This document shows, piece after piece, positions 1 to 64,000 of a stretch of 64,000 bases of DNA; within the stretch, counting starts at the first letter, position 1; every line of letters starts with the position of its first letter. Source of the stretch: an uncultured Bacteroidales bacterium (GTDB lineage Bacteria > Bacteroidota > Bacteroidia > Bacteroidales > UBA932); contig CAMVGM010000003.1 in the NCBI GenBank assembly GCA_947167015.1, forward strand, positions 1 to 64,000. Reading direction: 5' to 3'. Made by a program: the position numbers and the translations under genes. Below the pieces are notes generated by a model. The model worked only from the letters and a program-made list of their open reading frames with translations, did no database searches and was not told the origin of the DNA.

Positions 1-777
1 TTCCGCATCGACCACATCCTCGGCTTCTTCCGCATCTGGGAGATCCCCACGGAGTACAAGAGCGGCATGATGGGCCACTTCAACCCGGCCCTGCCGTATT
101 CGCCGGAGGAGATCTCGGCTCTGGGCCTGCCGATGGAGGGTCTCTTCCATCCCGACCCGCGCCATCCGGGCATGTACCAGCCGCTGATCGCGCCGGCTTC
201 GGCCGACCTGCCGCAGTGGCAGCAGGAGCGCTTCGGCGCCCTGTACAACGACTTCTTCTACCACCGCCACGACGAGTTCTGGCGCCGCAACGCCGAGCGC
301 AAGCTGCCCGAACTGCTGGGCGCCACGGGGATGCTCGCCTGCGGCGAAGACCTCGGCATGGTGCCGGACTGCGTGCCCGGCGTGATGGACCACGAGAAGA
401 TCCTCTCGCTGAAGATGCGTGGGATGGAGCAGGAAGGCCCGTGGAAGTACCTGAGCGTGTGCGCCACGTCCAGCCACGACATGGAGACGCTGCGGATGCA
501 GTGCGACCACGACCCGGAGCCCTGGGAGGTGCGCCGCATGCTGTGGGAGTTCCTGGATTCCCCGTCGATGCTCGCCATCTTCCCGCTGCAGGACTGGGTG
601 GCCCTGGACAAGGGCCTGCGCCGCGCCGACCGCATGGCCGAGCGCATCAACCAGCCCGCCGACCCGCACCACCACTGGCGCTTCCGTCTGCACTTCGATG
701 TGCACGAGCTGCTGAAGGCCAGCGAGTTGAACGTCGCCGTGGAAGGCCTGGTCAAGGACGCCCGCCGCGCCGCCTAG
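1..777 (+). CDS. malQ: 4-alpha-glucanotransferase (GH77), C-terminal part, truncated by window start
   Basis: Open frame from base 1: FRIDHILGFFRIWEIP (nucleophile region), ACGEDLGMVP and TSSHDMETLR are GH77 catalytic motifs. Confidence 0.93.
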   Translation, partial: FRIDHILGFFRIWEIPTEYKSGMMGHFNPALPYSPEEISALGLPMEGLFHPDPRHPGMYQPLIAPASADLPQWQQERFGALYNDFFYHRHDEFWRRNAERKLPELLGATGMLACGEDLGMVPDCVPGVMDHEKILSLKMRGMEQEGPWKYLSVCATSSHDMETLRMQCDHDPEPWEVRRMLWEFLDSPSMLAIFPLQDWVALDKGLRRADRMAERINQPADPHHHWRFRLHFDVHELLKASELNVAVEGLVKDARRAA

Positions 778-858
778 CCGCCGGCTCCGTTTTCGGCAGT
801 TTTCGATACAACCAGTCCTTTTATTCAGTACCTTTGCCGCTCCAAAGATAAAAAGACA

Positions 859-1800
859 ATGAAACGATTTATAAAATATACCGTTTCCCTGGCCGCCGCC
901 GCGCTGCTGCTGTCGCTCGGCGCCTGCAATGACCTGGAGCCCTGGCCGGCACCGCTCACCGAACGGGGGATATCCCGGGAAGTAAGCAAGGATTTCTTTA
1001 CCCGGAATGGCGGCAACGTCCGCATCCTGGAGGCGTATCACCTGCAGGATGAGGGCCGCGACGTGATTTCTTTCCGGGACGCGGACGGCGTGGAGGGGCG
1101 CAGCGAGTACCTGGACGGTACGTGGCAGATGACCGTCCGCACCCTCGATCCGGACCGCCTGACGGCGTCCCTGCCGCTGAGCGTGATCCAGGCCTTTGCC
1201 GGACTCGGGCTCGGCACGCCCTGCTTCGTGGAAAGCATAGACCGTATCGCTGAGATCACCCGCGCCGGCATCGCGCACACGATGTACGATTTTATCTTCG
1301 CAACGGACCTGACCGGCGCCGGGAATCATTTCCTGAGGCACTACGTGCTGATCAACGAGGACGGCATCGTGCTTGCCAACGACAACGCTTCTTCCAATCC
1401 GGCCGAATGGTTCCGGGACTTCGACCAGGCCCTGGGCTACATCCGGGATCGCTATGCGGACTGCGATGTCCGCGGGCACGCCAACCGCAGCGGCATCGAT
1501 ACGTTCTATATCCTCCACGACGGAAAGATGAAGCAGGTCCGCTTCCATAACAATTTCCAGGTCAACTATCCCGACATCCGGGAGGCCTGGGAGGAAACGG
1601 AGTACGAACTGGATCCGACGGAAGTTCCCGCCGAGGTGCGCGAACTGTGCCGGAACTGGCGTGAAAGCGATCCGCAGGCCGATACTTCCTATGAGAAGTA
1701 CTATTTCCTGGAGAATGCGCGGGGCGGTTTCTACGGCTACCAGATCAGTGAAAATTCACAGGAAACCCTGCTGACCCAATACACCGCCATCGCAGAGTAA
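859..1800 (+). CDS. Predicted lipoprotein of unknown function (possibly PepSY-like/BLIP-like)
   Basis: 313 aa; lipobox-like LLLSLGAC after a signal sequence; TACCTTTG promoter-like motif just upstream; hairpin downstream. Confidence 0.75.
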   Translation: MKRFIKYTVSLAAAALLLSLGACNDLEPWPAPLTERGISREVSKDFFTRNGGNVRILEAYHLQDEGRDVISFRDADGVEGRSEYLDGTWQMTVRTLDPDRLTASLPLSVIQAFAGLGLGTPCFVESIDRIAEITRAGIAHTMYDFIFATDLTGAGNHFLRHYVLINEDGIVLANDNASSNPAEWFRDFDQALGYIRDRYADCDVRGHANRSGIDTFYILHDGKMKQVRFHNNFQVNYPDIREAWEETEYELDPTEVPAEVRELCRNWRESDPQADTSYEKYYFLENARGGFYGYQISENSQETLLTQYTAIAE

Positions 1801-1826
1801 TACCATTCCCCGCCTGCCGAGAATTC

Positions 1827-1870
1827 CCGGGCCGTATCCTCATTTATGGGGATGCGGCCCGGTTTGTTTT
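1827..1870 (+). terminator. Rho-independent-like terminator after the lipoprotein gene
   Basis: CCGGGCCGTATCC / GGATGCGGCCCGG stem with G-U tolerance, followed by TTTGTTTTT. Confidence 0.7.
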
Positions 1871-1942
1871 TCATCATTTTACGGGATTGACCTGAAGGGG
1901 GCGGCCGCGTAATTTTGCATCTCGGTTTCTAAGAACTTAGAG

Positions 1943-3223
1943 ATGAAAAATAGTGTGTGTGTTTTGCTTGGCCTCCTGCTGGCGGGCTTTCCGATGTCCG
2001 CCCAGGTGGCCTCGCAAGTTAATGGCCGCCTGACCGTCGGCGGTTACGGGGAAGTGGCGCTGACCCGGAATTTCTACAGCGACAACGTCTATCGTTATTC
2101 CCATCCTTCTGATTATAAAGACGATCCGTCACACGGCCGTTTCGACGTGCCGCACGCCGTCATTTACCTGGGCTACGACTTCGGCAAGGGCTGGACGATG
2201 CAGACCGAGATCGAATTCGAGCATACCGGCACCGGCTCCGCCGTGGAGAAAGAGTTCACCGAGGCGGGCGAGTGGGAGGCCGAGATCGAGAAAGGCGGCG
2301 AAGTGGAACTGGAACAGTTCTGGATCCAGAAGAGCTTCGCCCCGCAGCTGAACGTCCGCATCGGCCACCTGGTGGTGCCCGTGGGCGGCCTGAACAACGC
2401 GCACGAACCGCTGAATTTCTTCACCGTGTACCGCCCCGAAGGCGAATACACCATCCTTCCCTCCACCTGGCACGACACCGGCGTCAGCCTCTGGGGCCGC
2501 GCCGGCGCCTGGCGCTACGAAGCCCTCGTGATCGCCGGGATGGACGCCTTCATGTACGACCGCGACAATTTCATCAAGCACGGCGCCGGTTCGCCCTACG
2601 AGTTCAAGGTGGCCAACAACCTGGGCTTCGCCGCCCGCATCGACAATTACTCCGTCAAGGACCTGCGGCTGAGCCTGAGCGGCTTCTACGGGCAGGGGAT
2701 GCACAATTCCTATCCGCACGACATGTGGAACACCCGCTACGCCGGCATCAAGGGGCACACCGCCTTCGGCGCCTTCGACTTCGCCTACACGGGGCCGTAC
2801 CTGACCGTCCGCGGCAACGCCGACTGGGGCTTCGTGAGCGACGCCTCCACCATCAGCACGGTCAAGCGCAACCTCACGTCCGGCTCCGCCCCGTACCGGA
2901 AGACGCCGGTGGGCAAGGGCGCCTGCGCCGCGGGTATCGAGGCAGGCTACGACATCCTGCACCTCTTCAGCGGCGTCCGCGACAAGGAGCAGAAGTTCTA
3001 CCTCTTCGGCCGTTACGAATACTACGATTCCTATATCCCGGACAGCGACCAGCCGGACTATCCCTATACCGACCGGCACCGCATCGCCGTGGGCTTCAAC
3101 TGGCTGCCGCTGCCGCAGATTGCGGTGAAGGGCGAGTACTCGCACCGTTTCCTTCCCAGCCAGTACAACAACGAGCCTTCCGTGTCGGTGGGCGTCGCCT
3201 ATATGGGATTCTTTACCCGATAA
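1943..3223 (+). CDS. Outer-membrane porin-like beta-barrel protein
   Basis: 426 aa; signal peptide ending near MSAQ; alternating aromatic/polar strands; C-terminal ...VSVGVAYMGFFTR typical of OMPs. Confidence 0.75.
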   Translation: MKNSVCVLLGLLLAGFPMSAQVASQVNGRLTVGGYGEVALTRNFYSDNVYRYSHPSDYKDDPSHGRFDVPHAVIYLGYDFGKGWTMQTEIEFEHTGTGSAVEKEFTEAGEWEAEIEKGGEVELEQFWIQKSFAPQLNVRIGHLVVPVGGLNNAHEPLNFFTVYRPEGEYTILPSTWHDTGVSLWGRAGAWRYEALVIAGMDAFMYDRDNFIKHGAGSPYEFKVANNLGFAARIDNYSVKDLRLSLSGFYGQGMHNSYPHDMWNTRYAGIKGHTAFGAFDFAYTGPYLTVRGNADWGFVSDASTISTVKRNLTSGSAPYRKTPVGKGACAAGIEAGYDILHLFSGVRDKEQKFYLFGRYEYYDSYIPDSDQPDYPYTDRHRIAVGFNWLPLPQIAVKGEYSHRFLPSQYNNEPSVSVGVAYMGFFTR

Positions 3224-3244
3224 TCACTTAAAAAACAAACTGAT

Positions 3245-4465
3245 ATGAAAAAGTTCCTTTCTTTGATTGCCCTGGCCGCCCTCTGTGTGGCGGCGGCATC
3301 CTGCAATGGCAACGGCCGCGAGACCGGCGGCCTGAGCGACGCTGAAAAAGCGATGAAAAACGTAGCGGCCCAGTATGTTCCCGGCGTGATCTACGCCACC
3401 TACGGCGACCTCGCCAAGGAAAGCGGCGAACTGTACGACCTGCTCGCCGCGGCCGCGGTCAAGGGCCCCGGCAAACTCAGCCAGGGCGACGTGGACGCCA
3501 TTTGCGCCAAATTCCTCCAGGCCCGCCAGAGCTGGGAGGAGTCCGAAGCCTTCCTGTTCGGCGCCGCCACGGACTTCGGCATCGATCCGCACATCGACAC
3601 CTGGCCGCTGGACGTGGACGGCCTCGCCACCGAACTGTCCAACGCCGAGAAGGTAGAGGCCCTCAAGGGTGAGGACGGCATCGCCTACGCCGCCGCCAAG
3701 CTGGGCCAGGAACTCCTGGGCTTCCACGGCATCGAATTCGTCCTCTTCCGGGACGGCAAGAACCGCACGGTGGCCGCCCTGCAGGGCAACGAGGACCACG
3801 ACGCCTTCGCGGGCAAGACCGTGACCGGTGCGCAGGAACTGATCTACGCGGCCGCCGTGGCCGGCGACCTGCGCGACAACTGCTACCGCCTGTGCGTGTC
3901 CTGGAACCCCGCATCTCCGAAGGCCTACGTGGACCGCTGCGAGGAACTGGAAGTGGCCGTGACCGTGACCGGATCCGACCTGAGCTACGGCGAGAACCTG
4001 CTCGGCGCCGCCGAGGCTGGCAGCTCCTACAAGACCTGGCAGAGCGCGATGGCCTCCATCCTGAAGGCCGGCTGCTCCAACATCTGCGCCGAGGTGGCCG
4101 ACGTGAAGATGGGCAACGCCCACACGGGCGAGGACATCAACTACATCGAGTCCCCGTACAGCAAGCAGTCCTTCCAGGACTTCATCGACAACATCCTGAG
4201 CATCCAGTACAGCCTCTACGGCAAGGCCGGGGCGACGAGCGCGCAGGCCGGCAGCCTGATGGACTTCTTCGCCACGCAGAAATACAGCGGCGCCACCGCC
4301 CTCCAGCAGGCGCTGGACGCTTCGCTCGCCGCGCTCAAGGCCTGCAAGGCCAAGGGAGCCTTCGTGGACATCTACGCCGACGCCTCCGTGCAGAAGGCGA
4401 TGGACGAGATCAGCGCCCTGGACGACGAGATCAACAAGGCGGCGGACTGGATCCTGAGACAGTAA
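3245..4465 (+). CDS. Imelysin family (peptidase M75-like) lipoprotein
   Basis: 406 aa; lipobox VAAASC; FHGIEFVLF resembles the imelysin GxHxxE-type signature; helical composition. Confidence 0.82.
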   Translation: MKKFLSLIALAALCVAAASCNGNGRETGGLSDAEKAMKNVAAQYVPGVIYATYGDLAKESGELYDLLAAAAVKGPGKLSQGDVDAICAKFLQARQSWEESEAFLFGAATDFGIDPHIDTWPLDVDGLATELSNAEKVEALKGEDGIAYAAAKLGQELLGFHGIEFVLFRDGKNRTVAALQGNEDHDAFAGKTVTGAQELIYAAAVAGDLRDNCYRLCVSWNPASPKAYVDRCEELEVAVTVTGSDLSYGENLLGAAEAGSSYKTWQSAMASILKAGCSNICAEVADVKMGNAHTGEDINYIESPYSKQSFQDFIDNILSIQYSLYGKAGATSAQAGSLMDFFATQKYSGATALQQALDASLAALKACKAKGAFVDIYADASVQKAMDEISALDDEINKAADWILRQ

Positions 4466-4478
4466 AAAAGCATCTGCC

Positions 4479-6203
4479 ATGAAACACACTATTTTGAACC
4501 TTCTCCTTCCGGGCGCCCTGGCGCTGCTTGCCAGCGGCTGTTTCCCGGAGTCTTACGATACCCGTTTCGGGGACGACAAGCGGGAATCCGACGCCAAGTA
4601 CGTCGGGCAGGCCGTCGGCAATTTCTCGGCGGAGGAATGGTATCCGGGCGGTGTGCTCGGCACCACGGACAACGTGACCGAAGGCTGCTATGAAGACGAG
4701 ACGCCCGCCACGGAGCAGCAGGGCCTGATGCAGGCCTTCAACCTCGGCGAGGCGGCCTTCGAGCGCAACTTTACGATCAATACCGCCCCGTTCAAGGGCC
4801 TCGGCCCGGCATACCTGCGCACCTCCTGCCTGGACTGCCACCCCGGCTACGGCCACGGCAAGCGCCAGCCGTACTACAAGGCCGGCTTCGGCAACGGCTA
4901 CCTGCTGGTGGTCTATCACCCCGCCGACGGGGCCAACAGCGATGACGGCCCTTACGTGGCCGAGGTGACCGGCATGCCGCAGACCAAGGCGGTCGCCCCC
5001 TTCCTCCCGCCCATCGACGAGGACAAGATCCGGATGGACTGGCTGCCCGTCACCGCCATGGAAAGCGGGCTGCCGATGACCTTCCCGGACGGGGAGCGTT
5101 ACGAACTCATCTACCCGGAACTCTCCATCCCCCAGGATGCCTTCAACACCGACCCGACCCCGTATGAGACCGGAAACCAGGCGGTTGCGTTCCGCCTCGA
5201 GTCCACGATCGGCATCATCGGCACGGGCCTGCTGGACGCCATCCCCGAAGAGGACATCAAGGCCCAGTACCAGGCGGAAGCCCCCTACGTGGAGCTGAAC
5301 CCGGCCTTCTGGGACAAGGAAGCGAATGATTTCGCCCCCACGGCGTGGTATTCCCTGGCCGCCGGGCAGTTCGCCGACGGCACCCCGGCCCCCGCGGGCA
5401 CCAAGAAACTCAAGCGCTTCACCTATGCGATGACGCGCGCCTCCCTGCAGGACGGCGCCGGCGCCAACGCCATCTGGAACATCACCAACGTCAGCCGCGC
5501 CGACCGCCCCTTCCTCTACACCACCAAGGCCTGGGCCAAGGCGATGTCGGAGAATGCGGGGGTGATCGCCGCGATCCAGAAGGACCCGTCTTCCCCGTAT
5601 TATGCCGACGGCACGCCCGAAGGCATCGCGGACGCGGTCCTGCACCTGCTGGACCCTTCGACCAACCAGTTCGACAACGCCTGGCACAACTTTACGCCGG
5701 AGATGAGCGACGACCAGTACTACAATTTCCTCGTCTGGCACCGCGGCCTGTCCATCCCGCGCGCCCGCGACCTCAACCGCAAGGACGTCCAGCGGGGCAA
5801 GCAGGTGTTCACGGAGATCGGCTGCGCCAGCTGCCACCGCCCGTCCTGGAATACGAAGTCCGACAACTACTGGGCGCCGGCCATCGTGGACGGCAAACCC
5901 TTGCCGCGCTACGAAAACCAGACCATCTGGCCTTATACCGACATGCTCCAGCACCGCCTGTACATGAAAAACGGCATCCACGGCAGCTGGTGCCGCACCA
6001 CCCCGCTCTGGGGCCGGGGCCTTTCGAAGGCCAACACCGGCGCCGAGGACCGGCTTCACGACGACCGCGCCCGCAACGTGATCGAAGCCATCATGTGGCA
6101 CGGATATAGCAAGAAAAGCGATGCCTACCCGGCCACGGAAAAGTTCTACAAGCTCTCCAAGGAGGACCGGGAGGCCGTAGTAGCCTTCATCGATGCAATC
6201 TAA
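4479..6203 (+). CDS. Di-haem oxidoreductase family (DHOR, formerly DUF1111) lipoprotein
   Basis: 574 aa; lipobox LLASGC; two c-type haem motifs, CLDCH and CASCH. Confidence 0.85.
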   Translation: MKHTILNLLLPGALALLASGCFPESYDTRFGDDKRESDAKYVGQAVGNFSAEEWYPGGVLGTTDNVTEGCYEDETPATEQQGLMQAFNLGEAAFERNFTINTAPFKGLGPAYLRTSCLDCHPGYGHGKRQPYYKAGFGNGYLLVVYHPADGANSDDGPYVAEVTGMPQTKAVAPFLPPIDEDKIRMDWLPVTAMESGLPMTFPDGERYELIYPELSIPQDAFNTDPTPYETGNQAVAFRLESTIGIIGTGLLDAIPEEDIKAQYQAEAPYVELNPAFWDKEANDFAPTAWYSLAAGQFADGTPAPAGTKKLKRFTYAMTRASLQDGAGANAIWNITNVSRADRPFLYTTKAWAKAMSENAGVIAAIQKDPSSPYYADGTPEGIADAVLHLLDPSTNQFDNAWHNFTPEMSDDQYYNFLVWHRGLSIPRARDLNRKDVQRGKQVFTEIGCASCHRPSWNTKSDNYWAPAIVDGKPLPRYENQTIWPYTDMLQHRLYMKNGIHGSWCRTTPLWGRGLSKANTGAEDRLHDDRARNVIEAIMWHGYSKKSDAYPATEKFYKLSKEDREAVVAFIDAI

Positions 6204-7398
6204 GACACTCAAGATCCTGAGCTACGGCTCCATGGCGGTCGTCATCGCGATGATGATGGCCGCCACGTTCGTGGAGCGCCTCCACGACACCGACACGGCC
6301 CTGCGGGTCATTTATCACAACCCCGTTTTCTTCGTCCTGTGGGCGGTGGCGGCCGTTTCCGGCTTCGCGCTCCTGCTGCGCCAGGGCGGGGCGAAGCGCC
6401 CGGCGACCCTGCTGCTGCACGTCGCCCTGCTGCTGATCCTCGCCGGGGCGCTGATCACCCACCTGGGCGGGAAGAGCGGCAGCATCCATCTCCGCGAGGG
6501 CGTGCCGAGCAGCGCGCTGGAACTGGACGACGGGACCTCCGACGTCCTCCCGTTCTCGCTGGAACTTAAGGAGTTCCGCATTGAGTACGACCCCGGCACC
6601 GAGAACGTTTCGGATTACGTTTCCGAACTGGTGTGCGAGGGGGAACCCGTCACCATCTCGATGAACCATATCCTCAAGCACGACGGCTGGCGCTTCTACC
6701 AGGCGGATTACGACGAGGACGGGGCGGGCAGCATCCTGGCCGTGAGCCGGGATCCCTGGGGCGTGGGCGTCACCTACGCGGGTTACCTGCTCCTGCTGGT
6801 CGCGATGATCGGCTATTTCTTCCAGCGGGACAGCACCTGGCGGCGGGCGCGGACCGCCCTGCGCGGGCCGGAGAAGGTCCGGCGCCGGCGCGCGCTTCCC
6901 TGGGTGCTCGCCGCGGCCGGGGCCGCGATGCTGGCCGCCTGGCTCATCAGCGTCTTCCCGAAAGGACCGCTGATGCCGGTGCTGCGCTCCCCCCTGCTGT
7001 TCATCCACATGCTCCCCATCATCGTCAGCTACGCGCTGTTCGGGCTGACAACCCTGCTGGGCCTGGTGGGCCTGTTCGTCCGCGAGAACACCTCGGAACG
7101 CCTGCGGAACGTGAGCCTGCGGGTGCTGTTCCCGGCCGTGTTCCTGCTGACCTTCGGAACCTTCCTGGGGGCCGTGTGGGCGAACATCTCCTGGGGCAGC
7201 TACTGGGCCTGGGACCCCAAGGAGACCTGGGCGCTGGTGACCCTGCTGGTCTATTCCTTCGCCCTGCACGCCGACACGCTGCCGGTGCTGCGCAAGCCGC
7301 GCGTCTTCCATCTGTTCTGCGTGCTGGCCTTCCTGGCGGTGCTGACGACCTATTTCGGGGTCAACCTCTTCCTGGGCGGGATGCACAGCTACGCATAG
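6193..7398 (+). CDS. Cytochrome c biogenesis protein, ResB-like/CcsA fusion
   Basis: 401 aa, multi-TM; WGSYWAWDPKETW is the CcsA haem-handling motif; overlaps the DHOR gene by 11 nt. Confidence 0.88.
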   Translation: MQSKTLKILSYGSMAVVIAMMMAATFVERLHDTDTALRVIYHNPVFFVLWAVAAVSGFALLLRQGGAKRPATLLLHVALLLILAGALITHLGGKSGSIHLREGVPSSALELDDGTSDVLPFSLELKEFRIEYDPGTENVSDYVSELVCEGEPVTISMNHILKHDGWRFYQADYDEDGAGSILAVSRDPWGVGVTYAGYLLLLVAMIGYFFQRDSTWRRARTALRGPEKVRRRRALPWVLAAAGAAMLAAWLISVFPKGPLMPVLRSPLLFIHMLPIIVSYALFGLTTLLGLVGLFVRENTSERLRNVSLRVLFPAVFLLTFGTFLGAVWANISWGSYWAWDPKETWALVTLLVYSFALHADTLPVLRKPRVFHLFCVLAFLAVLTTYFGVNLFLGGMHSYA

Positions 7399-7420
7399 AA
7401 GCGGCTGATTTCAAGCTTTT

Positions 7421-7462
7421 TGCTTTCGGGGTCCGCATTTGGACCTTCGAAAGCATTTTTTT
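7421..7462 (+). terminator. Rho-independent terminator after the cytochrome operon
   Basis: TGCTTTCG..GGTCC-gcattt-GGACC..CGAAAGCA hairpin followed by a T-run. Confidence 0.85.
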
Positions 7463-7490
7463 ATATTTGTAAAGTATATATCTCTCTGCT

Positions 7491-7961
7491 ATGTGGTGGA
7501 TCGTTGTAACCCTGTTGTTGTTGGGCGTCATCCTGATGCTCGTTGAAATGCTCCTGGTCCCGGGCGTCGGGATCGCCGGCTTCCTGAGCCTCGGCTCGCT
7601 GGGCGTCGCCTGCTGGTACGCCTTCACCTCGATATCCACGGCCGCCGGCTGGTGGACCACCCTGGCCGCCATGCTGCTGCTGGGCGCGATGGTGTTCTTC
7701 GCGCTGCGCGCCAAGACCTGGCGCCGCTTCGAACTCAAGACCGAAATGACCTCGAAGATGGGCACGGAGGCGAAAGACGTGCGCGTGGGCGACCGCGGCG
7801 TCGCGTACACGCGCCTCGCGCCGCTGGGCACCGGCCGCTTCGGCGAGGTCAACTGCGAGGTCAAGAGCTACGACAACCAGATGATCGCCGCCGGCACGCC
7901 GCTGGAGGTCGTCTCGATCGAAGAGAACAAACCCCTTGTCAAACCCATAACGAACGAATAA
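7491..7961 (+). CDS. NfeD-like short membrane protein
   Basis: 156 aa; N-terminal TM segments and C-terminal NfeD OB-fold-like region; directly upstream of floA. Confidence 0.85.
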
Positions 7962-7962
7962 C

Positions 7963-8907
7963 ATGAACCCCATCATCTGGATCGTCATCGCGATCGTCGG
8001 ACTCATCATCGTCCTCTGGTTCTTCCCCGTGGCCCTATGGTTCCAGGCCCTCCTGTCCGGGGTGTACGTATCCCTCATCCAGCTCGTGCTGATGCGCTGG
8101 AGGGGCGTGAACCCCCGCACCATCGTGATGGCGCTCATCACGGGCACCAAGGCCGGGCTCACGCTCAAGGCCAACGAACTTGAAGCCCATTATCTCGCGC
8201 GCGGTAACGTTACCAAGGTCGTGATGGCGCTCATCTCCGCCAACAAGGCCAACATCCCCATCGACTTCAAGATGGCGTCCGCCATCGACCTCGCCGGCCG
8301 CGACGTGCTCGAGGCCGTGCAGATGTCGGTCAACCCGAAGGTCATCGACACCCCGCCCGTCACCGCCGTGGCAAAGGACGGCATCCAGCTCATCGCGAAG
8401 GCGCGCGTGACCGTGCGTGCGAACATCAAGCAGCTCGTCGGCGGCGCCGGCGAGGAGACCGTGCTCGCCCGCGTCGGCGAGGGCATCGTCTCGTCCATCG
8501 GTTCGTCCGACAGCCACAAGTCCGTGCTGGAGAACCCCGACAGCATCTCCAAGCTGGTGCTGAGCAAGGGCCTCGACGCCGGAACGGCCTATGAGATCCT
8601 TTCCATCGACATCGCCGACATCGACGTGGGCAAGAACATCGGCGCCGTGCTCCAGATGGACCAGGCCGATGCCGACAAGAACATCGCCCAGGCCCGCGCC
8701 GAGGAGCGCCGCGCCATGGCGGTGGCCCAGGAGCAGGAGATGAAGGCCAAGGCCCAGGAGGCCCGCGCCCGCGTGATCGAGGCCGAGGCCCAGGTGCCGC
8801 TGGCCATGGCCGAGGCTTTCCGCAGCGGCAATCTCGGCATCATGGACTACTACCGGATGAAGAACATCCAGGCAGACACCGAGATGCGCGAGAACATCGC
8901 CAAATAG
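7963..8907 (+). CDS. floA: Flotillin-like protein FloA (SPFH family)
   Basis: 314 aa; single N-terminal membrane region; [28 protein letters not shown] and Ala/Glu-rich C-terminus characteristic of FloA/YqfA. Confidence 0.92.
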
Positions 8908-8926
8908 GCGCCTTTTCGTGCAATAT

Positions 8927-8993
8927 TCACAAAATCAGCCCGCAAAGTTTCTTTGTTTTGAGAAAAATACTAACTTTGCGGACTATTTTGTGA
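8927..8993. repeat. Long imperfect inverted repeat overlapping the secDF promoter
   Basis: TCACAAAATcagcCCGCAAAGTT - 22 nt - AACTTTGCGGactATTTTGTGA; arms match over about 22 of 23 positions with one mismatch and one indel. Confidence 0.85.
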
Positions 8994-9016
8994 CTTATAT
9001 TTAATTTACCATACTT

Positions 9017-12000
9017 ATGCAAAGCAAAGGTGCTATCAGAATCGTCACGATCTGCCTCCTGCTCGCCTGCCTCTGGCAGCTGTCCTTCACCGCGGTGACG
9101 GCCATCCACAACCGGAAGGCCGAGAAGCGCGCTGAACAGATTGCCCAGGCCGCGAACCTGGGCGCCATCGCCGAGGCGGACCGTGCTTTCTATCTCGATT
9201 CCATCCGGAAGATCGAATCCCGCCGTTATACGGATTCCATCTCCGGCGAGAAAGTTTATTTGGGTTATACTTTCAAGCAGGTCCAGAACCAGGAGATCAA
9301 CCTCGGCCTCGACCTCAAGGGCGGTATGAACGTCATGCTGCAGGTCCAGCTCGAGGATCTGGTGCGCGCCCTGTCCGGCAACAACCAGAGCCCGGAATTC
9401 CAGCGCGCCATCGCCCTCGCCAAGGAGCGCATCGTCAACTCCCAGTCCGACTTCATCACCCTCTTCGCCGAGGCGATGAAGGAGACCGCCCCCGGCACGC
9501 GTCTCGCCCAGATCTTCGGAACCTATGAGATGCGCGACCGCATCAAGCCCGAGTCCACCGACGAACAGGTCGTTTCCGTGATCAAGGAAGAGGCGGAGAG
9601 CGCCGTGGCGAACTCCTTCAACGTCCTGCGCAACCGTATCGACCGCTTCGGCGTCACCCAGCCGTCCATCCAGAAGATCGGCAACACCGGCCGCATCCTC
9701 GTGGAACTCCCCGGCGTGAAGGAACCCGAGCGTGTCCGCAAGCTGCTCCAGGGCACCGCCTCCCTCGAATTCTGGCCGACATTCACCTTCGATGAGATGT
9801 CCGCTTACCTCGACGAGGCCAACAGCCGCCTGGCCGAGCTGCTCGCCGCCAATGCCGCCGACGCGCCCGCCGAGACCGCCCCGGCTTCTGACGACCTCGT
9901 GTCCCGCGAGATCCAGGCCCAGGAGGCCAACTCCGAGGACGCCGGTCTCGAGGCCGCCCGCAAGGCCAACCCGCTGTACGCGATCCTCAGCCCGTCCGGC
10001 ATGCGCGGCAACGCCTGCATCGCTTTCGCCGCTGCCGCCGACACGGCCCAGGTCAACAAGTACCTCCGCATGCCGGAGATCGAGGCCATCTTCCCGGCGG
10101 AATTCCGTCCGATGTGGTCCGTGCAGCCGTCCGAGTACATGCAGAGCGACAACATCTACGAGCTCGTGGCGATCAAGGCCACGTCCCGCGACGGCAAGGC
10201 CCCGCTCGACGGCGGTGTCGTGACCGACGCCCACGTGGACTATGACCAGCGCCGCGGCGGCAACCCGGGCGTTTCCATGACCATGAACGCCGAGGGCGCC
10301 AACACCTGGGCCCGCCTGACCAAGGAGAACATCGGCCGCCAGGTCGCCATCGTGCTCGACGGTACCGTGTACTCCTACCCGACCGTCCAGACCGAGATCA
10401 CCGGAGGTTCCTCCTCCATCACCGGCAACTTCACCATCGAAGAGGCCACCGACCTTACCAACGTCCTCAAGTCCGGTAAGCTGCCCGCCCCCGCCACCAT
10501 CGTGCAGGAGCAGGTCGTCGGTCCGTCCCTCGGTGCCGAGTCCATCCGCGCCGGTCTCATCTCCTTCCTGATCGCGTTCTGCCTCGTCCTCATCTACATG
10601 CTCTTCTTCTACCAGGGAGCGGGCGTGGCGGCCGATATCGCGCTGCTTTCCAACGTCGTGCTCCTCTTCGGCACCCTGTCCGCCTTCGGCGCCGTCCTGA
10701 CGCTGCCGGGTATCGCGGGTCTCGTGCTGACCCTGGGTATGGCCGTGGACGCCAACGTAATCATCTATGAGCGCATCAAGGAAGAGCTCAAGGCCGGCAA
10801 GGGCCTGAGCAAGGCCGTCGCCGACGGTTACAGGAACGCTTACTCCGCCATCATCGACGGCCAGGTGACCACCCTCCTGACGGGTTTGGTGCTGTTCTTC
10901 TTCGGCTCCGGTCCGATCAAGGGCTTCGCGACTACCCTCATCATCGGTATCATCACCTCCGTGTTCACCTCCATCTTCGTCACCCGCCTGATCTTCGAAG
11001 GCCGCATCACGCGCGGCAAGAACATCACGTTCGAGAACAACCTGACGAAGAACTTCCTGAAGAACACGCACATCAACTTCCTGGACGGCCGCAAGTGGTC
11101 CTACATCGTCTCCGGCGCCCTCATCCTCATCGCGCTCGGCTCGATGTTCATCAAGGGCTTCACCTACGGTGTCGACTTCACCGGCGGCCGCACCTACGTG
11201 GTCCGCTTCGACAAGCCCGTGACCGCCGAGGACGTCCGTTCCGCCGTGAACAAGACCTTCAACCTGGCGGATCCCGAGTCCTCCGTCGAGGTCAAGCAGT
11301 TCGGTGGCGACAGCCAGATGAAGATCACGACCTCCTACAAGTTCGAGGACGAGACCTCCACCGTGGACGCCGAGATCGAGCACATGCTCTTCGACTCCCT
11401 GAAGGACTTCTACGTGGAGCCCGTCACCTTCGAGAGCTTCACCTCCACGCTGGAGAACCCGAACGGTATCATCTCCTCCGACAAGGTGGGCGCCTCCATC
11501 GCCAACGACATCAAGCGCAACGCCATCATCTCCATCATCCTCGCCCTCATCGTCATCTTCGCTTACATCGCGATGCGGTTCAAGGGCTGGAACTGGGGTC
11601 TCGGCGGCGTGGTCTCCCTGGCACACACCGCGATCATCATCATCGGCTTCTTCTCCCTGTTCAGCGGCATCCTGCCGTTCAACCTGGACGTGGACCAGAC
11701 CTTCATCGCCGCCATCCTGACGATCATCGGTTACGCCATCAACGACAATGTGGTGATCTTCGACCGTATCCGTGAGAACCTCGCGCTCCACCCGAGCGAC
11801 GACTTCAAGGAGACGGTCAACAAGTCCCTCAACGCGACCCTGACCCGTACGGTCAACACCTCGGTCTCGACCCTCCTCCCGATGCTCGCGATCGCGATCT
11901 TCGGCGGCGAGTCCATCCGCGGTCTGTCCGTCGCGCTCTGCCTCGGCGTGCTCATCGGTACCTACGCTTCCATCATGATCGGTACCCCGATCATGTACGA

Positions 12001-12052
12001 TGCGGAGATCCGCAGCCGCCAGAAGGCCGCCGCGAAGACGAGCAAGAAGTAA
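9017..12052 (+). CDS. secDF: Protein translocase subunit SecDF (fused)
   Basis: 1011 aa; SecD motifs (LGLDLKGGMNVMLQV, LTLGMAVDANVIIYERIKEEL) and SecF motifs (GVDFTGGRTYVVRF, YAINDNVVIFDRIREN). Confidence 0.97.
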   Translation: MQSKGAIRIVTICLLLACLWQLSFTAVTAIHNRKAEKRAEQIAQAANLGAIAEADRAFYLDSIRKIESRRYTDSISGEKVYLGYTFKQVQNQEINLGLDLKGGMNVMLQVQLEDLVRALSGNNQSPEFQRAIALAKERIVNSQSDFITLFAEAMKETAPGTRLAQIFGTYEMRDRIKPESTDEQVVSVIKEEAESAVANSFNVLRNRIDRFGVTQPSIQKIGNTGRILVELPGVKEPERVRKLLQGTASLEFWPTFTFDEMSAYLDEANSRLAELLAANAADAPAETAPASDDLVSREIQAQEANSEDAGLEAARKANPLYAILSPSGMRGNACIAFAAAADTAQVNKYLRMPEIEAIFPAEFRPMWSVQPSEYMQSDNIYELVAIKATSRDGKAPLDGGVVTDAHVDYDQRRGGNPGVSMTMNAEGANTWARLTKENIGRQVAIVLDGTVYSYPTVQTEITGGSSSITGNFTIEEATDLTNVLKSGKLPAPATIVQEQVVGPSLGAESIRAGLISFLIAFCLVLIYMLFFYQGAGVAADIALLSNVVLLFGTLSAFGAVLTLPGIAGLVLTLGMAVDANVIIYERIKEELKAGKGLSKAVADGYRNAYSAIIDGQVTTLLTGLVLFFFGSGPIKGFATTLIIGIITSVFTSIFVTRLIFEGRITRGKNITFENNLTKNFLKNTHINFLDGRKWSYIVSGALILIALGSMFIKGFTYGVDFTGGRTYVVRFDKPVTAEDVRSAVNKTFNLADPESSVEVKQFGGDSQMKITTSYKFEDETSTVDAEIEHMLFDSLKDFYVEPVTFESFTSTLENPNGIISSDKVGASIANDIKRNAIISIILALIVIFAYIAMRFKGWNWGLGGVVSLAHTAIIIIGFFSLFSGILPFNLDVDQTFIAAILTIIGYAINDNVVIFDRIRENLALHPSDDFKETVNKSLNATLTRTVNTSVSTLLPMLAIAIFGGESIRGLSVALCLGVLIGTYASIMIGTPIMYDAEIRSRQKAAAKTSKK

Positions 12053-12075
12053 TCCCGTCCCGGGATATCCGAAAG

Positions 12076-12111
12076 AGAGACCCGGCCTGTCGAAGGCCGG
12101 GTCTCTTTTTG
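12076..12111 (+). terminator. Rho-independent terminator after secDF
   Basis: AGAGACCCGGCCT-gtcga-AGGCCGGGTCTCT perfect 13-bp stem followed by TTTT. Confidence 0.92.
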
Positions 12112-12136
12112 TCTTTCGGCGCGCCTGCCGGCGGGT

Positions 12137-15100
12137 CTATTTGTGTGAGACGTTGTACATCACCCCCAGCCGCTGGAGGGCCGAGATGAAGGGCTCGTTC
12201 ACGCCGACGGAGAATTTCTTGGAATAGAACTCCAGGTTGTAGCCCGTCGCCTTGTCGTGCAGGTACAGCGACAGGGGTACGCCGCCCTTGTTGGCCTTCA
12301 GGGTCTTGACGAGTTTCGTGCGGAACTCCTGGCTGAGGCGGTCGGATTCCAGCACGATCGTAAATCCGGTGATCAGGTCCTCCCCGAGGTTGCCCAGCAA
12401 GGTGATCTTCTTGATCTTGAAGCCGTAAGGAGCCCGCTTGCCAGCCGCCCGCTCTTCCGGTTTCACGAAATAGCGCGGCGAGATCTCGCCTTCCACGAAG
12501 ATCTGGGCGTGCAGCTGCATGAACGGCAGCTGTTGCTGGTAGTCTTTGCCGAACAGGGCGAATTCGTAGGTTCCGCTATAATCTTCCACCGTCACCCGCG
12601 CGCCCGGCGTGCCGGTGCGCGTGGTGATGGTCTTGACATCCGTGACGATGCCCGCCACAGCAGCCTTGCCCGCCTTGTCAGCCGACTCACAGGCGTCGAT
12701 GCGCTCCTGGAGGCCGGACAGAGCACAGTCCGTAAATGTTTCTATCTCAAAGCGGTAGCGGTCCAGCGGATGGGCGGACAGATACATTCCCACGAACTCC
12801 TTCTCCTGCTGGAGCAGGGCCAGGACGTCCTCTTCCCCGACCATCATCGGCGCCTCCGGCCGGACCGGCTTCAGTTCCTCGGCCTCGCCGAAGAGCGAGG
12901 TGGAAGAATCCAGCTGGTCGTTGCGGTAGAGGCCCGCGTATTTGACGACCTCGTCGATGAACAGTTCCCCGTTCTTGCAGGGCAGGAAATACTGCGAACG
13001 CTTCAGCCCGAAGGAATCCAGCGCGCCCGAATAGACCAAGGTCTCGAGGCTGCGCCGGTTGAGCATCTCGGCGTTCCGCTCCACGAAATCGAAGAGGTCT
13101 CCGAAGGGCCCGTTCGCCGCCCGTTCGGCGATGATGGCCTCCACCACGTTCTCGCCGAAGCCCTTCAGGCCGCCCAGGCCGAAGCGGATGTCGCCGTTCT
13201 TGTTCACGGAGAACTGTGCCGCGGACTCGTTCACGTCCGGGCTGAGCACGTTGATGCCCGCCTTGCGGCAGTCCGCCATGATCTCCTTCATCTCGTCCAT
13301 GTTCGAGATGTTCTGTGTCAGGTTGGAGGCCTGGAATTCGGACGGGTAGTGCGCCTTGATCCACGCGGTCTGGTAACTCACCCAGGCATAGCAGGTGGCG
13401 TGCGACTTGTTGAAGGCGTACTTGGCGAAAGCCTCCCAGTCGGACCAGATCTTCGTCAGGACCGCCTCCGGATGTCCGTTTGCGAGCGCCCCTTTCATGA
13501 AGGATTCCTTGAGGGAGTCCAGCACGGCTTTCTGCTTCTTGCCCATCGCCTTGCGGAGCTTGTCCGCCTTGCCCTTGGAGAAGCCGGCGAGTTTCTGCGA
13601 CAGGCGCATCACCTGCTCCTGATAGACCGTCACGCCGTAGGTTTCCTTCAGCAGGTCTTCCATTTCCGGCAGGTCGTAGCGGATCTTGGACGGGTCATTC
13701 TTGCCCGCCACGAAGTTCGGGATGTAGTCCATCGGGCCCGGACGGTAGAGGGCGTTCATGGCGATCAGGTCCTCGAAACGCTCGGGGTGGAGGCGGATCA
13801 GCCACTCCTTCATGCCGCCGGATTCAAACTGGAAGATGCTCTTGGTGTCGCCCCGGGCGTAGAGTTCGTACACCGCCGGGTCGTCGATGGGGATCTTCTC
13901 GATGTCGATGTCCTTGCCGAAGCGGTTCTTGACCAGGTCCAGCGCCCGCTTGATGATGGAGAGCGTCTTGAGTCCCAAGAAATCCATCTTCAGCATGCCC
14001 ACGTCCTCGATCTTGGTGCCTTCGTACTGGCTCAGCCAGACTTCCTGGCCCGTGGCCTTGTCGGTACCCAGCGAGATGGGGATGTAGTCGGTGAGGTTGC
14101 CGCGGCCGATGATCATCGCACAGGCGTGGACGCCCGTCTGGCGGATGCAGCCTTCCAGCTGCAGGGCGTATTCGAGTACCTCCCGCACCAGCGGGTCCCC
14201 GTTCTCATATTCGTTCTTCAGGGCGGGGACGTATTTGACGCTGTTGGCGAGGGTGGGCTTGTATTCCTTCTCCTCACCGTTTTCGCGCACGATGATCGGG
14301 CGGTCGGGGATGAGCTTGGTCAGGCGGTTGGATTCCGGCAGCGGCAGGTTGGAGATGCGCGCCACGTCCTTGACGGCCAGTTTGGCGGCCATCGTGCCGA
14401 AGGTGATGACGTGCGAGACGTGGTCGGCGCCGTAGCGGTCCTGGACGTACTGGATCACGCGGTAGCGGCCCTCGTCGTCGAAGTCCACGTCGATATCCGG
14501 CATCGAGATGCGCTCCGGGTTAAGGAAACGCTCGAACAGGAGGTCGTAGCGGATCGGGTCGAGGTTGGTGATGCCGAGGCAGTAGGACACGCAGGAACCG
14601 GCCGCAGAGCCACGCCCCGGACCCACCGAAACGCCGTTGCGCCGCCCCCAGTTGATGAAATCCTGGACGATGAGGAAGTAGTCCGGGAAGCCCATGTAGG
14701 AGATGGTCATCAGCTCGAAGTGCAGGCGGTCCCGCTGCTCGTTGCTGAGCGTCTCGCCATAGCGCTGGCGCGCGCCTTCATAGGTCAGATGGCAGAGATA
14801 GGCCACCGAACGGCAGAATTCGTCGCCGCGGTAGTTCTTCACCTCGTGCCCTTCCTTGTCCTTGGAAATCTCGTACTTGCCGTTCTCGATGATGTCGGCG
14901 TATTTCTCCAGCTGTGCGTCGATGTCCGCGAGGAAGTCCGCCGGCAGCTCGAACTTCGGCAGCACGTGGCCGCGGTCGATCTCGAAGCGCTCCACCTTAT
15001 CCAGCACCTCGAGGGTGTTAGCGAGCGCCTCCGGGTGTTCCGGGAACAGGGCCGCCATCTCCTCCTCGCTCTTCAGATACTCCTGCTGCGTGTAGCGCAG

Positions 15101-15832
15101 GCGCTTGGGATCATCCACCATCGCATTGGTGGTCAAGCAGATAAGCCGGTCGTGCGCGGGGCCGTCCTCCTTGCGGACGAAGTGCACGTCGTTGGTTGCG
15201 ACCACCTTCACGCCGTGTTTGACGGCAAGTTCGAAGATGCGGGTGGTGTATTCCTTCTGGCGCTCGTACAGCTCGGTCGTCATGCCGGGGACCTCGGTCT
15301 TGTGGAGCATCACCTCCAGGTAGTAGTCTTCCCCGAAGACGCGCTTGTGCCATTCGATGGCGCGGTCCACACCTTCCGCATCGCCAGCCAGGATCCCGCG
15401 CGGGACCTCTCCCGCCATGCAGGCGGAGCAGCAGATGAGCCCCTCGTGGTACTTTTCCAGCACCTCGTGGCTCACGCGCGGCTTGTAGTACATGCCCTCG
15501 ATGTGCCCGGTGGAGACGATCTTCATCAGGTTCCGGTAGCCCGTATAGTTCTTGGCGAGCAGGATGAGGTGGTAGTACTTCTTGTGCTCGTTGTCCTTCA
15601 GGCGGTGGTCGTAGTGCTGCGTGACGTAGATCTCGCAGCCGAGAATGGGCTTTACGCCGGCGTGCTTCTTCGCCACGTCGCAGAAGTCCTTCACGCCGTA
15701 CATGTTGCCGTGGTCGGTGATCGCCAGGCCCGGCATCCCCAGTTCTTCCGCGCGGCGGAAGAGCTTCTCGATGTCGCTCATCCCGTCGAGGATGGAGTAT
15801 TGGGTATGGACGTGCAGGTGTACGAAGGACAT
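12137..15832 (-). CDS. dnaE: DNA polymerase III subunit alpha
   Basis: 1231 aa; N-terminal PHP domain (HVHTQYSILDGM, ITDHGNMYG), polymerase motifs GPGRGSAAGS and PDIDVDFDDEGR, OB-fold C-terminus. Confidence 0.97.
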   Translation of the reverse strand: MSFVHLHVHTQYSILDGMSDIEKLFRRAEELGMPGLAITDHGNMYGVKDFCDVAKKHAGVKPILGCEIYVTQHYDHRLKDNEHKKYYHLILLAKNYTGYRNLMKIVSTGHIEGMYYKPRVSHEVLEKYHEGLICCSACMAGEVPRGILAGDAEGVDRAIEWHKRVFGEDYYLEVMLHKTEVPGMTTELYERQKEYTTRIFELAVKHGVKVVATNDVHFVRKEDGPAHDRLICLTTNAMVDDPKRLRYTQQEYLKSEEEMAALFPEHPEALANTLEVLDKVERFEIDRGHVLPKFELPADFLADIDAQLEKYADIIENGKYEISKDKEGHEVKNYRGDEFCRSVAYLCHLTYEGARQRYGETLSNEQRDRLHFELMTISYMGFPDYFLIVQDFINWGRRNGVSVGPGRGSAAGSCVSYCLGITNLDPIRYDLLFERFLNPERISMPDIDVDFDDEGRYRVIQYVQDRYGADHVSHVITFGTMAAKLAVKDVARISNLPLPESNRLTKLIPDRPIIVRENGEEKEYKPTLANSVKYVPALKNEYENGDPLVREVLEYALQLEGCIRQTGVHACAMIIGRGNLTDYIPISLGTDKATGQEVWLSQYEGTKIEDVGMLKMDFLGLKTLSIIKRALDLVKNRFGKDIDIEKIPIDDPAVYELYARGDTKSIFQFESGGMKEWLIRLHPERFEDLIAMNALYRPGPMDYIPNFVAGKNDPSKIRYDLPEMEDLLKETYGVTVYQEQVMRLSQKLAGFSKGKADKLRKAMGKKQKAVLDSLKESFMKGALANGHPEAVLTKIWSDWEAFAKYAFNKSHATCYAWVSYQTAWIKAHYPSEFQASNLTQNISNMDEMKEIMADCRKAGINVLSPDVNESAAQFSVNKNGDIRFGLGGLKGFGENVVEAIIAERAANGPFGDLFDFVERNAEMLNRRSLETLVYSGALDSFGLKRSQYFLPCKNGELFIDEVVKYAGLYRNDQLDSSTSLFGEAEELKPVRPEAPMMVGEEDVLALLQQEKEFVGMYLSAHPLDRYRFEIETFTDCALSGLQERIDACESADKAGKAAVAGIVTDVKTITTRTGTPGARVTVEDYSGTYEFALFGKDYQQQLPFMQLHAQIFVEGEISPRYFVKPEERAAGKRAPYGFKIKKITLLGNLGEDLITGFTIVLESDRLSQEFRTKLVKTLKANKGGVPLSLYLHDKATGYNLEFYSKKFSVGVNEPFISALQRLGVMYNVSHK

Positions 15833-15839
15833 GGTTGTA

Positions 15840-15847
15840 CAAAGATA
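15840..15847 (-). promoter_or_regulatory. Bacteroidota -7 motif TATCTTTG upstream of dnaE
   Basis: Minus-strand TATCTTTG directly upstream of the dnaE start. Confidence 0.6.
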
Positions 15848-15865
15848 CAGAAAAACACCCGACCT

Positions 15866-16630
15866 TCAGCGGGTCGGGTGTCCGATTGTTGATAAAAAAT
15901 CTTTGATTCCGCGACTGTACACATCGCCGACGGGAATGTGGGTCCCGTCGTCCAGGACAACCCCTTCGCGACCGGCTTCCCGTATCCGCGAAAGGTTGAT
16001 GATATAAGACCGGTGCACGCGCAGGAAGCGCCCGGCGGGGAGTTTTTCCTGCAGGTTCTTGAGCCGTTCCAGGACGATCAGGGGCTCCGGCTCGCCGTCG
16101 CGCCAGATCTTGACATATTCGCTCATCCCCTCGACATAGCGGATCTGTTCCGTCCCGACAAGCACGTCCCTGCCCTCGGACCGGAAGGTCATCGTATCCT
16201 CCAGGGGAACGGCAAACCGGACCTGCTCGTCCCGCTGCCGGATTTCGCTTTCCAGCTCGCGGATCCGGGCGGCCGAGCGCGATGCCCGGAACACGTAAAT
16301 GATGCCGATGTTCGCCGCCAGCATCAGCACGCCCGACAGGATTTCCAGCCACTCCGGCCGCAGCGGCCCCCTGCCATCCGGACCGCCGGGTCCCGGCGGA
16401 GGAGGGGGTGGTCCCCAGGAAGCATCCGGGGGAGGAAATCCGTCTTCCGGCGGCGCGGGCGGCGGCATTTCCGGTCCGGGGCCGCCGTGCGCCAGCAGCA
16501 CATACGCCACGAACGCCGCCAGCAGGACGATCGTCACGGCAGCATACACCCTCGGCTTGTTCTTGCGAACCAGCCAGGGTGCTGCCAGGAACGTATGCAG
16601 CAGGAGCAGAAGCAGGAAAGCGATGATCAT
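15866..16630 (-). CDS. Membrane-anchored LytTR-family transcriptional regulator with proline-rich loop
   Basis: 254 aa; about 3 predicted TM segments; loop PPPAPPEDGFPPPDASWGPPPPPPGPGGPDGRGP; C-terminal LytTR (IRYVEGMSEYVKIW, FLRVHRSYIINLSRI). Confidence 0.85.
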   Translation of the reverse strand: MIIAFLLLLLLHTFLAAPWLVRKNKPRVYAAVTIVLLAAFVAYVLLAHGGPGPEMPPPAPPEDGFPPPDASWGPPPPPPGPGGPDGRGPLRPEWLEILSGVLMLAANIGIIYVFRASRSAARIRELESEIRQRDEQVRFAVPLEDTMTFRSEGRDVLVGTEQIRYVEGMSEYVKIWRDGEPEPLIVLERLKNLQEKLPAGRFLRVHRSYIINLSRIREAGREGVVLDDGTHIPVGDVYSRGIKDFLSTIGHPTR

Positions 16631-16635
16631 TTATG

Positions 16636-16643
16636 CAAAAATA
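16636..16643 (-). promoter_or_regulatory. -7 motif TATTTTTG upstream of the LytTR gene
   Basis: Minus-strand TATTTTTG adjacent to the predicted start codon. Confidence 0.45.
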
Positions 16644-16759
16644 CGCATTTTCGGCAGACCCCCTCCTTCCGTTTCGCTGAAATATTCCGCCCGTTCGCTG
16701 AATCGCGTGGAAAACGGCAGATTATTTGTGTTTCGGAGCGTCGTTACTAAAACCGCAAT

Positions 16760-18517
16760 ATGATGAAAACCCGAATCAACCTTCTTCAATTGCCGCTGCT
16801 GCTGCTTCTGGCCAGCGCCTGCAGCGATGACGATCCCCTCTCGCCCTTCGGGCCGGAGGGCGGCTTCCCGGGCGGTTTCTCCGGCACGGGGGCCACGACC
16901 ACACCTGTCGATCCGGTAACCCCGGACACCACCGTCAAAGACAATTTCGTCCTCGAAGACAGCGAAGACGACATTGCCAACACTACCTTCACCCGCACGA
17001 TTTCCATTGTCTTCGGCAGCGCGGGCGCCACCGTGACCGGAGATGAAAAAGGCCTCGTTTCCGTGTCCGGAAACGACGTGACCGTCAACAGTACCGGCAG
17101 CGGGGAAACCATCCGTTACGAGCTCTCAGGGGCCGCTTCCGACGGATTCCTGAAGATTTACGGCGACAAGAAACAAGCCCTCGTGCTCAAGGGACTGGAC
17201 CTGACCAACCCCGACGGCGCCGCCATCAACAACCAGAACAAGAAGCGCACGTTCGTCGTGCTGGAAGGCGCCAACAAGCTCGCAGACGGCAAGAAATACG
17301 CCGACACCCCGGAAGGAGAGGACGAAAAAGCGGCTCTCTTCAGCGAAGCGCAGCTGGTCTTCAGCGGCTCCGGTTCGCTGGAAGTCAATGCCACGGGCAA
17401 GGCCGGCATCACATCGGATGACTACGTGCGCGTGCTGGCGGGTCCGACCCTGACGGTCTCTTCGACCGGCGGGCATGGCCTCCGCGGCAAAGACGCCGTC
17501 GTGCTGACCGGCGGCACGCTGGACATCACGGTCAGCAAAAAGGGCAAGAAGGCCGTCTCGTCCGACGGTACGGTGCGCATCGACGGCGGACAGGCCCGCC
17601 TGACAGTCTCCGGCGGCGTGGACGATTCCGACCTGACCGACCTGTCCTCTTCGTCCGGCATCAAGGCCGACTCCACCTTCGTGATGACCGGCGGCTCGCT
17701 CAGCATCTCGAACAGCGGCCAGGGCGGGAAAGGCATCAGCGGTGACGGAGATGCCCTGATTTCCGGCGGCACCGTGGAAATCTCCGTCACGGGCACCAAC
17801 TACGAGGTCACGGGGGCGGACGCCGTCGGCCTGGAAGACACGACATCCTCCGCCAAGGGCATCAAGTTCGACGGCAAACTCGTCGTCACGGGCGGGACCG
17901 TCCGGGTGTCTGCCAAAAACCACGAAGCCATTGAGTCCAAGGGAGATATGGTCATCACGGGAGGAGAGGTCTATGGCAATTCTTCCGACGACGCCATCAA
18001 CGCGGGCGGCAACCTGATCGTGAACGGCGGCCGGGTCTGCGCCTGGTCCACGGGCAACGACGGCATCGACGCCAACGGGAACTGCTACATCCAGGGCGGC
18101 ATCGTCTATGCCGTCGGATCCGGCACGCCCGAGGTCGCCATCGACGCCAACACCGAAGGGGGATTCAAACTGTATGTCATCGGCGGGACGCTCGTCGCCG
18201 TCGGCGGCCTGGAAAACGGCGCGAACCTCTCCCAGGCCTGCTATCAGGCCACTTGGAGCCAGAGTACCTGGTATGCCCTCTACGCGGACGACAAGCCCGT
18301 CTTCGCGTTCAAGACGCCGGAGCGCGGCGGCAATTCCCTGGTCGTTTCCACCTCCGGGACGCCGGCCCTGAAGTCCGGCGTGTCCGTCAGCGGCGGGACG
18401 TCCCTGTTCGACGGCCAGGGCGCCGTGGACGGCAGCGTGTCCGGCGGCAGCGCCGTCTCCCTGTCTGCCTACAGCGGCGGCATGGGCGGACCCGGCGGCG
18501 GCCCCAGGGGTTGGTAG
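16760..18517 (+). CDS. DUF4353 / carbohydrate-binding (Cthe_2159-like) lipoprotein
   Basis: 585 aa; lipobox LLLASAC; repeated beta-helix-like turns (GGTLDITVSKKGKKAVSSDGTVRIDGG, SDDAINAGGNLIVNGG); Gly-rich C-terminus. Confidence 0.8.
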   Translation: MMKTRINLLQLPLLLLLASACSDDDPLSPFGPEGGFPGGFSGTGATTTPVDPVTPDTTVKDNFVLEDSEDDIANTTFTRTISIVFGSAGATVTGDEKGLVSVSGNDVTVNSTGSGETIRYELSGAASDGFLKIYGDKKQALVLKGLDLTNPDGAAINNQNKKRTFVVLEGANKLADGKKYADTPEGEDEKAALFSEAQLVFSGSGSLEVNATGKAGITSDDYVRVLAGPTLTVSSTGGHGLRGKDAVVLTGGTLDITVSKKGKKAVSSDGTVRIDGGQARLTVSGGVDDSDLTDLSSSSGIKADSTFVMTGGSLSISNSGQGGKGISGDGDALISGGTVEISVTGTNYEVTGADAVGLEDTTSSAKGIKFDGKLVVTGGTVRVSAKNHEAIESKGDMVITGGEVYGNSSDDAINAGGNLIVNGGRVCAWSTGNDGIDANGNCYIQGGIVYAVGSGTPEVAIDANTEGGFKLYVIGGTLVAVGGLENGANLSQACYQATWSQSTWYALYADDKPVFAFKTPERGGNSLVVSTSGTPALKSGVSVSGGTSLFDGQGAVDGSVSGGSAVSLSAYSGGMGGPGGGPRGW

Positions 18518-18532
18518 CCTACCAACCCTGGG
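18503..18532. repeat. Palindrome spanning the stop codons of two convergent genes
   Basis: GGGTTGGTAG-C-CTACCAACCC; both TAG stops lie in the arms; extended by CCCAG/CTGGG. Confidence 0.85.
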
Positions 18533-19514
18533 CTGAAACGGGGTGCTCCAGGCCGTCGGGCGAGACCAGCACAGCCCCGACCTCCGGCTGCGCCAGGTGG
18601 CCGATGATGTCGAATGTCTGGAATTCCGTACGGAAACGCTCGTACTGGGCAATCGGAACGACGTACAGGAGGTGATAGTCCTCGCCGCCGTTCATCGCCG
18701 CGGACACGGGGTCGAGGTTGAGCTCCCGGCCCAGGTCGAAACTGCCGCCCTCGAAAGGAATCTTGTCGGCATAGACCTTGACCCCCAGCCCGCTGTCGCG
18801 CCGCAGGCGCAGCAACGCATCCGCGAGGCCCCGGGTGACGAAATAGCCGTACGCCGGGGCGACTTTCGCCTCTTCAAGCTGCGCAGGCAGGTCCGGACCC
18901 AGTTCGGGCCGCAGATAGGCGCCCACGAGCATCCTGTACTTCTCGAGCGAGGCCTGGTCGGTGGAACCCTTTTCGAACTTGAGCCGTTCGCGCTCGAGTA
19001 CCTGCAGGCCGAGGAAAGCGGCGCCCAGGGCCCCCGACACGCAGACCAGGTCCTTGCTCTGCGCCACGGGGCGGGCGGCGGAAACGGCTGCGCTATGGCG
19101 CCCGGTGGCCGCCAGGGCCAGCGTCAGGCCGTTGCGGGAGGGCTGCAGGTCCAGGCTGAGATGCTTGTAGCCGTGCTCCTGCGCGGCGGCGACCAGCCCG
19201 CTCCAGAGTTCCTGTACCTGCGGGAAATCCAGTTTCGCGGAGACGCCGAGCTGCACCGAAAGGCCTTCGGGGTGCGCCAGGACGGCGTACAGCTCGCCCG
19301 TGACCTTCAGCACGGCCTTGCGCCCGAGGTGTTTCAGCGGGAAATAGACCAGGTCGAAGTCGATCCCTTCCAGCATCAGGCCGGAAGCCGTGGTAATGCA
19401 CTCCTGCGGCTTCGCTTCGAGCCACAGCGGCTCTTCGAAGGGGCGGTAGGGCGTGCCTTCGAAAAGCTGCCTTACCGCCTCGATACGGCCCAGTTCCGAG
19501 AAGGTCTGCGCCAT
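18519..19514 (-). CDS. ThiL-like (AIR-synthase-related) protein, apparently lacking the catalytic motifs
   Basis: 331 aa; ThiL-like overall layout (LMLEGIDFDLVYFPLKHLGRKA, VSGALGAAFLGLQVLERE, MNGGEDYHLLYVVP), but no GDD, GGDTT or DxSDGL. Confidence 0.75.
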   Translation of the reverse strand: MAQTFSELGRIEAVRQLFEGTPYRPFEEPLWLEAKPQECITTASGLMLEGIDFDLVYFPLKHLGRKAVLKVTGELYAVLAHPEGLSVQLGVSAKLDFPQVQELWSGLVAAAQEHGYKHLSLDLQPSRNGLTLALAATGRHSAAVSAARPVAQSKDLVCVSGALGAAFLGLQVLERERLKFEKGSTDQASLEKYRMLVGAYLRPELGPDLPAQLEEAKVAPAYGYFVTRGLADALLRLRRDSGLGVKVYADKIPFEGGSFDLGRELNLDPVSAAMNGGEDYHLLYVVPIAQYERFRTEFQTFDIIGHLAQPEVGAVLVSPDGLEHPVSAQGW

Positions 19515-19517
19515 CCG

Positions 19518-21056
19518 TTACAGGTTGCGGAGAAGGTTGTTGAGGTTCACCTTCGCGTCGATCATCGCACGGAGACCGTCGATGGGGACGCGCTCCTGCT
19601 GCATCGTGTCGCGGTCGCGCACGGTGACGCAGCGGTCGTTGAGGGACTCGTGGTCCACGGTGATGCAGAACGGGGTGCCGATGGCATCCTGGCGGCGGTA
19701 GCGCTTGCCGATGCTGTCCTTCTCCTCGTACTGGCAGTTGAAGTCGTATTTCAGCAGGTCCATCACCTCCTGGGCGAGTTCCGGCAGGCCGTCTTTCTTG
19801 ACGAGCGGCAGCACCGCGGCCTTGACGGGCGCGAGCGGGGCGGGGATGCTCATCACGACGCGGGTTTCGCCGTTCTCCAGCTGCTCCTCGTGCAGGGAGT
19901 GGGACAGGACGGCGAGCACCATACGGTCCACGCCGATGGATGTCTCGACCACGTACGGGGTGTAGGCGGCGCCTTCCTCGGGATCGAAGTATTCGATCTT
20001 CTTGCCGGAGTACTTCTGGTGGTTGCCCAGGTCGAAGTTCGTACGGCTGTGGATGCCCTCCAACTCCTTGAAACCGAAGGGGAAATTGAATTCGATGTCT
20101 GTCGCGGCGTTGGCGTAGTGGGCCAGCTTCTCGTGATCGTGGAAACGGTAGTTCTCGGCGCCCATGCCGATGTTGACGTGCCACTTCATGCGGTTCTCCT
20201 TCCACTTGGCGAACCACTCGAGTTCGGTGCCCGGCTTGATGAAGAACTGCATCTCCATCTGCTCGAACTCGCGCATGCGGAAGATGAACTGGCGGGCGAC
20301 GATCTCGTTGCGGAAAGCCTTGCCGATCTGCGCGATGCCGAAAGGAATCTTCATGCGGCCGGTCTTCTGGACGTTCAGGTAGTTCACGAAGATGCCCTGG
20401 GCGGTCTCGGGACGCAGGTAGATGGTGTTGGCGCCGTCGGCGGTGCTGCCCATCGAGGTGCTGAACATCAGGTTGAACTGGCGGACGTCCGTCCAGTTGC
20501 AGGTGCCGCTGATGGGGCAGACGATGCCGCAGTCGATGATGATCTGGCGGTATTCCGCGAAGTCGGAGGCCTGCTCGGCGGCCACGTAGCGGTTGTGGAC
20601 CTCGTCGTACTTGGCCTTTTCACGCAGGACATTAGGGTTGGTGGCGCGGAACTGCGCCTCGTCGAAGCCCTCGCCGAATTTCTTGCGGCCCTTCTCGACC
20701 TCCTTGTTGATCTTCTCCTCGATCTTGCCCAGGTAGTCCTCGATGAGGACGTCGGCGCGATAGCGCTTCTTGGAGTCCTTGTTGTCGATGAGCGGGTCGT
20801 TGAAGGCGCTCACGTGGCCGGAAGCCTCCCAGATGCGGGGGTGCATGAAGATGCAGGAGTCGATGCCCACGATGTTCTCGTGCATGCGGGTCATCGCGTT
20901 CCACCAGTATTGCTTGATGTTGTTCTTCAGTTCGACGCCCATCTGGCCGTAGTCGTACACGGCGGCCAGGCCGTCATAAATCTCGCTGGACGGGAAAATG
21001 AAACCGTACTCCTTGCAGTGTGCCACGAGTACCTTGAACAGTTCTTCTTGAGTCAT
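19518..21056 (-). CDS. glyS: Glycine--tRNA ligase
   Basis: 512 aa class II synthetase; FIFPSSEIYDGLAAVYDYGQMG, TIYLRPETAQGIFVNY, SIGVDRMVLAVL. Confidence 0.96.
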   Translation of the reverse strand: MTQEELFKVLVAHCKEYGFIFPSSEIYDGLAAVYDYGQMGVELKNNIKQYWWNAMTRMHENIVGIDSCIFMHPRIWEASGHVSAFNDPLIDNKDSKKRYRADVLIEDYLGKIEEKINKEVEKGRKKFGEGFDEAQFRATNPNVLREKAKYDEVHNRYVAAEQASDFAEYRQIIIDCGIVCPISGTCNWTDVRQFNLMFSTSMGSTADGANTIYLRPETAQGIFVNYLNVQKTGRMKIPFGIAQIGKAFRNEIVARQFIFRMREFEQMEMQFFIKPGTELEWFAKWKENRMKWHVNIGMGAENYRFHDHEKLAHYANAATDIEFNFPFGFKELEGIHSRTNFDLGNHQKYSGKKIEYFDPEEGAAYTPYVVETSIGVDRMVLAVLSHSLHEEQLENGETRVVMSIPAPLAPVKAAVLPLVKKDGLPELAQEVMDLLKYDFNCQYEEKDSIGKRYRRQDAIGTPFCITVDHESLNDRCVTVRDRDTMQQERVPIDGLRAMIDAKVNLNNLLRNL

Positions 21057-21104
21057 ATCTTCTTTTACTAACTGATTATCAATTTATCAATCGGGCAAAG
21101 GTAA

Positions 21105-21539
21105 TCATTTCTGCGGAAAAATCTCCGCGAGCGGGCGCATAATGAACTCCCGCTGCCGCATCAGGGGGTGCGGAATCTTCAAATCGGGCGTATCGACCGT
21201 CAGATCGCCGTAGAGCAGGATGTCGATGTCGATGGGGCGGTCGCGGTAGATGCGGCGCCCTTCGGCGTCATATTCCGGCGCTCCGCGGCGGCCCATCGCC
21301 CGCTCGATCCGCTTGCAGATGTGCAGCAGCGTCTCCGGCCGCCGGGCGCTGCGGTAACGCACGACGCAGTTCAGGAACGGGGGGCCGTCGAAGCCCCACG
21401 CGGGCGTTTCGATGATGGAGGAAAGGGCCTCGTAGGGGCGACCCAGGGCCTTATCCAGACGTCGCAGCGCCTCTTCGATCCGGGCCCGGCGGTCGCCCAG
21501 GTTGGATCCGAGGGAGAAATAGACGTCCTGCTGCTTCAT
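21105..21539 (-). CDS. folK: 2-amino-4-hydroxy-6-hydroxymethyldihydropteridine pyrophosphokinase
   Basis: MKQQDVYFSLGSNLGDRRARIEEAL and RPIDIDILLYGDLTVDTPDLKIPHPLMRQREFIMRPLAEI; start trimmed from the longer ORF. Confidence 0.93.
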   Translation of the reverse strand: MKQQDVYFSLGSNLGDRRARIEEALRRLDKALGRPYEALSSIIETPAWGFDGPPFLNCVVRYRSARRPETLLHICKRIERAMGRRGAPEYDAEGRRIYRDRPIDIDILLYGDLTVDTPDLKIPHPLMRQREFIMRPLAEIFPQK

Positions 21540-21541
21540 CG

Positions 21542-21898
21542 CTAGAGTTCGGGGTCCCAGCCCAGGGCCACGCGGGCTTCGTCGGACAGGAGGCTGGAAT
21601 CCCAGGCGGGCTCCCAGACCAGTTCGATCTCGCATTTCGTCACGCCGGGCGTGTTTTCCACGCTGCGCTGCACCTCCGCGATCACTTCGTCCGCCATCGG
21701 ACAGTTGGGGGCGGTGAAGGTCATCTTGATGAACACCTCGTGTTCCTTGTTGATGTGGAGTTCATAGACGAGGCCCAGGTCATAGACGTTCACCGGGATT
21801 TCCGGGTCATAGACCTGCTTGAGGGACAGGACGACGTTCTCGTAGAGCGGGGCGAGTTCCTTCACGTCCTCGGGGGTCAATACTTCTTTCGGATCCAT
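21542..21898 (-). CDS. MIP18/DUF59 family Fe-S assembly protein (SufT-like)
   Basis: YDPEIPVNVYDLGLVYEL, MTFTAPNCPMADEV; start could instead be at 21925. Confidence 0.88.
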   Translation of the reverse strand: MDPKEVLTPEDVKELAPLYENVVLSLKQVYDPEIPVNVYDLGLVYELHINKEHEVFIKMTFTAPNCPMADEVIAEVQRSVENTPGVTKCEIELVWEPAWDSSLLSDEARVALGWDPEL

Positions 21899-21899
21899 C

Positions 21900-22313
21900 T
21901 CACACGTATTTTCGGGCCGTTTCACGGATGGTGGCGATCATCGAAGCCAGGCCTCCCGCACGTGTCGGGGAGAGGTTTTCACGCAGGCCGAGCCGGTCCA
22001 CGAAGGAAAAGTCGTCCGCGGCGATCTCGGCGGCCGGCCGGCCGGAATAGACGCCGACCAGCAGGGAGATGATGCCCTTGGTGATGATGGCGTCGCTGTC
22101 GGCCCGGAAAACGAGATTGCCATCTTCCAGCGTCGTGTCCAGCCACACCCGGGACTGGCAGCCCTTGATCAGGCGGTCTTCGGTCTTCAGTTCCTCCGGA
22201 AACGGGGGGAGCCGGTGGCCGAGATCGATCAGATATTCATATTTGTCCAGCCATTCGTCGTACATCGAGAAATCCTCGATAACCTCTGACTGGGCTTCCT
22301 GTAATGTTTTCAT
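21900..22313 (-). CDS. sufE: Cysteine desulfuration protein SufE
   Basis: MKTLQEAQSEVIEDF..., IKGCQSRVWLDT with the SufE active-site Cys; ATG overlaps the sufS stop. Confidence 0.92.
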   Translation of the reverse strand: MKTLQEAQSEVIEDFSMYDEWLDKYEYLIDLGHRLPPFPEELKTEDRLIKGCQSRVWLDTTLEDGNLVFRADSDAIITKGIISLLVGVYSGRPAAEIAADDFSFVDRLGLRENLSPTRAGGLASMIATIRETARKYV

Positions 22314-23539
22314 CCTTCCAGCATTTTGATCGCCCGTTCGAGCGAATCCATCAAATATTCCGCCTCCTGCAGCGTGTTGTACGGCGCGAAGGAAACGCGG
22401 AGCATGCCCGTCACGCCGAAGCGGTCCATCAGCGGCTCCGCGCACATCTGCCCGGAGCGGACGGCCACGCCCATTTTGTCCAAAATGAGTGCCAGGTCCT
22501 CGTGATGCAAATGTTCCACGGAGAACGAAAAGAGGGGAATCTTGTCTTTATCGTCCGTCGGATCACCGAAGAGCCGGATGCGTTTGTCGGAACGCAAACG
22601 GTTCAGCATGAACGACTTGATTGCTTCCATGTTTTCCAGGACGGCGGGGTCGCGCATCGCTTCAGCCATCTCGATGGCCGGACGCAGCGTGGGCGTTCCG
22701 GCGATGTTCTGGGTGCCCGCCTCGAATTTCTGGGGCAGCGGGGCATAGGTCGTACCGGACCAGCGGACCGTACCGATCATCTCGCCGCCGCCCATATACG
22801 GCGGCATCTGATCCAGGAGTTCCCGACGGCCATAAAGCACACCCGTGCCCGGGGCAGCATACAGCTTGTGTCCGGAGAAGGCGTAGAAATCACAGCCCAA
22901 GTCGCGCACGTCGACACCTTCGTGCACGATGCCCTGCGCACCGTCGACCAATACTGCGCAATTTCTTGAATGACAAATATTTACAATCTCTTTTACAGGA
23001 CTGACGATACCCAGGACGTTGGAAATGTGCGCAACGCATAGCAGCTTCGTGCGTTCCGTCAGTAGTTCCGGCAGGCGTTCGATGCAAAGGCGGCCGCGCT
23101 CGTCCACAGGAAGCACTTTCAGCACGGCTCCCTTGCGCTCGCAAAGCATCTGCCAGGGGACAATGTCGGAATGGTGCTCCGCCTCGCCGACGACGATCTC
23201 GTCGCCCGCATGCACGAAGGCCTCGCCGAAGGAGAAAGCGACCAGGTTGATGGACGCCGTAGCGCCGGAGGTAAAAATGATCTCTTCCCGGCTCCCGGCG
23301 TTCAGGAAATCGCGGACAGCGTCCCGCGTCGATTCATATTCGGCGGTGGCCAGGTCGGCGATGCGGTGGACGGCGCGGTGCAGGTTGGCGTTGTATTTCT
23401 CCGACATTTCCGTCCACTTCCGGATGACGGAAAGCGGACGCTGCGAGGTGGCCGCATTGTCCAGATAGACAAGCGGTTTTCCATAGACGCGCTCCCCCAG
23501 TTCGGGGAACTCCTGCCGTATTTTTTCGACCTGTGTCAT
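22310..23539 (-). CDS. sufS: Cysteine desulfurase SufS
   Basis: MTQVEKIRQEFPELGERVYGKPLVYLDNAATSQRP, FYAFSGHKLYAAPGTGVLYG (PLP Lys), RSGQMCAEPLMDRFG. Confidence 0.94.
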   Translation of the reverse strand: MTQVEKIRQEFPELGERVYGKPLVYLDNAATSQRPLSVIRKWTEMSEKYNANLHRAVHRIADLATAEYESTRDAVRDFLNAGSREEIIFTSGATASINLVAFSFGEAFVHAGDEIVVGEAEHHSDIVPWQMLCERKGAVLKVLPVDERGRLCIERLPELLTERTKLLCVAHISNVLGIVSPVKEIVNICHSRNCAVLVDGAQGIVHEGVDVRDLGCDFYAFSGHKLYAAPGTGVLYGRRELLDQMPPYMGGGEMIGTVRWSGTTYAPLPQKFEAGTQNIAGTPTLRPAIEMAEAMRDPAVLENMEAIKSFMLNRLRSDKRIRLFGDPTDDKDKIPLFSFSVEHLHHEDLALILDKMGVAVRSGQMCAEPLMDRFGVTGMLRVSFAPYNTLQEAEYLMDSLERAIKMLEG

Positions 23540-23587
23540 AGAGAAATGCAAATTTAACATTATTTTTGTGAAACGAGCAGAGTTACC

Positions 23588-24181
23588 ATGATAGATTACA
23601 TTTCCGGAAAGCTTGTTACGCTCACGCCCACGATGGCGGTGATCGACAACCAGGGCATCGGCTACGCCCTCGAAATCTCCCTGCAGACCTACGATGTCCT
23701 GAACGGCAAGGACACGGCCACCGCCTTTGTCCAGCGCCAGCTCAACCCGCGCGACGGCACCGACGTGGACTACGGTTTCGCCACGCGCGAAGAGCGGGAA
23801 CTCTTCCGCCAGATCACGAGCGTATCCGGAATGGGTGCCGCTTCGGCCCGGATGGTTCTCTCTTCCCTTTCCGCCGAAGAACTCCGCAACGCCATCCTCG
23901 CCGAGGACGTCGCACGCCTGAAATCCGTCAAGGGAATCGGCCTGAAGACCGCCCAGCGCATGGTCCTCGAACTGAAGGACAAGATCGTCAAGGGAGACGG
24001 CGCTGAACCCGGGGTGCTGCTGCGCAGCGACGTTAACGCCGCGGCCGAAGAAGCCGGCACGGCGCTGCAGATGCTCGGCTTCAGCAAGCCCAATATTAAT
24101 AAAGCTCTGCAGGCCATCCTGAAGGCAAACCCGCAGGCCAGCGTGGAAGAGCTCATCAAGGCCGCCCTCCAGCGGCTCTGA
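23588..24181 (+). CDS. ruvA: Holliday junction branch migration protein RuvA
   Basis: 197 aa; MIDYISGKLVTLTPTMAVIDNQGIGY, VSGMGAASARMVLSSL, VKGIGLKTAQRMVLELKDK. Confidence 0.95.
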   Translation: MIDYISGKLVTLTPTMAVIDNQGIGYALEISLQTYDVLNGKDTATAFVQRQLNPRDGTDVDYGFATREERELFRQITSVSGMGAASARMVLSSLSAEELRNAILAEDVARLKSVKGIGLKTAQRMVLELKDKIVKGDGAEPGVLLRSDVNAAAEEAGTALQMLGFSKPNINKALQAILKANPQASVEELIKAALQRL

Positions 24182-24183
24182 GA

Positions 24184-26049
24184 CTAGCGGCCGAAATACA
24201 CCAGCAGGACGGAGATGTCCGCAGGCGAGACCCCGGAAATCCGGGACGCCTGGGCAATGGTGCGCGGCTGGTAGCGCGCCAGTTTCTGCCGGCATTCGAT
24301 GGTCAGGCCGCTCACCCGGTCGAAATCAAAATCCTCCGGAATCTTCAGGTCCTCGAGGCGCTGCAGTTTCTCGGCCATCGCGAGTTCGCGGTCGATGTAA
24401 CCCTGATAACGCAGCGAGATCTCGACACTCTCGACCACTTCCCTATCGTACGTTCCACGTGGAACGATTTTTAACAATTCCGCAAGTTCCACTTCCGGAC
24501 GTGTCGCCAGGTCTGAGATCTTTTTGGATTCCGTGATGGCACTGGACCCGACCGACTCCAGGTACGGGTTCGCCTGCCCGGCTGTCAGATTCTTGCTTCG
24601 GCAGAACGCCTCCAGTTCATCCACACGTTCGTACTTGCGCATCGTCGCGGCATAGCGCTCTTCGTCGGCCAGGCCGATGGCGTGGGACAGCGCCGTCAGG
24701 CGCCGGTCGGCATTGTCCTGGCGCAACAGGATACGGTATTCGGCCCGGGAGGTGAACATCCGATAGGGCTCGTCCACGCCTTTCGTCACCAGGTCGTCGA
24801 TGAGGACGCCCATATAGGATTGGTCGCGTCGCAGGACGAACGGCTCTTTCTCCCGGATCTTGAGATGGGCGTTGATGCCCGCCACGATCCCCTGCGCCGC
24901 CGCTTCTTCGTAACCCGTCGTTCCGTTGACCTGTCCGGCCAGGAAGAGGTTTTCGATGCTCCTCAGTTCGAGCGTGGGGCGAAGCTGCGTCGGGTCGAAA
25001 TAGTCATACTCGACCGCATAGGCAGGCCGGAAGATCTTGACCTCCTCGAGTCCCTCGATCGCATGGAGGGCATCCAGCTGGACTTGGAGCGGCAGCGAAG
25101 AAGAAAATCCCTGCAGGTAGTATTCGTTCGTCCAGCGGCCCTCCGGCTCGAGGAAAAGCTGGTGCGCGCCGTTCTCCGGAAAGACGCGAAGCTTGTCCTC
25201 GATGCTCGGGCAATAGCGCGGGCCGCGCCCGTGAATCATCCCGGTGAAGAGCGGAGATTCGTCGAATCCGCTGCGGAGGATGTCGTGCACCGCCTCGTTG
25301 GTATGGAGGATAAAGCAGGGCATCTGGCTGCTGCCGGGCCGCTGCACGGCGGACGCTTCGGCCAGGAAAGAGAAGCGTGCGGGATCCGGATCGCCGAGTT
25401 GCAGTTCGAGCCGGCCGGTATCGACGGAGGAGATGTCAATGCGCGGCGGGGTCCCGGTCTTCATCCGGTCGGAGACGATCCCCATTTCCCGGAGCTGTTC
25501 CGTCAGTCCGTGCGACGCGCTCTCGCCGAGCCGGCCGCCTTCCATTTCATGGCGGCCGATGAAAAGCTTGCCGCCCAGGAAGGTTCCGGCGGTCAAAATA
25601 ACCGCTTGAGACTTGAAAATTGCGCCGGTATTCGTACGGATGCCGCAGATTTTTGAATTCTCAACGAGAAAAGAAGTCGCAGAATCCGCGTAAATATCTA
25701 ATTTACAGGCACTTTCAAGAATTTTGCGCCATTCCAGCGAAAACTGGATTTTATCGCACTGCGCCCGGGGGCTCCACATCGCGGGCCCCTTGGAACGGTT
25801 GAGCATCCGGAACTGCAGGGTGGTACGGTCCGTGACGATGCCGCTCCATCCGCCGAGCGCATCGATCTCCCGGATGATCTGTCCCTTGGCGATTCCCCCC
25901 ATCGCCGGGTTGCAGGACATCCGGGCGAAACCCAGCATGTCCATCGTGACGAGGAGCACGGACGATCCCAAGCGGGACGCGGCCATCGCGGCCTCGCATC
26001 CGGCGTGCCCTCCCCCGACGACGATGATGTCATAACGCTTCTCCATCAC
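24184..26049 (-). CDS. mnmG: tRNA uridine-5-carboxymethylaminomethyl modification enzyme MnmG
   Basis: 621 aa; [61 protein letters not shown]. Confidence 0.96.
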
Positions 26050-26465
26050 AGGGACGCCTTCATCTTCAGATAATAATCTTCCTTGGCACGCATCTGCGCG
26101 ATTTCTTCCTCGGTGTGGTCGTCATAACCGATCAGGTGGAGCAGGCCGTGCACCATCACCCGGTCCAGTTCGTCCGGGAAAGGGACGTCATAGAACAGGG
26201 CGTTCTCGCGGACGGAGTCGATGCTGATGAACAGATCCCCGGAAAGGATGTCTTTTTCGCAGTAATCGAAGGTAATGATGTCCGTGAAGTAGTCGTGCTG
26301 GAGATAACGCATGTTGACGTCGAGGATATAGTTGTCCGAGCAGAAGATGATGTTCACCGCGCCGATGCGGCGCATCTCGCTCCCGGCTACCATCTTGAGC
26401 CAGCGGTTGTTCTGCATCTTCTGCTTCAGTTCAAAGCGTATATCTTCCTGGAAATAGCGTATCAT
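26046..26465 (-). CDS. ybeY: rRNA maturation RNase YbeY
   Basis: [16 protein letters not shown] metal-binding motif; start at MIRYF preferred (longer start 26483). Confidence 0.93.
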
Positions 26466-26520
26466 GGGGAAACTTTTTTGCAAATTTACACCAATAATTG
26501 GAATTGAAATTATTTATTTC

Positions 26521-26528
26521 TATCTTTG
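26521..26528 (+). promoter_or_regulatory. -7 motif TATCTTTG upstream of the TonB-family gene
   Basis: TATCTTTG about 35 nt before the ATG. Confidence 0.6.
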
Positions 26529-26562
26529 AGACTCGAATGGATTATTAAATTTAACCACAGAT

Positions 26563-27252
26563 ATGGAAGTCAAGAAATCACCCAAAGCCGATCTGAACAA
26601 CAAGAAACTCTTGTTCGTCGAGATCGGACTGGTCCTGTCCCTCCTGATCACCATCGGTGCTTTCGAGTACAAGACCAAGGAGAAGCAGGAAAGTATTCTC
26701 ACCGCAGAGAATACGGAACTCATTGAGGAAGAGATTATTCCGATCACACAGGACACCCCTCCGCCGCCCCCCGAGGCTCCGAAGATCCCCATCCTCTCCG
26801 ACCAGATCGACATCGTTGACGACAACATCAAGGTGGACGACAGCATCCTCAACCTCGAGGATGACGCCAATCTGGGCGTAGAGATCATGGACTATGTCGA
26901 GGAGGTTCAGGAAGAGGTCGTCGAGGAGGAAGCGATTCCGTTCGCCCTCGTCGAGGAGAAGCCCAAATTCCAGGGCGGTGACGCCAACACCTTCTCCAAG
27001 TGGGTCTCCCAGCATCTCGAGTATCCTGAAATCGCGAAGGAAAACGGCGTATCCGGCCGTGTGATGGTGCAGTTCACCGTCAACCCGAACGGTTCCGTCT
27101 CCGACGTGAAGGTGCTCCGCGGTGTCGATCCTTCCCTGGACAAGGAAGCCGTCCGCGTGATCCAGAGCTCCCCGAAGTGGACTCCGGGCCGCCAGCGCGA
27201 CCGCGCCGTCAAGGTGACCTATCAGTTCCCTGTGATCTTCCAGCTGCGATAA
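26563..27252 (+). CDS. Energy transducer TonB-family protein
   Basis: 229 aa; N-terminal TM, DTPPPPPEAPKIP linker, C-terminal SGRVMVQFTVNPNGSVSDVKVLRGVDPSLDKEAVRVIQSSPKWTPG. Confidence 0.93.
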   Translation: MEVKKSPKADLNNKKLLFVEIGLVLSLLITIGAFEYKTKEKQESILTAENTELIEEEIIPITQDTPPPPPEAPKIPILSDQIDIVDDNIKVDDSILNLEDDANLGVEIMDYVEEVQEEVVEEEAIPFALVEEKPKFQGGDANTFSKWVSQHLEYPEIAKENGVSGRVMVQFTVNPNGSVSDVKVLRGVDPSLDKEAVRVIQSSPKWTPGRQRDRAVKVTYQFPVIFQLR

Positions 27253-27274
27253 TCCAAGCAGAACACCTACAAAG

Positions 27275-27305
27275 AGGCCGTCCGTACGCGGATGGCCTTT
27301 TTTTG
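27275..27305 (+). terminator. Rho-independent terminator after the TonB-family gene
   Basis: AGGCCGTCCG-tacg-CGGATGGCCT stem followed by TTTTTT. Confidence 0.88.
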
Positions 27306-27312
27306 ACCGAAT

Positions 27313-28497
27313 ATGGAGAACAAGAAAGAAGAGAAAGCGGTATTTGTCGGCATCATCCGCCAGGATGACGATGAACAGAAAATCTACGAGTACCTGGACG
27401 AACTCCAGTTCCTGGCGGAAACGGCGGGCGCCAGGGGCGACAAAAAATTCGTCCAGCGGGTGGACCGCCCCGACAAGGCAACCTATATCCGGACCGGAAA
27501 ACTCAAGGAAATCGCTGACTATTGCGAAGAAAACCAGATCAACTATGTTATCTTCGATGACGAGTTGACTGGAATGCAACAGCGTAATATAGAGAAGGTT
27601 ATCAAGACGTCGGCAGTCATCGACCGGACCAGCCTGATCCTGGAAATCTTCTCCCAGCGCGCCCAGACTGCCTACGCCAAGACGCAGGTGGAACTGGCCC
27701 GCTACAACTACATGCTCCCCCGCCTTGCCGGCATGTGGACGCACCTGGAGCGCCAGCGCGGCGGCATGGGCACCCGCGGCGGCATGGGTGAGACCCAGAT
27801 CGAAGTGGACCGCCGCATCGTGCGGGAGCGTATCTCCAAACTCAAGGAAGACCTGAAGAAGATCGACAAGCAGATGGCCACCCAGCGCAGCAACCGCGGG
27901 CAGCTGGTCCGCCTGTCGCTGGTGGGCTACACCAACGTGGGAAAATCCACGCTGATGAACCTGCTCTCCAAATCCGACGTATTCGCCGAGAACAAGCTGT
28001 TCGCCACCCTGGACACCACCGTCCGCAAGGTCGTGATCAGCAACGTGCCCTTCCTGCTGAGCGACACCGTCGGCTTCATCCGCAAACTTCCCACCCAGCT
28101 GATCGAGGCCTTCAAGAGCACCCTGGACGAGGTCCGCGAGGCGGATATCCTCGTGCACGTGGTGGATATTTCACACCCGGACTACGAGGAGCAGATGGAA
28201 GTCGTGGACAAGACGCTGAAGGACATTTCCGCGGCGGACAAGCCCGTGTACGTGGTTTTCAACAAGACCGACGCCTACACCTACGAACCCTACGACGAGT
28301 TCTCCCTGCAGCCCAAGACCGAGCGAAACTACACCCTCGACGAGGTCAAGTACAAGTGGATCAGCGGCCGGAAAATCCCCTGCATCTTCATCTCCGCCAT
28401 CAAGAAGGAGAACATAGAAAAACTCCGCGACGACATCTACAAGATGGTCGCGGAGATTCACGCGGGACGTTATCCCTTCAATAATTTCCTCTGGTAA
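27313..28497 (+). CDS. hflX: GTPase HflX
   Basis: 394 aa; LPRLAGMWTHLERQRGGMGTRGGMGETQIEVDRR, VGYTNVGKSTLMN, DTVGFIRKLPTQLIEAFKSTLDEV. Confidence 0.96.
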   Translation: MENKKEEKAVFVGIIRQDDDEQKIYEYLDELQFLAETAGARGDKKFVQRVDRPDKATYIRTGKLKEIADYCEENQINYVIFDDELTGMQQRNIEKVIKTSAVIDRTSLILEIFSQRAQTAYAKTQVELARYNYMLPRLAGMWTHLERQRGGMGTRGGMGETQIEVDRRIVRERISKLKEDLKKIDKQMATQRSNRGQLVRLSLVGYTNVGKSTLMNLLSKSDVFAENKLFATLDTTVRKVVISNVPFLLSDTVGFIRKLPTQLIEAFKSTLDEVREADILVHVVDISHPDYEEQMEVVDKTLKDISAADKPVYVVFNKTDAYTYEPYDEFSLQPKTERNYTLDEVKYKWISGRKIPCIFISAIKKENIEKLRDDIYKMVAEIHAGRYPFNNFLW

Positions 28498-29277
28498 CTA
28501 ATCAGAGAATTTCGCCTTCAGGAACTCGCGGTTCAGGCGCGCGATGTGCGAGACGGTGATGCCCTTCGGGCACTCCAACTCGCAGGCGCGGGTGTTCGTA
28601 CAGTTGCCGAAGCCCAGTTCGTCCATCTTGGCGACCATCGCCTTGGCACGGCGTTTCGCTTCCGGACGGCCCTGCGGCAGCAGGGCGAGGGAACTGACGC
28701 GGGCGGCGACGAAGAGCATCGCAGAGCCGTTCTTGCAGGTGGCCACACAGGCGCCGCAACCCACGCAGGCCGCCGCGTCCATGCTCTCCTCCGCCTGGTC
28801 GTGCGGAATGAGGATATTGTTGGCATCCTGGGCGGAACCGGTGCGCACGGAAATGAATCCGCCGGCCTGCAGGATCTTGTCGAAGGCGGTACGGTCCACG
28901 ACCAGGTCCTTGATGACCGGGAATCCGGCGCTGCGCCAGGGCTCCACCGTGATGGTGGCTCCGTCCTTGAAGTGACGCATGAAGAGCTGGCAGGTGGTCA
29001 CGTGATCGTCCGGACCGTGCGCACGGCCGTCGATATACAGGCCGCAGGCGCCGCAGATGCCTTCGCGGCAGTCGTGGTCGAAGGAAACGGGGCCGCTGCT
29101 CTTGCATCCGCGCTCCACGGCCACGGGATCGCAACCCTCGCGGATCAGCTGCTCGTTCAGGATATCCAGCATCTCCAGGAAAGAAGCATCCTCCTCGATC
29201 CCGGCAATGTGGTACGTCTCGAAATGACCCTTGACCTTGGCGTTCTTCTGACGCCATATTTTCAGATTGAATTCCAT
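28498..29277 (-). CDS. sdhB: Succinate dehydrogenase/fumarate reductase iron-sulfur subunit
   Basis: [15 protein letters not shown] [2Fe-2S] motif; [14 protein letters not shown] and [15 protein letters not shown] cluster motifs. Confidence 0.94.
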
Positions 29278-29282
29278 CTCGC

Positions 29283-31229
29283 TTAGTCTTTGTAATTTCT
29301 CGTTTTCACCTCGATAAACTCATACTTGAGCGGCTCCTTGTGGAGTTCCGGCTCCTGGTCTTCGCCCTTGAATTCCCAGGCCGCCACGTACATGAATTCG
29401 TCGTCTTTCCGCTTCGCCTCGCCCTCTTCGGTCTGGCTCTCGATGCGGAAATGACCGCCGCAGGATTCGGCGCGGTTCAGCGCGTCGCGCGCCATCAGCT
29501 CGCCGATATCGAAGAAATCTTCCAGGCGGAGGGCCTTCTCAAGTTCCTGATTGAACTCGAACTGGCTGCCGGGCACATTGACGTTCTCATAGAATTCCTT
29601 CTTGAGCGCCTTGATGTCTTCGATCGCCTTCTTGAGTCCCTTCTCGTCACGCGCCATGCCCACATAATCCCACATGATGTTGCCCAGACGCTTGTGGATG
29701 GAATCCACCGTCTCCTTGCCCTTGATGGAGAAAAGACGGTCGATACGGGCCTGGACGGCCTTTTCCGCAGCATCGAACTCCGGCGTGTTCACGTCGGTCT
29801 TGGGCTCCGCGAACTTGTAGGACAGATAGTCGCCGATCGTGACGGGCAGGATGAAGTAACCGTCCGCCAGACCCTGCATCAGGGCGGAAGCGCCGAGACG
29901 GTTTCCGCCGTGGTCGGAGAAGTTGGCTTCGCCGATGGCGTACAGACCCGGAATGGTGGTCTGGAGGTCGTAGTCCACCCAGATGCCGCCCATCGTGTAG
30001 TGGATGGCCGGATAGATCATCATCGGCTCCTCCCAAGGGGAAGAGGCGGTGATCTTCTCATACATCTCGAAGAGGTTGCCGTAGCGCTCGGCCACCCGCT
30101 GGCGGCCCAGGCGCTTGATGGCGTCCGCGAAGTCGAGATAGACGGCCTTGCCGGTCTCGTTCACGCCGAAACCTGCGTCGCAGCGCTCCTTGGCGGCCCG
30201 GGAAGCCACGTCGCGCGGCACCAGGTTGCCGAAGGCCGGATAGCGGCGCTCGAGATAGTAGTCACGGTCCTCTTCGGGAATCTGGGAGGCCTTGATCTCA
30301 TGCTTGCGAAGCTTTTCCACGTCTTCCTTCTTCTTAGGCACCCAGATGCGGCCGTCGTTACGCAGGGACTCGGACATCAGGGTCAGCTTGCACTGCTGGT
30401 CACCGTGCACGGGGATACAGGTCGGGTGGATCTGCGCGAAGCAGGGATTGGCAAAGTACGCTCCCTTCCTGTAGCACTGCATCGCGGCGGAACCGTTGCT
30501 GTTCATCGCGTTGGTAGAGAGGAAGTAAGTATTGCCGTAGCCGCCCGTTGCGATCACGACGGCGTGGGCACCGAAACGCTCCAGCTCGCCTGTCACGAGG
30601 TTGCGGGCGATGATGCCCTTCGCCTGTCCGTTCACGATCACCAGGTCCAGCATCTCGTGACGCGGATAGGACTTCACACTGCCGGCGGCGATTTCTTTGT
30701 TCAGGGATGCATAAGCACCCAGCAGCAGCTGCTGGCCGGTTTGGCCGCGGGCGTAGAAGGTACGGCTGACCTGCACGCCGCCGAAGGAACGGTTCGCCAG
30801 GTATCCGCCGTATTCGCGGGCGAAAGGAATTCCCTGTGCGACGCACTGGTCGATGATTGCAGCGCTCACCTCCGCCAGACGGTACACGTTCGCCTCGCGG
30901 CTGCGGTAATCGCCGCCCTTGATCGTGTCATAGAACAGACGGTACACGGAGTCGTTGTCGTTCTGATAGTTCTTGGCGGCGTTGATACCGCCCTGCGCAG
31001 CGATGGAGTGCGCCCGGCGGGGCGAGTCGCTGATGCAGAAGATCTTCACATTGTAGCCCAACTCGCCCAGGGAAGCGGCTGCAGAAGCGCCGCCCAGGCC
31101 GGTTCCGACCACGATGATCTCAAGTTTTCTCTTGTTGTTCGGACTCACGAGACGGATTTCCGACTTGCGCCGGGTCCATTTGCTCTCCAGCGGTCCTGCA
31201 GGAATCTTGGAATTTAACTTGTCAGACAT
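29283..31229 (-). CDS. sdhA: Succinate dehydrogenase/fumarate reductase flavoprotein subunit
   Basis: 648 aa; [43 protein letters not shown] (FAD-His region), [26 protein letters not shown]. Confidence 0.95.
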
Positions 31230-31261
31230 TTTCGGGTATTTGTATTTATTCTTGCTTTATT

Positions 31262-32281
31262 TTAAAACAGGGTGTTTGCATTGTTCTGATAAGGATCCAG
31301 GCCCAGATGCTTGTAGGAAAGTTCCGTCGCGACGCGCCCGCGCTGGGTGCGCACGATGAATCCTTCCTTGATCAGGAAAGGCTCGTACACTTCCTCGTAC
31401 GTGCCCTGGTCCTCCCCGATCGCCGTCGCAAGGGTATTCGCCCCGACGGGACCGCCCTTGAAGGTGGAGATGATCGTCCGGAGGATCTTATTGTCGATGG
31501 CGTCCAGGCCGCGCTTGTCGATGTTGAGCTTGTCCAGGGCATAGCGCGCGATCTTGAGGTCGATGTGTCCGTCTCCCATCACCTGGGCGAAATCCCGGAC
31601 GCGGCGGAGCAGGGAATTGGCGATCCGGGGCGTACCGCGGCTGCGCAGGGCGATTTCCCGGGCGGCTTCCTCTTCGATCTCGACCTTCAGGATGCCCGCG
31701 CTCCGCTTCACGATCCGGACCAGGTCGTCGGTATCGTAGTATTCCAGCCCTTCGGTGATGCCGAAACGAGCCCGCAACGGCGCCGTGAGCAGACCCGCGC
31801 GCGTGGTCGCGCCCACAAGTGTAAAAGGATTCAGGGAAATCCGCACCGACCGGGCCCCGGGCCCCTTGTCGATCATGATGTCGATGACATAGTCCTCCAT
31901 CGCGGAATACAGGTACTCTTCCACCTCCGGGGAGAGCCGGTGGATCTCGTCGATGAAAAGCACGTCTCCCGTTTCCAGCGAGGTCAGCAGGCCGGCCAGG
32001 TCGCCGGGGCGGTCGAGGACCGGTCCCGAGGTGATCTTCATGTTCACCCCCATCTCGTTGGCGATGATGTGTGCGAGGGTGGTCTTTCCCAGACCGGGAG
32101 GACCGTGGAAAAGGGTGTGGTCCAGCGATTCGCCGCGCATTTTGGCGGCCTGGATATAGATTCTGAGCCGGGATACGATTTCACCTTGTCCCGTGAAATC
32201 TTCCAGCTCCCGGGGCCGGATAATTCCGTCCAAATCCTTATCTTTGCCGTCGCTGATATTATGTGGGTCGAAGTCTGGCAT
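31262..32281 (-). CDS. ruvB: Holliday junction branch migration DNA helicase RuvB
   Basis: 339 aa; [64 protein letters not shown]. Confidence 0.97.
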
Positions 32282-32339
32282 AAAAGTCGGTGACGATTAG
32301 AATACAAATATAGTTCTTTTATTTTGAAAATCTGTTCTT

Positions 32340-32548
32340 CTTGTTAGGTTTGTTGAAATGTTGATAAATCTATCAAACGTTTGATTATCAGATTTTTAGA
32401 AAGAAAGAGAATAGTTAGTAAAAAGGTTGAAAAGTTGTTTTTAGCGATGTTGAAAAACCGGCGTCTCCCGTCATCAACAGGAAAAAAAGTTTTTTCAACG
32501 GATTATCAACAGGGTTTTCAACCGCTATTACAGGATGGATGTTGATAA
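32340..32548. promoter_or_regulatory. AT-rich intergenic region with a cluster of TTATCAAC/GTTGATAA and TTTTCAAC/GTTGAAAA motifs (DnaA-box-like)
   Basis: GTTGATAA at 32360 and 32541, TTATCAACAGG at 32503, TCATCAACAGG at 32471, several GTTGAAAA/TTTTCAAC, TTGATAaatcTATCAA palindrome. Confidence 0.45.
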
Positions 32549-35500
32549 GTAAGAAAGCATCGGAACTCCTGCGTGACAGAATACAATCCGGACGGGAAGT
32601 ATTCTGCCGCGGGCTATTTCTGTCCGCCCGCTGGTTCGTCCTTTCCCAGGTAGCCCGGGAGGGGATGCAGGTTGTCGTGCTGCCGAACAAGGAGGCCGCC
32701 GAATACTGCGCGGCCGACCTCTATCATCTGATAGAGGGAGACCGTGTCTTCTTCCTGCCGGAATCCGGGAAGAACGTGGAAAGGAGCAATTACAAGTCTT
32801 CCCTGGGCGTCCAGCGCACGGCCGCCATCGGAAAGATCCTTTCTTTTTCCGCCGGATCCGGTGAACTGCTGGTCATCGTCAGCTATCCGGAGGCCCTGGC
32901 GGAGGAGATTCCCGCCACCCGGACCATCACCGATTCGGTACTCCACATCCGGGTAGGAGAGGAACTTTCCCACGAAGAGATCATCCGGGTGCTTTCGGGA
33001 CAGAACTTCGAGAAAGTGGATTTCGTGTCCGCGCCGGGGCAGTACGCCATCCGCGGATCCATCGTGGACATATTCTCTTTCTCGGACAGCAATCCATACC
33101 GCATTTCTTTCTGGGGCAATGAGATAGAGGCCATTCATTCTTTCGATTGCAATACCCAGCTTTCCAGGGAGCAGGTCAATGCCGTGGATATCGTTTCCGA
33201 TGTACTGAGCGGTGCTTCCGGAGCGGCGGGACAGCCCCTGTCCGACATCTTTCCGGAAGACAGCTGCGTATGGCTGGATTCTTCGGACATGTATGCGCGG
33301 GAGGCTTTCTTCGGCGGCCTGGCCCGTTTCCGGCGGGTTTTCATCGACACTCCCCTCTCGCACGACGGCGACGATTTCGTCCAGTTCCACATTTCTCCGC
33401 AACCTTCCTTCAACAAGAACTTCGAGATCCTGACGGAAGACATCCGCAGCCGTATCGAATCGGGATACAAGGTCTATATCTACGGCGAGAAGGAATCCCA
33501 GCTGGAGCGCATCCGGTCCATCCTGGGACAGAACGGCGGCATCATCCCGGAGTTCGTCAGCGGAAAGAACATCCACAACGGCTTCATCGATGCGGACGAG
33601 CAGGTCTGCTGCTATTCTGACCACGAGATTTTCGACCGTTTCCACCGGGTGAACATCCGCCGCACGGTCGAAAAAAGCGAGCAGTTGACGCTCAACGACC
33701 TGAATTCTTTCAATATAGGGGATTACGTCGTACACATCGATCACGGTGTCGGCGTGTTCGGCGGCCTGGTCCGCCTGCGCGACGACTACGGAAGGATGCG
33801 CGAGGTGGTGAAAATCACCTACAAGGACGGCGACGTGGTGTTCGTGTCCGTGCACGCGCTGCACAAGATTTCCCGTTTCCGTTCCCGGGACGGAGAGCCT
33901 CCGCGGATCAACAAACTGGGATCCAAGAGCTGGACGACGCTCAAATACAATGCGAAGTCCCGCGTTAAGGACATCGCCAAGGACCTCATCCAGCTTTATG
34001 CGAAGCGGCGGGCGTCCAAGGGCTTCGCCTACTCCCCCGATACCTACCTGCAGGAGGAACTGGAGTCCTCGTTCATGTATGAGGACACTCCGGATCAGGA
34101 GACCGCGACGAAGGCCGTCAAGCAGGATATGGAGGACAACTGCCCGATGGACCGCCTCATCTGCGGTGACGTGGGCTTCGGAAAGACGGAAATCGCCGTC
34201 CGGGCGGCTTTCAAGGCCGTTTCCGACAACAAGCAGGTGGCTGTGCTCGTGCCGACGACCATCCTGGCGCTGCAGCACTACAATACCTTCACCCAGCGCC
34301 TGCAGAACCTGCCCTGCAACGTGGAATACGTCAGCCGCCTGCGTACCGCCAAGGAAATCACCGATATCAAGCAACGGCTGAAATCGGGCCAGATCGACAT
34401 CCTGATCGGCACGCACAAGATTCTCGGAAAGGACTTCGAATTCAAGGACCTGGGCCTGCTGGTCATCGACGAGGAACAGAAATTCGGCGTGTCCGCCAAG
34501 GAGAAACTCCGTCAGATCCGGGCGTCCGTCGATACCCTCACGCTCACGGCCACTCCGATCCCCCGCACGCTGCAGTTCTCCCTGCTGGGCGCCCGGGACC
34601 TCAGCATCATCAACACCCCGCCGCCCAACCGCATCCCCATCCAGACGGAGATCATCCTTTTCGACGAGAAAGAAATCCGGAGCATCATCAATTATGAACT
34701 CAACCGGGGCGGCCAGGTCTTCTTCCTGCACAACAAAGTGGAGGAACTGCCTGCCATCTATGACATCCTGCACCGCCTGATCCCGGATATGAAGATCTGC
34801 GTGGCGCACGGCCAGATGGAATCCCGCGAACTGGAGAACAAGATGCTGGACTTCATCCGCGGCGACTACGACATGATGCTCTGCACCACCATCATCGAGA
34901 ACGGTCTGGACATTCCCAACGCCAACACGATCCTGATCAACCAGGCGCAGAACTTCGGTCTGAGCGACCTGCACCAGCTCCGCGGCCGGGTGGGACGCTC
35001 CAACAAGAAGGCCTTCTGCTACCTGATCGTGCCCCCGCTGGTGAGCATCACCGACGACGCGCGCCGCCGCCTGAAGGCCATCGAGGAATTCTCCGACCTG
35101 GGCAGCGGTTTCAACATCGCCATGCAGGACCTGGACATCCGCGGCGCCGGCAACCTGCTGGGCGCCGAGCAGAGCGGATTCATCATGGACATGGGCTTCG
35201 AAACTTACCAGAAGATCCTCGCGGAAGCGATGGAGGAACTGGGCGTGGAAACCGGCCTCGTGACGAAGAACGACCGGGGCAAGTTCGTGACGGAATGCAC
35301 GATAGAGACGGACCAGCCGGCCCATATCCCCGACGATTACATCGACGTGACGGCCGAGAAGATCCGCATCTACCGTGTCCTGGACGCCATGTCTTCCGAC
35401 AAGGAGATCGACCGCTACGCCGCCCAGCTGTCCGACCGTTTCGGCGCCTTCCCCGCCGAACTGCAGAACCTCTTCGAGGTCGTCAAGATTCGCAACCTGG

Positions 35501-35733
35501 GCGCCGCCCTGGGCTTCGAGAAGATCATCGTGAAGAACGGGCTGATGATCACCTTCTTCATCGCGAACCAGATGTCCCCCTATTACAAATCGCAGACTTT
35601 CGCCACCCTGCTGGAGAAAGCCGCCGCGACGCCGCGCTACGAACTCAAACAGAGCGAGGGGAAACTCAAGATCGTGGTCCGGAACGTGCCTTCCCTGCAG
35701 GATGCCCGGTCCATTTTGGGCAAGTTGAGATAA
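32539..35733 (+). CDS. mfd: Transcription-repair coupling factor Mfd
   Basis: 1064 aa; [74 protein letters not shown]. Confidence 0.97.
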
Positions 35734-35759
35734 TTTCGTAAATTTGCACGATTGCACGT

Positions 35760-36488
35760 ATGGCGAATCTCCTGGTTGAAACCGGCAATACGGCGCTGAA
35801 AGCCGCCTGGGCCGAGGGAAGCACCCTCGGAAAAACCTTCCGTTACCAGGGAGAGAAGATGATGGATTATCTGCTCTCCCTGCTGGAAAAGGACCGTCCC
35901 GAGGTGCTGACCGTCGCCTCCGCGGAAGGGGTTTCTCCGGAAGAAGAGGCGGTCCTGCGCGGCCGGTGCGGCCATCTGCTCATCCTGGACCGCGCCCACA
36001 CGAATTACCTGCTGCGTTACGACCTGCCCGAATACCTGTCCTATGACCGGGCGGCGGAACTGATCGCCGCGGCGTACCTCTTCAAGGAGAAGCCGGTGAC
36101 CGTTTTCGACTTCGGAACGACGCTGACGGTGGATTTCCTGAGCCGTGACGGGCGTTACCTGGGGGGCAACGTCTCCCCCGGCTGCAGGACGCGTTTCAAG
36201 GCGCTGGAGCGCTATTCCAAGTCCCTTCCGCTGGTCGATACGCCCGAAAAACACCGCCCGGAAGGCCATTCCCTGACGGAGTCCGTGGAGTCCGGCGTCA
36301 TTTCGGGCATAATGTTTGAAATTGAAGGGTACATCAGGCGCAGACCGGAGAATATCGTAATATTTACGGGTGGAGACGCAATTTATTTTGCCAAACGGAT
36401 GAAAAATTCCATCTTTGTAGTTTGCAATCTGGTTCTGATGGGCCTGGCATTGATAACGGACGATTATGTCGAGAAGAATCTTAAATAG
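35760..36488 (+). CDS. coaX: Type III pantothenate kinase
   Basis: 242 aa; MANLLVETGNTALKAAW, VFDFGTTLTVDFL, YLGGNVSPGCRTRFKAL, FTGGDA. Confidence 0.92.
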   Translation: MANLLVETGNTALKAAWAEGSTLGKTFRYQGEKMMDYLLSLLEKDRPEVLTVASAEGVSPEEEAVLRGRCGHLLILDRAHTNYLLRYDLPEYLSYDRAAELIAAAYLFKEKPVTVFDFGTTLTVDFLSRDGRYLGGNVSPGCRTRFKALERYSKSLPLVDTPEKHRPEGHSLTESVESGVISGIMFEIEGYIRRRPENIVIFTGGDAIYFAKRMKNSIFVVCNLVLMGLALITDDYVEKNLK

Positions 36489-37776
36489 AGCTGTCTTGGC
36501 CGCAATCATCGCCCTGTGTACCGCTTTCAGCGCGCACGGGCAGGCTGCGGGTACCTACACGCCCTATTCCATATACGGAGTCGGCGACCTCGCCCAGCCC
36601 GGAACCGCCTGGAACAAGACCATGGGCGGTGTGGGCGTCGGCGTGCGCAACAACCGTTACCTGAACCTGCTGAACCCCGCCGCCGTCACGGCGCGGGACA
36701 GCCTCGCCTTCATGACCGATTTCTCGCTCTACAGCGACAACAAGATGTTCCAGCAGGGCAACATCAAATCCGCCAGCAACACGTTCAACATCAACGACCT
36801 GGCGATGTCCTTCCCGCTTTGGAAAGGTACGGCGATGATGGTGGGTATCCAGCCCTACAGCGATACCGGCTTCGGCTACAGTTTCAACTATACCGACCCG
36901 GACCTGATCGGCCGCACCGGCAACATCACCTATTCCGCCGCCGGAAACGGCAGCGTGTACAAGGGATTCGTCATGGCCGGCGCCCGCATCGGCAAACGCC
37001 TGTCCGTCGGCGCGCAGTGGAACTACTACTTCGGCAAGATCGAGAAGACCTTCTATACGACCTTCAACGATGCCTCATACAACAGCATCAAGAACGGCTC
37101 GACCGTCCGCCTGACGGGAAGCAGTTTCAAGTTCGGCGTCCAGTACGAGCAGCCGCTCGGCTCGGCGCTGACCCTCGGCCTCGGAGCCACGTACACCACC
37201 TCGGCGCGTCTCGGCGGCACTTCGGAGAGTTCCCGTTTCTCTGCCGGCACGGCCGCTTCGGACACGCTGTTCTTCAAGGTGGACAAACTCGGCACCGATT
37301 CCAAGGTGCAGCTCGCCGGCGAACTTGGCGCGGGCCTTTCCCTGCGGGACAACGGCCGCTGGATGGCCGCGTTCGACTATACCCGTTCCGACTGGAGCGG
37401 CTGCGGGCTGGACGGAACCCGGGGATTCACTGCGTGCAAATCTTTCTCCGCCACCGTCGCAGAGGCGTATCGCGTTGGTTTTGAAATCATTCCGAACCGC
37501 AACGACATACGCTACTATTTCAACCACGTGGCATACCGTCTGGGGGCCTATCACAAAAAGGAATACTATTTGCTAGATGGTAATCGTGTAACGTCGACAG
37601 GCATCACGCTGGGATTCACCCTGCCGATCGTGAACAACTACAACGGCCTGACGCTGGGCGTCGATTTCGGTCAGCGGGGCGCGGTCTCTGAGAAGATGGT
37701 CCGGGAGCGGTACATAAACTTCTCCATCGGGTTCAACCTCTTCGACATCTGGTTCCGGAAGGTCCAGTATCAGTAA
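36466..37776 (+). CDS. Outer membrane protein (FadL-like beta-barrel family)
   Basis: 436 aa; signal peptide; YSIYGVGD, MGGVGVGVRN, YLNLLNPAA typical of Bacteroidota FadL-like OMPs. Confidence 0.72.
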   Translation: MSRRILNRAVLAAIIALCTAFSAHGQAAGTYTPYSIYGVGDLAQPGTAWNKTMGGVGVGVRNNRYLNLLNPAAVTARDSLAFMTDFSLYSDNKMFQQGNIKSASNTFNINDLAMSFPLWKGTAMMVGIQPYSDTGFGYSFNYTDPDLIGRTGNITYSAAGNGSVYKGFVMAGARIGKRLSVGAQWNYYFGKIEKTFYTTFNDASYNSIKNGSTVRLTGSSFKFGVQYEQPLGSALTLGLGATYTTSARLGGTSESSRFSAGTAASDTLFFKVDKLGTDSKVQLAGELGAGLSLRDNGRWMAAFDYTRSDWSGCGLDGTRGFTACKSFSATVAEAYRVGFEIIPNRNDIRYYFNHVAYRLGAYHKKEYYLLDGNRVTSTGITLGFTLPIVNNYNGLTLGVDFGQRGAVSEKMVRERYINFSIGFNLFDIWFRKVQYQ

Positions 37777-37812
37777 AATTAGGATGCTAAAACGAAATAA
37801 CATTATTGAGAT

Positions 37813-39135
37813 ATGAAAAAGTTAACCATTGCCCTCCTGACGATTGCCGCGATGCTGACGGGGACCCAGGTCTTCGCGCAAGGCAAGTATGGCGCAGACA
37901 GCGCTGAGTGCATCAAGAACCTTTCTTTCTACTCTGAGTATTTCAAGCAGAAGAATTATGATGAGGCCATGCCGAGCTGGCGCCAGGCCTACAAGCTCTG
38001 CCCGCCGACGGCGAGCCAGAACCTGTACATCAACGGCGCGACCCTGCTCCGCCAGATGATCAGCAAGAACGCCAAGGATGCCAAGTACCGCAACGCCCTG
38101 GTGGACTCCCTGCTCACGCTTTATGATATCCGTGCGCAGTACTACCCCAACAATGCGGTGGCCGCCCTCAACAACAAGGGCCAGGACCTGTTCAACTACG
38201 TGAAGAACGATCCCAAGAAGCTCTATGACGGCTTCGAGGGCATCATCGCCGCCAACAAGGAGAAGATCCGTCCGACCCTGCTGCTCTTCGACCTCCAGGC
38301 CGCTATCGACCTGTTCCAGGCCGGCCAGCTGGATGCCGAGACCGTGATCAACGCCTACCAGCGCAACAGCGACCTGCTCGAGACCATCAAGCCGGCCAAC
38401 GATGCCGACAAGGAGCAGGTGGCCAATGTCAAGAACGACATGGGCAGCGTCTTCGCCGCCAGCAAGGTCGCCAGCTGCGAGACCCTCGTCGAGCTGTACA
38501 CCCCGCGCCTGGCCGCCGATCCGGACAACCTGACGCTCGCCCAGAGCATCGTGAAGACGATGAGCATCACCGAGGGTTGCGACGACAACGACCTCTTCCT
38601 GCAGGCCGTGACCACGATGAACAAGCTGGATCCGTCCCCGAGCTCTTCCTATTACCTGTCCCGCCTGCACGGTGGCCGCGGCAACTTCACCGAGGCTGTC
38701 TCCTACCTGGAGAACGCCCTGGCCGGCCTCGAGGCCGACGATGCCAAGCGGGGTGACTGGACCTACGAGCTGGCTACGCTCTGCTTCAAGGCAGGCCAGA
38801 GCGGCCGCGCCTTCGAGTATGCTTCCAAGGTGGCCGCCGAGAACGAGGCCATGGCCGGCAAGGCCTACTTCCTGATCGGCAACATCTGGGGCTCCACCCG
38901 CTGCGGCGGCGACGAGATTTCCCGTCGCGCCCCTTACTGGGTGGCCTGCGACTACATGAACAAGGCCAAGGCCGCAGACCCGTCCCTGACGGAAGAGGCG
39001 AACCGCTACATCAGCCAGTATAGCGTGTATTTCCCGGAGACCGCCGAGGCTTTCATGTACGACGTCACCCGCGGCCAGTCCTATACGGTCGTCTGCGGCG
39101 GAATGCGTGCCACGACGACGGTGCGTACCCGTTAG
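37813..39135 (+). CDS. Tetratricopeptide-repeat periplasmic protein
   Basis: 440 aa; signal peptide MKKLTIALLTIAAMLTGTQVFAQ; TPR-like helices. Confidence 0.75.
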   Translation: MKKLTIALLTIAAMLTGTQVFAQGKYGADSAECIKNLSFYSEYFKQKNYDEAMPSWRQAYKLCPPTASQNLYINGATLLRQMISKNAKDAKYRNALVDSLLTLYDIRAQYYPNNAVAALNNKGQDLFNYVKNDPKKLYDGFEGIIAANKEKIRPTLLLFDLQAAIDLFQAGQLDAETVINAYQRNSDLLETIKPANDADKEQVANVKNDMGSVFAASKVASCETLVELYTPRLAADPDNLTLAQSIVKTMSITEGCDDNDLFLQAVTTMNKLDPSPSSSYYLSRLHGGRGNFTEAVSYLENALAGLEADDAKRGDWTYELATLCFKAGQSGRAFEYASKVAAENEAMAGKAYFLIGNIWGSTRCGGDEISRRAPYWVACDYMNKAKAADPSLTEEANRYISQYSVYFPETAEAFMYDVTRGQSYTVVCGGMRATTTVRTR

Positions 39136-39769
39136 TTTGCGACGGAAGGGACATATCCTTATCTTGCTGGCAATCACGATGGTGGTTGCCAGCATTGTCG
39201 TTTCTTGCGGCAGCCAGATCGGGGAAGCGGACCGGCTCGACCTGGACAAGACGCCCACCCAGCGGATTTACGACATGTTCGCCGTGCAGACGCGCAACGG
39301 CTCCGTGGCGATGCGTATCGAATCCGACCTGATGGAGCATTACGACGCCGATACGGCTTCGTACGACGCCTTCCCGAACGGGATTTCGGTCTATGGCTAT
39401 ACCGATGAGGGCCTGCTCGAATCTGTCATCGTGGCGGACGACGCGCGGCACATCGTTCCGAAGGACCGCAACAAGGACGAGATCTGGGAGGCCTTCGGCA
39501 ACGTCATCCTGCACAATGTCATCGAGCAGGAAACGATGGAGACGGACACGATCTACTGGGACCAGGCGAAGCGGGAGGTCTATACCGACTGCTACGTCAA
39601 GATGTATTCCCGGCAGGGCTTCCTGCAGGGATACGGGATGCGTTCCGACGACCACGTACGCAACTCGATCCTGTACCGTCCGTTCGACGGATACGGGGTC
39701 GTCGTGCAGGATAGTACGCTCGTAATCATTGATTCTGTGAATTTTATTGGGCCGTTTCCAAAAAATTGA
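39107..39769 (+). CDS. lptC: LPS export ABC transporter periplasmic protein LptC-like
   Basis: Single TM/lipobox ASIVVSCGS; OstA-like repeats (GISVYGYTDEGLLESVIVADDARHI, VYTDCYVKMYSRQGFLQGYGM); overlaps the TPR gene 3' end. Confidence 0.75.
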   Translation: MPRRRCVPVSLRRKGHILILLAITMVVASIVVSCGSQIGEADRLDLDKTPTQRIYDMFAVQTRNGSVAMRIESDLMEHYDADTASYDAFPNGISVYGYTDEGLLESVIVADDARHIVPKDRNKDEIWEAFGNVILHNVIEQETMETDTIYWDQAKREVYTDCYVKMYSRQGFLQGYGMRSDDHVRNSILYRPFDGYGVVVQDSTLVIIDSVNFIGPFPKN

Positions 39770-39814
39770 CTAAATTCGCAGCCCCTTATCGGAAAATTAT
39801 AAAAACACATAACA

Positions 39815-41887
39815 ATGGCGGTACTTGAAAAAATACGCGTTAAATTCGGCCTCGTGATTTCCATCATCATCGCGCTGGCCCTCCTTTCCTTTATCATCGA
39901 CCCCAGCACCCTGGAGTCTGCGCTCAACTCGATGTCCTCCAAGTATGACGTCGGCCAGATCGCAGGCAAGAACATTTCCTATACGGATTTCCAGGCCGAC
40001 GTCGACCGTTACACGACCATCAACGAACTGCTCGGCGCGGGACGCGACGAGGAGACGCAGAAGCAGATCCGCAGCGCTGCCTGGCAGGAGCTTCTCGACA
40101 AATACATGTTTGTCAAGAACGCGAAGAACGCCGGCATCACCGTGGGTGAGGACGAAATGGTCTCCCTGATGAGCGGGGAGTATGTCTCCCCCGCCCTGGC
40201 ACAGAATCCCGTCTTCATGGACGAGAGCGGCAACTTCTCCGCCGACCGCCTGAAGGCTTTCATCGAGAACGTCGACGCCGACGGCAGCGGCCAGCTGCGC
40301 ACCTACTGGGACTACATCCAGAACACCGTCCACAACCAGCAGTACTATGCGAAGTACGGCGCCCTGTTCAACGCCAGCGGCATGGACAACGCGCTGCAGC
40401 TCGCCCAGGCGGTCGCCGAGGGCAACACCACGGCCGACGTGGACTACTGCGTGGCTTTCTACCCGGTGGTTCCCGACAGCACCGTCACCGTGAGCTCCGA
40501 CGAGATCCGCGCCTACTACAAGGCCCACAAGGACTTCTTCAAGCAGAACGCCACCCGTGAGATCGAGTACGTGATCTACGAGGTCGTCCCGTCCTCCGAC
40601 GACATCGCCGCCGCCAGCGCCGCGATGAACGAGGCCTACGACGAGTTCGCCACCACCGACAACATGCGTTCCTTCCTGTCGAAGAACTCCGACCGCGCCC
40701 TGGATACCTACTGGTACAAGGCGGGCGAACTCGCCACGGTCAACCGCGAGCTCGACGAGCAGATCTTCTCCGGCAACAAGCTCACCCAGATCGTCACCTC
40801 CGGCAACACCTTCCTGGCGGCCCGCGAAATGGACAGCAAGATGCTTCCCGACTCCGCATTCGTCAAGCACATCCTTCTGCAGGGTGAGAACGCCGGCCAG
40901 CTGGCCGACAGCCTGCTGACCGTGCTGAAGAAGGGCGGCAACCTCGCCAACCTCGCCGCGAGCTATTCCGCCGACCAGGGTTCCGCAGCCGACGGCGAAC
41001 TCGGCAGCATCGGCTGGATGACCCAGACCTATATGATTCCGGGCTTCGAGGGTGTCTTCGAGGCCGCCGTGAACCAGCCGTATATCCTTGATACCCAGTA
41101 CGGCAAGCACATCGTGGTCGTGAGCCAGAAGACCAAGCCGGTCGCCAAGAAGCAGGTCGCCGTCCTCGAGAAGAGCGCCCTGGCCAGCAAGGATACCTTC
41201 AACTCCTTCTACGCGCAGGCCAACACCTTCGCCACCCTCGCCGGCGGTACCTACGACGGCTACAAGAAGGCCCTCGATTCCACCAAGGTCTATTCCCATC
41301 CGGCCACCATCAGCGAGGCGACCGCCAACTACGGCGCCATCGACAACGCCAAGGAAGTGACCCGCTGGGCCTTCGACAACAAGGTCGGCAAGGCCTCCAA
41401 CATCATCACCGTGGACAACAACTACTTCTTCGTCGTCGCCGTGAAGGACGCCACCAAGGAGGGTTACACCCCGGTCGAGAAGGTCGCTCCCCAAATCCAG
41501 GACAAGCTGTACTCCGACAAGATCCAGGCCGTCAAGACCAAGGAGGTCGCCGAGAAGATCGCCGGCGCCACCACGATGGAGGAAGTCGCCGAGCGTCTCG
41601 GCGTGCAGGTCGAGCATCGCGATGCCCTCTCGCTGGGTTCCACCGGCGTCGAGCCGGCCCTGATCGGTGCCGTCGCCGCCGCCAAGGATGGCGAGATCTT
41701 CGGCCCCGTCCCCGGTATCATGGGTTCCTACGTCGTCCGTGTCTCCAACCGCGAGACTGGCTCCTTCTACACCGAGGATGACGCCAAGGCGCTGTCCACG
41801 CAGAAGGCCCAGTACCTCTCGCAGCTGATCCTCTCCGTGATGCAGGAATACGACAACGTCAAAGACAACCGCGAGCGCTTCTTCTAG
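39815..41887 (+). CDS. PpiD/SurA-like peptidylprolyl isomerase
   Basis: 690 aa; N-terminal TM; parvulin segment KHILLQGENAGQLADSLLTVLKKGGNLANLAASYSADQGSAADGELGSIGWM. Confidence 0.9.
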   Translation: MAVLEKIRVKFGLVISIIIALALLSFIIDPSTLESALNSMSSKYDVGQIAGKNISYTDFQADVDRYTTINELLGAGRDEETQKQIRSAAWQELLDKYMFVKNAKNAGITVGEDEMVSLMSGEYVSPALAQNPVFMDESGNFSADRLKAFIENVDADGSGQLRTYWDYIQNTVHNQQYYAKYGALFNASGMDNALQLAQAVAEGNTTADVDYCVAFYPVVPDSTVTVSSDEIRAYYKAHKDFFKQNATREIEYVIYEVVPSSDDIAAASAAMNEAYDEFATTDNMRSFLSKNSDRALDTYWYKAGELATVNRELDEQIFSGNKLTQIVTSGNTFLAAREMDSKMLPDSAFVKHILLQGENAGQLADSLLTVLKKGGNLANLAASYSADQGSAADGELGSIGWMTQTYMIPGFEGVFEAAVNQPYILDTQYGKHIVVVSQKTKPVAKKQVAVLEKSALASKDTFNSFYAQANTFATLAGGTYDGYKKALDSTKVYSHPATISEATANYGAIDNAKEVTRWAFDNKVGKASNIITVDNNYFFVVAVKDATKEGYTPVEKVAPQIQDKLYSDKIQAVKTKEVAEKIAGATTMEEVAERLGVQVEHRDALSLGSTGVEPALIGAVAAAKDGEIFGPVPGIMGSYVVRVSNRETGSFYTEDDAKALSTQKAQYLSQLILSVMQEYDNVKDNRERFF

Positions 41888-41904
41888 TTCGCGGCACGTC
41901 ATAA

Positions 41905-41945
41905 AAGAACCGGCCCCTACGTGCGTGGGGGCCGGTTCTTCTTTT
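41905..41945. terminator. Bidirectional terminator between ppiD-like and galK
   Basis: AAGAACCGGCCCC / GGGGCCGGTTCTT perfect 13-bp stem with A-rich 5' and T-rich 3' flanks. Confidence 0.88.
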
Positions 41946-41958
41946 CCCGGGCAGGGGA

Positions 41959-43110
41959 TTACAGCTTGCGGGCGCCGTCGGAGATGACGACGTCGTAGAT
42001 CTTCGGGGCGTGGCCGAACTTGAGGGTGAATTCCGCCTTGGCCGCGGCCACGAACGGCAGGTAGAGCTCGTTCTTGACCAGGTTGATGGTGCAGCCGCCG
42101 AAGCCGCCTCCCATCACGCGGGAACCCGTCACGCCGAGCCGGCGGGCCAGGCGGTTGAGGAAGTCAAGTTCCTCGCAGCTTACCTCGTAGAGCTTGCTCA
42201 GGCCGAAGTGGGTCTGGTACATCATCTCACCCACGGTCTCGTAATCACCGCGCTCCAGGGCGTCGCAGACGTCCAGCACGCGCTGGACCTCGCCGATCAC
42301 GTATTCCGCGCGGATGAAGTCCTCACTGGAGATTTGGTCGCGGACCTCGTCCAGCCACACGCGCTTGCAGTCGCTCAGGAAGTCGATCTCGGGATGGTTC
42401 TTCTTGATGGCGGCGGCGGCGCGCTCGCAGCTCTGGCGGCGGTAGTTATAGGCCGAAGAGGCGAGTTCGTGCTTTACGCAGGAGTCCACCAGGACGAGCT
42501 TGTAGCCCTTGGGGTCGAAGGGGAAGTATTTGTATTCCAGGGTCTTGCAGTTGAGGCGGATGAGGCTGCCGGCCTTGCCGAAGCAGGAGGCGAACTGGTC
42601 CATGATGCCGCACTTCACACCGCAGTAGTTGTGCTCCGTGCTCTGGCCGATCTTGGCGAGTTCGAACTTGTCGATGCCGTTCTGGAAAAGGTCGTTGATC
42701 GCGAAGGCGAAGCAACTCTCGAGGGCTGCGGAAGAGCTCAGGCCTGCGCCCAGGGGCACGTCGCCCGCGAAAACCGCGTCGAAACCGTCCACCTTCCCGC
42801 CGCGCTTGATCGTCTCGCGGCACACGCCGAAGACGTAGCGGGCCCAGGCCTCTTCGGGCTTGTCCTCCTCGTTCAGGCCGAATCCGGCCACGGCGTCATA
42901 GTCCAGGGAGAACAGGTTCACCCGGCGGGTGCCGTTGGGTTTGATTTCGGCGACGATGCCCTTGTCGATGGCGCCGGGGAAGACGTAACCGCCGTTGTAG
43001 TCGGTGTGCTCGCCGATCAGGTTGACACGGCCGGCCGCAGCGTACATCGTACCGCCTTCGCCGTACAGGGAGAGGAATTTCTCGTGGATTTTGGTGTTCA
43101 TGTCTTGCAT
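41959..43110 (-). CDS. galK: Galactokinase
   Basis: 383 aa; AAGRVNLIGEHTDYNGGYVFPGAID, GAGLSSSAALE, GSRVMGGGFGGCTINLV. Confidence 0.96.
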   Translation of the reverse strand: MQDMNTKIHEKFLSLYGEGGTMYAAAGRVNLIGEHTDYNGGYVFPGAIDKGIVAEIKPNGTRRVNLFSLDYDAVAGFGLNEEDKPEEAWARYVFGVCRETIKRGGKVDGFDAVFAGDVPLGAGLSSSAALESCFAFAINDLFQNGIDKFELAKIGQSTEHNYCGVKCGIMDQFASCFGKAGSLIRLNCKTLEYKYFPFDPKGYKLVLVDSCVKHELASSAYNYRRQSCERAAAAIKKNHPEIDFLSDCKRVWLDEVRDQISSEDFIRAEYVIGEVQRVLDVCDALERGDYETVGEMMYQTHFGLSKLYEVSCEELDFLNRLARRLGVTGSRVMGGGFGGCTINLVKNELYLPFVAAAKAEFTLKFGHAPKIYDVVISDGARKL

Positions 43111-43149
43111 AACTATGTGATTTTAGAATTTGTCGCAACCACAAATGTA

Positions 43150-44025
43150 TCAAAAATAAACGATAATCACAACAGGGAGGTGGTCGCTTACGCCGCCCTG
43201 ATAACGCGGACCCACGAAGGTCCGGCGGGGCTTCAGTCCGCCGAAAGCGGAATCCGGGACCAGCAGCAGGGGGTCGGCAAACACCTCTTCCCGCACGGCG
43301 GAGAAGCCCCCGGCGAAGGCGCCGTCGATCTTTTCCCAGCGTCCGTTGTATTTGAGCGTCCCCTGCGGGGCGTCCGGCCACAGGTCCTGGTTGAAGTCCC
43401 CGATGGCGAGGGTGCGGGCGGTCCCGGCGGCGTGGAGCGAGTCCGTCAGGGTCTGCAGCCGCGCGCGGGCGGCCTCGCGCCGCTCGTCCTTGCCGCCGAT
43501 CTGCGACGGGTGGTGGTTCACCAGGATGGCGAGGCTGTCGAATTCCGCGAGCAGGATGTCCCGCGTGGCCATTACGCCGCCCGCGCTGTCCGGAACGTGT
43601 TTGGGGGCGCTGGCGCGCAGGGGGAGAGTGGAACGGCGGCAGAGCAGTGCGCAGTCGATGCCGCGGTGGTCCGGGGACTCGTAATGGACGATGCGGTAGT
43701 CGAGCTTCCGCAGGGCCGTCGTGGCGTTCATCTGCCGCAGCACGTAGCCGTTTTCGACCTCGGCGAAGCCCACCGCGTCCGGCAGGCGTCCGTAGCGGTC
43801 GGCGATGCGCAGCAGGGTCTTCGCCACGGCGTCGCACTTCGCATAGAAGCGCCCGGCCGTCCAGTACTGCGGCTTTTCCGGGGAGTGGTAATCGAAGAAG
43901 TTCTCCACGTTCCAGAAGACGACCAGCAGGGAATCGCGGCCGGCAGGCGGCGCCTGTGCGCGGATTGAAAGGGGGAGCGGCGGCAGCGGGGCCGCCAGCA
44001 GGAGGAGGAGAAGAAGTCTTTTCAT
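43150..44025 (-). CDS. Endonuclease/exonuclease/phosphatase family secreted protein
   Basis: 291 aa; FWNVENFFD, VGFAEVENG, GDFNQDLWPD, GGVSDHLPVV motifs. Confidence 0.87.
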   Translation of the reverse strand: MKRLLLLLLLAAPLPPLPLSIRAQAPPAGRDSLLVVFWNVENFFDYHSPEKPQYWTAGRFYAKCDAVAKTLLRIADRYGRLPDAVGFAEVENGYVLRQMNATTALRKLDYRIVHYESPDHRGIDCALLCRRSTLPLRASAPKHVPDSAGGVMATRDILLAEFDSLAILVNHHPSQIGGKDERREAARARLQTLTDSLHAAGTARTLAIGDFNQDLWPDAPQGTLKYNGRWEKIDGAFAGGFSAVREEVFADPLLLVPDSAFGGLKPRRTFVGPRYQGGVSDHLPVVIIVYF

Positions 44026-44101
44026 CGTTCGTCAGTTTAAGTCGTTCCGTCTGCGAATATGGTGAAAATTGTGTATTTTTGTACCATAAAATCGAAAGAA
44101 C

Positions 44102-45205
44102 ATGTCCCTCAAGTGCGGCATCGTCGGCCTTCCCAACGTCGGCAAATCCACCCTCTTCAACTGCGTGAGCGCGGGGGGCGCCCAGAGCGCCAATTTCCCG
44201 TTCTGCACCATCGAACCCAATCTCGGCTCCACCAACGTCCCCGACAAGCGCCTGGAGGTGCTGACGGAGATCTGCCATCCCCAGCGCACGATTCCCGCCA
44301 CGGTGGACATCGTGGACATCGCCGGGCTGGTCCGCGGCGCCAGCCGGGGAGAGGGCCTCGGGAACCAGTTCCTCGCCAACATCCGCGAGTGCGACGCCAT
44401 CCTGCACGTGCTGCGCTGCTTCGACGACGGCAACGTCGTCCACGTGGACGGCTCGGTGGACCCGGTGCGCGACAAGGAGGTGGTGGACCTGGAACTGCAG
44501 ATCAAGGACCTGGAGACGGTGAACGCCCGCATCTCCAAGGTTCAGAAGCAGGCCACGACCGGCGGCGACAAGGAGGCCCGGAAGCTCCTCGACCTGCTGC
44601 TCCGCTACAAGGCCGCCCTCGAGCAGGGGAAGTCCTGCCGCAGCGTCCCCCTGCAGAATGACGAGGAAGCCGCGCTTGCGCACGACCTCTTCCTGCTCAC
44701 CGACAAGCCCGTGATGTACGTCTGCAACGTCGATGACGCGTCCGCGGTCAGCGGCAACAAGTACGTGGACGCCGTCCGCGAGGCGGTGAAGGACGAACAG
44801 GCCGAGATCCTGGTCATCTCCGCCCGCACGGAGGCCGAAATCGCCGAGATGGAGGATTACGACGACCGGCAGATGTTCCTGGAGGAGATGGGCCTGCAGG
44901 AGTCCGGCGTGGTGCGCCTGATCCAGGGCGCCTATCACCTGCTGGGCCTGCAGACGTTCTTCACGGCCGGCGCGGACGAGTGCCGCGCATGGACCATCCA
45001 CAAGGGCGACAAGGCCCCGAAGGCCGCCGGCGTCATCCATTCCGATTTCGAGAAGGGGTTCATCCGCGCCGAGGTGATCAAGTATGACGATTTCGTGAAG
45101 TACAAGACCGAGGCTGCCGTCCGCGCCGCCGGCAAGATGGGGATCGAGGGCAAGGAGTACGTCGTGCAGGACGGCGACATCATGCATTTCCTTTTCAATG
45201 TCTGA
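44102..45205 (+). CDS. ychF: Ribosome-binding ATPase YchF
   Basis: 367 aa; GIVGLPNVGKSTLFNCVS, NFPFCTIEPN, DIAGLVRGASRGEGLGNQFLANIRE. Confidence 0.97.
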   Translation: MSLKCGIVGLPNVGKSTLFNCVSAGGAQSANFPFCTIEPNLGSTNVPDKRLEVLTEICHPQRTIPATVDIVDIAGLVRGASRGEGLGNQFLANIRECDAILHVLRCFDDGNVVHVDGSVDPVRDKEVVDLELQIKDLETVNARISKVQKQATTGGDKEARKLLDLLLRYKAALEQGKSCRSVPLQNDEEAALAHDLFLLTDKPVMYVCNVDDASAVSGNKYVDAVREAVKDEQAEILVISARTEAEIAEMEDYDDRQMFLEEMGLQESGVVRLIQGAYHLLGLQTFFTAGADECRAWTIHKGDKAPKAAGVIHSDFEKGFIRAEVIKYDDFVKYKTEAAVRAAGKMGIEGKEYVVQDGDIMHFLFNV

Positions 45206-45782
45206 GATAAAGACTACCTGTTCCCGCTGCGGGACGCAGTTTTCCGCAGAGGTGCCGCAGAGCGTGAACGCCGCGCTTGCTTCGGACCTGAAGGAGCAGG
45301 TCCGGAGTGGCGAGCTGTTCAAGCGCGCCTGCCCGGTGTGCGGGACCGTCAACCTGCTGAAATTCCCGTTCCTGTATTACGATACGGACGAGCGTCTGAT
45401 GATCGTGCTGTCGGAGACGCCGCTGGCGGCGGACGGCCTGCCGGAGGGTTTTACCGGCCGGCTGGTGAGCAGCGTCGGGGAGCTCGTCGAGAAGGTGAAG
45501 ATCTTCGGCTGCGGGCTGGATGACATCGTCATCGAGATGTGCAAGTTCGTGACCTGCCAGGAGTTGAAGAAGGACGTGACGCTTCGTTTCGTGGGGACGG
45601 AGGGGGCCGACGGCGAGATGACGTTCACCTATCCGGAGAACGGGCAGATGGAGTTGGTGGCGGTGGGCTTCAACGTCTATGAGGACTGCGCCGGGATCCT
45701 GCAGCGCAATCCCGTCATCCGCGATTCCGCGACCGGCCTCGCCACCGTCGACCAGGCCTGGCTCTCCCGTTTTTTCCGCTAG
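45198..45782 (+). CDS. CpXC domain-containing protein
   Basis: 194 aa; KTTCSRCGTQF and KRACPVCGTVNLLKFPFLYYDTDERLMIV, the CpXC zinc-knuckle layout; start overlaps ychF. Confidence 0.83.
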   Translation: MSEIKTTCSRCGTQFSAEVPQSVNAALASDLKEQVRSGELFKRACPVCGTVNLLKFPFLYYDTDERLMIVLSETPLAADGLPEGFTGRLVSSVGELVEKVKIFGCGLDDIVIEMCKFVTCQELKKDVTLRFVGTEGADGEMTFTYPENGQMELVAVGFNVYEDCAGILQRNPVIRDSATGLATVDQAWLSRFFR

Positions 45783-46594
45783 ACTCCGCTGAAGGAGGAA
45801 AAGCCGCCGTCTACGGGTAAGACGACGCCGGTGACGAAGGAGGCGGCGTCCGAGCAGAGGAACTGCGCGGCGCCGTTGAGTTCGGTCAGGTCGCCGAAGC
45901 GGCGCATCGGCGTCTTGGCGATGACCTTCTTCGAGCGGTCGGTCAGCGAACCGTCCTCGTTCAGCAGGGCGGCGCGGTTCTGCTTGCCGATGAAAAAGCC
46001 CGGCGCCAGCGCGTTCACGCGGATCTTCTCCCCGTATTTGATCGCCATCTCGGCCGCCAGCCAGCGGGTGAAATTCGACACCCCCTCCTTGGCGGCGCCG
46101 TAGCCCGCCACGCGCGTCAGGGCGTCGTAGGCGGCCATCGACGAGATGTTCAGGATGCAGCCGTAACCCTGCGCGGCGAAGACCTTCGTGAACACGTGGC
46201 AGGGATAGACCGTGCCGTTGAGGTTGAGGTCCAGCACCTTGGTCCAGTCCTCGAGCTTCATGTCCCAGAAGTTCTGGTCCGGCATCACGTTGGCCCCGGC
46301 CACGTTGCCGCCCGCCACGTTGATGAGGATGTCCACGCGCCCGTAGGCGGCCACCACCTCGTCCGCGATCTTCGAGACGGCCTGCGTGTCCATCACGTTG
46401 CAGGCATAGCCGCAGGGCCGCCCGCCGAGAGCATTCAGGGCCTCCACCACGGGTTCCACCTGTTCGGGACGGTGCACGAGGGCCACCACGTCGGCGCCCT
46501 GCGCCGCAAAATGACGGGCGAGCGAGCCGCCCAAGGCTCCGGCGGCGCCGCTGATTACGGCCACCTTGCCGGCTACGGAAAACTGTTCGTTCAT
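45779..46594 (-). CDS. SDR family oxidoreductase (D-mannonate/fructuronate-type reductase or KduD-like)
   Basis: Rossmann start VAVISGAAGALGGSLA, catalytic YGAAKEG; ATG overlaps the uxuA stop. Confidence 0.85.
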   Translation of the reverse strand: MNEQFSVAGKVAVISGAAGALGGSLARHFAAQGADVVALVHRPEQVEPVVEALNALGGRPCGYACNVMDTQAVSKIADEVVAAYGRVDILINVAGGNVAGANVMPDQNFWDMKLEDWTKVLDLNLNGTVYPCHVFTKVFAAQGYGCILNISSMAAYDALTRVAGYGAAKEGVSNFTRWLAAEMAIKYGEKIRVNALAPGFFIGKQNRAALLNEDGSLTDRSKKVIAKTPMRRFGDLTELNGAAQFLCSDAASFVTGVVLPVDGGFSSFSGV

Positions 46595-47769
46595 ATCTTG
46601 GATCGTTTGATTTCGTCGCGTACGGCCGCCATCATCCCTTCCACCTGCCCCAGGGCGAGCATGCGGCCGTGGAAGCCGTAGCCCGGGTTGTAGCCGACGG
46701 CCTCGTCGCCCAGGATCGTCTTGCCGTGGTCCACGCGCATCGGCAGCTCGCGCCCTTCGCGCTCGAAGATGCGTACCAGCTCCACCAGGTTCACGCGCCC
46801 GGCGGTGTGCGGCGCCTCCACGAAGTCGCCGCCCGGCAGGAGATTGCAGGAGCGCAGGTGCACGAAATGCGTGCGCGGGGCGAACTCGCGCGCCATCGCC
46901 TCCACGTCGTTGTGCGCGCCCGCGGAGAGCGAGCCCGCGCAGAAAGTGAGCCCGTTGTGGAAATCGTCCACGGCCGAAAGGAGCCAGCGGATGTCGTCGG
47001 CGTCGCAGACGATGCGCGGCAGGCCGAAGACGGGCATCGGCGGGTCGTCGGGGTGGATGCACAGGCGGATGTCCCATTCCCGGCAGACGGGCAGGACCGC
47101 CTCGAGGAAGTAGCGCAGGTTCTCGCGCAGCTGCGCCTTGGAAACGCCGGCGTACGGCGCCATCAGGGCGCGGAACTTCTCCACGGGGGAGCCGTCCCCG
47201 CCCAGCGGGCCGTTGATGAAGCCCTGTGTCTTGGTGATGATGGTATCGACGATCTGCGAGCGGTCCGCGTCGGTGGCCACGCGGTCCAGCGCCTCCACCT
47301 TCTCCACGACCTCCGGGGGAAAATCGCGTTCCGCGCCTTCCCGGCCGAGGATCTTGATGTCGAACCAGGCGAAGCGGACGTAGTCGAAATACAGCGACAG
47401 CGAACCGTCGGGCATCGGGCGCTCCAGGTCGGTGCGCACCCAGTCGATCACGGGCATGAAATTGTAGCAGACGGTATGGATGCCGCAGCGGCCGAGATTC
47501 TCCAGGCTCCGGATGTACGTGTCGATCAGCGCGTCCCGCCGGGGGCCGGCGTACTTGATCTCCTCGCTGACGGGCAGGCTTTCAACGACCGACCAGCGCA
47601 GGCCGGCCGCCTCGATCCGCTCTTTCATCGCGCGAATGGCGGCTTCCGTCCACAGTTCGCCGGGGGAGAGCCGGTGCAAGGCCGTCACCACGCCTTCCAC
47701 GCCGATCTGGCGCATCATTTCCAGGGTGACTTTGTCGGAGGGGCCGAACCACCTCCAGGTTTTCTCCAT
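46591..47769 (-). CDS. uxuA: Mannonate dehydratase
   Basis: MEKTWRWFGPSDKVTLEMMRQIGVEGVVTALH, CIHPDDPPMPVFGLPRIV, HLRSCNLLPGGDFVEAPHTAG. Confidence 0.96.
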   Translation of the reverse strand: MEKTWRWFGPSDKVTLEMMRQIGVEGVVTALHRLSPGELWTEAAIRAMKERIEAAGLRWSVVESLPVSEEIKYAGPRRDALIDTYIRSLENLGRCGIHTVCYNFMPVIDWVRTDLERPMPDGSLSLYFDYVRFAWFDIKILGREGAERDFPPEVVEKVEALDRVATDADRSQIVDTIITKTQGFINGPLGGDGSPVEKFRALMAPYAGVSKAQLRENLRYFLEAVLPVCREWDIRLCIHPDDPPMPVFGLPRIVCDADDIRWLLSAVDDFHNGLTFCAGSLSAGAHNDVEAMAREFAPRTHFVHLRSCNLLPGGDFVEAPHTAGRVNLVELVRIFEREGRELPMRVDHGKTILGDEAVGYNPGYGFHGRMLALGQVEGMMAAVRDEIKRSKI

Positions 47770-47812
47770 CATCGTCGGGTTCGGATTATAAAGCAAAGTT
47801 AAGAAAAAACGC

Positions 47813-47820
47813 TATCTTTG
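47813..47820 (+). promoter_or_regulatory. -7 motif TATCTTTG upstream of the YeiH-like gene
   Basis: TATCTTTG 32 nt upstream of the ATG. Confidence 0.6.
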
Positions 47821-47851
47821 TTTGTCGTATAAGAACCAAAACCTGTAGAAA

Positions 47852-49207
47852 ATGGCAAATAACAACAATCTGTCCAAGCTTTGGAAGACCGAAGACTGGC
47901 TGGCCGTTTGGATCGGTTTCATCGTCATCCTGATCGGCATCGTGGCCGTCCTGACCAAGGCGTTCGATTTCTCGGCTCTTACGTTCAAGACCTGGACCTG
48001 GGGCGAGGCGCTCAACGACGCGCAGATGGCCAAGGTCGTCCCGCTCGGGCAGCAGTTCGCCGCCGGCGCCTTCTGGGGCAAGCTCCTGCGCACGGTCCTC
48101 GTGCTCGGCGTGCTCTTCACCGTCGGGGCCGCCCTGCTGGGCGAGAAAGTGAAGAAATTCATCCCCGCGTTCCTGGGCGTCTTCGTGCTGGCCGTGATCG
48201 TCCGCCTCATCAGCGCCGAGTTCACCCTCAACCGCTATCTCGAGTGGGCTTTCTGGGCCTTAATCGTGGGTATCCTGATTTCCAATACGATAGGCACGCC
48301 CAAGTGGCTCAAGCCAGCCGTCAAGACCGAGTTCTACATCAAGACGGGCCTGGTGATCATGGGTTTCTCCGTGCTCTTCTCCAACATCGCGAAGTTCGGC
48401 CTCTACGGCCTGGGCATCGCCTGGATCGTCACCCCGGTCGTCATCCTCTTCATGTGGTGGTTCGGCACCAAGGTGCTCAAGATGGACAACAAGCCGCTGG
48501 TGATCACGATGGCCTCCGCCACGAGCGTCTGCGGTACCTCCGCCGCCATCGCCACGGGCGCCGCCTCCAACTGCAAGAAGGACGACCTGACGATGACCAT
48601 CTCCATCTCCATTATCTTCACGGTGCTGATGATGGCCCTCGAGCCCGTCATCATCCGCTGGACGGGAATGTCTCCGATCATGGGCGGCGCGCTCATCGGC
48701 GGTACGGTGGACAGCACCGGCGCCGTGGCCGTGGCCGGTTCCGTGCTGGGCGGCGAGGCCGAGCAGGCCGCCGTGCTGGTCAAGATGATCCAGAACATCC
48801 TCATCGGCTTCATCGCCTTCTTCGTGGCCCTGTTCTTCGCCACCCGCGTGAACCGGAAGGAAGGCCAGAAAGTGGGCGCCGGCGAGATTTGGACCCGCTT
48901 CCCGAAATTCATCATCGGCTTCTTCATCGCGTCGCTCGTCGCGTCCTTCATCATCCAGCCGCTGGCCGGCGCGGACCAGGTGAAGGCCATCAACGGCGTG
49001 CTCGACCAGTATAAGAACTGGGCCTTCGTGCTGGCCTTCGTCAGCATCGGCCTGGACACCAACTTCAAGGACCTGGTGAAGCAGATGCAGGGCGGCAAGC
49101 CGCTCTGGCTCTATCTCGTCGGGCAGTTCTTCAACATCGCGCTGACCTTCTTCGCGGTGTGGCTGCTGCTCAGCGGCGTGCTCTTCCCTGTCCCGCACCT
49201 TTCCTAA
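47852..49207 (+). CDS. YeiH/UPF0324 family putative sulfate exporter
   Basis: 451 aa, multi-TM; SATSVCGTSAAIATG, MGGALIGGTVDSTGAVAVAGSVLG signatures. Confidence 0.9.
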   Translation: MANNNNLSKLWKTEDWLAVWIGFIVILIGIVAVLTKAFDFSALTFKTWTWGEALNDAQMAKVVPLGQQFAAGAFWGKLLRTVLVLGVLFTVGAALLGEKVKKFIPAFLGVFVLAVIVRLISAEFTLNRYLEWAFWALIVGILISNTIGTPKWLKPAVKTEFYIKTGLVIMGFSVLFSNIAKFGLYGLGIAWIVTPVVILFMWWFGTKVLKMDNKPLVITMASATSVCGTSAAIATGAASNCKKDDLTMTISISIIFTVLMMALEPVIIRWTGMSPIMGGALIGGTVDSTGAVAVAGSVLGGEAEQAAVLVKMIQNILIGFIAFFVALFFATRVNRKEGQKVGAGEIWTRFPKFIIGFFIASLVASFIIQPLAGADQVKAINGVLDQYKNWAFVLAFVSIGLDTNFKDLVKQMQGGKPLWLYLVGQFFNIALTFFAVWLLLSGVLFPVPHLS

Positions 49208-49210
49208 AGG

Positions 49211-50050
49211 ATGCCCAAATCCAGACGCGCGGCCCGGGTGGCCCTCCTCGTGGTGGGAGGGGCCATCCTGGCCGCGGCCGTCTATATCATGGTCCGCCGC
49301 ATCGGGCTGAACCCCGAGCTGGACTTCGGCGCCGGTGCCTACTACTATGCCGACATCCCGGAATTCGAAAAAAAACTGGACTGGGATACCTATCAGGCGC
49401 AGCTGCCCTTCTGGGTGTACGTGGTCCTGTTCCTGGCCTGGGGCGCGCTGATGTACTGGGTCTGGACAAGAATGGAAAAACACACAAAACCAAAGCATAT
49501 GGAAAAATTGAATCATCCTGCCATCCTGGTCGTTGACATGCTCAACGACTTCGTGACCGGCGCCATCGGCTGCGACCGCGCCCGCGCCATCGTCCCCGCC
49601 ACCGCCCGCCTGCTCGCTGCCGCGCGCGAGAAGGGCGTTCCTGTCATCTACTGCAACGACGCCCACCTGCCGGGCATCGACCGGGAGCTTCAGATCTGGG
49701 GCGACCACGCCATCGTGGGCACGCCCGGCGCCGAGGTGATCCCCGAACTGACTCCGCAGCCCTGCGACTTCGTGGTGCCCAAGCGCCGCTACAGCGGCTT
49801 CTTCCAGACCGACCTGGACATCCTCCTGAAGGAGCTGGGCGTCAAGACCGTGATCATCACCGGCCTGCACACGCACATGTGCTGCCGCCATACCTCCGCC
49901 GACGCCTACTGCCTCGGCTACGACGTGGTGGCCGCCAAGGAAGCGACCAATTCCTTCACCGAAGAAGACTATCTCGGCGGCCTGGCCTACCTGAAGACCT
50001 GCTACGGCGCCGACGCCTACAGCAACGACGAACTCATCGCCGCCTTCTAG
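49211..50050 (+). CDS. Two-TM membrane domain fused to an isochorismatase-like cysteine hydrolase
   Basis: 279 aa; N-terminal about 90 aa with two TM helices, then ILVVDMLNDF (Asp), VVPKRRYSGF (Lys), IITGLHTHMCCRHT (Cys); internal in-frame ATG at 49499. Confidence 0.82.
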   Translation: MPKSRRAARVALLVVGGAILAAAVYIMVRRIGLNPELDFGAGAYYYADIPEFEKKLDWDTYQAQLPFWVYVVLFLAWGALMYWVWTRMEKHTKPKHMEKLNHPAILVVDMLNDFVTGAIGCDRARAIVPATARLLAAAREKGVPVIYCNDAHLPGIDRELQIWGDHAIVGTPGAEVIPELTPQPCDFVVPKRRYSGFFQTDLDILLKELGVKTVIITGLHTHMCCRHTSADAYCLGYDVVAAKEATNSFTEEDYLGGLAYLKTCYGADAYSNDELIAAF

Positions 50051-50075
50051 AAAACTGCTGACGGCAAGCATAATC

Positions 50076-50105
50076 AACGGGGATCGCATCACGCGGTCCC
50101 CGTTT
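50076..50105. repeat. Left copy of duplicated hairpin repeat (terminator-like)
   Basis: AACGGGGATCGCATCACGCGGTCCCCGTTT; stem ACGGGGATCGC / GCGGTCCCCGT; 28/29 identical to 51350..51378. Confidence 0.9.
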
Positions 50106-50178
50106 TATGTATTGACAGGCCTTCCCGAGATTATTTAAAGTTAAATAATTATAATTTGAATAATTGAAAATAAAATAA

Positions 50179-50186
50179 TATCTTTG
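50179..50186 (+). promoter_or_regulatory. -7 motif TATCTTTG upstream of the AAA ATPase
   Basis: TATCTTTG 20 nt before the ATG, in an AT-rich leader. Confidence 0.6.
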
Positions 50187-50205
50187 CGTTGATTAACAAA
50201 GGAAT

Positions 50206-51345
50206 ATGAAACCAAACAATCCTTTCATCATCACCAGCGAGTACCTCGGATCGGCCTATTTCTGCGACCGGGAGTTTGAAACGAAAGTCCTGACCGACAA
50301 TATCCTGAACGGCAGGAACACGGTCCTGGTCTCCGACCGCAGGATGGGCAAGTCCGGCCTGATCGCCCACGCTTTTGACCAGGCGGCCGTCCGGGAGACT
50401 TTCCGCACCTTCTCCGTGGACCTATACGCGACAACGTCCCTGTCCGAAATGGTGTTCCTGCTGGCCAAGGAAATCATCGGTCCCCTCAAAAGTCACGGAA
50501 AGAAGGCGCTGGAAGGGTTCTGGTCCGTCGTCAAGTCCCTGCGGCCCGGCTTCAAGCTGGATGCGGTTTCGGGACAGTTCGTCTTCGACCTGGCCCTGGG
50601 AGAGATCCGCCTCCCGCAGGAGTCCCTGAAGGAGATCTTCCAGTATCTGGAAGGCAGCGGGACGCCCTGCATCGTGGCGATGGATGAGTTCCAGCAGATA
50701 GCGGAATACCCCGAGGGCAACGTCATCGAACTGCTCCGGGGCTACGTGCAGAAGTGCAAGCACACCTGGTTCGTGTTTGCCGGGAGCAAGCGCCGTATGA
50801 TGGAGCCGTTGTTCAACAGCCCCTCCGAGCCGTTTTACATGAGCTGCTCCCCGCTTTACCTGGAAGCCATCCCGCAGGAAGCGTACCTCCGGTTCGCCTC
50901 CCGTCATTTCAATGAAGCCGGGAAACGAATCTCCCACGAGGCTTTCCGCCGCATCTATGGTTTGTTTGAAGGCCATACCTGGTATGTCCAGCGTATGTTG
51001 AATGAACTCTATGCCTGGACGCCGCCGGGAGAAGCCGCCACGGAAGATTTTGTCCAGCCCGTCCTGGACCACCTTCTCAAACTGGGGGCCCGCGCATTCC
51101 GGGAACAGTTGTCCACGATGGCGGAAAGTCAGAAACGGCTCTTGATCGCCGTGGCCAGGGAGGGAAAGGTCCCGGGTGTCACCTCGTACGCCTTCTGCAA
51201 AAAACACGCACTCAAAAGCCCCAGCACGGCACAAAGCGCGATGCGTTCGCTGTACGAAAAGGAACTTGTTACACGGGACGGGACGGTCTATTCCGTCACC
51301 AACCGGCTGTTTGGTCTTTGGTTGCGAAACGAATACGGAGAATAA
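50206..51345 (+). CDS. AAA/STAND-type ATPase (ATPase_2-like, archaeal type)
   Basis: 379 aa; modified P-loop SDRRMGKSGL, Walker B CIVAMDEFQQI, sensor-like FVFAGSKRRMM, C-terminal winged-helix-like region. Confidence 0.83.
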   Translation: MKPNNPFIITSEYLGSAYFCDREFETKVLTDNILNGRNTVLVSDRRMGKSGLIAHAFDQAAVRETFRTFSVDLYATTSLSEMVFLLAKEIIGPLKSHGKKALEGFWSVVKSLRPGFKLDAVSGQFVFDLALGEIRLPQESLKEIFQYLEGSGTPCIVAMDEFQQIAEYPEGNVIELLRGYVQKCKHTWFVFAGSKRRMMEPLFNSPSEPFYMSCSPLYLEAIPQEAYLRFASRHFNEAGKRISHEAFRRIYGLFEGHTWYVQRMLNELYAWTPPGEAATEDFVQPVLDHLLKLGARAFREQLSTMAESQKRLLIAVAREGKVPGVTSYAFCKKHALKSPSTAQSAMRSLYEKELVTRDGTVYSVTNRLFGLWLRNEYGE

Positions 51346-51349
51346 GAAA

Positions 51350-51378
51350 AACGGGGATCGCATCGCGCGGTCCCCGTT
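51350..51378. repeat. Right copy of duplicated hairpin repeat (terminator-like)
   Basis: AACGGGGATCGCATCGCGCGGTCCCCGTT; one mismatch to the left copy. Confidence 0.9.
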
Positions 51379-51400
51379 CCGGTTTTAGTACAGTTTATCG

Positions 51401-52396
51401 TTATTCATCGAGGCCTTCGATGGTCTCGATGGTGCCGTCTTCGCGGTAGGTGAGCTCGCAGACCTTCAGGCTGCGCAGGCGGTTGATGCCCTTGGAGATG
51501 CCGCTGTCGTGGTGGAAGAGCCACCACTTGCCGTTATACTCCACGATGCTGTGGTGCGTGGTCCAGCCGAACACCGGGGTCAGGATGACGCCCTTGTAGG
51601 TGAAGGGGCCGTAGGGGTTGTCGCCGATGGCGTAGCAGAGTTTGTGCGTGTCGCCGGTGGAGTAGCTGAAGTAGTACTTGCCCTTGTACTTGTGCATCCA
51701 GCTGGCCTCGAAGAAGCGGCGCTCGTTGTCCTCGACCTTGATCGGGGTGCCGTCCTCGTCCAGGAGGACGACCGGCTTCGGATCCTCGCCGAACTGGAGC
51801 ATGTCCTTGGAGAGCTTCACCACGCGGGCCGGGATGGCGGGCTGGCCGTCGGCCGGGTAGGAGGTGCCGCAGTCCTTGGCGAGGTTGTCCTCGTAGCGCT
51901 GGAGCTGGCCGCCCCAGATGCCGCCGAAGTACATGTAGTACTCGTCGTCATCGTCGTGCAGGATGGCGTAGTCGATGGAATAGCTGCCGCGGATGGGGTC
52001 CGGCATCGCCTTGAACGGGCCGGTGGGGGAGTCGCTCACGGCGACGCCCGCCCGGAAGATGTCGGTCTTGTCCTTGGCCGGGAAGTACATGTAGTACTTG
52101 CCGTCGCGGCCCTTCACGACCTCGTTGTCCCACAGCTGGCGGCGCGCCCAGGGGATATCCTTGATATCCAGCGCCATGCCATTGTCCTTGATGGGCGAGG
52201 TCATCGGGTCGGGTCCTTCGAGGGAGAGGACGTGGTAGTCCTTCATGTCGTACTCGCTGCCGAAGTCGTCGTCCGGAGCGGCGGACTCCCAGTCGTGGGA
52301 AGGGTAGATGTAGAGCTTGCCGTCGAACACGTGCACGGACGGGTCGGCCATATAGTCCTCGGGGAAGAGGTAGCGTTTCTGAACTTTCTTTGCCAT
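51401..52396 (-). CDS. Glycoside hydrolase family 43, cytoplasmic (no signal peptide)
   Basis: 331 aa; YMADPSVHVFDGKLYIYPSHD, YAILHDDDDEYYMYFGG, FFEASWMHKYKGKYYFSYSTGD, THHSIVEYNGKWWLFHHD. Confidence 0.9.
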   Translation of the reverse strand: MAKKVQKRYLFPEDYMADPSVHVFDGKLYIYPSHDWESAAPDDDFGSEYDMKDYHVLSLEGPDPMTSPIKDNGMALDIKDIPWARRQLWDNEVVKGRDGKYYMYFPAKDKTDIFRAGVAVSDSPTGPFKAMPDPIRGSYSIDYAILHDDDDEYYMYFGGIWGGQLQRYEDNLAKDCGTSYPADGQPAIPARVVKLSKDMLQFGEDPKPVVLLDEDGTPIKVEDNERRFFEASWMHKYKGKYYFSYSTGDTHKLCYAIGDNPYGPFTYKGVILTPVFGWTTHHSIVEYNGKWWLFHHDSGISKGINRLRSLKVCELTYREDGTIETIEGLDE

Positions 52397-52400
52397 GGTG

Positions 52401-53834
52401 TTATTCTGCTAAGTGTCTTGCTTCGATTTCCTGGTTGATCTGGTCCATGCGCTCGTCGCTGAGCTCATACTTGCTGATGATGAAGATGGCGAGGAGCAGC
52501 AGCAGGGCGGGGATCACGCAGACCAGCCAGAGGATGCCCTGCTCGGCGAGCGGGGTCTGCTTCGCGGCGTCGGCATTGAAGCCCACCCAGGCAAGCACCA
52601 GGCCGGGAACCACGCCGCCGAGGGCCATGCCGGCCTTGAAGAAGATGCCGGTCAGGGCGTTGACGATGCCGGCGATGCGCTTGCCGGTGGTGTATTCGCC
52701 GTAGGAGATGACTTCCGGCACCAGGGCCCACATGTAGCCCGTGGCGGTGATGATGCCCGTGCTCTTGACGAACTGTGCGATGCAGAGCAGCACGAAGTTG
52801 CTCTTAGTGGCCGGGATGGACACGAAGGTGTACATCAGCGCCATGCCGAGGATCGCGACGCCGAGGAAGAGGTAGAACATGCCTTTCTTGCCGATCTTGC
52901 GCTTGATGGCGGGCACGAGCGGCATGAAGATGAACGCCGGGATGGTGCCGAGCCACATGAAGAGGGTGGTCAGCAGCGGGGTGGCGCCCACGTTATAGGT
53001 CATGAAGTAGGCGTCGGCGGCGTTGCCCACGCTCATCATCGCGAAGGCGGTGATGAAGAAGAAGGCCACGACGCGCAGCGGCTTGTTGCGCACGAATTCC
53101 ATCCACAGGTCGCTCACCTTCACGTTGGCGGACTCCTTCTGGTCCATCACGACCTTCTCCTTGCACTGGGAGAAGCAGAAGAACAGCAGCAGCAGGCCCG
53201 CCAGGGCGAAGATCGTCATCGTGATGAACCAGGCGGGAGCGGCCTCCGGGGTGTTGTACACGGCCGTCATCTTGCCGGTCTCGGGGTTGAGGACCTTCGG
53301 GGCAAAGATGGCGATGATCAGCGGCAGGGACTTCACGCACAGGGCGCCGAGATTGGCCATGAACATGCGCGTGGAGGTGAGGATGGTGATCTCGTTGGTG
53401 TCGCGGGTGAGCGAGGCGTTCAGGGCGCCGTACGGCACGTTCACGAGGGTGTAGCACATCGACATGCCGACGTAGGTGACGTAGGCGTAGAGCAGGGAGC
53501 CGCTGAAGCCGTTCCAAAAGCAGAGGATGGCGAGGCCCACGAGCGGAATGCCGCCCAGGATGAGCCAGGAGCGGTATTTGCCCCATTTGGGATTGCCCTT
53601 GTCCACGATGGTGCCGACCACGGGGTCCCAGAGGACGTCCACGAGGCGGACGATCAGGAACATCAGGGCCGCGGCGCCGGGCTTGAGCCCGAACACGTTG
53701 GTGTAGAAGAAGAGCAGCCAGATGCTGATGGTCTGGTAGATGAGGTTCTGCGCCATGTCGCCGGCGCCGAATCCGATGCGTTGTCTCCAGTTGAGTTTGT
53801 AGAAGCCTTTGGCTTCCGTTGCGGTGTTGGCCAT
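52401..53834 (-). CDS. MFS transporter, glycoside-pentoside-hexuronide (GPH) type
   Basis: 477 aa; GFGAGDMAQNLIYQTISIWLLFFYTNVFGL, DVLWDPVVGTIVDKGNPKWGKYRSWLI. Confidence 0.9.
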   Translation of the reverse strand: MANTATEAKGFYKLNWRQRIGFGAGDMAQNLIYQTISIWLLFFYTNVFGLKPGAAALMFLIVRLVDVLWDPVVGTIVDKGNPKWGKYRSWLILGGIPLVGLAILCFWNGFSGSLLYAYVTYVGMSMCYTLVNVPYGALNASLTRDTNEITILTSTRMFMANLGALCVKSLPLIIAIFAPKVLNPETGKMTAVYNTPEAAPAWFITMTIFALAGLLLLFFCFSQCKEKVVMDQKESANVKVSDLWMEFVRNKPLRVVAFFFITAFAMMSVGNAADAYFMTYNVGATPLLTTLFMWLGTIPAFIFMPLVPAIKRKIGKKGMFYLFLGVAILGMALMYTFVSIPATKSNFVLLCIAQFVKSTGIITATGYMWALVPEVISYGEYTTGKRIAGIVNALTGIFFKAGMALGGVVPGLVLAWVGFNADAAKQTPLAEQGILWLVCVIPALLLLLAIFIISKYELSDERMDQINQEIEARHLAE

Positions 53835-53877
53835 AGGTTATGGGTTTTACGTTATTTCCTCAGATAACAAATATACG

Positions 53878-53909
53878 CGCAATCCCGGACAGAGTGTGCC
53901 GGGATTGCG
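53878..53909. repeat. Hairpin between GH115 and MFS genes
   Basis: CGCAATCCCGG-acagagtgtg-CCGGGATTGCG perfect 11-bp stem. Confidence 0.85.
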
Positions 53910-53926
53910 TCAAAAAATGGAAATAA

Positions 53927-56464
53927 TCAGTCAGCGGCGGCGCGGACGGCCGGGGACTCTTCCCCGAAGAGGAACTGCGGGGTGTATCCGCCGTAGTCCA
54001 CCACGATCTTTTCGAACACGATGCCCGGGTCCAGCGGACGCAGCGTGAGCGTGGTCCAGCCGCCGCCGGCGGGCAGTTCGGAAACGGTCTCCACGACGCG
54101 CCGGGCGACGGTCGGATAATAGACCGAATAGATGTTGGCGGGATCTTCGTTCAGCCGTTCGTTGAAGAACTGCACCCGTTTCGCGCCGTCCAGGTCCACC
54201 TCATAGCGGTGGCCGCTGTTGTTGAAGGCGAGGGTGGACTTGGTGACCACGTGCACCTTCACGCCGGCCGTGCCTTCGGGCAGCTGCACCCGATAGCTCA
54301 GGGTGCCGCCCTCCGCCGGGACGGTGTAGGGCATCAGGGCCACGCCGCCGAGCGTGCGGCCCATGTAGGGGATGACGGTCCACGCCGCGTCCGGCGCGGG
54401 CGTCGAGGCGAACCAGTGCTCCGCCTCGATGGCGGTGTAGCCGCGCGGGTCGGCCGCGAAGGAGAAGCCGCCGGGGGCCACGTCGCCGAGGCGCTTCACT
54501 TCCGGCAGGCGGTCCGCCGGGAAATTGTCGTTCCAGGAGAAGTAGCCGATGTGCTTCTGTGTCATCATCCCGTCCCACTTGCCGCCGGACATCTCCTTGT
54601 TGTACTGCTCCATCAGGAAGGCGTCGCGCGCGAAGCAGCGCTCCACCTTGTCGGCCCAGCGGTCCGCGGCCGGGTCGCCCTTGGCGAAGAGGTCGTGGTT
54701 CATCGCCTGGGCGTAGTACATCTCGTACAGGTTGGAGAGGGCCTGCACGGGGAAGAGGATGATCTGCCGGTAGGCATCGCGCCGGGCGGGCGCGAGGGCG
54801 AGGAACTGCCGCAGCGCCTCGGCTTCCAGGCGGGCGAAGTCGTCGCAGACGCGCCGGAATTCACCGGAAGCGAGGTCGTAGGTGCGGCGGTCCATCATCT
54901 CGGCCGTGGTGCGGCCGCTGTATTTGCTGTAGAGGTTGAGGATGCGGGCCGCCTCGTCCGCCTGGTCCTCCCCGAAGGCCGCCGCGCAGAAGGCGCGTGT
55001 GTGGTCCAGCAGGTTCGCCGCCGTGAAGGATTCCGGCCGGCGGGCCATCGCGAGGAAGAGGTCGATGGGGTATTCCATCGGCTTGAGGTCGCCGACGTTC
55101 AGCACCCAGAGCCGGTCGACGCCGTAGGCCCAGGTCAGCTGGAGCTGTTCCCACATATTCTGTATCGGGGTGATGTTCAGCCACTTGGAGTTGCGCGGGG
55201 CGCCCACGTAGTCCACGTGGTAATAGATACCCCAGCCGCCTTTGCGCTTACGCTCCTCCGGGGTGGGGAGCTTGCGCACGTCGCCCCAGTTGTCGTCGCT
55301 CAGCAGGATCGTCACGTCGTCGGGCACGCGCAGGCCCAGGTCGTAGTACTGCTGGACCTCCTTGTAGAGGGCCCACACCTGCGGGCGCTCCTCGGCGGGC
55401 CGGCCGGTGACCTTGCGGATGATCTTGCGCTGGTTCTTGATGATGCCCTCCAGCAGGCCGATGTATTTCGCCTCTTCGCCTTCCTTGCCCAGGGCGGCGT
55501 CGCCGTCACCCCGCATGCCGATGGTGATGAGGTCTTCGGTGTCCTTAGCGCGCTCCATCCCTTCGGTGAAGAAGCGGTCGAGGACTTTCCGGTTCACAGT
55601 GTAGTCCCAGGGGCCGTCCGCGCCGCGCCGGCGCACCCATTCCTGGTGGTTGCGCGCCATGGGCTCGTGGTGCGAGGTGCCCATGATGATGCCCATCTCG
55701 TCGGCCGTGCGGCTGTTCTCCGGGTCGTCGGCGTAGAAGGCCCAGTCCCACATCGCCGGCCAGAGGAAATTGGCCCGCAGGCGCAGCAGGAGCTCGAAAA
55801 CCCGGGCGTAGAAGCGGTGGTCGCCGTAGTCGGTGCCGAAGGTGTTCTTCACCCAGCCGGTCAGGCAGGGCGCCTCGTCGTTGAGGAAGATGCCGCGGTA
55901 GCGCACGGCGGGCGGATCGGTGCGGTAGGTTCCCGGCGCCATCGACAGGTTCTCGCGCTGTCCGGCCGGCACGTCCGCCCAGTAGTACCAGGGCGACACG
56001 CCGATCTGCTCGGAGATTTCGTAGATGCCGTAGATGGTCCCGCGCATGTCGGAGCCCGCGATGACCAGGACGTCTTCATAGCCGGGAACCGACCGGCCGA
56101 GGGTGGAAATGAAATAACTCTCGTAAAGCCCCTGCAGGGACGAGACGTCCACCAGGCCTTTCGCGGCGAGGTCCCGGATGAGGGGGCCGTCGATGGAGCC
56201 GGCCAGGATGGCGCGCGGCCCCGCGGCGGGAGCCTCCGTGCCGCACACCCGCGCGAAATCGTCGCGCAGGTTCGCTGCGGCCAGCAGGATGCCCTTCGCT
56301 TCGGCGGGGTCCGTGACCACGGCGGCGGGAACGCTGTTTTCAATCAGCGGGAAGCGGCCGGGGGCCGTCCGTGCTTCGGTGATGCCGGGGAAATCGATGG
56401 CGGACGCCGTCAGGCAGGAAAGCAGGACGGCGGCCAGGCCGGAAAAGAAATGCGGGATTCTCAT
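53927..56464 (-). CDS. Glycosyl hydrolase family 115 (alpha-glucuronidase)
   Basis: 845 aa; signal peptide; SDMRGTIYGIYEISEQIGVSPWYYWADVP, RYRGIFLNDEAPCLTGWVKNTFG, LRLRANFLWPAMWDWAF, MGTSHHEPMARNHQEW. Confidence 0.94.
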   Translation of the reverse strand: MRIPHFFSGLAAVLLSCLTASAIDFPGITEARTAPGRFPLIENSVPAAVVTDPAEAKGILLAAANLRDDFARVCGTEAPAAGPRAILAGSIDGPLIRDLAAKGLVDVSSLQGLYESYFISTLGRSVPGYEDVLVIAGSDMRGTIYGIYEISEQIGVSPWYYWADVPAGQRENLSMAPGTYRTDPPAVRYRGIFLNDEAPCLTGWVKNTFGTDYGDHRFYARVFELLLRLRANFLWPAMWDWAFYADDPENSRTADEMGIIMGTSHHEPMARNHQEWVRRRGADGPWDYTVNRKVLDRFFTEGMERAKDTEDLITIGMRGDGDAALGKEGEEAKYIGLLEGIIKNQRKIIRKVTGRPAEERPQVWALYKEVQQYYDLGLRVPDDVTILLSDDNWGDVRKLPTPEERKRKGGWGIYYHVDYVGAPRNSKWLNITPIQNMWEQLQLTWAYGVDRLWVLNVGDLKPMEYPIDLFLAMARRPESFTAANLLDHTRAFCAAAFGEDQADEAARILNLYSKYSGRTTAEMMDRRTYDLASGEFRRVCDDFARLEAEALRQFLALAPARRDAYRQIILFPVQALSNLYEMYYAQAMNHDLFAKGDPAADRWADKVERCFARDAFLMEQYNKEMSGGKWDGMMTQKHIGYFSWNDNFPADRLPEVKRLGDVAPGGFSFAADPRGYTAIEAEHWFASTPAPDAAWTVIPYMGRTLGGVALMPYTVPAEGGTLSYRVQLPEGTAGVKVHVVTKSTLAFNNSGHRYEVDLDGAKRVQFFNERLNEDPANIYSVYYPTVARRVVETVSELPAGGGWTTLTLRPLDPGIVFEKIVVDYGGYTPQFLFGEESPAVRAAAD

Positions 56465-56568
56465 GTGGCAGGGTTTTTACGTAGGGCAAAGGTAAACAAA
56501 ACTCCCTCCGGGGCGTTCCGATTTGGGACCAAAGGTTTTCAAATGTGTAACAATACGGGGCCTGCGGC

Positions 56569-59500
56569 CTATTCGAAAAGCTTCCGCAGCGCTTCGTCGT
56601 CCGGGTTCTCCTGCAGGCGCGCGACGAACTCCCGCGGCGATACGCCGAAGTAATCCCGGAACGAACTGGAGAAGTAGGAGTGCGAGGAGAAGCCGATGCG
56701 GTAGGCCACTTCGGACACGTTGACCTTGTTGTTGGCGAGCAGGTAGGCGGCCTGCTTCATCCGGCATTTGCGGATCAGCACGCTGGGCGGCTCCTTGCCG
56801 TATTCCTTGAGCTTTCGGTTGAGGTGGACGCGGCTGATGCCCACGTCTTCGCAGAGGGCGGTCACGTCGAAGGCCGGGTCTTCCAGGTGCTCCTGGATGC
56901 TCTCGGTCACGCGGCGCATCAGCCGTTCGTCGGCGGAACCCATCTTGATGCCGGAGTAGTCGAAGTTCATCGCCACGCCGAACTTGTCCTTGACCGCCTC
57001 GCGGGCGTCGATCACCTGCGAGATGCTGCTGAGCAGCAGTTCGACCGAGATCGGCTTGGAGAGGAACTTGTCGGCGCCGCTGTCGCTGGCGGCCTGCGCC
57101 TCCTGTTCGCCGTCCTGCCCGGTCAGGATGAGTACGGGAACGTGTTTCGTAGCCGGGTTGCGGCGGATCTCCGCGCACAGGGCCGTGCCGGTCATCCCGG
57201 GCATCACCAGGTCGGTGAGCACGGCGTCCGGGACCGTTTCCCCGATGCGGGAGAGGGCCTCCTGCGCCGCGGCGCAGGCGACCACGTTGTAGCGGCTGCG
57301 GAGCAGGGAAGAGAGGTACTCCCGCGTCTCATCGTCGTCCTCGACCACGAACACCGTCCGGAGTGCCTTGGCGGCCTTCCTGTCTTCGGACGCGGCGGAG
57401 GCGAAGGTTTCGTCCTCGTGGCTGTCGAGACGGATCTCGCGGCCCTTGACATAGAGGTCCTGGTGGTGGGTGGTGGCGGAGAGTTCCTGGTCGGACAGGT
57501 GGTCCTTGCCGAGCGGTACGAGCACGCGGAAGCGTACGCCGTCCTCTTCGTTTTCCACGCCGATCTGCCCGTGGTGCAGCGCAACCAGCATCTTGGTGAG
57601 GTTCAGGCCCACGCCCGATCCGGTGTTGGCGTCATAGGGGTCCACCTGGATGAAGCGGTCGAAGATGCGGCTGATGTAGGCGTCCTCGATCCGGCTGCCG
57701 GAGTTGAACACGCTGACTTCCAGGAACTCCCGGATCTCCGGGGCGAGTTCGCCGCGGTTGGTCCGGGGTGCGGAGATGCCGAGCCGGATGCGGCCTCCGT
57801 CCGGGGTGTGCTTGAAGGCGTTGGAGAGGATGTTGTAGATGATCTTGTCGAAGTTGCCCTGGTCGATCCAGACATTTTCTTCCGCATGGACGGCGTCGAT
57901 GCCGAAGCGGATATGCTTGCTTTCCGCGAGCGGGAGGAAGGACTGCATGATGTCCTTGACGAAATAGACGAGGTCGGTCTGGCGGAAGTGCATCGGCATC
58001 TGCCCGGCGTCGATTTTCCGGATGTCCATCAACTGGTTTACCAGGCGGTTGATACGCAGGCAGTTGCGGTACATCAGGTTGTAGGTGTCCTTCTGCGCGG
58101 GATCCTGTTCGTTTTCACGCAGGGTGCGCAGCGGGCCCATCACCAGGGTGAGCGGGGTCCGGATCTCGTGGGTCAGATTGGTGAACAGGCCGAGGCGGAG
58201 TTCCTTCAGTTCGGCGTCTTTTTCCTGTATCTCACGCTGCTTGCGCTGGCGGTAGAAGCGCCGGAGCAGGAAGGCCAGGCCGGTGAGCAGCAGCAGGTAG
58301 CACAGGAAGGCCGGTCCCGTGCGGTACCAGGGAGCCTCCACCTTCAGGCTCACGGTGTGCTGGGTGAACCCGTCCGGCTCTCCGGCGAAATAGGCCCGGA
58401 CGTCCAGCTCGTAGCGGCCCGGGGGGACGTTCGTGTAGGTGACGGAGCGCTGCTGTGCCTGGACCGTCCGCCAGCCGGCGTCGTAGCCGCGCAGCCGGTA
58501 GTCATAGACGATGCGCTGGGGGTTGGTGTATTCTGGGACGGAAAACTCCACGGAGAAGAGGTCCACGCCCCGCGGGACCGTGATCCGGGAGGCTTCCGAA
58601 ATATGCTTGTCGATGAGGTTGGCGCTGCCCGCTTCCGGGTCGTAGGTGACCTCGCGGTCCAGCAGGGTCAGCCGGGCCAGGGACACCTGGGGGACGGCGT
58701 GGGCGCTTCCGCCGATCAGCAGCGGCGAGAAGGCGGTCAGGCCGGCGGTGCCGCCGAAGTAAAGCCGTCCGGAGTTGGACCGGAAGGCCGCGCCGGAGCG
58801 GAATTCGTTGCCCTGGAGTCCGTCGGAGGCATAATAGCTGGTAATCTTGCCGGTGCGCGGCGCCAGGCGCGAGAGTCCGCGCGTGGTGGAGATCCATACG
58901 TCGCCGCCGGAGGTGCAGAGGATGTCCCGGATGACGTTGTTCGCCAGGCCGTCCGTTTCGGTGAACTGCCGGACGTCCCGGGTGGCTTCATCCACGCAGA
59001 AAAGCCCTTCTTCCGTGCCAAACCACATCGTGCCGTCGGCATTGCCGGCGATGGCGTAGATGCGCGGCGGCACCGGGTCCTGCTGCAGGATCGTGTAAGG
59101 GAGGATCCTGCCGGAGGACGGGTCGTAGCGCTTCGGGCCGTTGTAGGTGCCTACCCAGAGCAGTCCGTTGGCGTCCAGATGCAGGGCGCTGATCCAGCGG
59201 TAGTCGTCCTCGACCAGGTGGCCGGAGATTTTCCGCCGGGCGGCGTCGATGATGACGAGTCCGGCGCCGTAGGTTCCCACATAGACCTGGTCGCGCACGG
59301 GGTCGTAGGCCAGGGTGCGGATACGCTCGGTCCCGACGACGTCCCATCCGGAAAACTTCTTCACGCCGCTTCCGTCCAGGTAGTACAAGCCGTCCAGGAA
59401 GGTTCCGATCCAGAGCGTGCCGCGGACGTCGCCGGTCACGGCCATGACGGAATTGTTGCTGAGGGCGGAGTTGTCCCGGTTGTATATGCGTTCGGGGCCG

Positions 59501-60702
59501 CTCCCGTCCAGGGGCTTGCGGAACAGGCCGGCGCCGTCCGTGGCCACCCAGAGGGTGGTGCCGTCTTCATACACGGACATGATGCAGGCGCTGTTCTCCC
59601 CGGGCAGGCCGCGGCTGCTGCAGCCGATGTAGGAGAAGCCGAACATGGATTTCGGGGCGACGGCGATGCCTTTCTGGTACAGGCCGAGCCAGAGGTTGCC
59701 CTGGGTGTCCTCGAACATCAGGGTAGCCTTCCAGTCCCGGGTGTCTTCCCGGATGGAAGAGATGCGGGCCGGTCCCAGTTCTTCGCTGCGCGGGTCGAAC
59801 TGGAACAGGCCGCCGTTCTCGTTGCAGACCAGGAAGGGCCGGCCTTCGTCGGGACTCGCCTGGCCGTTGAAGATGATGGAAGAAGCGATCAGGGAGGATG
59901 CCTGCCGGCCGCGTGCCTTCCGTATGGTCCCGGTCGCGGCGTCGAAGAACAGCAGGCCTTGGGAACTGCCGATCAGGAGGGCGCCGGAATAGGGGTCCGC
60001 GGCGATGTCCCCGAGGCGGATCTGCGCCGCCTGCCGGAGGATCTCCGGGCTCCAGACGATGCCCCGGGCGGGTGTCAGGCTGTCCGCGTCCAGGATGGCC
60101 GGCAGGCCGGTCCCTTCGGGAAAGACCCACAGGCGGCGCGCGGCGTCCAGGAAAAGGGTGCGCACGTATTCGGACGGGAGATAAGGGTACAGGCGCTCGC
60201 GCAGGTCCCCGCGCAACTCCCGGGTGTCCGGGTCGATGAAATAGACGCCGTACCCGCTCGTGGCGGCCAGCAGGCTGCTGCCGTCGCGTCCGGGCAGCTC
60301 GAGCAGCCGGCTGATGTAGGGATTCGAGTCGGGGATCCGTTCGTCACGGAAATCGTAGCGGCTGAAACTGTTGTAGTCCGAGTCGAAGACGTCCAGTCCG
60401 CTGGCGGTACCCACCCATTTGGTGCCGCGGCTGTCCTCGAGGATGTCGATGACGGAGGAACTGGTCAGGGTGTTCTCTTTTTCGCGGTCGTGCCGGAAGG
60501 TCTCGAAGCCCACGCCGTCGAAACGAAGCAGGCCGCCCTCCGTCCCGATCCAAACGAAGCCCCGGCGGTCCTGGTAGAGGCGGTTGACCTGGGTGTTCGG
60601 CAAGCCGTTTTCCGGGGTGTACAGGCGGGCGTCCTGCGCTGCGGCCAGCGCCGGGAGGAGGCAGGTACAGCCGAGGGCGAGAATTATCCGTATCTTTTTC
60701 AT
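56569..60702 (-). CDS. Hybrid two-component system regulator (HTCS)
   Basis: 1377 aa; propeller repeats, Y_Y_Y domain, TM, FTNLTHEIRTPLTLV (HisKA), HATPase, receiver (VLTDLVMPGMTG), AraC HTH (VSEVAYRIGFSSHSYFSSSFRDYFGVSP). Confidence 0.97.
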   Translation of the reverse strand: MKKIRIILALGCTCLLPALAAAQDARLYTPENGLPNTQVNRLYQDRRGFVWIGTEGGLLRFDGVGFETFRHDREKENTLTSSSVIDILEDSRGTKWVGTASGLDVFDSDYNSFSRYDFRDERIPDSNPYISRLLELPGRDGSSLLAATSGYGVYFIDPDTRELRGDLRERLYPYLPSEYVRTLFLDAARRLWVFPEGTGLPAILDADSLTPARGIVWSPEILRQAAQIRLGDIAADPYSGALLIGSSQGLLFFDAATGTIRKARGRQASSLIASSIIFNGQASPDEGRPFLVCNENGGLFQFDPRSEELGPARISSIREDTRDWKATLMFEDTQGNLWLGLYQKGIAVAPKSMFGFSYIGCSSRGLPGENSACIMSVYEDGTTLWVATDGAGLFRKPLDGSGPERIYNRDNSALSNNSVMAVTGDVRGTLWIGTFLDGLYYLDGSGVKKFSGWDVVGTERIRTLAYDPVRDQVYVGTYGAGLVIIDAARRKISGHLVEDDYRWISALHLDANGLLWVGTYNGPKRYDPSSGRILPYTILQQDPVPPRIYAIAGNADGTMWFGTEEGLFCVDEATRDVRQFTETDGLANNVIRDILCTSGGDVWISTTRGLSRLAPRTGKITSYYASDGLQGNEFRSGAAFRSNSGRLYFGGTAGLTAFSPLLIGGSAHAVPQVSLARLTLLDREVTYDPEAGSANLIDKHISEASRITVPRGVDLFSVEFSVPEYTNPQRIVYDYRLRGYDAGWRTVQAQQRSVTYTNVPPGRYELDVRAYFAGEPDGFTQHTVSLKVEAPWYRTGPAFLCYLLLLTGLAFLLRRFYRQRKQREIQEKDAELKELRLGLFTNLTHEIRTPLTLVMGPLRTLRENEQDPAQKDTYNLMYRNCLRINRLVNQLMDIRKIDAGQMPMHFRQTDLVYFVKDIMQSFLPLAESKHIRFGIDAVHAEENVWIDQGNFDKIIYNILSNAFKHTPDGGRIRLGISAPRTNRGELAPEIREFLEVSVFNSGSRIEDAYISRIFDRFIQVDPYDANTGSGVGLNLTKMLVALHHGQIGVENEEDGVRFRVLVPLGKDHLSDQELSATTHHQDLYVKGREIRLDSHEDETFASAASEDRKAAKALRTVFVVEDDDETREYLSSLLRSRYNVVACAAAQEALSRIGETVPDAVLTDLVMPGMTGTALCAEIRRNPATKHVPVLILTGQDGEQEAQAASDSGADKFLSKPISVELLLSSISQVIDAREAVKDKFGVAMNFDYSGIKMGSADERLMRRVTESIQEHLEDPAFDVTALCEDVGISRVHLNRKLKEYGKEPPSVLIRKCRMKQAAYLLANNKVNVSEVAYRIGFSSHSYFSSSFRDYFGVSPREFVARLQENPDDEALRKLFE

Positions 60703-60719
60703 TTTCGTTCCATTTGGTA

Positions 60720-60727
60720 CAAAAATA
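60720..60727 (-). promoter_or_regulatory. -7 motif TATTTTTG upstream of the HTCS gene
   Basis: Minus-strand TATTTTTG 18 nt from the HTCS ATG. Confidence 0.5.
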
Positions 60728-60812
60728 CAAATTCAATTTTTACCGCAAGCGGAATGTTACGAATTTAATAGCTTATGTAACAGGCTTTGCGCGGCTCAAT
60801 TATTAAATACGA

Positions 60813-60820
60813 TACATTTG
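60813..60820 (+). promoter_or_regulatory. -7 motif TACATTTG upstream of susC-like gene
   Basis: TACATTTG about 55 nt upstream of the susC-like ATG. Confidence 0.6.
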
Positions 60821-60874
60821 CGATGGCGAAAATCCTGAAAACAGACAATCCCAATCTCATTAATCTCATCAACT

Positions 60875-63800
60875 ATGCAATTAAACCTTAAGAAAACGCT
60901 CGCCCTCGTGGCCGTAAGCCTGATGGCGCCGCTGTTCGCCCTTGCGCAGGACATCAGCATCAGCGGCACGGTCACGGACAAGAGCGGAGAAACCGTCATC
61001 GGCGCAGCCGTGATGGTCGTGGGTTCCAACAACGGCGCCGTTACCGGTGTCGATGGAACGTATTCTCTCCAGGCGGCCTCTTCGGCTATCCTCGAGGTCT
61101 CCTGCATCGGCTACAAATCGCAGCGCGTTGCCGTCCAGGGACGCAACCGCATCGACATTGTCCTCGAAGAAGATGCCGAGCAGCTGGAGGGTACCGTGGT
61201 CATCGGTTATGGTACCGCCCGCCGCCAGGACGTGACCGGTTCCATCGTCTCGGTCGGAGGCGACAACCTCCGTGCGGTCCCCGCCGGTGATGTCACCCGC
61301 GCGCTCGACGGCCGTATCGCCGGTGTCGAAATGACCCAGACCAACTCCAAGCCGGGCTCTTCGATGCAGATCCGCATCCGCGGCCAGCGCTCGCTGTCCG
61401 CCTCCAACGATCCGCTCATCGTGCTCGACGGCATGCCCTTCATGGGCTCCCTGACGGATATCTCCCCGAGCGACATCAAGAGCATGGACATCCTCAAGGA
61501 TGCCGCCTCTACCGCCATCTACGGCTCCCGCGGCGCCAACGGCGTCATCATCATCACGACCTACAAGGGTGTCGAAGGCCAGGAGCCGAAGATCTCCTTC
61601 AACAGCTACGTCACCCTCAAGAAGGCCGTCAAATATCCGATGATGCCGCGTGAGAAATATATCCAAATGCGCCAGATGGCCGGCAAGTTCCAGAACACGC
61701 TGGACGAATCCGACACCCAGTTCACCGACTGGCAGGACATGTTCTACCGCACCGGTTATACCCAGAACTACGACCTCAACATCGCCGGCGGCACCCGGAA
61801 CGGCAGCTACCGCTTCGGCGTCACCTATTTTAACGACGAGGCCGTCGTCCCGACCCAGGGCTACGACCGCATCGCGCTGAACGGCAGCGTGGACCAGAAG
61901 ATCGGCAAGTGGTTCCGCGTCGGTTTCACCACCAACACCAGCTACACCGCCAATACGGGCAACCAGGTGGATATGTACGCCGTCCTGTCCAAGTCTCCGC
62001 TCGTGGTGCCTTACGATGCTGACGGCAATCTCAAATGGCGCGTCAACATGCCGCTCGACGTCGATCAGTATGTCTTTACCCGCGAGCGCGTCGAGGACCT
62101 GACCGCCCAGGGCGTCTATGTGAGCGAATCCAAGTCGATCGCCACCTACAATACCGGGTACGTCCAGTTCAACTTCCCCTGGATCGAAGGTCTCAATTTC
62201 AAGAGCAGCGTCGGCCTGAACTACCGCAACTCCAAGGGCGGTTCCTTCACCGGCGTAGGCGTGAACGGCTCCGCCACCAACCCCAACGGCGCCTCCTGGT
62301 CCTTCAACGATACCTTCAACTGGACCGTCGAGAACCTCCTGACCTTCGACCGGACCTTCGGCAAGCACCACTTCAACGCCGTGGCGCTCTATTCCGCCGA
62401 GCAGACCACCAGCAGCGGACAGTCCCTGTCCGGCAAGAACATTCCGAACGAACTCTTCCAGTACTACAACATCGGCAGCGCCGTCGCTTCCGACATCACG
62501 GTGAACGGCGGCAGCTACACGCAGACCGGCCTCATCTCCTACATGGGCCGTCTGATGTACACCTACGACGACCGCTACATGTTCTCCGCGGCCGTCCGCT
62601 CCGACGCTTCCTCGCGCCTGGCGACCGGTCACAAGTGGCACACCTACCCGGCCGTTTCCGCAGGTTGGAACATCCACAACGAGGCCTTCATGCAGGACGC
62701 CGGCAGCTGGCTGGACGAACTCAAGCTCCGCATCGGCTACGGTGAGACCTCCAACCAGGCCATCTCCGCCTACGCCACCCTCGGCCGCCTCAGCACGATG
62801 CCGTACAACTTTGCCGATACGCAATATGCGACCGGCTACTACGTGTCCACGCTTCCGAACGAAGACCTCGGCTGGGAGTACTCCCAGACCTGGAACTTCG
62901 GTCTCGACTTCGGCTTCTGGCGGGGCCGCCTGCGCGGTACCCTCGAGTACTACCGGGTGGATACCAAGGACATCCTCCTGAGCCTCGGCCTGCCGTCCAC
63001 CTCCGGCGTGAGTTCCTACACCGCCAACATCGGCGCCACGCAGAACCGCGGTCTCGAACTGACCCTCAACGGCGTCATCCTCGACAAGGGAGACTGGCGC
63101 TGGGATGCCGGCCTGAACATCTACGCCAACCGCAACAAGCTGGTTGCGCTGGCCGACGGAACGGACCGCAACGAAGGCCAGGCCTGGTTTGTCGGATATC
63201 CGCTGAACTGTCTGTATGACTACGAGTTCGACGGCCTGTGGAAAGAGGGCGATCCTTACATGGACATCCTCGAGCCCAGCTCCGTCGTGAACGGCATGAA
63301 AGAAACGATCGGCGGCATCAAGGTCAAGTACCACGGCGATTACAATGCCGACGGCACCCCGGTCCGCGCCATCGACGACAACGACCGCGTGCCCATCAAC
63401 GCCGAGGCGCTCTTCCAGGGCGGTTTCAACACCAATGTGAGCTGGAAGAACCTGGAACTCTCGATGATCGGTTCCTTCCAGGCCGGCGGCATCCTGCTGT
63501 CCTCCCTGCACAGCGGCAACTCCTACCTGAACATGCTCACCGGCCGCCGCGGCCAGATCGACGTCGATTACTGGACGCCGCAGAACCCGAATGCCCGTTA
63601 TCCGCGACCGGGATCCAAGATCAGCAACGACAGCCCCAAGTACTCTTCCGTGCTGGCCCAGTACAACGGATCCTATCTCAAGATCCGCACGATCACGCTG
63701 GCATACCGCTTCCACAGGCTCCCGGCCCTGCGCCGCGCCGGCATCGACAACCTCCGCGTCTATGCCACCCTGCAGAACCCGGGCCTCGTGCTCTTCTCCG

Positions 63801-63952
63801 ACTTCACCCGCGAGACCGGACTTGATCCGGAAGCCAACGCCAACGGCGGCTCCACCGCCAGCGGCCGTCCCGGTCCGAGCCGTCTCTCCTACGTGGGCTT
63901 CAATACGCCGAATACGCGCAACTTCCTGTTCGGTGTGAACTTGACTTTCTAA
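60875..63952 (+). CDS. SusC/RagA family TonB-linked outer membrane protein
   Basis: 1025 aa; carboxypeptidase-like N-domain (ISGTVTDKSGETVIGAAVMV), TonB box/plug VVIGYGTARRQDVTGSI, DAASTAIYGSRGANGVIIITT. Confidence 0.97.
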   Translation: MQLNLKKTLALVAVSLMAPLFALAQDISISGTVTDKSGETVIGAAVMVVGSNNGAVTGVDGTYSLQAASSAILEVSCIGYKSQRVAVQGRNRIDIVLEEDAEQLEGTVVIGYGTARRQDVTGSIVSVGGDNLRAVPAGDVTRALDGRIAGVEMTQTNSKPGSSMQIRIRGQRSLSASNDPLIVLDGMPFMGSLTDISPSDIKSMDILKDAASTAIYGSRGANGVIIITTYKGVEGQEPKISFNSYVTLKKAVKYPMMPREKYIQMRQMAGKFQNTLDESDTQFTDWQDMFYRTGYTQNYDLNIAGGTRNGSYRFGVTYFNDEAVVPTQGYDRIALNGSVDQKIGKWFRVGFTTNTSYTANTGNQVDMYAVLSKSPLVVPYDADGNLKWRVNMPLDVDQYVFTRERVEDLTAQGVYVSESKSIATYNTGYVQFNFPWIEGLNFKSSVGLNYRNSKGGSFTGVGVNGSATNPNGASWSFNDTFNWTVENLLTFDRTFGKHHFNAVALYSAEQTTSSGQSLSGKNIPNELFQYYNIGSAVASDITVNGGSYTQTGLISYMGRLMYTYDDRYMFSAAVRSDASSRLATGHKWHTYPAVSAGWNIHNEAFMQDAGSWLDELKLRIGYGETSNQAISAYATLGRLSTMPYNFADTQYATGYYVSTLPNEDLGWEYSQTWNFGLDFGFWRGRLRGTLEYYRVDTKDILLSLGLPSTSGVSSYTANIGATQNRGLELTLNGVILDKGDWRWDAGLNIYANRNKLVALADGTDRNEGQAWFVGYPLNCLYDYEFDGLWKEGDPYMDILEPSSVVNGMKETIGGIKVKYHGDYNADGTPVRAIDDNDRVPINAEALFQGGFNTNVSWKNLELSMIGSFQAGGILLSSLHSGNSYLNMLTGRRGQIDVDYWTPQNPNARYPRPGSKISNDSPKYSSVLAQYNGSYLKIRTITLAYRFHRLPALRRAGIDNLRVYATLQNPGLVLFSDFTRETGLDPEANANGGSTASGRPGPSRLSYVGFNTPNTRNFLFGVNLTF

Positions 63953-63964
63953 TCGGATCCGAAT

Positions 63965-64000
63965 ATGAAAAAGATAGTTAAAATCGCATTGGGTATCGCC
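63965..64000 (+). CDS. Start of the next gene, probably SusD-like lipoprotein, truncated by window end
   Basis: ATG then MKKIVKIALGIA, 12 nt after susC; SusD expected by synteny. Confidence 0.6.
   Translation, partial: MKKIVKIALGIA

Follow-up and report, generated by a model that had tools for sequence, protein, structure and literature searches.

A conserved ThiL homologue of Bacteroidales with lost catalytic residues: a candidate pseudoenzyme

The pseudo-thiL gene and its neighbourhood

The window analysed here (the whole stretch of 64,000 nucleotides, from contig CAMVGM010000003.1 of an uncultured Bacteroidales bacterium) carries on its reverse strand, at positions 18519–19514, a gene that we call pseudo-thiL. 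The frame begins with ATG, contains no internal stops and encodes a protein of 331 amino acids (pseudo-ThiL), which profile, structure and alignment assign to the PurM/ThiL fold, with the catalytic residues lost. The gene for glycyl-tRNA synthetase, glyS (19518–21056, reverse strand; identified from the frame list and the neighbourhood comparison), ends 3 nt upstream. The same run continues upstream with a folK-like gene (21105–21635) and a sufT-like gene (21542–21925), both on the reverse strand and named from their translations. On the forward strand, at 16760–18517 and convergent with pseudo-thiL, lies a gene for a Cthe_2159-type carbohydrate-binding protein (PF14262, 3e-47), which occurs near pseudo-thiL only in close relatives. 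An Rfam search of the window gave no match.

The gene run sufS-sufE-sufT-folK-glyS-pseudo-thiL is common only to close relatives. The linkage to glyS that the sequence-only reading had pointed out is real in that the two genes, which share a strand in the window, are adjacent in all 25 of the closest loci, but the pairing is missing in the wider genus and family. We rejected a functional link to glyS for this reason, the pairing looking like local operon structure. Elsewhere in the window's family (f1), pseudo-thiL and sufB-pnuC-sufC are usually arranged divergently. We likewise rejected Fe-S assembly as a functional partner, since the thiL/sufB pair is also present with canonical ThiL at four loci in other families; this looks like inherited gene order, from which no function is inferred.

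Pseudo-ThiL is a homologue of ThiL

ThiL is thiamine-monophosphate (TMP) kinase, which normally carries out the closing step in making the vitamin B1 cofactor (TPP). The ThiL profile TIGR01379 matches the window protein with E = 5e-33 and 114.5 bits, below the curated equivalog cut-off of 184.15, and the match to the Pfam AIRS domain falls slightly under its cut-off. A PDB sequence search returned ThiL structures (1e-8). The AlphaFold model has a pLDDT of 92.5 and a pTM of 0.90, and the top PDB matches to it in Foldseek are all ThiL (PaThiL, AaThiL and AbThiL), with TM-scores (query) of up to 0.79. The window protein is thus a genuine ThiL homologue with the PurM/ThiL fold, and the intact-frame, ThiL-like protein first seen in the sequence is borne out by profile, PDB sequence matches and AlphaFold/Foldseek. 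With ThiL (TIGR01379; 3C9T, 5DD7, 8YKU) it shares fold, length, domain order and common descent, and it keeps the EGx-FDLxYxPLKHLG, SG-LGAA and NGGED segments; it differs from ThiL in lacking the GDD loop, STD, DxSDG and the TMP histidine, and in scoring under the curated cut-off.

The folds of HypE and SelD are the next structural neighbours of the model. HypE, SelD and PurM are ATP-using enzymes of the PurM/AIRS superfamily, and pseudo-ThiL has the same two-domain fold; the HypE profile, however, matches the window protein negligibly (E = 0.19).

Most catalytic residues are absent

In PaThiL, Asp30, Asp47, Asp75 and Asp211 are strictly conserved metal ligands and Asp122 is nearly so, while His54, Tyr189 and Asp214 of the Pseudomonas enzyme contact TMP, with Asp214 (of the SDG motif) reaching the TMP phosphate via a metal ion (PMC13254938). 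PaThiL numbering was mapped to alignment columns motif by motif; all positions given below lie on the reverse strand of the window. Residues 22–37 (19404–19451) occupy the expected site of the ATP-binding GDD loop (PaThiL Asp29/Asp30), where GDD is absent and the region is unconserved. Gly45 (19380–19382) stands in place of the metal ligand Asp47 of the STD motif, Glu74 (19293–19295) in place of Asp75 of the SD motif, and Phe225 (18840–18842) in place of Asp211, where DxSDG has become F225xTR228. Both TMP contacts His54 (EGxH motif) and Asp214 (SDG motif) are substituted, by Asp52 (19359–19361) and Arg228 (18831–18833), respectively. The equivalent of the GGDT aspartate, Asp122 (19149–19151; PaThiL Asp122), is retained.

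The sequence-only reading had listed four replaced motifs. The loss of the N-terminal GDD and the replacement of D-x-SDGL, with Phe225 and Arg228 standing for Asp211 and Asp214, hold in the alignment. For KVTGELYAV, read as replacing the SD helix, the aspartate is indeed gone but the position holds a glutamate (Glu74). The reading of LSLDLQPS as a lost GGDTT was mistaken, as its aspartate aligns with Asp122 and this ligand is kept. The comparison with ThiL proteins also showed that most catalytic residues are absent rather than shifted.

Across 35 fully degenerate copies, the position of His54 is Asp in all 35, position 225 is Phe or Leu in all 35, and position 122 is Asp or Glu in 34, whereas position 74 varies between genera (Glu, Pro, Asp or His). 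The Glu74 and Asp122 that remain in the window protein could allow divalent-metal or nucleotide binding.

A series from intact to degenerate ThiL

In the genome collection we found 220 encoded relatives. Identity in the best segment is 59–91% for the best 80 of these 220, all of which come from Bacteroidales or Bacteroidia MAGs, with one record labelled Candidatus Sodaliphilus; the motif losses are seen throughout the relatives displayed among these best 80. The substitutions are conserved, as the sequence-only reading had proposed to check, in more than 80 homologues from about 14 genera. Within the window's genus, a match was absent in 5 of 150 genomes.

In family f1 the ThiL profile matched in 190 of 200 genomes, with the cut-off exceeded in only 54, while in a sample of the order Bacteroidales 142 of 148 genomes were above the TIGR01379 cut-off. 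The window protein was matched in all 54 high-quality f1 genomes, the matched copy being of the degenerate form in most genera. Comparing residues by genus, we found intact catalytic sites in g9, g10, g22 and g25, a single Asp to Glu change in g15, partial catalytic loss in g2, g19, g21, g23, g24 and g26, and full degeneration except for the GGDT aspartate in g1, g3–g7, g11–g14, g16–g18 and g20. Four of the partially degenerate copies, L142 (g26), L144 (g24), L151 (g21) and L145 (g19), exceed the TIGR01379 equivalog cut-off though catalytic aspartates are missing. Partially degenerate native ThiL also occurs in families f2, f24 and f45; in f24 and f45 genomes with such a copy, a second canonical ThiL is present. 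Family f40 contains a distant ThiL-like paralogue of 372 amino acids (L217, G238:C51), which scores 148 bits to TIGR01379 and has a partly different motif set.

We built a ThiL tree without the catalytic-motif columns and defined the intact and degenerate groups for the tree tests from residues, not from the tree. All 35 sampled copies with full degeneration group together as one clade (SH-aLRT 100) within native Bacteroidales ThiL, and next to them lie the partially degenerate copies from g19 and g23. The tree requires at least seven switches between the intact and the degenerate state, at least four of them forced by well-supported branches. A single origin was rejected for all degenerate copies (AU p = 0.0024) and for those of f1 including g2 (AU p = 0.02), but not for those of f1 without g2 (AU p = 0.23), so the number of separate losses inside f1 is uncertain.

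Between the closest homologues dN/dS is 0.02–0.16, and about 0.1 in pairs with the window gene (Nei-Gojobori); some 70 columns are invariant among 33 homologues. Pseudo-ThiL descends from native Bacteroidales ThiL and is kept by purifying selection. With ThiL descent, lost catalytic residues, an intact frame and purifying selection, it is well supported as a conserved candidate pseudoenzyme derived from ThiL.

Regions still under constraint

When column conservation was ranked within the fully degenerate clade, the nucleotide and metal segments were found to have drifted (mean rank 0.08 for the GDD loop, 0.17 for the linker and 0.26 for STD), and the well-conserved segments were the substrate-side EGxD-FDLxYxPLKHLG (0.79), LGAA (0.71) and GGDD (0.74). 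The C-terminal 30 residues are relatively more conserved in the degenerate than in the intact form (0.63 versus 0.37). Ten positions are fixed to differing residues in the two forms, mostly at or beside the old catalytic motifs. This pattern agrees with a protein that has no catalytic role but whose cleft and dimer scaffold are conserved, with room for a changed ligand.

Canonical ThiL and TPK in the same genomes

The second canonical ThiL that the sequence-only reading had proposed to look for was found in the window's genome, on contig C72, whose GC content is similar to that of the window. This protein of 325 amino acids has all the motifs and matches Pfam AIRS with 104 bits; its identity to the window protein is only 26%, and in the tree it belongs to a separate ThiL lineage.

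Thiamine pyrophosphokinase (TPK) is absent in 7 of the 52 tested f1 genomes, all seven of which carry an over-cut-off ThiL. Among the 150 genomes of the window's genus, 111 have TPK only, 31 canonical ThiL only, three both and five neither (ThiL carriers were tallied as 34, with 33 listed and G423 assumed as the 34th). A ThiL fragment is present in G396, which is counted among these last five. The distributions of ThiL and TPK in the genus are associated with a Fisher p of 1.6e-23, uncorrected for relatedness; an independent-pair test found two to four independent changes on supported branches, never in the opposite direction and too few for significance. ThiL gain with TPK absence is also seen in g3, g6, g17 and g20. 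Canonical ThiL and TPK replace each other, and genomes of the genus keep the degenerate copy whether they carry canonical ThiL or only TPK, which suggests that pseudo-ThiL, differing in this from ThiL, is probably not the TPP-forming kinase of the cell. From its residues and the gene content taken together, it is highly probable that the window protein is dead as a TMP kinase.

The gene thiC is present in 12 of 63 f1 genomes. In nine of these 12 (G184, G190, G006, G047, G063, G010, G030, G017 and G036) no canonical ThiL was found and the degenerate copy is present; all nine match TPK, weakly in genus g18. Several of the nine have a full thi operon, as judged by eye from the translations, and in none have the catalytic residues been regained. 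If pseudo-ThiL is dead, TMP would have to be dephosphorylated in these nine genomes before TPK could act, a demand that counts against the non-catalytic reading.

In the window's genome, which is 78% complete, and in the close relatives G444, G376, G471 and G395, canonical ThiL is present and no ThiE or TPK was found; nor was ThiC found in the window's genome. These five organisms may live on imported thiamine monophosphate. A TPP riboswitch candidate just under threshold (49.8 bits; L165, contig C2:71818–71922) lies directly before a gene resembling a TonB-type outer-membrane receptor. In g6, g17 and g20 the second canonical ThiL adjoins thiE (G005:C9, G019:C13, G038:C28 and G081:C58), as if it had been acquired jointly with a thiamine salvage cluster.

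Interpretation

The explanation that we favour, with good though not complete confidence, is that pseudo-ThiL was once a TMP kinase, that the ATP and metal half of its site is gone, and that it persists as a conserved protein without catalytic activity. The suggestion of a pseudoenzyme made on first inspection gains support at sequence level from the residue loss, the second canonical ThiL, the conserved substitutions and the complementarity of TPK and ThiL. In native Bacteroidales ThiL, the half of the active site that binds ATP and metal would have decayed where TPK or a second ThiL supplies TPP and kinase activity is dispensable, and a catalysis-independent role would retain the gene. The protein would act as a PurM-fold homodimer, with the conserved substrate-side cleft and C-terminal strand perhaps binding a ligand or a partner protein. 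In a large group of uncultured gut Bacteroidales almost all genomes have held on to the gene, and selection maintains it, so it very probably serves another job than TPP formation.

The pocket could instead have been remodelled, at Asp52, Gly73-Glu74, Leu121-Asp122-Leu123 and Gly223-x-Phe225, so that a protein which is still an enzyme handles another substrate, as HypE, SelD and PurM do. The ten positions, mostly at or by the former motifs, that are conserved in both forms with a different residue would agree with this, as would the near-invariance of Phe225 and Asp52, the acidic residue at position 122 in 34 of 35 copies and the structural nearness of HypE and SelD. Yet the loop region that would bind the nucleotide is missing or has lost its conservation, we saw no fresh group of conserved acidic residues in its place, and the residue at position 74 changes from genus to genus; we regard such altered chemistry as unlikely, though it is the most credible of the alternatives. 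Much less probable is that the protein still phosphorylates TMP, genuinely if weakly, with a reduced ligand set. A single metal ion could sit on Glu74 and Asp122, and there are genomes with a de novo thi operon and pseudo-ThiL in which no other ThiL was detected, but all nine genomes with thiC and the degenerate copy only match TPK (weakly in g18), and where a genome lacks TPK, canonical ThiL is almost always there besides pseudo-ThiL. Moreover, three of the four strictly conserved metal ligands (PMC13254938), the TMP histidine and the SDG aspartate are lost. The lost catalytic residues and the five genomes of the genus without a match could also be those of a decaying relic heading towards a pseudogene. 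Against this, which we consider the least probable reading, stand the dN/dS of about 0.1, frames intact across about 14 genera, the approximately 70 invariant columns and the clade-specific fixed residues; widespread frame loss among close relatives, which would have spoken for a relic, was not seen.

As a conserved non-catalytic protein, pseudo-ThiL would resemble pseudoenzymes such as the pseudokinases in keeping its fold and pocket after the loss of its catalytic residues and in having a gene maintained by selection, and it differs from pseudokinases in that its PurM-like fold is unrelated to protein kinases. Our literature search found neither a ThiL-derived pseudoenzyme nor any account of ThiL having lost its function in Bacteroidetes. 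A broader account, to which we give slightly less than an even chance, is that native Bacteroidales ThiL has long been bifunctional, with a second role independent of catalysis; where a backup TPP route exists, through TPK or a foreign ThiL, the site decays and the gene stays, yielding pseudoenzymes repeatedly and independently.

For gut Bacteroidetes, ThiL has been given as the last step (PMC5613172). Automatic annotation could call the above-cut-off degenerate copies of g19, g21, g24 and g26 active kinases, so a vitamin B1 phenotype predicted for gut Bacteroidales on the strength of a ThiL call can be wrong. A single gene here shows a natural series from intact through partial to fully degenerate across some 26 genera of one family, and in most tested genomes the backup enzyme can be identified. 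This series allows testing of how an enzyme of metabolism turns into a conserved pseudoenzyme and of whether ThiL moonlights.
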